DNA of 26,981 bases, from positions 1 through 26,981 of the IMG/VR virus record IMGVR_UViG_3300017928_000010; one strand, written 5' to 3'. The notes under the pieces are model-generated. The model ran no database searches. It worked only from the letters and a program-made list of their open reading frames with translations, and was not told where the DNA came from. Below are positions 1 to 26,981 of this stretch, piece by piece (positions within the stretch are counted from its first letter, which is position 1; the number at the start of each line of letters is the position of its first letter). This DNA comes from a virus. The position numbers were made by a program, and so were the translations under genes.

Positions 1-793
1 CAGTTGTTCTAGTATAATTTCCTTGTACAATAGTTGGGCAAGTTAGTGGAGAACAACAACTATTAATATCACTACTAGAGGACCCCTCACATGGAGGAAT
101 AGCGAAGGCTAATCTCAGCATATCTCTAATGATTTCAATAATGATATTGAAAATAGAGAGCAGAACAAAAAGGTTTTGGAACACACATAGTAGAGCACCT
201 AACTTGTTAGCAATAGCTAAAACAGCATTAGCGTCAGCATCTTGGAATGATTTTATTAGGGCATTGAGATTACGTAAAATGTCATTAATAAGTTTTAATA
301 TTTGGGCGATGATGTATTCAATTAGGGCTAACAAAAGTAATAGTAATGAAATTATCATAATAATCAAAGCAAAAATGGGAAATAGGTTCAAGAATTCTGG
401 AATGCACTGACTAAATAATCTATTGATAGCTGAAATCAACGCAAAAGGGTTCATCAGGGCGCACAAAACCTCGATAATACAAATGATGAGATTAAGCACC
501 GGCAAAAAGAATTTATATAGAGTTAAGAATGGCATAAATTGATCTAACATGCTCAATATGCCATCAAACACATCTTTGGAAAAATTGGGAAATAAAGTTG
601 GTTTTAATATGCCCGGAGGTATAACTAACTGTAATTTATCAAATAGCTCTAATAAATCTTCTGGGAAACCTTGGGGAAATGGTGAGATATTCGGAAGTTT
701 TAAAGCAAATGGTATTCCTACCCCCGGAATGGGAGGACCACTTGGAACAGTGGGTGATGGAAAAGAGACATCTGTAGGACTACACGGTGACAT
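1..793 (-). CDS. Hydrophobic phage protein of unknown function, 3' end cut by window edge
   Basis: An ATG at 793 opens a frame of 264 codons that reaches base 1 without a stop, so the C-terminus lies outside the window. Residues 1-45 are rich in Pro, Ser and Gly, including GPPIPGVGIPF. Three long hydrophobic stretches follow at about 88-120, 134-170 and 199-222; the middle one contains a near-continuous Leu run. A Cys-rich patch (C235, C246, C247, C252) follows. The gene starts 19 bases after the preceding stop with no clear Shine-Dalgarno, which suggests translational coupling. From memory, proteins of this pattern occur in large-phage tail operons, but I know of no assigned function. Its place after the spike gene suggests a baseplate, ejection or membrane-contact role, which is inference. 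The coding call is secure because there are no stops and residue use is coherent; the function is unknown. Confidence 0.85.
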   Translation of the reverse strand, partial: MSPCSPTDVSFPSPTVPSGPPIPGVGIPFALKLPNISPFPQGFPEDLLELFDKLQLVIPPGILKPTLFPNFSKDVFDGILSMLDQFMPFLTLYKFFLPVLNLIICIIEVLCALMNPFALISAINRLFSQCIPEFLNLFPIFALIIMIISLLLLLLALIEYIIAQILKLINDILRNLNALIKSFQDADANAVLAIANKLGALLCVFQNLFVLLSIFNIIIEIIRDMLRLAFAIPPCEGSSSSDINSCCSPLTCPTIVQGNYTRTT

Positions 794-812
794 TAACTAT
801 CTATATATCGGC

Positions 813-1169
813 TTATTTAGATTCACCAGGAAGTAGACTCTCTAATGGGCCAGCAACCACCCCTTCTACATCTAATGATTGTTCCAACTCTCCCAAAAAT
901 CTGTCAGCTAATGCTTCCAATCGTTCATGGATCTTACCAGCATCAGCACTTTTAACATCGTAGTACTTAATAACGTGTGTAGCTATTTTCCACATTCCAT
1001 CATACACTTCGTCACGCAATTGTGCATAATTATACTCAACCTTTTCATCTTCAGTCATGGGGCCCAAAGCATTAATGATGCCGTCGGCTAGTTTAACCAT
1101 ACCTTGAGCTTTTGCTTCGTGAGATTGTAAAAGTAGCTTGTGATAAATTACCGTATTTAATTTCTTCAT
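813..1169 (-). CDS. Small helical phage protein of unknown function
   Basis: This is a 118-residue protein with no recognised catalytic motif. It is rich in Ala, Glu, Leu and Lys and probably mostly alpha-helical, with a charged middle (MTEDEKVEYNYAQLRDEVYD) and an acidic C-terminal helix before a short Gly/Pro tail. The start is well supported: GGGAGG lies six bases upstream of the ATG, inside the end of the spike gene. The ATG overlaps the spike gene stop as ATGA, so the two are translationally coupled. Position between the spike and the hydrophobic protein suggests a baseplate component or assembly factor, but nothing in the sequence proves this. It does not resemble the gp25-like wedge protein sometimes found here. 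Confidence 0.85.
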   Translation of the reverse strand: MKKLNTVIYHKLLLQSHEAKAQGMVKLADGIINALGPMTEDEKVEYNYAQLRDEVYDGMWKIATHVIKYYDVKSADAGKIHERLEALADRFLGELEQSLDVEGVVAGPLESLLPGESK

Positions 1170-3208
1170 ATAGATCCTCCCGAATCTTTCAGTACAAATC
1201 TTTGCTGTATAGTTAGAGAAGCAGCATCGATAGTCATATTTCCATCAGCCGTGAGTGTCATATTACCTTTAGCATGACAAGCGAAATTGCCCGGAGTAAG
1301 AACGGTAACACCGTGCTGATCCACCCTAAACATGGTAACATATCCACCGCCACTGGACACTCTCAGATCTAGCACGGCACCGTAGTTGCCATTGTTTAAT
1401 TGCGCGAAACGAGTGTCCCCCGATACGCCAAAACCGCCTATTTGCATATAAAAGTCTCCATTCATAGAGACAACAGCGCTACGAGAGTTGCGATCACGAC
1501 CAATATTGGCTACCACGCCGCCAGCCGTATCCAACCACAACGACTGTCGATCAACCGTATTGGCACCAATATTTAATTCCAAAGAACCATCCAAACTAAC
1601 GGAAGCACTACGTCCGCCAGAATTGGCTTGAGTACCACCCACATAGATAGTGTCACTTACTACATTACTAAGCGGAACAATATAGCTCAAATCGATAGGT
1701 AGTGGGTTTTCACCCGCTTGATAATTGAGAAAGTTATTGTTTTGGTGCACATAACAGGTTTGCAGAATATCGTGAAAAACTGTACCATGCATCAAGTGTG
1801 CATTAGTAATACGATCAATTGGAGTGGCTATACTGCTACCGTCTTTGATAGTAATAGAGCCATGTGCGGTAGAATAGGTAAAACCGCCATCGTTAGATGG
1901 AGTAGCTTTGTAGGCTGCTAATCCATCCAAGAAAATATCCAGGTTGTCGTTGCGGAACCACAACTTGTTAGGATTTCCGCTATCTTCAGGTCCATAAGTA
2001 GAGTAGTTCTCGTAACGAGCTAAGATTGGCACGCTGCCCGTCTCGCTGGACGATGGCACATTTAATTTGAATTGCCCTTCTTTATTGATATCCATAAAGA
2101 AACGACTACGCAGTAATTTAGCATTGTAATTATCCTGATTGATACCCAGTAGAGTAACTTCGCTATCTCCTGTCTGCATAGAAAGATCTTTACGGGCATT
2201 AATCTCAAAATGATAGGCCACGCTGTTACGCTCTAGTGCCCTAATATTGGTGAAAGCTGTAGATTTATCCAAACTGTTGTTAGGTTTTAGAGTATTTTGT
2301 CCCTGTCCTACTTGAATTGGTACACGATTGATATCTAGAATATTACCAAAGATATCGACCACCGTACCTTTTACTTGTTCCATCAAATAATTTGGCGCTA
2401 CTAGACTGAGACTTAAAGTATCAGCGCGACTTTTACGTCGATTGGGGCGCGTATACGTGGGTGGCGTCTGTTTGCCGCTTCCATATCTGGCAGCTTCAAT
2501 TACGTCATCCTGAGTATCTGACATATATTGAAACTCATACACCATTTCTCGGTGTTCTGCAAACTGAGGATTTTTGGCTGAACCAGACAATAAATCATTG
2601 GCAGTAACTGTTGGATCAATTCCTATAATTTTATACTTCTTATCATAAGAGTCATCTTCTAATTTACTGTTAGGATCAAAATATATGTTAGGACGTAAAT
2701 CTCTCTTAACTAAACCTCCTACTTCACGGTAAGCTTGAGTGAAGTGATTCTCGTTTTGAAAATTGATAGAGATAAGATTAGTCTTAGGAAAATTCTTATT
2801 TCCAGTGTTGATATGAATTTGATTATTATCTGATCCGATACTAATATTATTACCAGTATCTAACGTTATGTAAGTAGCATCGTTAGATTGTAGTAACAAT
2901 TCATCTTGAACTAAGATAGGTACCACAGGCAAATTTTCTGCCAAAAAGGACACAAAGTGATATCCTCCACCTAAAGCTTGCCCCACTACTACTGGAGTTC
3001 CTATGGATGGTAATGTTCCAATAAACAAACCATTATTGTAGAACATGGCGTGAGGTGCCGGCACATCTACCACTAGACGGTCTTGTCCTTTAACTGCTGC
3101 TGCAGTATTTAGTTGAACCTGCATAGTGCCACGAGTAGGATCATATCCTTTGATACTTCCCCTCTGGAGCAGGCCAACTGGCGGATCAAATTTACTAGTT
3201 GGATTCAT
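1166..3208 (-). CDS. Baseplate central spike protein (gpV/gp5/VgrG type)
   Basis: This 680-residue protein probably forms the trimeric spike beneath the baseplate hub that punctures the host envelope. Residues about 12-95 look like the OB-fold collar of spike proteins: GSIKGYDPTRGTMQVQL, then PSIGTPVVVGQALGGGY. The middle is probably a structural insertion. Around residues 528-592 are tandem units of about 22 residues of the form R-(S/Q)-x-x-(V/L)...G...IG, for example RSASVSLDGSLELNIG and RSAVVSMNGDFYMQIG, as expected for a triple-stranded beta-helix needle. The last 60 residues continue this style (MTLTADGNMTIDAASLTI). No lysozyme domain is evident, unlike T4 gp5. The start lies two bases after the hub stop with no strong ribosome site, so coupling is likely. 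The spike role is well supported by fold pattern and by gene order. Confidence 0.83.
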   Translation of the reverse strand: MNPTSKFDPPVGLLQRGSIKGYDPTRGTMQVQLNTAAAVKGQDRLVVDVPAPHAMFYNNGLFIGTLPSIGTPVVVGQALGGGYHFVSFLAENLPVVPILVQDELLLQSNDATYITLDTGNNISIGSDNNQIHINTGNKNFPKTNLISINFQNENHFTQAYREVGGLVKRDLRPNIYFDPNSKLEDDSYDKKYKIIGIDPTVTANDLLSGSAKNPQFAEHREMVYEFQYMSDTQDDVIEAARYGSGKQTPPTYTRPNRRKSRADTLSLSLVAPNYLMEQVKGTVVDIFGNILDINRVPIQVGQGQNTLKPNNSLDKSTAFTNIRALERNSVAYHFEINARKDLSMQTGDSEVTLLGINQDNYNAKLLRSRFFMDINKEGQFKLNVPSSSETGSVPILARYENYSTYGPEDSGNPNKLWFRNDNLDIFLDGLAAYKATPSNDGGFTYSTAHGSITIKDGSSIATPIDRITNAHLMHGTVFHDILQTCYVHQNNNFLNYQAGENPLPIDLSYIVPLSNVVSDTIYVGGTQANSGGRSASVSLDGSLELNIGANTVDRQSLWLDTAGGVVANIGRDRNSRSAVVSMNGDFYMQIGGFGVSGDTRFAQLNNGNYGAVLDLRVSSGGGYVTMFRVDQHGVTVLTPGNFACHAKGNMTLTADGNMTIDAASLTIQQRFVLKDSGGSI

Positions 3209-3210
3209 AT

Positions 3211-6200
3211 TTATTGACCACTGGTGGTTGGAGCAACTGGATTATTAACTAACCAGATATCTACTATATAACTAAACAAAGCTTGCTGAGCCGCCCGCCC
3301 ACTAGTAGGATCGGATGCTCCCGTGGTAGAATTAGATACTTGATTTCTGGCTAAATCCCAAGCTTTTTGGGATGGTGAAAGTCGATTGGTAGTATCCGAC
3401 AAATTAACTGGCACAATATTAACTGCATTACTAGAAATTGGTGCATTAGGAGCGTTAGCAGTGGCTGATGGGAAGTCTTTTGGACCGGTAGCAAATGCAG
3501 TAATTTGATTGAGTAGCTCTTCGGCAAAGTTAATTAGATTTTCATTTTGCGGATTATCGTCGTTATAATATACGCGTATTTCAATAGAAGTAGTTATATT
3601 ATTACCACTAGTAGAATTAGAGTTAATGGTATAAGCAGCCATATACATAATATTGCTCATAATTTGACTATTAAAATTAGAAGTAGGATTTGGAGTTTGA
3701 TTAGTAGCTCCTGTATTAACGGCATCAATAACACCGTTATTATTAGATAAATAATTAGGTGGTAATGTAAAAGCTCCTAAGTTTTGTTCGTTACCGGAAT
3801 TATCTTGTCTCTGTACGACAATAGTGCCATCATTTTTATTTTTGTAAATAAGCTTGCCAATAAAATCCATAGTGGTAGGAATATATTCTCCCGGGGTATG
3901 ACCGTATGTTAATTCTAGAGTTGTAGTAAATCCCGTAGCCAGAGTTAGATTGTGCCTTACAGAGGTAACATAAAATAACATACCACGGTCTTCTAAAAAC
4001 ACTACTTCGCCAGGCTGATAATATTCATTACCCATTAAAGTTATCGAGCCACGAAAGATGTTCTTACGAGCTACACTTAATAGCATAGCAGCATAAGGAC
4101 CACATTGTTTGATAGGGTCACTGAGAAAAGGTACTTGAACGGTAGATTGTCCCTTAAATCCATAGGTTCTCCACATATCATAATCGATAGCCATAGCAGT
4201 GACCATGCCGTTACCACTAGACGGAAAAAAATTAAGGTCTTGTGGCAAATTGCTAGGATCAGCTAAGAAAGGATCCAAAATACCCTGCACTTCTACTGTA
4301 GTGTAGGGCGGTGAATTAGCTGAAATATTGATATTTTTGATTTGAGAACGTTTAATAATGTACCTTTGAGACGATCCAACACCATAGTCGTCATAAGTCT
4401 CATCTTCAATCATATGCTCAAATACCTCAGGTATATTAGAATTACCATATCCACCAGGAGTAATCAGCTGGTTAGAAATAGTAGAACTAGAGTCTAGAGA
4501 CTTTAATTCGGCAGCATTTTTAATAGTGCTGTAGAATAACTTAACAACGCGTTGCCTCTTAGAAATTTTATCTTGTAAATCATTAGTGGTTTTAAAAACA
4601 TCCACTGTCTGATTAGGTGGTAATTGAACAAATTTAATATTAACATTATTGGTTTGAACATAATCATTTAATGAAATTTGTTCTCCGGATTTGCTTTGAA
4701 TCCTGTTTATTAGTAGATTAACATCCGTATTACCGGTAATAGTATTATTGGTTCCACTATATCCACTTTGTGATAATTGTTGAGCTTTAACAGCTTTGTC
4801 AATCACGGTAAATCTTTGAGAGTTACTAAAGACACTCTTCAGACCAGCCTGTTGCTTAACTGATTGATAGTCAGATATTCCGTTGGGTAACAAACTACTT
4901 ACTACATCTGGATTGGCTTGTTGAACTAAAGAAGTAATATCGGTTATTTTACCACTAACTCTGTCAGAAAGAAAATTAAAAGATGCACCAGTACCACTGG
5001 TAGCCCCATCATTAATAAAGCTAAGGGCTAGTGAATCGCTTTCCAAACCACCTAGACCGTAACTAATGGTTAGAATATCACAATCTAATCTGATTTCATC
5101 TTCGAGCACTTCAATCTGAGTTCTCAAACCATCCAACTGATCGGTGAATAACTCGTTAAGATATTCTGGAAAAATTTGGATATTCAGAGTCTGCTTTAAA
5201 TACATCATACGATAGAAAACAGAACTTGGCATTCTATTATACTGAGGTGGGCGAACTCGAATATGCCCTTGAGTATCACAAAATACTTCTAGATTAAGTA
5301 ATTTAGCAACAGCGATAATCTTCTCTTTAACAGAGGTAAATTCGTTATTCCAAATTTTTAGATTGTTGTTAATGGATTGTTCAAAAGCCAAAATATCGTA
5401 ATCTTTATCATAGTAATCATCCACAATAAAAAGGTTCCTATCTTCATTAGCACGAACATCATATGACATGCGTCTAGTTAGATAGTTTATTTGGCGCCTT
5501 AACTGTTTTCTAAGTTGTGGATCAGCTACTTGATTAGTGTCCGTATTACTAATGAAACTACCGGTATTGAATGATGGATCATTACCAGCCTGTTGATAAA
5601 ATTGACTCTGTTGGCTATTAATTCTGGTAATTGTATTGTTAATATTTTCTGTCAAAACACTAATTTGAGTAGAAACGTCAATAAAATTAGGATCAGTAGT
5701 AGCTAGATTAGGAGCATAATCTTTGATAGCATTAAATAGCAGGCTTTGCTGTTGTAACGTTTGTAATTGTTTAATTTGTTGATCTAATATCTGATTCTGT
5801 TGAGTAATATTAAATTGATTAAATTGGGCTTTGGCATAGGTTTGTTCATCCATCGTTAAGCTTTTGAAAGGAATAAAATTACCCCAAAGTGTATTATTTT
5901 TAGTGAGTTGGTTGGTCAAAGAATTAATAAAAGCAAAAGCAGCATTTTGATTACTGTGAGGATCGATACCATATTTACCATCACCTAATACACCTTGGTA
6001 GAACGTAGTAAAATTATATGGTGTGCCGGTAATTAAAAGAGATAAAACATTCATAACATCTTGACCAGCGAAAGGTTCTTTGAAAATATTAGGCTTACCT
6101 ATTCTATTAGGATCATTAATACTGCTGGATAATCCGGCTTGAGTAAATACTCCAATACCCTCTCTCCAAATATAAACCAGACCATCAGGAGCATAAAAGG

Positions 6201-8217
6201 TTTTAGTTACCAATCCAGTAAGTGGATCTACACTTCTATCATCAATGAAATTAGAATCAGTAGTGATACTTCCGGCGAAAGGACCTAACTTCTTTTTAAT
6301 AGTTACTCTGGCTGTGTTGTCCGCTAATAAAGCCTTATTCTCATCCAATAGTTCCGGAGTATTAATCTTATAATCAGCCGAAATCTGGTCGAAAGAACTT
6401 TTGAATGGAGTCATAGGATCAAACCAAGCACCATTAAATACATCAGCTCCTGGTTTAAAATTAACCTTGCCTTGTTCAAAATACAAAGATTGATCGCGAC
6501 CTCTAACATCAATAGTGAAATGACCATCTGACCAATTATCAGTAGCATTATCCACCAAACCAGCGAAGACGTGGCAGCCCTCTTTCTCCGTTACAAATTG
6601 AGTGCGTAGCATGCTCCACAAAAAATTAGGAAAATCAGGACCTACATAAGTGGACTTCTCCAACTGTAACGGAATATTACCAGAAGTCTGAAAGATAGTA
6701 GAAAAAGCATTGGTAAAATCAGTTAAAGTATTATTGACATTTTGTAGGATGCCCACACCCGACAACATGTTATTCAACCCAGATAAAATCTTATTGTCAT
6801 ATCTACTCTTAGAAGAAAGATAGATATGTACGACGTCCATAGGCTGGACAATCAACTGACCGCTATAGTTAAATCTCATCTTTCTTCTAGCGTAGTTAGT
6901 GGCAGCGTTACCGGTTTGAAAAGCATTTTGCGAATTGGCATTCATCTGCAACTGATTATAGATAGCGGCAATCAATACCTTAAACAAAGAGAGTTCCGAC
7001 TGCGGAACTAAAGCCCTGACATTAGTACCGGGCAGATTACCTTGAGCTGAAACAGACAAACCATCGTAGCCTAGAACAACACCGCCCTGTAGGTATTCGG
7101 GAGCCACAGCCACACTATCACCCGAACCTCCAAGACCTGGAAAACTGAAACCTAATCCAGAATTGGTGGAATCATAGTCAAATATTAACTCTTCTCCCAA
7201 TCGATCGACAATAACCTGTACACGTTTATAAAGTAAGGTATTTGGATCTACTTTTATAGTAAGAGGGCTGGCGTTTCTGGCCTGTCGTGCCGCATTAAGT
7301 TGGGCTTGAGTAGTTTGGATAACATTATTAGCGGCTTGGGTACCGAATTGAAAAATCTTGTGATTATAGAACATATTGGTAGCATCACTCAAAGCTATCT
7401 CAATGTCATAATCAGTAATCAACATGGATTCATACGGATCAGAAATAGTTAGACTAAAACTACCACCTGATTCTAGTTCAAGAGTGGTAGTGGTGCTCAA
7501 ATTGCTGAAATTAGTAATTTCAATAACTCCAGTTCCTTGTCCTAGAGTAGATTGAAATAAATCCATATGGTCAGTAATCCAGCTAGTATATTGAGCACTG
7601 CCATTAAAAGCATACACTTTTCGCAACTTATCGATAACCTGAGTGAATTGACTTATTTGATTGGTTTGAAAAGGATTGGAATCTGGGAGGGAGCCAAACA
7701 AACCAGAACTAAATGGTACATTAGTTAAAGGACCACCATAATTAAGTTGATCGGTTAGTGTGACAATAATAGGAATAAGTTGATCACTAACACTTCCGAC
7801 AGCATTAGTCACTTGAGATATCTTGGATAATTTTTCCAGGGCAGCAATTTGATTGCATTTATTTTGAAAGAGAATACGAGTTGCTTTATAATACAGTTTC
7901 TCGTCATTATTCATAAAATCTGGACGAAAATTATCACCTACGGAAGAGAACATTCTCTTTTTAACCAGCACTGTGGCATTAGGTTCTTGCATCAAAATTT
8001 CAAATTGTTTCGGATCTGTGTTGTAAGGATCTCGACGGAGATATCCCTCTTCTACATAGCGCCTTTCTGCCGATTTATCTATGTTTTTAGCAAAATCTCC
8101 AAGAGATCCATACTTGGTGTTGCTTCCATCTATCACACCATCCAGTGTGTGTGTACTATTTTCACCAAGTGAAAACTGGCTACTAATTTGATCCGCAAGC
8201 TGCCCGAGAAAAGACAT
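3211..8217 (-). CDS. Baseplate hub protein, giant (gpD/gp27-like)
   Basis: At 1,668 residues this is far longer than T4 gp27 or P2 gpD (roughly 390 residues). Residues about 245-280 (SGGSFSLTISDPYESMLITD) resemble the hub domain that grips the spike and continues the tail tube. MDVVHIYLSSKSRYDNK near 460 and the block near 1390-1445 (YQPGEVVFLEDRGMLFYVTS, later TLELTYGHTPGEYIP) resemble hub and VgrG-type beta domains. Between them lie a Gln-rich predicted coiled coil (about 800-840), a conserved-looking block at 930-1010, and an Asn/Ser/Thr-rich C-terminus after 1480. AGGA lies seven bases before the ATG. Position after the tube-initiator-like gene and before the spike fits the hub. The extra domains may replace separate wedge or hub-lysozyme genes, which is inference. 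Confidence 0.8.
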   Translation of the reverse strand: MSFLGQLADQISSQFSLGENSTHTLDGVIDGSNTKYGSLGDFAKNIDKSAERRYVEEGYLRRDPYNTDPKQFEILMQEPNATVLVKKRMFSSVGDNFRPDFMNNDEKLYYKATRILFQNKCNQIAALEKLSKISQVTNAVGSVSDQLIPIIVTLTDQLNYGGPLTNVPFSSGLFGSLPDSNPFQTNQISQFTQVIDKLRKVYAFNGSAQYTSWITDHMDLFQSTLGQGTGVIEITNFSNLSTTTTLELESGGSFSLTISDPYESMLITDYDIEIALSDATNMFYNHKIFQFGTQAANNVIQTTQAQLNAARQARNASPLTIKVDPNTLLYKRVQVIVDRLGEELIFDYDSTNSGLGFSFPGLGGSGDSVAVAPEYLQGGVVLGYDGLSVSAQGNLPGTNVRALVPQSELSLFKVLIAAIYNQLQMNANSQNAFQTGNAATNYARRKMRFNYSGQLIVQPMDVVHIYLSSKSRYDNKILSGLNNMLSGVGILQNVNNTLTDFTNAFSTIFQTSGNIPLQLEKSTYVGPDFPNFLWSMLRTQFVTEKEGCHVFAGLVDNATDNWSDGHFTIDVRGRDQSLYFEQGKVNFKPGADVFNGAWFDPMTPFKSSFDQISADYKINTPELLDENKALLADNTARVTIKKKLGPFAGSITTDSNFIDDRSVDPLTGLVTKTFYAPDGLVYIWREGIGVFTQAGLSSSINDPNRIGKPNIFKEPFAGQDVMNVLSLLITGTPYNFTTFYQGVLGDGKYGIDPHSNQNAAFAFINSLTNQLTKNNTLWGNFIPFKSLTMDEQTYAKAQFNQFNITQQNQILDQQIKQLQTLQQQSLLFNAIKDYAPNLATTDPNFIDVSTQISVLTENINNTITRINSQQSQFYQQAGNDPSFNTGSFISNTDTNQVADPQLRKQLRRQINYLTRRMSYDVRANEDRNLFIVDDYYDKDYDILAFEQSINNNLKIWNNEFTSVKEKIIAVAKLLNLEVFCDTQGHIRVRPPQYNRMPSSVFYRMMYLKQTLNIQIFPEYLNELFTDQLDGLRTQIEVLEDEIRLDCDILTISYGLGGLESDSLALSFINDGATSGTGASFNFLSDRVSGKITDITSLVQQANPDVVSSLLPNGISDYQSVKQQAGLKSVFSNSQRFTVIDKAVKAQQLSQSGYSGTNNTITGNTDVNLLINRIQSKSGEQISLNDYVQTNNVNIKFVQLPPNQTVDVFKTTNDLQDKISKRQRVVKLFYSTIKNAAELKSLDSSSTISNQLITPGGYGNSNIPEVFEHMIEDETYDDYGVGSSQRYIIKRSQIKNINISANSPPYTTVEVQGILDPFLADPSNLPQDLNFFPSSGNGMVTAMAIDYDMWRTYGFKGQSTVQVPFLSDPIKQCGPYAAMLLSVARKNIFRGSITLMGNEYYQPGEVVFLEDRGMLFYVTSVRHNLTLATGFTTTLELTYGHTPGEYIPTTMDFIGKLIYKNKNDGTIVVQRQDNSGNEQNLGAFTLPPNYLSNNNGVIDAVNTGATNQTPNPTSNFNSQIMSNIMYMAAYTINSNSTSGNNITTSIEIRVYYNDDNPQNENLINFAEELLNQITAFATGPKDFPSATANAPNAPISSNAVNIVPVNLSDTTNRLSPSQKAWDLARNQVSNSTTGASDPTSGRAAQQALFSYIVDIWLVNNPVAPTTSGQ

Positions 8218-8240
8218 TACTTTTTCCTATCCTTATCCAA

Positions 8241-8255
8241 TACATTTCAAATGTA
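8241..8255. repeat. Small inverted repeat in the gap before the hub gene
   Basis: TACAT and ATGTA pair around a five-base loop, extendable to seven pairs with a single-base loop. It lies in the 41-base gap between the tube-initiator-like gene and the hub gene, before the hub ribosome site. It is AT-only in the stem and too weak for an intrinsic terminator, so it may be chance. Confidence 0.35.
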
Positions 8256-8258
8256 CTT

Positions 8259-9158
8259 TCATCTGACTCCAGTAATATTTCCATTGAAAGAAGTGGGCGT
8301 GTTGTAAGTGCTGTAGCCAGTATTGGCAGCATGAGACCATGGAAAATAATTGGTACGGTAACCTCTCCTTTGAGTAGCCATAAAAACCATTTGATAGTCA
8401 ATTAAAAAGTTGTCGGCACGTTCGGTAAAAGTCATACTATCAAAATATCCACGAAAAACCCACCCGTTGTAATACATTTCCACTGTAAAGGCCAACTGAG
8501 CCAAAGATGGAATATTTTTGGCCGATAATGTATTATTAGGTGAGTCCAATCCCAATATACCGCCCAGTAGTCCTGCCCCCTCGGCAGCCGCGGTCTGTGG
8601 TCCTACCTGCACATTAGTTGGCAACAAACTATTGGTAAATTGACCTAAGTTTCCTCCTAAAGAATTAACTAAATTGGTTGCTACGTCAGCTGAGGCATTA
8701 TTGGCAGCCAAAGTCAAACCTACCGCATCAAAAGCGTATTGTTCTGCACGATAGATTTCATATAGCATATTAATGCCTTCGATACCAGAACTACCTGTAG
8801 TTCCATTAATATTAATAGTAGTTAAATCTTCTCCCCAGTATTGCAGCGTAAATCCACCCTTGGTTCTTTCTTTGGTGATTAGTTTTTTGTTGGAGTAGCT
8901 AATATTCTGTGGGTTAATGAACATTTGGGCTACGCCAAATTGAGGAACAAACCAAGAAATAATATTACGACGAATAACGCCGTCACTACCACTCGCAATC
9001 CTACTATAAGGTAAGCCATTACCGTTGGCTTCGGGTAACTGAGGTGCGTTAAAACCTGGAGAATTAGATAAGCTGCCGTTGAGCGGATTAGTAGCTTGAT
9101 TAAGTGTATTTTGTGCACTATTGATACTAGAAATGATATTGTCTAAGGAAAAAGCCAT
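8259..9158 (-). CDS. Baseplate/tail-tube initiator-like protein
   Basis: This 299-residue protein sits between the tape measure and the hub, the place of LysM-type or tube-initiator baseplate proteins in many contractile tails. Residues about 95-150 contain KERTKGGFTLQYWGEDLTTI followed by an IEGINMLYEIYR helix, a pattern I associate with tube-like baseplate proteins. Residues about 225-275 return to beta structure (FTVEMYYNGWVFRGYFDSMT, then DNFLIDYQMVFMAT). No LysM repeat is seen at the C-terminus, which ends in a Gly/Asn/Ser-rich tail. A GAGAG element precedes the ATG, 12 bases after the tape-measure stop. The expected role is to connect tube to hub at the distal end; this rests on position and style rather than on a diagnostic motif. 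Confidence 0.65.
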   Translation of the reverse strand: MAFSLDNIISSINSAQNTLNQATNPLNGSLSNSPGFNAPQLPEANGNGLPYSRIASGSDGVIRRNIISWFVPQFGVAQMFINPQNISYSNKKLITKERTKGGFTLQYWGEDLTTININGTTGSSGIEGINMLYEIYRAEQYAFDAVGLTLAANNASADVATNLVNSLGGNLGQFTNSLLPTNVQVGPQTAAAEGAGLLGGILGLDSPNNTLSAKNIPSLAQLAFTVEMYYNGWVFRGYFDSMTFTERADNFLIDYQMVFMATQRRGYRTNYFPWSHAANTGYSTYNTPTSFNGNITGVR

Positions 9159-9170
9159 AACTACTCTCTA

Positions 9171-11417
9171 TTAACGGTTGAATTGGGCTGGGGTAACCAT
9201 TGCATTATCAGTAACATCATGTGGTCTACCGCAAGTAGGACAATCGATAGTAAATTTACCTACAATATTGATAGTTTGTGGGACGCCCGCGATATTAGCT
9301 CCCGGTCCCTGACTGGTAGTGGTTCCAGCTGGTGTAGTAGCACCAGGAGGACGAGCAGCAATTGAGGCGCGCGCCGCGGCGCCCACTTGTTCTGACGGAA
9401 GAACGGTCCCAGATGCCGGTCCAGCTATATTTTTAGCAGTATCTAACGTTTTACGGGCAGCCACAAACTCCGCTAACATCTGTTCTTGCTTGTCCGCGCT
9501 CTCTTTGTCACCTCTAGAGAAGGCACTCTTGATAGTATCAAAAGTAGAGCGCAATGCGACTGGCATATCCTTAATACCAGTAAGCGTGGTATGTAAAGCG
9601 GCACCGTAATCCAAACCAGCCGTTTCTTTCACTTTGCCAGTTTCTATCCCTCTAGTGAAGGCGGCAACCTGCGCTCCGCCAGTTTCTCTAGCAGCACGAG
9701 CACGATCGGCAAGATTCATAGATAACACGCCCGAAGTCCCAGTAGTGGGTTGATTAACGCCACCAGCAGTCATGCGACCTACTACACGACCAGCGGCAGT
9801 ATCTCCTAAATCACGGATTTGTTCCAAGGTATTGCTAATCATTGTTAATTCGCTATAAGATTTTTGCTGTAGATCCAAGCCTTGTTTGGCGGCGTCTTGA
9901 ACACCGGTAGGTTTTAAAGCGTTTGCCAAAGCATCTGGAACGCCTTTTTGTTGGTTAATCATTCCTTGAATAAGCTTCTCTGCCGTCTGTCTATCTTTGG
10001 CTATTGGTCCTAATAGACTTTGTAACATAGCTGTTTGCTTAGTTAATTGGCTGGCAGCAGCTTCACTGCGAGCAGCTTCATCTACCGACACCAATCTACC
10101 CATCTGTCTTTCTAAAGTTTTCATCACGTCTTGAACTACACCAGCAGTATCACCTTGTTGTAGCCTTTGTTCAATCCTGTAACCTCCCATTAAACCACCT
10201 GGACCACCAGTTTGCTGAGAGACGAAAGCTTGTTGTGCAATACTAAGTCTACCTACTTGATTAGTCATCTGAGAAGCAATTTCTACAGAAGCACTGGCGC
10301 TTAGACCAGTAGATTCTAGGGCTTTACCATATGTATTGAGTGTATTGGCTAGTCCTTCGGAAGCCTTAGAGGCGGCGTCTTGACCCGTGGCAAACATTTT
10401 GAAAGCATCTGCCGAACCACGTAGAGCAGTAGTGACATCCTCAATAGGAGCTTTTAGACGAGTAGAAACGTCACTCATACGCACAGAAAACTGTAATGCT
10501 TTTTCGCCTACCAAACCATAATCCTTAAAGGCAATATTCAAATCTCTCATTACATCTTCTTGAGCACGACCTGATCCAACCGCAGTTTGAATAACCGCCG
10601 TTAACATGCTCATGGTTCTGCCATCTTTTTCGGAAACATTTACCACAGAATTAAGAGCACCGGGAATAAGCCCCAATTGATTATACCACCTTTCAGTTTG
10701 ATCGGCAGTTAAACCAGTAGCTTCTCTGGTATTTCTCAACATAGTTTGCTGAGATTCTAAAATAGTACCCAAATCTTTAAAGTCTTTGCCAGCAGCCTTA
10801 GTGACATCACCCAGTTGACCTGTTCTAGCAGCCATTTGTACATAAGCTGTTTGAGCGCGCAACATATTATCAGCATGCTTGAAGACATTGGTAGCCAGTT
10901 CCAGAACCGCTTCTTTGCCTTTACCCAAGGTAGCTGTCCATGTTGACTGACTCACTCCGGATTTGAGTAATACGTTTCCCAATGATCCCAGAGATTCTGC
11001 CATTTTTTCGGCGGGAACATTACTTAGAGCATCTCCGATATGTTTAATTTGAGCAGAAAAAGTGGTTAAACCACTATAATCGACATTGGAAAAATTAACA
11101 AAAGCTTCTCTAGCATTAACAAAGGCGGCAGAAAGTAATCCAAACTTTTCTATTTGTTCATTAGTCAGGCTGGTTATGTTACCCATACTAACACCTACGC
11201 TATTAGCCACTGACTCAATATTAGCCATGCTCGATTGCACCAAATCACTAACAGAATTTAGCGAACGATAGGCAGCTGACTGAGTATTGGTAGCTGATGT
11301 CAAATTGCCCACAGCCGTCGTTTGCTCATTAATAGCAGCAGTAGTGGCGGCTGTTGTAGCCGGATCTGGTGGGGTGGTAGGGGTGGTAGGGGTGGTAGGG
11401 GTGGTTGGGTCAGCCAT
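9171..11417 (-). CDS. Tail tape measure protein
   Basis: A 748-residue, Ala/Thr/Gln-rich, largely helical protein directly downstream of the frameshifting chaperone pair and upstream of the baseplate genes, which is the canonical tape-measure position. It should fill the tail tube, set tail length and be ejected first. At about 1.5 angstroms per helical residue, 748 residues would span roughly 110 nm, near T4 tail length. The N-terminus is a PTTPTTPTT run encoded by a nine-base tandem repeat. Residues 30-120 look like coiled coil. No convincing transmembrane segment is seen, although many tape measures have one. The extreme C-terminus carries CPTCGRPH, a possible metal-binding knuckle. The start is the first ATG, 11 bases after the chaperone stop, with only a weak GAG ribosome site. 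Confidence 0.82.
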   Translation of the reverse strand: MADPTTPTTPTTPTTPPDPATTAATTAAINEQTTAVGNLTSATNTQSAAYRSLNSVSDLVQSSMANIESVANSVGVSMGNITSLTNEQIEKFGLLSAAFVNAREAFVNFSNVDYSGLTTFSAQIKHIGDALSNVPAEKMAESLGSLGNVLLKSGVSQSTWTATLGKGKEAVLELATNVFKHADNMLRAQTAYVQMAARTGQLGDVTKAAGKDFKDLGTILESQQTMLRNTREATGLTADQTERWYNQLGLIPGALNSVVNVSEKDGRTMSMLTAVIQTAVGSGRAQEDVMRDLNIAFKDYGLVGEKALQFSVRMSDVSTRLKAPIEDVTTALRGSADAFKMFATGQDAASKASEGLANTLNTYGKALESTGLSASASVEIASQMTNQVGRLSIAQQAFVSQQTGGPGGLMGGYRIEQRLQQGDTAGVVQDVMKTLERQMGRLVSVDEAARSEAAASQLTKQTAMLQSLLGPIAKDRQTAEKLIQGMINQQKGVPDALANALKPTGVQDAAKQGLDLQQKSYSELTMISNTLEQIRDLGDTAAGRVVGRMTAGGVNQPTTGTSGVLSMNLADRARAARETGGAQVAAFTRGIETGKVKETAGLDYGAALHTTLTGIKDMPVALRSTFDTIKSAFSRGDKESADKQEQMLAEFVAARKTLDTAKNIAGPASGTVLPSEQVGAAARASIAARPPGATTPAGTTTSQGPGANIAGVPQTINIVGKFTIDCPTCGRPHDVTDNAMVTPAQFNR
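11371..11408 (-). repeat. Nine-base tandem repeat encoding Pro-Thr-Thr units
   Basis: About four copies of GGGGTGGTA on the plus strand (TACCACCCC on the coding strand) encode the PTT repeats at the tape-measure N-terminus. The units are nearly identical in DNA, so copy number could change by slippage without breaking the frame. Confidence 0.9.
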
Positions 11418-11428
11418 TTAGTATCTCG

Positions 11429-11803
11429 TTACTGTGAAGTTTGTTGTAAAGTGAGGCGTCTCTTTCTGCGACTCTTTCTGTCCCCGTTATTTATTGTATT
11501 AAGGGCTTGAAGATTAGCTTCCCTAACCATACGACTTGACTCTTCAAACTCTTCATCGGTAGATATGTGAACGTCACCGTCACCCATCAATTTCTTAACT
11601 TCTTCTGGATGATCAAAGGAGGCTAATAGATATGCCTGATTTTTAGCTAGTTCTGCTCGATCCAACTGATCTCCCACCCACTGATGAAACATCCAAAGTT
11701 TTTGAACCGGGTCCATCTCAGTAATACGTGGATCATCGGGTGTGGTATGAAATATTTCTTTACACAAATACCACGTGAATCGATGTTCCGGTTCGTGTAT
11801 TAT
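11429..11803 (-). CDS. Tail assembly chaperone C-terminal domain, made only by -1 frameshift
   Basis: This frame is the -1 frame relative to the chaperone gene upstream. It is closed by a TGA at 11818-11816, just before the slippery run, and open from there to the TAA at 11429. After slippage it reads IIHEPEHRFTWYLC, then KEIFHTTPDDPRITEM, a coherent domain including DPVQKLWMFHQWVGDQ and a basic tail (RKSRRKRR). The only nearby start is a TTG at 11767 with no ribosome site, and the conserved-looking residues begin upstream of it, so independent initiation is unlikely. By analogy with lambda gpG/gpGT, the fused protein (about 354 residues from the start at 12492) should bind tape measure and recruit tube subunits. 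The domain is real; its expression by frameshift is inferred from the sequence. Confidence 0.8.
   Translation of the reverse strand: MIHEPEHRFTWYLCKEIFHTTPDDPRITEMDPVQKLWMFHQWVGDQLDRAELAKNQAYLLASFDHPEEVKKLMGDGDVHISTDEEFEESSRMVREANLQALNTINNGDRKSRRKRRLTLQQTSQ
11742..11774 (-). other. Inverted repeat downstream of the slippery site
   Basis: GTGGTAT (11774-11768) can pair perfectly with ATACCAC (11748-11742) around a 19-base AT-rich loop. It lies 28 bases past the slippery heptamer, farther than the usual 5-9 base spacer of stimulatory hairpins, so a role in frameshifting is uncertain. Confidence 0.35.
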
Positions 11804-12492
11804 TTTTTTAGATCTTCAACAACCTCTTGGGCTTGCTCCTGTGTCTGGACAGCATATTTAGCCTGGGCTTCTTTCACCATCGATAGATATTCATCATATA
11901 ATCTGCCCAATAGATAATGATCAAATTCTTCTAAGCCGGCTAATTTATCTTCTACGGCTGAGGATCCCATAAATTGATTGGCATCCATGCCCGCAATTTG
12001 CACTAAAGAACGCGCTAATAATTGTTTTCTAATTTCGAAAGGTGATTGGACACTTCCATCAAAAGCGGTAGCAGCTATGATTGCATCTCTTAATTCCCTG
12101 TCTCTTAGAGTTCGCAAAACATAAATATTACTGCCGACCTCAAAGGAGCGGGTATGATTCGTCATACCTACTAACATTTCAATACGACGTCTAGCGCCTT
12201 CGCTAAGCCTTTCACGACCTAGTTTCTTAGCCTCTCTTGCCTCACGAAATTGCTGCTCTAAATCAGCTTGTTCTCTGGTGGGCATAGGTTCTTGTGGAGG
12301 ACCATAACGAGCATTGAAATCTCGTAAAGCGGCTTCATCCATTTGAAACGCATACTGTGATGGTTGTTGTGGACGCACACCTTGCGGCGATTGATTTTGA
12401 GGTGATTGCACACTCTCATCTGGAATGGTCACTTCCTTAAAGGGTTGTCCTTGAAATTGTTTTTTTCCGATGGGGCTATCATATCCGGTCAT
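11800..12492 (-). CDS. Tail assembly chaperone, short form (gpG-like)
   Basis: Zero-frame product, 230 residues, ending DLKK-stop within the slippery site. The N-terminal third is Pro/Gln-rich and probably disordered; a charged helix follows (about 75-110), then a compact helical domain (YVLRTLRDRELRDAIIAATA, FEIRKQLLARSLVQIAG) of the kind seen in tail assembly chaperones. It lies between the tube and tape-measure genes, where lambda G, P2 E and Mu gp41 equivalents sit. I place the start at 12492 because GGAG lies exactly six bases upstream; an in-frame ATG at 12546 adds 18 residues but has no ribosome site and overlaps a candidate promoter. Most ribosomes should stop here, and a fraction should shift into the downstream frame. 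Confidence 0.8.
   Translation of the reverse strand: MTGYDSPIGKKQFQGQPFKEVTIPDESVQSPQNQSPQGVRPQQPSQYAFQMDEAALRDFNARYGPPQEPMPTREQADLEQQFREAREAKKLGRERLSEGARRRIEMLVGMTNHTRSFEVGSNIYVLRTLRDRELRDAIIAATAFDGSVQSPFEIRKQLLARSLVQIAGMDANQFMGSSAVEDKLAGLEEFDHYLLGRLYDEYLSMVKEAQAKYAVQTQEQAQEVVEDLKK
11803..11828 (-). promoter_or_regulatory. Programmed -1 ribosomal frameshift site
   Basis: In the zero frame the coding strand reads CT(A AAA AAA) TAA, so bases 11809-11803 form a perfect X-XXY-YYZ heptamer (A-AAA-AAA) ending directly at the stop codon. AAGAGG at 11828-11823, 13 bases upstream, could act as an internal Shine-Dalgarno stimulator like that in dnaX. A frame change here joins the chaperone to the downstream domain, as in the G/GT systems of many long-tailed phages. 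Confidence 0.82.
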
Positions 12493-12502
12493 TATTTTCT
12501 CC
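12492..12502 (-). promoter_or_regulatory. Ribosome binding site that decides the chaperone start
   Basis: GGAG (12502-12499), a six-base AAAATA spacer and ATG (12492-12490) form a near-ideal initiation site. The upstream in-frame ATG at 12546 is preceded by TTGACTAACG with no purine-rich element, so 12492 is the preferred start. Confidence 0.7.
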
Positions 12503-12527
12503 ACAAAAGCAATATCTCCTACTGTAT

Positions 12528-12556
12528 ATAACACAATAGGAGACATCGTTAGTCAA
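12528..12556 (-). promoter_or_regulatory. Candidate sigma-70-type promoter before the chaperone gene
   Basis: TTGACT (12556-12551, five of six to consensus), a 17-base spacer and TGTTAT (12533-12528, four of six). Transcription would begin near 12521, leaving about 29 bases of leader before the ATG at 12492. AT-rich sequence gives such matches by chance, and a phage polymerase may use other signals. Confidence 0.35.
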
Positions 12557-12558
12557 TA

Positions 12559-12570
12559 TTAGGGAGTATA
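12559..12570 (+). repeat. Inverted-repeat copy downstream of the tail tube gene
   Basis: TTAGGGAGTATA on the plus strand. In the minus-strand transcript it appears as UAUACUCCCUAA, the exact complement of the copy that carries the tube gene's ribosome site (13268-13279). The two copies bracket the tube gene. Confidence 0.6.
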
Positions 12571-12574
12571 TTGA

Positions 12575-12593
12575 TCTAATTATATAGATTAGA
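12575..12593 (-). repeat. Hairpin at the end of the tail tube gene
   Basis: TCTAAT and ATTAGA pair around the loop CTATATA on the coding strand. The first arm contains the tube stop codon. Six mostly AT pairs without a following T tract make this a poor intrinsic terminator; it may be a processing or protective structure, or chance. Confidence 0.4.
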
Positions 12594-13260
12594 AGATTGC
12601 AGTTCCAGGAGGGGTATATGCGGCAGATCCGAGATCTATGAGACCCGGAGCATCCAAAGAACCACGACGACCGTTGGTGCCGGTGTCTGTCTGACGTTCG
12701 ATTGGAATATTGCTGAATGGGATACCAAGTTCGCCACCTTGAGCAACTGGAGTAGAAGATCCGTTGTTAAGAATAGAGAAGATAGTTTCCGCTTCCCAAG
12801 TCATAGTATCGGTAATAACCCAGTCGCTAACTTGATAAGTATAATCAATACCAGAAATCCACACGTTCTTGATAACGGTAGAAATCTGTAAACCTTGTGC
12901 TAACTTTTGCTTGTCAAAAATTACGATGTCGAAAGGGTAAGCTTGAGAAGCTACGTGAACAAATCCACGGCTGAAGGCTTCTGCCACTCTCAATCGGTCG
13001 AAACGTACACGTTGACAAGAACCAGTAATATTAGTAGATTGATTTGGCACAGAATCGATGTGACCATCGGTTCCAACTTCATCAACCATCTTGATAGGTC
13101 TTTTCTCAGAGATAGCCATAGATTGAACGGCTCCCACGGGAATATTTACTCCCGTAGAGTTTCTAACAGTAATGATAATGTTAGTAGATATAGCCGTGGA
13201 GGTCTTATTCTGACCGCCCGGAAAAGAAAGTGTCGAATTTGTATTGGGTGCTTGAGCCAT
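12589..13260 (-). CDS. Tail tube protein
   Basis: This 223-residue, beta-rich protein directly follows the sheath gene, the standard sheath-tube order of contractile tails. It should polymerise into the inner tube through which DNA passes. A Thr/Ser/Gly-rich N-terminus is followed by a core including VRNSTGVNIPVGAVQSMAIS, a TDGHIDSVP loop, and TVIKNVWISGIDYTYQVSDW, then TDTMTWEAETI. The C-terminal 50 residues are Gly/Pro-rich. Length is somewhat above T4 gp19 (about 163 residues). AGGGAG lies 11 bases before the ATG, a rather long spacing, and is part of an inverted repeat whose other copy lies just downstream of this gene. The gene probably needs high expression. The assignment rests on size, position and fold style. 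Confidence 0.82.
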   Translation of the reverse strand: MAQAPNTNSTLSFPGGQNKTSTAISTNIIITVRNSTGVNIPVGAVQSMAISEKRPIKMVDEVGTDGHIDSVPNQSTNITGSCQRVRFDRLRVAEAFSRGFVHVASQAYPFDIVIFDKQKLAQGLQISTVIKNVWISGIDYTYQVSDWVITDTMTWEAETIFSILNNGSSTPVAQGGELGIPFSNIPIERQTDTGTNGRRGSLDAPGLIDLGSAAYTPPGTAIF

Positions 13261-13267
13261 ATTATTT

Positions 13268-13279
13268 TATACTCCCTAA
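13268..13279 (-). repeat. Inverted-repeat copy carrying the tube ribosome binding site
   Basis: TTAGGGAGTATA on the coding strand, in the 26-base gap between sheath stop and tube start. It contains the AGGGAG Shine-Dalgarno of the tube gene. A perfect 12-base complement occurs just past the tube gene, at 12559-12570. Confidence 0.6.
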
Positions 13280-13286
13280 GTATATG

Positions 13287-16124
13287 TTAACCGCCAGAAC
13301 CACCTAGATTAAGGTTGGTAATGTTAACCTTGATAAAGATCCAATTAATTGGATAAGCTGGGCTGACGCTCACCGAGATGTTCCATTGACGTGGGTCTAC
13401 GGTATCTTGTGATACTGCCAGGTCCTTGTATGCGGTAATCAAACCTTGACCTACTAGAGAGTTCAACAGAACTACTGCTTCGGTGTTGAGTACAGCGGCA
13501 GTATTGACATCCTGTGGAGTGCCAATGAAACCTTGGAATCCGGCTCTCAAAACCTTCGCTACGCGGTCTCTGATAAAAACGATGGAAATTTCTTGTTCTT
13601 CTGGGAATCCAGACTGACTGGTGGTGATACCCCAGACCACATTCCCACCTCCGGCAACTGGCTGCAAGGTGGTAATACCGGCAGCAGCTAATTGTTCTAG
13701 TACCAGGGTAGAGAACTTCTTGTTATTCAAGATAGTGAACCCAGAAATGGTTTTGTTAGTTAGAGGATTTTGGAGAATAACGTCAGCAGATTCGTAACCC
13801 GCGGCGGCAGCAGCGATATAGAATCCATCCACCAAAATGTTGTTACCTCCAGCAGCGACCACAATTTGGTCAGGATAGAAGTAGACAACACGGAAAGTGT
13901 ATCCGTAAGCGGCAGATACTGAGTAGTTTGCCAAGTCTTGTGGGTTAGCTTGTAGAATCAAGCTTGGGTTGCTACCCGGAATACCCTCTAGTGGTCCTAG
14001 GTCTTCAACGGCAGCTAGTTGTTGTCCAGTTACGTTAGCTGGGGTCAAACCATTGATAGCTCCGATGAACAACACACGTTCTTTCTTGTTGACGATGTTG
14101 CTCATAGCGATGCAGTGATTGACACAGTTCTGGAAGATAACGCTGATAGTTTGATTTGGCAATGGAACTAAGATATCGCATTCTATTGTTTCTAAAGCAG
14201 CAAGAGCATTAAGCCACCCAGCATCATAGAAAGTAGCATCACGATTATCAACGAGAGTAACTCTCAAACCGAAACCATTTGGTACCACGTTATGATTAAT
14301 AACGATATAGTTACTCACCAAAGTAGGATCAATAATTTCATAACGTACATTATGTTCGTTAACCAAAGCCTTGGCAATAGAAATGACACCATTGCCTACA
14401 GAACTATAACCAGTAATATCATACAAACCCTGGTTATTAATATCTCCGTTGATTTGTACTTTATAGTGAGTTGGATTTGCTACGAAAGCAGATATGCTGT
14501 TAAAATTAACCACAGCATCGGTAATAGTACCAGTTCCAGTGCCTACATTTTCTACAACAGTTCCTTGGGTTGCTTGGCTGCCTGGAACCACTGTATCAGT
14601 AGATGGATCGATCAGCTCAAAAGCTTCGGTACCGGCTACGTTGGTTAAATCTGGGAATGGTACGCTGCCCATGAAGTACAATTGACCATCAAAAACACCA
14701 GTGACGGTGAAAGTTGGATTATCATTTCCGCCAGTAGCTGAGGCATTAATGTTAGCTACATTCTGCGCGTCAATGATTCTAATTTCTTTACCAATGTAGG
14801 TAGAGTCAAAAGTAACAGAAGACGAGAAAACTCCCTGATTAGTTTGTGGTCCAGTTCTACCAATATAACCATCAAAACCAGTTACCAAGGTTTCGAAACT
14901 TTGAATAACGGTATAGAAGTAGGAAAATCCACCAGGAGCGGGTACGTTATCCTTGATAAATTGATCTAAGGTTGGATTACCCGCTGTACCTAAAGTATAA
15001 TATGTCTGTTTGTTAGGTAGAATCTGAGTTTCTACTTGATTAGTATTGTTAGTAATGAAAAAGTGGATATCGTCATTGAACGCCGGAACCACACCCACAG
15101 GTAACGGGAAAACGAAATCATCATCATTAGTGGAGGCAGAATTAACCGAATGAGAGAGAATGAAAGAAGTTCGTCGAGGTAGCGGTGGTGCGGCCTGTAA
15201 ACAGATAAGACTAGAAGCGCCGTTGGCGTAGAACAGTTGACCACCCAAAGACAAACTATTATCTAAGCTCGGATTGCCAAATTGAGCAATAACCTGATTT
15301 TGACCTTGAGTTAAAATAGGATTATTAATATTAGCTACTGGAATATAGGTAGCAGTTAAACTATCATTTTTAATCAACACGCCGCTAGCCACTTCGATAG
15401 TGAAAGCGTCACCTGGAACGAATGGAGAAACATATACGCTTAGTACTTGAGTTTCAATGATGCTGAAGCTCAAAATACCATTGCTAACAACATAGCCGTC
15501 AGCAATCCAAACGATTGGATTACCATTAGCATCTACCTGCGCACCGGAAACAGAACCTACGGCAATAAATGTAGCAGTACCACCGATTGGTTGATTCATA
15601 GAATTTCTTTGAACGGATATACAGCGCACGGTCCAAGTTTCTGGTGGAGCATTAACATCCACTAGAGTCAGAGCATTGATAGTACCCAAACCAACGTTAG
15701 TAGAAAGAGGAACATAGAAAGCGCCACCTTGATCTACTAAGTGGGCAGATTGTAATAGGATATGACCCGTAGTGACATCGATAAGATAATCAAAAGCATC
15801 ACTGAAAGTGGTAGTTGCAGTGATAGTAGACTCCATACCGACGAGGGGGATACCGTTTTTAAATAGAGTAGTTCTGTTAGAGATGATTGGAGCTTGTAAC
15901 AGTGTAAAATGTCTACCGTCTGCACCGCTAGTAGAGGTATAGGTTGCGTTCAAACCATCAACTCCGCCACCTTGAGCTTGAGCCACAACGGTCTCATTAG
16001 TCTGACCTTGACCGATCATGGCAGTTACACGAGAACCGCCCGGAATAGATACAGCCGCAGACGATGTCTGGACGAGCGTAAACGGTCCTGGTAATGCATT
16101 AGTTGCTCCGGGTATGTCAGCCAT
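13287..16124 (-). CDS. Tail sheath protein (large)
   Basis: This 945-residue protein is the contractile outer sheath subunit; T4 gp18 is about 659 residues, so this one carries extra domains. The N-terminus has IPGGSRVTAMIGQGQ, a typical sheath opening. The C-terminal part contains the conserved-looking sheath core: NLVDGFYIAAAAAGY-like sequence near 775 (here ILVDGFYIAAAAAGYESADV), SIVFIRDRVAKVLRAGFQG near 840, a TAAVLNTEAVVLLNSLVGQG helix, and a final ISVSVSPAYPINWIFIKVNI strand. Residues about 195-245 form a module also found in the truncated protein at the right edge, probably a surface insertion. AAGGA lies six bases before the ATG. The 141-base leader holds a strong hairpin. It is followed at once by the tube gene. 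Identification is firm from fold pattern and neighbours. Confidence 0.88.
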   Translation of the reverse strand: MADIPGATNALPGPFTLVQTSSAAVSIPGGSRVTAMIGQGQTNETVVAQAQGGGVDGLNATYTSTSGADGRHFTLLQAPIISNRTTLFKNGIPLVGMESTITATTTFSDAFDYLIDVTTGHILLQSAHLVDQGGAFYVPLSTNVGLGTINALTLVDVNAPPETWTVRCISVQRNSMNQPIGGTATFIAVGSVSGAQVDANGNPIVWIADGYVVSNGILSFSIIETQVLSVYVSPFVPGDAFTIEVASGVLIKNDSLTATYIPVANINNPILTQGQNQVIAQFGNPSLDNSLSLGGQLFYANGASSLICLQAAPPLPRRTSFILSHSVNSASTNDDDFVFPLPVGVVPAFNDDIHFFITNNTNQVETQILPNKQTYYTLGTAGNPTLDQFIKDNVPAPGGFSYFYTVIQSFETLVTGFDGYIGRTGPQTNQGVFSSSVTFDSTYIGKEIRIIDAQNVANINASATGGNDNPTFTVTGVFDGQLYFMGSVPFPDLTNVAGTEAFELIDPSTDTVVPGSQATQGTVVENVGTGTGTITDAVVNFNSISAFVANPTHYKVQINGDINNQGLYDITGYSSVGNGVISIAKALVNEHNVRYEIIDPTLVSNYIVINHNVVPNGFGLRVTLVDNRDATFYDAGWLNALAALETIECDILVPLPNQTISVIFQNCVNHCIAMSNIVNKKERVLFIGAINGLTPANVTGQQLAAVEDLGPLEGIPGSNPSLILQANPQDLANYSVSAAYGYTFRVVYFYPDQIVVAAGGNNILVDGFYIAAAAAGYESADVILQNPLTNKTISGFTILNNKKFSTLVLEQLAAAGITTLQPVAGGGNVVWGITTSQSGFPEEQEISIVFIRDRVAKVLRAGFQGFIGTPQDVNTAAVLNTEAVVLLNSLVGQGLITAYKDLAVSQDTVDPRQWNISVSVSPAYPINWIFIKVNITNLNLGGSGG

Positions 16125-16165
16125 GTTAAATCCTTATCTCACTCGGTTATAGGGGTTGGTACACT

Positions 16166-16211
16166 AAAATGTAATAATATTCCTATTCCTAGTGATATAT
16201 TAGTACATTTT
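16166..16211 (-). repeat. Long hairpin in the leader of the sheath gene
   Basis: Arms 16166-16180 and 16197-16211 are 15 bases each and complementary at 14 positions (AAAATGTAATAATAT against ATATTAGTACATTTT on the plus strand), with a 16-base loop. The hairpin lies 42 bases before the sheath start. The stem is AT-rich with only a short T run, so a transcript-end or stability element is more likely than a strong terminator. Confidence 0.65.
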
Positions 16212-16239
16212 GTTGGTCGACCCGTCTTTAAAGTTTCTA

Positions 16240-16275
16240 ATTTACCCATTTGTCCCCACTACTATTTACCCATTT
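16240..16275 (-). repeat. Direct repeat duplicating a gene end in frame
   Basis: ATTTACCCATTT occurs at 16264-16275 and again at 16240-16251, exactly 24 bases apart. On the coding strand each copy contains AAT GGG TAA in the same frame, so the Asn-Gly-stop end of the 274-residue protein is repeated eight codons downstream. Readthrough of the first stop would add only a few residues. Confidence 0.6.
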
Positions 16276-17090
16276 AGTAGCATATCAATTATACTCACTT
16301 CTGTATTAATGGTCAGATTAGCCGCATTTGGGCTATTGGGCGTGAAGCCACCGAAATTAACAGTGAAGAGAATAGCATCTATTAAGTTTCCAATGGGAAT
16401 TTCCCTTCGCCATTCGGTTCTTATATCTAATGTGATACTTTGCCTAAATAGCTTATCATTTCGATCATCACCTTCACTGGGTGCCCCAATAACCGGTGGT
16501 TTAACGATTACCCCCACTTCATGCAAAGTATCAAAATTCACCTCTGCAAAACACATACCTACTAATTCACATAAATCATCCCTAGCACGTAAACTTCTAG
16601 AATAAACATCCACGATGATGGATCCTTCCCACGCTCCCGCAGTCACAAAAGATTGTGGTCTGCGAACCAACGTTTCGTGACCGTAGCCGTCTTCAAACAA
16701 CATCTCACTGAAGTAGACGGTACCCTGCTCCCTATTGATAGAAATTGGTACATAGCGAGATCCGCCGCTCTTAACTAACAAAGCAGGATAGTAAATGCTA
16801 TCATAACGATAATTTTCACCAATAAACAAACGAGTGGACAGAATTGGATTAGGGTTAAGTTCAGGATGAGAGCCTGGACCAAATGGCAAATCGGCACCAG
16901 GTGGCAGATCGGTATGATCAGTAGTGTTGGCAAATCCCCACTGATCTTTGGAATAATGGTAATAACTATCTCGATTAAAAAAATTTCTTAATGTATTAAT
17001 AACCATTTCTTTTGGATACACTAGCATAGAGGCTTGTACGATGTTATACAAACCATAAAGATCGCTCTTAAAAAAATTATTAGATGACAT
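16266..17090 (-). CDS. Neck or tail-completion protein candidate
   Basis: A 274-residue protein between the giant fibre and the sheath. The N-terminal helix (YGLYNIVQASMLVYPKEMVI) leads into an aromatic segment and a Pro/Gly-rich loop. The second half looks like an alpha/beta core: AWEGSIIVDVYSRSLRARDD, CFAEVNFDTLHEVGVIVKPP, then SITLDIRTEWRREIPIG. Tail terminators and sheath stabilisers of contractile phages (T4 gp3 and gp15; gp15 has a similar length as I recall) often lie near sheath and tube genes and have such cores, so that role is proposed. There is no diagnostic motif. The ATG lies one base after the fibre stop (TAATATG), so translation is probably coupled. The coding call is firm; the role is a guess from position. 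Confidence 0.6.
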   Translation of the reverse strand: MSSNNFFKSDLYGLYNIVQASMLVYPKEMVINTLRNFFNRDSYYHYSKDQWGFANTTDHTDLPPGADLPFGPGSHPELNPNPILSTRLFIGENYRYDSIYYPALLVKSGGSRYVPISINREQGTVYFSEMLFEDGYGHETLVRRPQSFVTAGAWEGSIIVDVYSRSLRARDDLCELVGMCFAEVNFDTLHEVGVIVKPPVIGAPSEGDDRNDKLFRQSITLDIRTEWRREIPIGNLIDAILFTVNFGGFTPNSPNAANLTINTEVSIIDMLLNG

Positions 17091-17091
17091 A

Positions 17092-20000
17092 TTACCAACT
17101 ATATGTTACTAAAATTGGCGAAAAGTACCAGAAAACACCATTACCGCCTGAACCGGTACCATTTAACCTCAAAAAGTTCATATCTATTTGTAAATTTATT
17201 CTATGATTATTGCCAGTGGTAAAATTGACTCCCGGAATAGTATTTATAGTTAAAAATTGTGTGCTAGCTGTTAAATCACCTATAGTAACTACTTTATATC
17301 CTGGACCAGAAGAATCAACAGATCCCACCAATAGTGTAAATACCAAAGGATCGGACAAAAATATAGTAGGAACAGAAAAGTCAGCGCCCACAGTACCACC
17401 AGTAGAAGCCGGAAAAATATTATTTCTCACGTCTGTAATACGTGCAGTTCCAGAAACACCAGTAAACAAATTATCAGCGTGGGAAACCAAATTTAAACTG
17501 ATAGCATTATTAGCAGGTTGGGTAGTATCTAATGTAGCTCCATTAAGCTGTAGCCATACGCCCATTTCTACACTAAGGATTCTCACCCCATTTGGCAGTT
17601 GATCACTCAATGGGATAGTGAAACTTAAATCTCTTTCCGCAGTAGTGGGAGGGCTAGCGTTAGGGAAGCCTGCCAATTCGGCGAATTGAGTATATGCTGA
17701 AGAAGAAGTAGTGACCGCATCCGATGAATATCTAGATAAAAATGTATTATTAACCGGATCAACGAAAATTAAAGTTGTAGTTGGAGCCGGACCGGTATTA
17801 GACGCTGCCCCTGCACCAGTAGCAATATAGTAGTACTTATAATCTACTAGCGACATGGCTTCGTAAACTATCTGATTAACATTTCTGGAAATGCTATGTT
17901 GATTTAGGCTGCCTATCACCTGCTGTTCAGTATGAGTACCGTCCACAGTAGTTTGATCAAAAAAGTTATCAGTAATTAAGTGATGACCACCACCCGCATT
18001 AACATACGCTTGCCAGATAGTGGCTAATCTGAACAATTTGTTGTGATGAATATTACAAGAATTGGTTCCAGCCACTGTAATACCGATAGGAGGATTACCA
18101 GTTAGAAGAACAGTTTGAAGATTACTAATGATATTGTTACAAATATTGGCGTCATGTTGTGAAACAATACCTAAATCATAAGCAAATTGTGATATGGTTG
18201 GTGGCGTAGCATATAATCCTGCACTAATCCAGTTGCCATCTATAATTATACTTTCCAAAGCAGTGCTACTTGCAATATTAATAACCTCGATAGCAGTATT
18301 AGTGATACTGTTACTACCAATTAAATATGATCTGCGGAAATTAACATCATAACCGTTAAGGATATTATTTTTAATAACACAGGGGGCAGCAACTGGGGCA
18401 GCAGAATTAATATTAAGAACTGGTTTAATCCAGCAACATGTATTATCACTAATAATAAGAGGTCCCGTATTGGGGGCAATGGTTGTTACATTATTAGCTA
18501 AATCTATTCCTCGGGCATCCGTAGAAGTAATATATTTGCAGGTATTGTCCTTAATAATTAAACCCAGATTTTTATCCAACGTGAAACTAATAAAATTAGC
18601 TGTAAAATTGACATCAAGTGCGATATCATATTGCGTAAAAATTGAAATAGCTCCACAAGTATTAGCCTCAATTATACAACCAGTAGCATTTATAGCTGCG
18701 TTGACAGTATTACTGGTGGCAGTAGAAGCTGGCACTATAGCAATCATTTGATCTTTATCACATACATTATTTCTAATAGTAGCATTAATTAGTTTGACAC
18801 CAGAGGCGGGCACCGTAATAGAATTTGCTAAAGATACTATAGAAATAGCCGCACGTTGTGTTTCTTGGTTGGCGGGTGCAAATGAATTTAGAGTATTTTC
18901 TATAAAAGTATTATTGGAAATATCTAAACTTTGCAAAATGGTTGGGGCACCCACAGGCGGTTGTGCTAATTCTATGTTGATGAAAGAATATCTGTTAATA
19001 CCAGTAGAAGTAATAGGTGGAACCGCTACGAATGGTGGTACGCCGCCCAAACCACCGATGAGTGGTACCCAAATAAAATGGCAGTTAGTGATAGAAATAT
19101 TTCTGTTGAAAGCATTACTACCCGGTACGGTACCAGTACCTACATGAATAAGCCCTCTACCAGTATTGATTAAATTAGTACTACTAAAATAACCGTCGGT
19201 AACATCTCCATACACAGAATTATAAACTACAGGATCATATAGATAGTTAAAAATAATATTGTCAAAATGAACGTTGCTCTGCAATTCAAATCCTGTTGGA
19301 ATGAAAACATCAAAGACTCCGTTATCTCCCTCGAAATGTATTTCTCCGAAGATGTATCCTAGAGGTATAGGGGCCACAATACTAACATGCCCTTTAACAA
19401 TAACCCTGTTGGAAATTGGATTACTTTCACCCACCGAAGCAGAGAATAAATTATTTAGTTGATAAAGCCAATTAAGTAATGAGTCAAAATTTCTAAAGCT
19501 GGCAAAAGTACCTAACGTTAACGGATCAATAAGTCCACCATATCCATTGGTAACGAATCTCTTAGCGTCGTTCAGCACTACATTGGTAACAGCAAATCCT
19601 GAACCTGGGTTGGTTACAGTAGCAACTGCCACCGCAATAGGGGTTACATCCTTTTGATTAACAACCAATCCACCAAAATAAGTACCCCTAACCTGATACG
19701 GAGTAGGTAGAGGATCGTTGGGGTTTAACACATAAAATATTCTCAAATGATTGAGCGAAAATGCAGCATACTGTCCAACGAATGGTCCGAAAGGATCAAA
19801 ATCGGTGGAGGCAACCAACTCTATTTCGGATTTATCATTCACACAAATAAACCAAGTAATAACATTAACTGTAGAAGTGGTCGTGCCATTGACAGCTTCT
19901 AATACTACCGGCAAATCAACAGATTGTGGATTTAGTTGTATAATTTTTCCATTGATAAATGCCTCTCCACCACTAAAATTAATAGTGCCTCCTGCAATAT

Positions 20001-22902
20001 TAATTTGAATGGTTGGATTTCCATTAGCATCCAAAGCATCAAATCCTCTAATAATTCCATTATCACATAACTCTCTATCAGACGATTGAATAAAATCAAT
20101 AGCTGAAGTAGATAGCTGTTCTTCACTAATATTTCCAAATTGTCTTTTATCATTCAGATAAGATACTTGATAATTTACAGTATTAAATTGACAAGTGCCC
20201 AACTGCATAATTTGACCATCTAAACTCAAAGATGGAAATAATTGTATATCTACCGATTGTGGAGTAGTAAAAGATGATATAGTGTCACCAGGATTAAAGA
20301 TAAAATCGATGTAATCTACATTTGTTGCATCATAAAATCTAGAAATTAATCCTTTTTGTCCAACGATAATGGGTCCGGCATGAGTAACGGTTGTACCGTC
20401 AAATTGACATAAGTATCCATCAAATAAGCCGGTGGTAGCATCATATGAAAAGAGTCGCAAATTAATTTTGGTTATGCCAAAATTGTATCCTCTAAGTTTT
20501 GGAGAAATATCATAAATATTGATGAAAGATAATGAAGAAGAGGAATTATACAAAGGAACAGAGCTACCAGTAGTTGGATTAACCGTAATCACACTTCCGC
20601 TGTTGTTTAATCTGGCTCGTTCGTGAGTAAAAGTGTTACCATTTTCATCCACATAAATTTCAAAGAATCTCTTAAAAGGACCGTTAGGTGATGGTATGGT
20701 AATATCGGTGGCTGACTCTTGATCAAAAGCCACGGAATCAGAATTAAAATATAAGGCAACTGGTTTACCATAGCCATCTGGACTACTAGCTAGGGTGGGA
20801 GCCGGAAAGGTACCTGTCGCATGCACCGCATCGTATACTGTAATAGCAGTGGCTGGACTAGTAGAACAATTGAAATTAATTCCACTAATTACAAATCTAC
20901 CAAAATCTACCAAACTACCCGATCCCAAGGATTGAACAACTAGCGTTTTTCCTATTTTTAGATCAGAAGTAGATAAATCCAGCGGAACTAAATATGTAGT
21001 TTGAACATGTCCAGAAACAGACTGATATCCATCAATAGACGCAACCCAATAGCCGTCACCATATTGATCAAGAGCTTGTCCTATCTGTAGGTTGAGTTTT
21101 TCTTTTTCTACACCATCTACATAGTAATTATTTCTTCTTAGTGGTACTAAAATACGAGTAACAAATTGTGAGGCTGCAACCGAAGCAAAAGAAGATGTAA
21201 ATGGCGGAGAGGCGACGTTAGAGCCTAATGCACCAAAACCCAATGGATCATGATTGGTAGAAAATACATCTATCACATTGTGTGGAAAATTAATACCCGT
21301 TCCAGTAGGGTCATAACCGGTTCCGTTAGGAAGAACAACGCCACTTATAATAGAGAAAGAGGCGTTATTATAAGAATCAGCTAACATAATGCCAAATTCA
21401 CCCTGGTAGGAAAAGGCAATAAACCTATAATTGTAACCAGGCTGCCTAAAAGCTAGATTGGTAGATTGGACTATAGAATCTAAAGTGTAAAATCCCGGTG
21501 TAGCACCTTGATTACCAGTCACATCAATAGCTGGTAATATAGTATAACCATCTTGTGGAGATCCTGTTGGATACAAGGCCAAATACAACAGATAATGTTG
21601 ACTATCAAATTGATCTGGATTAAATCCTATACCCAAAGTTTGGGCTCCGCGGGGGGCACCCACAATTAAACTGGTTGGAATATTGGAGCTATTAAAACTG
21701 CTATTAGCGGCAGCTAAAGCCAATACACCATATTTATTCGTATTAAATAATGGTCTATCAATTCTAGCAACCGCGGTGGTTGTATAGGCTAAATTTTTGC
21801 CAGCTATTCTTATAGCATAGGTTCCGTGAGTGTATTTCTTTTCTAAAATGACAAACTGAACCTCAACGGTTCCATAATTTATTCTGATAATATCGCCCAC
21901 TTGAACTAAAGCAAACTTTTCATCAAAAGAATTAGAACTTATGTCCGCGGCAGCCGGAAAAAATTGTATGATATCATCTCCATGATCAATGTCATCTACT
22001 GGCGCACTATTATTTCCCGATGGAAATCTTAAGAAGGCAGTAGCTGGTGTTGGAGGGATAATTGGTTGTCCATAACCATCAGTAGTAAGGCTAGAAGAAG
22101 TGGAAGTTCTAGAAATACCATTAGCGTATAGGTTTTGTATTCTAGTACCTAACAAGAAAATGCTAGCTTCATCAATAAACTGGGCAAACGATTGAAGGTC
22201 TTGCGCCGTTTGTGGAATAGTATTAAATCTACTGGTATTCAGAAATATACCACTAGCCACATGTGCATAATAAGAAGGATAAATGGAACCATCATTTGTG
22301 ATAATGTTACGCAATATACCAAATGGAGAGCCGTCCGCCCATTGATGAGCCAACAACTCACTATTCATATCGTTAATTAGCGTATAGGAATTAGCGTTAT
22401 CACGCTGGGTTCTAAAAACATTGTTTAAAAACTGGCTAGAATTTTCCGCTACGTCGATCTGAGACAAATCATGACGATAAATAGCCCCTATAAGATGAGG
22501 TTCTAACTTGACACCACTAACGGATATCCATCCTAAAGCTAGATTTACATCCCTAGACAGATCTCTGATATAATTAAAGAGATCCTGGGTACGATAATCC
22601 AAACGCAATTTGGATTCTGGAATTTGGGCGTTATCAATAATTTGATCTTGAGTAATTGGTAAAGTTACCAAACCTAAACTAGTAATAGCAGAAGCATTAG
22701 GAGTTCCATCCGGATTAATAAGCAAACCCAAACGGGCTGCGATAGATGGAGTAGTTCCTGCGGCACCCAAACCAATATTCATCTCGATGTTAAAGACAGC
22801 ATCTCGCAAAGCATTAATGGCGTCGCCACCAATTTCTGTTAGATTATCATTAACAACTGGTAAAGTTGTATCATCGTCAAAGTTCTGAGGAAAATTACTC
22901 AT
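17092..22902 (-). CDS. Giant tail fibre/tailspike protein with parallel beta-helix
   Basis: At 1,936 residues this is the longest gene here. The N-terminus (DDDTTLPVVNDNLTEIGGDA) and helical region to about 165 probably attach it to the baseplate. Residues about 285-540 form a beta domain (LRFPSGNNSAPVDDIDHGDD; later YRFIAFSYQGEFGIMLADSY). Around 930-1000, CDNGIIRGFDALDANGN and GGEAFINGKIIQLNP resemble a domain of other phage fibres. Residues about 1170-1650 show many short turns with Asn-rich ends (SITNCHF, LDISNNTFIENT, IIDGNWIS), the hallmark of a right-handed parallel beta-helix of NosD or tailspike type. A terminal beta domain follows (about 1745-1936). AGAGAG lies four bases before the ATG, next to a hairpin. 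Seven Asp-Gly-Tyr tripeptides are present. It probably binds, and might cleave, a host surface glycan; no catalytic triad could be assigned. Confidence 0.82.
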   Translation of the reverse strand: MSNFPQNFDDDTTLPVVNDNLTEIGGDAINALRDAVFNIEMNIGLGAAGTTPSIAARLGLLINPDGTPNASAITSLGLVTLPITQDQIIDNAQIPESKLRLDYRTQDLFNYIRDLSRDVNLALGWISVSGVKLEPHLIGAIYRHDLSQIDVAENSSQFLNNVFRTQRDNANSYTLINDMNSELLAHQWADGSPFGILRNIITNDGSIYPSYYAHVASGIFLNTSRFNTIPQTAQDLQSFAQFIDEASIFLLGTRIQNLYANGISRTSTSSSLTTDGYGQPIIPPTPATAFLRFPSGNNSAPVDDIDHGDDIIQFFPAAADISSNSFDEKFALVQVGDIIRINYGTVEVQFVILEKKYTHGTYAIRIAGKNLAYTTTAVARIDRPLFNTNKYGVLALAAANSSFNSSNIPTSLIVGAPRGAQTLGIGFNPDQFDSQHYLLYLALYPTGSPQDGYTILPAIDVTGNQGATPGFYTLDSIVQSTNLAFRQPGYNYRFIAFSYQGEFGIMLADSYNNASFSIISGVVLPNGTGYDPTGTGINFPHNVIDVFSTNHDPLGFGALGSNVASPPFTSSFASVAASQFVTRILVPLRRNNYYVDGVEKEKLNLQIGQALDQYGDGYWVASIDGYQSVSGHVQTTYLVPLDLSTSDLKIGKTLVVQSLGSGSLVDFGRFVISGINFNCSTSPATAITVYDAVHATGTFPAPTLASSPDGYGKPVALYFNSDSVAFDQESATDITIPSPNGPFKRFFEIYVDENGNTFTHERARLNNSGSVITVNPTTGSSVPLYNSSSSLSFINIYDISPKLRGYNFGITKINLRLFSYDATTGLFDGYLCQFDGTTVTHAGPIIVGQKGLISRFYDATNVDYIDFIFNPGDTISSFTTPQSVDIQLFPSLSLDGQIMQLGTCQFNTVNYQVSYLNDKRQFGNISEEQLSTSAIDFIQSSDRELCDNGIIRGFDALDANGNPTIQINIAGGTINFSGGEAFINGKIIQLNPQSVDLPVVLEAVNGTTTSTVNVITWFICVNDKSEIELVASTDFDPFGPFVGQYAAFSLNHLRIFYVLNPNDPLPTPYQVRGTYFGGLVVNQKDVTPIAVAVATVTNPGSGFAVTNVVLNDAKRFVTNGYGGLIDPLTLGTFASFRNFDSLLNWLYQLNNLFSASVGESNPISNRVIVKGHVSIVAPIPLGYIFGEIHFEGDNGVFDVFIPTGFELQSNVHFDNIIFNYLYDPVVYNSVYGDVTDGYFSSTNLINTGRGLIHVGTGTVPGSNAFNRNISITNCHFIWVPLIGGLGGVPPFVAVPPITSTGINRYSFINIELAQPPVGAPTILQSLDISNNTFIENTLNSFAPANQETQRAAISIVSLANSITVPASGVKLINATIRNNVCDKDQMIAIVPASTATSNTVNAAINATGCIIEANTCGAISIFTQYDIALDVNFTANFISFTLDKNLGLIIKDNTCKYITSTDARGIDLANNVTTIAPNTGPLIISDNTCCWIKPVLNINSAAPVAAPCVIKNNILNGYDVNFRRSYLIGSNSITNTAIEVINIASSTALESIIIDGNWISAGLYATPPTISQFAYDLGIVSQHDANICNNIISNLQTVLLTGNPPIGITVAGTNSCNIHHNKLFRLATIWQAYVNAGGGHHLITDNFFDQTTVDGTHTEQQVIGSLNQHSISRNVNQIVYEAMSLVDYKYYYIATGAGAASNTGPAPTTTLIFVDPVNNTFLSRYSSDAVTTSSSAYTQFAELAGFPNASPPTTAERDLSFTIPLSDQLPNGVRILSVEMGVWLQLNGATLDTTQPANNAISLNLVSHADNLFTGVSGTARITDVRNNIFPASTGGTVGADFSVPTIFLSDPLVFTLLVGSVDSSGPGYKVVTIGDLTASTQFLTINTIPGVNFTTGNNHRINLQIDMNFLRLNGTGSGGNGVFWYFSPILVTYSW

Positions 22903-22915
22903 TATTCTCTCTTCG

Positions 22916-22957
22916 TATATCGTATGGTTGCATGATTTCTACGTAATATACGATATA
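22916..22957 (-). repeat. Hairpin beside the giant-fibre ribosome site
   Basis: TATATCGTAT (22916-22925) and ATACGATATA (22948-22957) are perfect ten-base complements with a 22-base loop. The stem ends within a few bases of the AGAGAG ribosome site of the giant fibre gene, inside the 68-base gap after the membrane-protein gene. It could modulate initiation or mark a transcript end. Confidence 0.6.
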
Positions 22958-22970
22958 ATGCACTTCCGAA

Positions 22971-23453
22971 TTATAAACTTCCACGCGACGGTAGATTAGC
23001 CGTAACTACCGTATTAGTGGTAGCGGCTGGGGTTGGAACAGGAATCGTGGGACCAACTGTTGGATCAACTACAGCTGGGGTGGTAGCAACCGGAACAGCA
23101 CCAGGTAAAGCCTGAACAAAACCTTGAATCTTTTGATACAGTAAAGCTTTAAAGACACGATACAAGAGGGTAGAAAGTAAGCCAGCCACTAATCCGAAAA
23201 TAAGCCTATCACCATGAGAAGTTAAACCGTCCGGATAAGGAAAGGTTTTAATATGTAGCGCTCCGAAAGCACCAATGAAAACCGGCAAAATAGGAAGAAT
23301 TAGATCATTCCACCATGTTGGCTTCTTGGGATCAACCTTAAAAAGAGATAAAATATATTCTCCAATAATTCTAAAGACATACATAACAGCCGCAACAGCC
23401 AGAGAAAACAACACAAACTGCCAGCTAAGCAGCACTTGCAAAATTGGGTCCAT
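22971..23453 (-). CDS. Three-helix membrane protein, possible holin
   Basis: A 160-residue protein with three hydrophobic segments: about 5-37 (WQFVLFSLAVAAVMYVF and following), 50-66 (LILPILPVFIGAFGAL) and 83-105 (LIFGLVAGLLSTLLYRVF). A short KVDPKKPTWW linker separates the first two. The last 45 residues are a Pro/Thr/Val/Ala-rich tail, probably disordered. It has the best ribosome site in the window, AAGGAG five bases before the ATG. Small multi-helix membrane proteins in phage structural clusters are often holins, which would time lysis at the inner membrane, but no endolysin is next to it. Other options are a membrane anchor or superinfection factor. The coding call is firm; the holin role is tentative. 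Confidence 0.75.
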   Translation of the reverse strand: MDPILQVLLSWQFVLFSLAVAAVMYVFRIIGEYILSLFKVDPKKPTWWNDLILPILPVFIGAFGALHIKTFPYPDGLTSHGDRLIFGLVAGLLSTLLYRVFKALLYQKIQGFVQALPGAVPVATTPAVVDPTVGPTIPVPTPAATTNTVVTANLPSRGSL

Positions 23454-23458
23454 GATAA

Positions 23459-23464
23459 CTCCTT
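23459..23464 (-). promoter_or_regulatory. Strong Shine-Dalgarno of the membrane-protein gene
   Basis: AAGGAG on the coding strand with a five-base spacer to the ATG at 23453. It matches consensus better than any neighbouring gene's site. Confidence 0.8.
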
Positions 23465-23481
23465 CAAGACATACGAAATAA

Positions 23482-23493
23482 GTAATATATTAC
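23482..23493. repeat. Twelve-base palindrome before the membrane-protein gene
   Basis: GTAATATATTAC is a perfect palindrome 28 bases before the start codon. It could be an operator half-site pair or part of an AT-rich hairpin. The neighbouring bases (GCATCATAATTCGTAATATATTAC on the coding strand, given here split as GCATCATAATTCG and TAATATATTAC) resemble the GCATTATATCGTATATTAC stretch upstream of the giant-fibre gene. Confidence 0.4.
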
Positions 23494-23539
23494 GAATTAT
23501 GATGCCCTATATATTTTTCTCGAAATATTAGGAGTAGAA

Positions 23540-23685
23540 TCAAACTATGGTACCATTATAAGAATCACAGACAAACCAATTTGTGCCATCGCTAATCAAA
23601 GTAATCTCAGCGAAGTTAGTATTAATCACATAAGAAGAAGCAGTATCAATTTTTCAGAAGCATGCGAATTGATTTGCACACTAGT
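23540..23685 (-). pseudogene. Decayed remnant of a tail-fibre C-terminus
   Basis: In the 254-base gap after the tail-fibre gene, bases 23653-23540 read without a stop as KIDTASSYVINTNFA, then EITLISDGTNWFV and CDSYNGTIV, ending in TGA. The (V/I)TLISDGTNWFV style is typical of the extreme C-terminus of phage tail fibres and collar-type structural proteins. The segment has no start codon or ribosome site, and an in-frame TGA lies directly upstream. Upstream bases in another frame read VQINSHASEK, which would join KIDTASS if one A were restored in the GAAAAATTG run (23647-23655), a likely single-base deletion. The functional fibre upstream ends differently. I infer a former or donor fibre end left behind when the fibre tip was exchanged. 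Confidence 0.65.
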
Positions 23686-23707
23686 TTATGTTATTGGTAG
23701 ATTTTTA

Positions 23708-25606
23708 TTATGGCAATAAGTTAGCCTGTAGGTTTTCTTCCACTTCTAGATTACATCCACTAGCGGGGAACTGAATATCATTAGCAGTGCCGGCTTGGGC
23801 ACAAATATTGATCACCCATGGTTCATTGATGGGGAAGTTAGAAATAATATAGAAAGGTAAATCCACGGTAGCGGCAAAAGTAAAACTAATGGCGGGTGGA
23901 ATAGTATACAGTCCAATGGGAGCAATATTAGTAGTATTGCCTGCACCAATACTGTAAAACATCCCCAAAGACACCGTATCAGCTTCCGACAAGTTATTAA
24001 CATAACCAGTGGCGGAAGCAATCAATCGTCCTGTCACGGTAGGTACAATAGTGACGCTAGTAATGATATGTGCTGCGGTATCTGATAAAGTAACGGGTGA
24101 GGCATTAGTCGCCCATTGATAGGCGGGAGGTGATTCCGCAAACCAATAGCCATCCGTGTTATCCCAGGTGAGGGCATATCCATCTTGGGCAGCCCCAAGA
24201 GAAGACAAAGTGGTGGAGAGATTTTTTCCTCGTAGTTTGACTACGGTGGAGGATCCTAACGTCCCCGTGACATCTCCGGCGATAGTACCTCCGCTTCCAC
24301 TATGTTGTTTGAGATAATCAATGGCAGCTTGCACGGTCACCGCTCCGATAGTGGGAGAGACATAGCCATCATTATAGGAGACCTGTGCGGCGATATCATC
24401 TAAAATCAAGGTGACATTAGTCTGTGGCAAAGATATACTGGAATTGGCATCATACACGATTTGTGCATTACCTGCCACCGCCGCAGACACACAGGAAGCG
24501 CTGATAGTAGAGGCGTTGGCGTCAATTACTAGCGTCAAAGTACTGACACCTCCCGTGACAGTAATGACGGGAGCACCGCCTCCGGGTAAACCACCAATGG
24601 TACCTCCATCCGACTCAATAAATAAATGTCCGGAAGTGGTATTGGTAATGGTCATCAGCGGTTGACAACCCCCTTCCACATTGAGAAAGCTATGAGAGAA
24701 AATTTGTACGGTATGATTGAGAGCATCCGAGAAACTGATGGGAGTGCTACTAGTAGAAGCATTGGTCAGTTGGGCTCCTACCACATTCATAGAGAGAATG
24801 CCGTTCCACACCACGCCAGCTTGCAATTGCAGCATGGGAGGTCCGGGACCCCCGGATCCCAAGATGGTCAATAGCTGATTGCCCCAAGTATAGGTGCCGG
24901 CTGGCACAGTGAAAGTGCTACTATGAGTGGAGTCCAAGTAAATGGTGACTGGTGCACTGCCCAAAGTTTGCGCAAAAGCATACACACCCGCGAAAGTGGT
25001 ATACACATTACCTCCCGCGGTACCTCCGGGTTGATAGACGACCACATTTTGTCCAGTATAATTCCATTCGATATAACCATCCGCAGACACCCAAGTGGGC
25101 ACTTGCCCATTGAGTGGATTAGTAGGAGTTTTAAACTTGTAACCATCCAAAGCTATTACCAATGGATTAGGATAGGTGCCTCGTAAGTCGCCACCTGCCG
25201 CCCCATTATTCACATTTTGTGGGGACCAGAATCCGCCACTTTGCCAAGTCAATACTTGACCCGTAGACGGCGGTAAGGTACTAATCGGTCGTCCCTGAAT
25301 ATTGACTACCCTAACATTAGTAGCAGTTCCAGCAATATCTCCAGATAATTGAACAATACCTAAAGTAGTTGTAGTTGCTGGATTTAAAACTGGGGATGCT
25401 GCTTCAGCCAGTAAAGCAATAGCGTCTTGCACATTAGTGGGCTGCTCACCACTAATAGTGATTAATGGGGACATATCGATTTGATTAGCCACGTGACGGA
25501 AACCAGTACCATTAACATGCTGTTGAAAATCAAATCTATCCGTGACCAAACGACCTACGTCTGGCACATAATTTGGAACTGCTGGTTTTTGTCTGTTGTC
25601 CGTCAT
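23708..25606 (-). CDS. Tail fibre protein with repeated GD-x-GT modules
   Basis: A 632-residue fibre-like protein. Three modules of about 42 residues begin GDIAGTATN (about 88), GDLRGTYPNP (about 138) and GDVTGTLGS (about 445), and each ends near a Trp-containing strand (TGQVLTWQSGGFW; NGQVPTWVSADGY; LTWDNTDGYWF). GDLxGTYPNP is a familiar fibre-shaft motif. Between copies two and three is a Gly/Thr/Ser-rich beta region. The C-terminal 130 residues (from WATNASPVTLSD) form a separate domain, probably the receptor-binding tip. No good ribosome site precedes the ATG; an in-frame stop just upstream excludes a longer start. Five Asp-Gly-Tyr tripeptides occur. Sampled lines in the middle of the gene are 50-60% GC against roughly 30-40% in the next fibre gene, suggesting recombination. 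Remnant fibre sequence follows its stop codon. Confidence 0.8.
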   Translation of the reverse strand: MTDNRQKPAVPNYVPDVGRLVTDRFDFQQHVNGTGFRHVANQIDMSPLITISGEQPTNVQDAIALLAEAASPVLNPATTTTLGIVQLSGDIAGTATNVRVVNIQGRPISTLPPSTGQVLTWQSGGFWSPQNVNNGAAGGDLRGTYPNPLVIALDGYKFKTPTNPLNGQVPTWVSADGYIEWNYTGQNVVVYQPGGTAGGNVYTTFAGVYAFAQTLGSAPVTIYLDSTHSSTFTVPAGTYTWGNQLLTILGSGGPGPPMLQLQAGVVWNGILSMNVVGAQLTNASTSSTPISFSDALNHTVQIFSHSFLNVEGGCQPLMTITNTTSGHLFIESDGGTIGGLPGGGAPVITVTGGVSTLTLVIDANASTISASCVSAAVAGNAQIVYDANSSISLPQTNVTLILDDIAAQVSYNDGYVSPTIGAVTVQAAIDYLKQHSGSGGTIAGDVTGTLGSSTVVKLRGKNLSTTLSSLGAAQDGYALTWDNTDGYWFAESPPAYQWATNASPVTLSDTAAHIITSVTIVPTVTGRLIASATGYVNNLSEADTVSLGMFYSIGAGNTTNIAPIGLYTIPPAISFTFAATVDLPFYIISNFPINEPWVINICAQAGTANDIQFPASGCNLEVEENLQANLLP

Positions 25607-25632
25607 GATGTTATGGCTTTTTATTAGTCTTT

Positions 25633-25661
25633 ATAATCTTGACGACCGAATTATATTTCAA
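25633..25661 (-). promoter_or_regulatory. Candidate promoter before the tail fibre gene
   Basis: TTGAAA (25661-25656, five of six), a 17-base spacer and GATTAT (25638-25633, four of six). A perfect TATAAT at 25655-25650 in the same gap lacks a good -35. A start near 25626 would give a leader of about 20 bases. The region can also fold as TATAAT(T)C/GATTATA. Low confidence in AT-rich sequence. Confidence 0.28.
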
Positions 25662-25702
25662 CCCAATTTGTCTGATAGTTGTCGCTTAAATGGTTTCCAG
25701 AG

Positions 25703-25712
25703 CTATGCATAG
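25703..25712. repeat. Ten-base palindrome just after a stop codon
   Basis: CTATGCATAG lies one base past the stop of the upstream HxH protein gene. It may be chance or a small processing or regulatory site. Confidence 0.3.
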
Positions 25713-25713
25713 A

Positions 25714-26981
25714 TCAGGGGAGAATAATAGTATGTGTATGCCCGAGCACCGTTTGAACGACCCCATCCGTAATTGGGTGATTATGTCCCTGTGAGATACC
25801 GGTAGTCTGATTAATTTGGCTGACCGCCAAAACCTTTTCATTTACTACGATGGTGTGGCTATGAGGCGGAATAGCAGGAGGAGCCATACCCAAAGAAGTA
25901 TTGATGGTATTTGGAAAATCGGAAGTGTTACGGAACACCCTAACTTGATAAGCCGGATCGGTCTTACGGATACGGAAGGTCTTCAAGTGCTGACCGCCAT
26001 CTTGACCTAAAATGGTCTGATTACGAATGACGTCCCCTACTTCGTAGCGGAAGGATTCGTTATCGTTCTGGTCGAACAAAATCAAGAAATCACGTGTCTT
26101 GATGGTAGGCACCGTGAGAGTCCAAATATCTAGCGGGAACTCAGATTCCAAACCACCTTCATGCATTTTTAGATTTTCAGCAGTTGGTCCCAAACGCACC
26201 ATGATGCGTCCGTCCGACTGACGCGGATTGAAATATTGGGTGTATCCAAAGACAAACTTGGTGCCGTAGCAGAACGGGCAACGGTCGTCAGGATATTCGC
26301 TAGTGGAGAGGTAACAACTGCATACGTCTCCCGTCTGCACTCTCTGTACTAGAACAGCTGGTTGCCCCGTAACGGACAATAAAATGTCTTGACGCTGAGT
26401 ATTTTGATCCTGGAGTGAGAAACCACGATAGATGTTGTAGTTGCCGTAAGCATCGATACAACCCATCTCTCCACCGATGTAACTGCCTACGCAAGTACCA
26501 TTGAGCAATTGTACCGGATCAGTACGGTGATAGCCCGCATAGTCGTATATCGGGAAAGTAACATTAGCCGCGTCAGCGGCAGCTAAATCTGTGCTCAAAT
26601 AATCGACGGGTACCTGCCTATAACCATCAATAATAGTGAAAGGAAAGTTAGGATATTCAAAACGAGATAAGCAAACATACATCTGATCATAAAGGCGAGA
26701 CTCGGTTAAAGTAAAGACAGTAACCAAAGGATTCCAGGTATTGTAGCCATCGAAACCACTAACCGAGTGAGAGGTAATCGGAGTGTTATCATAGCCACGA
26801 CCGCTGGACAGACCTGGTTGTGCTCCGGCTACTTGGACGGTAAAAGAATCGCCCGGTACAAAAGTATATCCATCATTTTCAACAATACCAAAACTCAAGA
26901 TACCATCAGAAACTATCGGACCGTTAGCCACCCAAACTGGGTAGTTGCCATAACCATCCACCGGATCGCCTGGTGGGGGAC
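25714..26981 (-). CDS. Tail structural protein with Cys knuckle and HxH motifs, 5' end cut by window edge
   Basis: The frame is open to the right edge, so the N-terminus is missing. A GTG at 26961 is in frame but is an internal valine: bases upstream read PPPGDPV without a stop, and the following module (WVANGPIVSDGILSFGI, then FVPGDSFTVQV) matches residues about 195-245 of the sheath. About 215-235 codons later comes CSCYLSTSEYPDDRCPFCYG, a CxC...CPxC arrangement suggesting a bound zinc. The C-terminus has three HxH motifs (HSH, HNH, HTH) in the last 50 residues; in T4 gp37-type fibres such motifs bind iron along the trimer axis. It is therefore probably a virion tail or fibre-network protein upstream of the fibre genes. 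The exact role is not recognised. Four Asp-Gly-Tyr tripeptides occur. Confidence 0.75.
   Translation of the reverse strand, partial: PPPGDPVDGYGNYPVWVANGPIVSDGILSFGIVENDGYTFVPGDSFTVQVAGAQPGLSSGRGYDNTPITSHSVSGFDGYNTWNPLVTVFTLTESRLYDQMYVCLSRFEYPNFPFTIIDGYRQVPVDYLSTDLAAADAANVTFPIYDYAGYHRTDPVQLLNGTCVGSYIGGEMGCIDAYGNYNIYRGFSLQDQNTQRQDILLSVTGQPAVLVQRVQTGDVCSCYLSTSEYPDDRCPFCYGTKFVFGYTQYFNPRQSDGRIMVRLGPTAENLKMHEGGLESEFPLDIWTLTVPTIKTRDFLILFDQNDNESFRYEVGDVIRNQTILGQDGGQHLKTFRIRKTDPAYQVRVFRNTSDFPNTINTSLGMAPPAIPPHSHTIVVNEKVLAVSQINQTTGISQGHNHPITDGVVQTVLGHTHTIILP

Follow-up and report, generated by a model that had tools for sequence, protein, structure and literature searches.

It is well-known textbook knowledge that tailed phages can extend their tail chaperones by programmed -1 frameshifting. 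The slippery heptamer of lambda is G GGA AAG. The short, abundant lambda chaperone gpG and its extension by -1 frameshifting, gpGT, bind the tape measure and the tube protein (PMC5009743). In genes unrelated to tail chaperones, the -1 cassettes of dnaX and of the IS3 family combine an upstream SD-like element, an A-rich heptamer and a downstream stem (PMC4066793). A further system is found in Bacillus phage G (NC_023719), where the deposited annotation names gp181 and gp182 as tail assembly chaperone and gives gp182 as a two-piece join. Here we describe a locus from an uncultured virus that shares features with each of these systems, and we propose with high confidence that its tail assembly chaperone gene, which belongs to a myophage, is read by programmed -1 ribosomal frameshifting in the manner of lambda G/GT.

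The window, that is, the whole stretch of DNA that we analyzed, is a virus fragment of 26,981 bases (IMGVR_UViG_3300017928_000010, positions 1 to 26,981) whose minus strand carries a contractile-tail module of sheath, probable tube, chaperone and probable tape measure genes. The sheath gene (13287-16124, minus) was identified by its match to phrog_2839, tail sheath (E = 6e-12). Sheath profiles match the C-terminal part only of its 945-aa product, which likely contains large insertions. Many DGY/DGYG repeats were also seen in large minus-strand proteins, encoded at 17092-22902, 23708-25606 and 25714-26961. The gene that follows the sheath and precedes the chaperone (12589-13260, minus) probably encodes the tail tube protein, given its place in the order; its one PHROG match, to a virion structural family, is weak. 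The zero frame of the chaperone gene (11800-12492, minus) encodes a G-like protein of 230 aa and starts at an ATG at 12492 that is preceded by an SD (-6.4 kcal/mol, computed in the identical locus L041). The next gene downstream (9171-11417, minus) encodes a 748-aa protein with no clear family match in profile searches, and we therefore assign it as the probable tape measure protein from gene order, which is as in phage G. The chaperone gene accordingly lies between tail tube and tape measure, with the sheath placed by profile and its two neighbors by order and by the match to phage G.

A preliminary description of this locus had claimed that the chaperone gene ends in an in-phase -1 slippery heptamer that touches the stop codon, and that the -1 frame, closed by a TGA just before the heptamer, is then open for about 124 codons and yields a fusion of about 354 residues. 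Direct reading of the sequence bears out each of these points. The 3' end of the gene (12492-11800, minus) reads GTT GAA GAT CTA AAA AAA TAA, so that the heptamer A AAA AAA occupies 11809-11803 (minus) and the zero-frame stop TAA occupies 11802-11800 (minus). In this abutment of heptamer and stop, and in the presence of an SD-like element, the locus differs from lambda. The -1 frame has its stop, TGA, at 11818-11816 and is thereafter open down to 11429, where it adjoins the tape-measure gene; this confines a shift to a short stretch that contains just one slippery heptamer. A shift there would add the 124 codons of a T-like domain (11429-11803, minus, including the stop) to give a fusion of 354 aa. 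Among the 12 genes of the window, only the chaperone gene has a slippery X_XXY_YYZ heptamer within a -1 overlap.

We looked for relatives with each half of the gene. An initial search with the zero-frame protein returned only the identical contig, and an alignment of 39 sequences was too diverse for a pattern search. A search with the -1 domain only, using patterns that did not include the heptamer, found 38 loci, all 38 of which have A7 in the same phase. Alignment searches extended the relatives to 93 distinct sequences; A AAA AAA is present in 93/93 with no run above seven A, and the zero-frame stop abuts it in 84 (TAA in 66, TAG in 18) and follows one codon further on in the other 9. A search with the zero-frame protein then gave 80 loci, which all end alike, and added 14 distinct cases for a total of 107, some few of which are truncated at a contig end. 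Some of the later search patterns contained KK but permit AAG, so the result was not forced by the patterns. All 107 distinct relatives, which are related rather than independent sequences, thus share the heptamer, its phase and its position at the stop, and no relative without the heptamer was found, as the preliminary description had anticipated. Several of the relatives are on contigs of 200-480 kb. No relative was found in GTDB genome contigs, and GenBank phages, searched directly at both the DNA and the protein level, yielded no significant match, phage G appearing only at E = 0.2.

A break in frame at a homopolymer could in principle be a sequencing or assembly error, or else a frame-disrupting mutation in one phage. 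This explanation, to which we assign a negligible probability, is refuted by the 107 distinct sequences, drawn from many metagenomes, that break at the same place. The heptamer is also conserved beyond chance. Across the zero-frame gene, mean synonymous identity is 0.03 above the codon-usage expectation, while each of the two heptamer lysine codons is AAA in 68/68 sequences (100%) against an expected synonymous identity of 0.61. The synonymous peaks nearest the shift in the zero frame are these two lysine codons, the glutamate codon GAG within the SD-like element (57/59) and another glutamate codon, GAA, three codons further on; in the -1 frame the peaks include CCG (column 6) and CCG GTT (columns 35 and 36). 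Two other features of codon usage in the -1 frame were noted. The second codon after the shift (11800-11798, minus), when it encodes isoleucine, is ATA in 53/54 relatives, and the overlapping stop does not demand ATA. There is also a second patch of unexplained synonymous conservation, GCT AAA AAT CAC GCA TAT nTA TTA, at codons 56-63 of the -1 frame (window ~11645-11610, minus), about 170 nt past the shift.

An A7 homopolymer is also a place where RNA polymerase might add one A or drop two, since poly-A runs are known slippage sites, and the fusion would then be translated without any ribosomal shift. Programmed transcriptional slippage, however, usually uses runs of eight or longer (PMC3711429), and the run here is exactly seven in 107/107 relatives and never longer. 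In the phage G homologue the heptamer is A AAA AAC, a run of only six A, and both the SD-like element at a fixed distance and the downstream stem, described below, point to the ribosome. We consider transcriptional slippage very unlikely.

The SD-like element lies 13 nt before the heptamer at 11823-11828 (minus), within the 6-17 nt upstream at which stimulatory SD-like sequences are spaced (PMC4066793). Its AAGAGG had been put forward as a possible stimulator of the shift, a suggestion that we can both support and refine: the element is part of a conserved SD-like motif found at a fixed distance in relatives, where the consensus is AGGAGGT, and the window carries a weaker form of it. At this site, predicted pairing with the anti-SD is below -6 kcal/mol in 58/67 relatives, as against 1.5% of positions elsewhere in the gene.

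Such a motif upstream of the junction, together with a stop-codon overlap that resembles that of coupled genes, could also suggest two separate genes, with the downstream ORF started at a non-canonical codon such as ATA or TTG, or by ribosomes that reinitiate once past the TAA. The SD-like motif is, however, 19 nt from the first new codon, which is too distant for initiation, and at that codon almost all relatives have ATA or ATC. Neither a conserved ATG, GTG or TTG nor a ribosome site for the -1 domain was found across the relatives compared, and the earliest such codon of the -1 frame in the window is a TTG at 11767. The downstream domain codes for a conserved protein and has no conserved start of its own, as expected of lambda G/GT-type chaperones and as had been noted from the window. 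Separate genes would, moreover, leave the invariance of AAA AAA without explanation, and we judge this arrangement more improbable still than transcriptional slippage.

Programmed -1 frameshifting in a tail assembly chaperone is also indicated by homology and by fold. The -1 half matches PHROG_25000, tail assembly chaperone (E = 4e-4), as a comparison with tail chaperone profiles had been expected to reveal. A Foldseek search of the -1 domain found no match in the PDB, and in BFVD its only match, a weak one, is a Bacillus phage JL protein, the tail assembly chaperone. For the zero-frame protein we obtained an AlphaFold (AF2) model with a pLDDT of 81, whose best solved match is 2ob9, the tail assembly chaperone of HK97 (101 residues, Z = 8.2; the second match, 3klu, is tied). 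The zero-frame protein is thus predicted to fold like the HK97 chaperone, although identity is 12% and HK97 is a siphophage. Among viral models, the zero-frame model matches phage G gp181. In a profile comparison, parts of the phage G protein align with both halves (E = 2e-10 for the zero-frame half and 1.5e-8 for the -1 half), while the neighboring phage G proteins, used as a control, gave E = 0.7.

Based on these alignments, both halves of the chaperone are homologous to gp181/gp182, which occur in the same gene order and with a joined longer product. At the equivalent point phage G reads TTA AAA AAC TAG, with AAAGGA upstream, so that there too an A-rich heptamer directly precedes the stop. 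The two systems differ in the heptamer (A AAA AAC in phage G, A AAA AAA here), in the stop (TAG in phage G, TAA in the window) and in the C-terminal domain, which is longer in phage G at about 250 aa. In place of the long-range stem found here, the prediction for phage G is a short local hairpin.

This stem is an additional element, absent from the preliminary description. Its 5' arm, GAACCGG (11788-11794, minus), starts 8 nt after the heptamer; about 77 nt separate it from the 3' arm, CCGGTTC (11704-11710, minus), its exact reverse complement. The CCG and GTT of the 3' arm are the strongest synonymous peaks among codons 1-64 of the -1 frame. All seven pairs can form in 63/93 relatives, and in a scan of 41,220 position pairs this pair has the most fully paired sequences, the 99.9th percentile being 12. 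Under synonymous codon resampling with the proteins fixed, the mean number of fully paired sequences was 3.1 and the maximum 11, in a resampling/arm-permutation test that ignores the relatedness of the sequences. The minimum-energy fold of the window closes with the long-range stem (-26.3 kcal/mol). Rules for bacterial frameshifting place the 3' stimulator, a structure closed by G-C, 4-10 nt downstream with a length of 17-140 nt (PMC4066793); the stem, about 92 nt long, falls within these ranges in the window and in about two thirds of the relatives. A local hairpin within the EPEHRF codons was also considered and was dropped because those codons pair with the distant CCGGTTC. Rfam gave no match.

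Compensatory changes in the stem are few. Two distant lineages, L053 and L038, carry GAATCGG/CCGATTC; L165 carries GAACCTG/CAGGTTC, which also turns a proline codon into a glutamine codon. In a MAFFT alignment of 38 rows the covariation count was near the shuffle mean, barely above shuffles, because the arms hardly vary; the case for the stem therefore comes from synonymous constraint and the three compensatory cases. The stem is lacking in about 28/93 relatives, mostly one distant group. We conclude that constraint supports the putative stem well, and covariation to a lesser degree.

Taken together, homology, gene order, fold and the conserved cassette point to a lambda G/GT-type programmed -1 frameshift, the reading already proposed in the preliminary description and now strengthened by the heptamer and phase of the relatives, the startless downstream domain, the chaperone family matches and the SD-like element. 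The pieces of the cassette match both the known rules of bacterial -1 frameshifting (PMC4066793) and the lambda G/GT scheme (PMC5009743). The working scheme that we propose, a short chaperone and its -1 extension, is the lambda one, although no sequence relation was detected between the lambda chaperone and the one described here. The parts of the cassette resemble those of dnaX and the IS3 family, except that the stem here is long-range. Counted against frameshifting are the low shiftiness of A_AAA_AAA in E. coli, the absence of the stem from some relatives and the small number of compensatory changes. In that host, A_AAA_AAG shifts far more readily than A_AAA_AAA (PMC5009743).

From the observed sequence, conservation, homology and RNA-level constraint, we infer the slippage, its efficiency and a role for each product as follows. 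The majority of ribosomes would halt at the TAA and release the 230-aa chaperone. A minority would be delayed by SD-like pairing upstream and by the long-range stem downstream, with slow termination as a possible further cause of the pause. While two tRNA-Lys occupy A AAA AAA, these paused ribosomes would slip back one base into the -1 frame and produce the fusion of 354 aa. As in lambda, the chaperone part may bind the tape measure while the C-terminal extension may recruit tube subunits. Because the heptamer abuts TAA or TAG in nearly every relative, it is conceivable that release-factor competition at the stop acts with the SD-like element and the co-conserved stem to set the ratio of chaperone to fusion, in a termination-coupled -1 frameshift fixed across the giant-phage clade; we offer this only as a speculative and rather unlikely extension.

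Frameshifted tail chaperones were already known, and the phage G homologue is annotated as joined. Our contribution is to assign such a chaperone in an uncultured clade and to describe its cassette, which is unusually complete and invariant, has a heptamer that abuts the stop and includes a long-range stem; we found no paper on it in the open-access literature. In these phages the second half of the chaperone is split or given a wrong start by gene callers. The parts of the cassette, namely the SD-like element, A AAA AAA, the adjacent stop and the long-range stem, can be tested singly. Our analysis assigns the tail chaperone, together with its fusion, in a large group of uncultured myophages, many of them on contigs of 200-480 kb, and links the cassette of this clade to a cultured phage, phage G.
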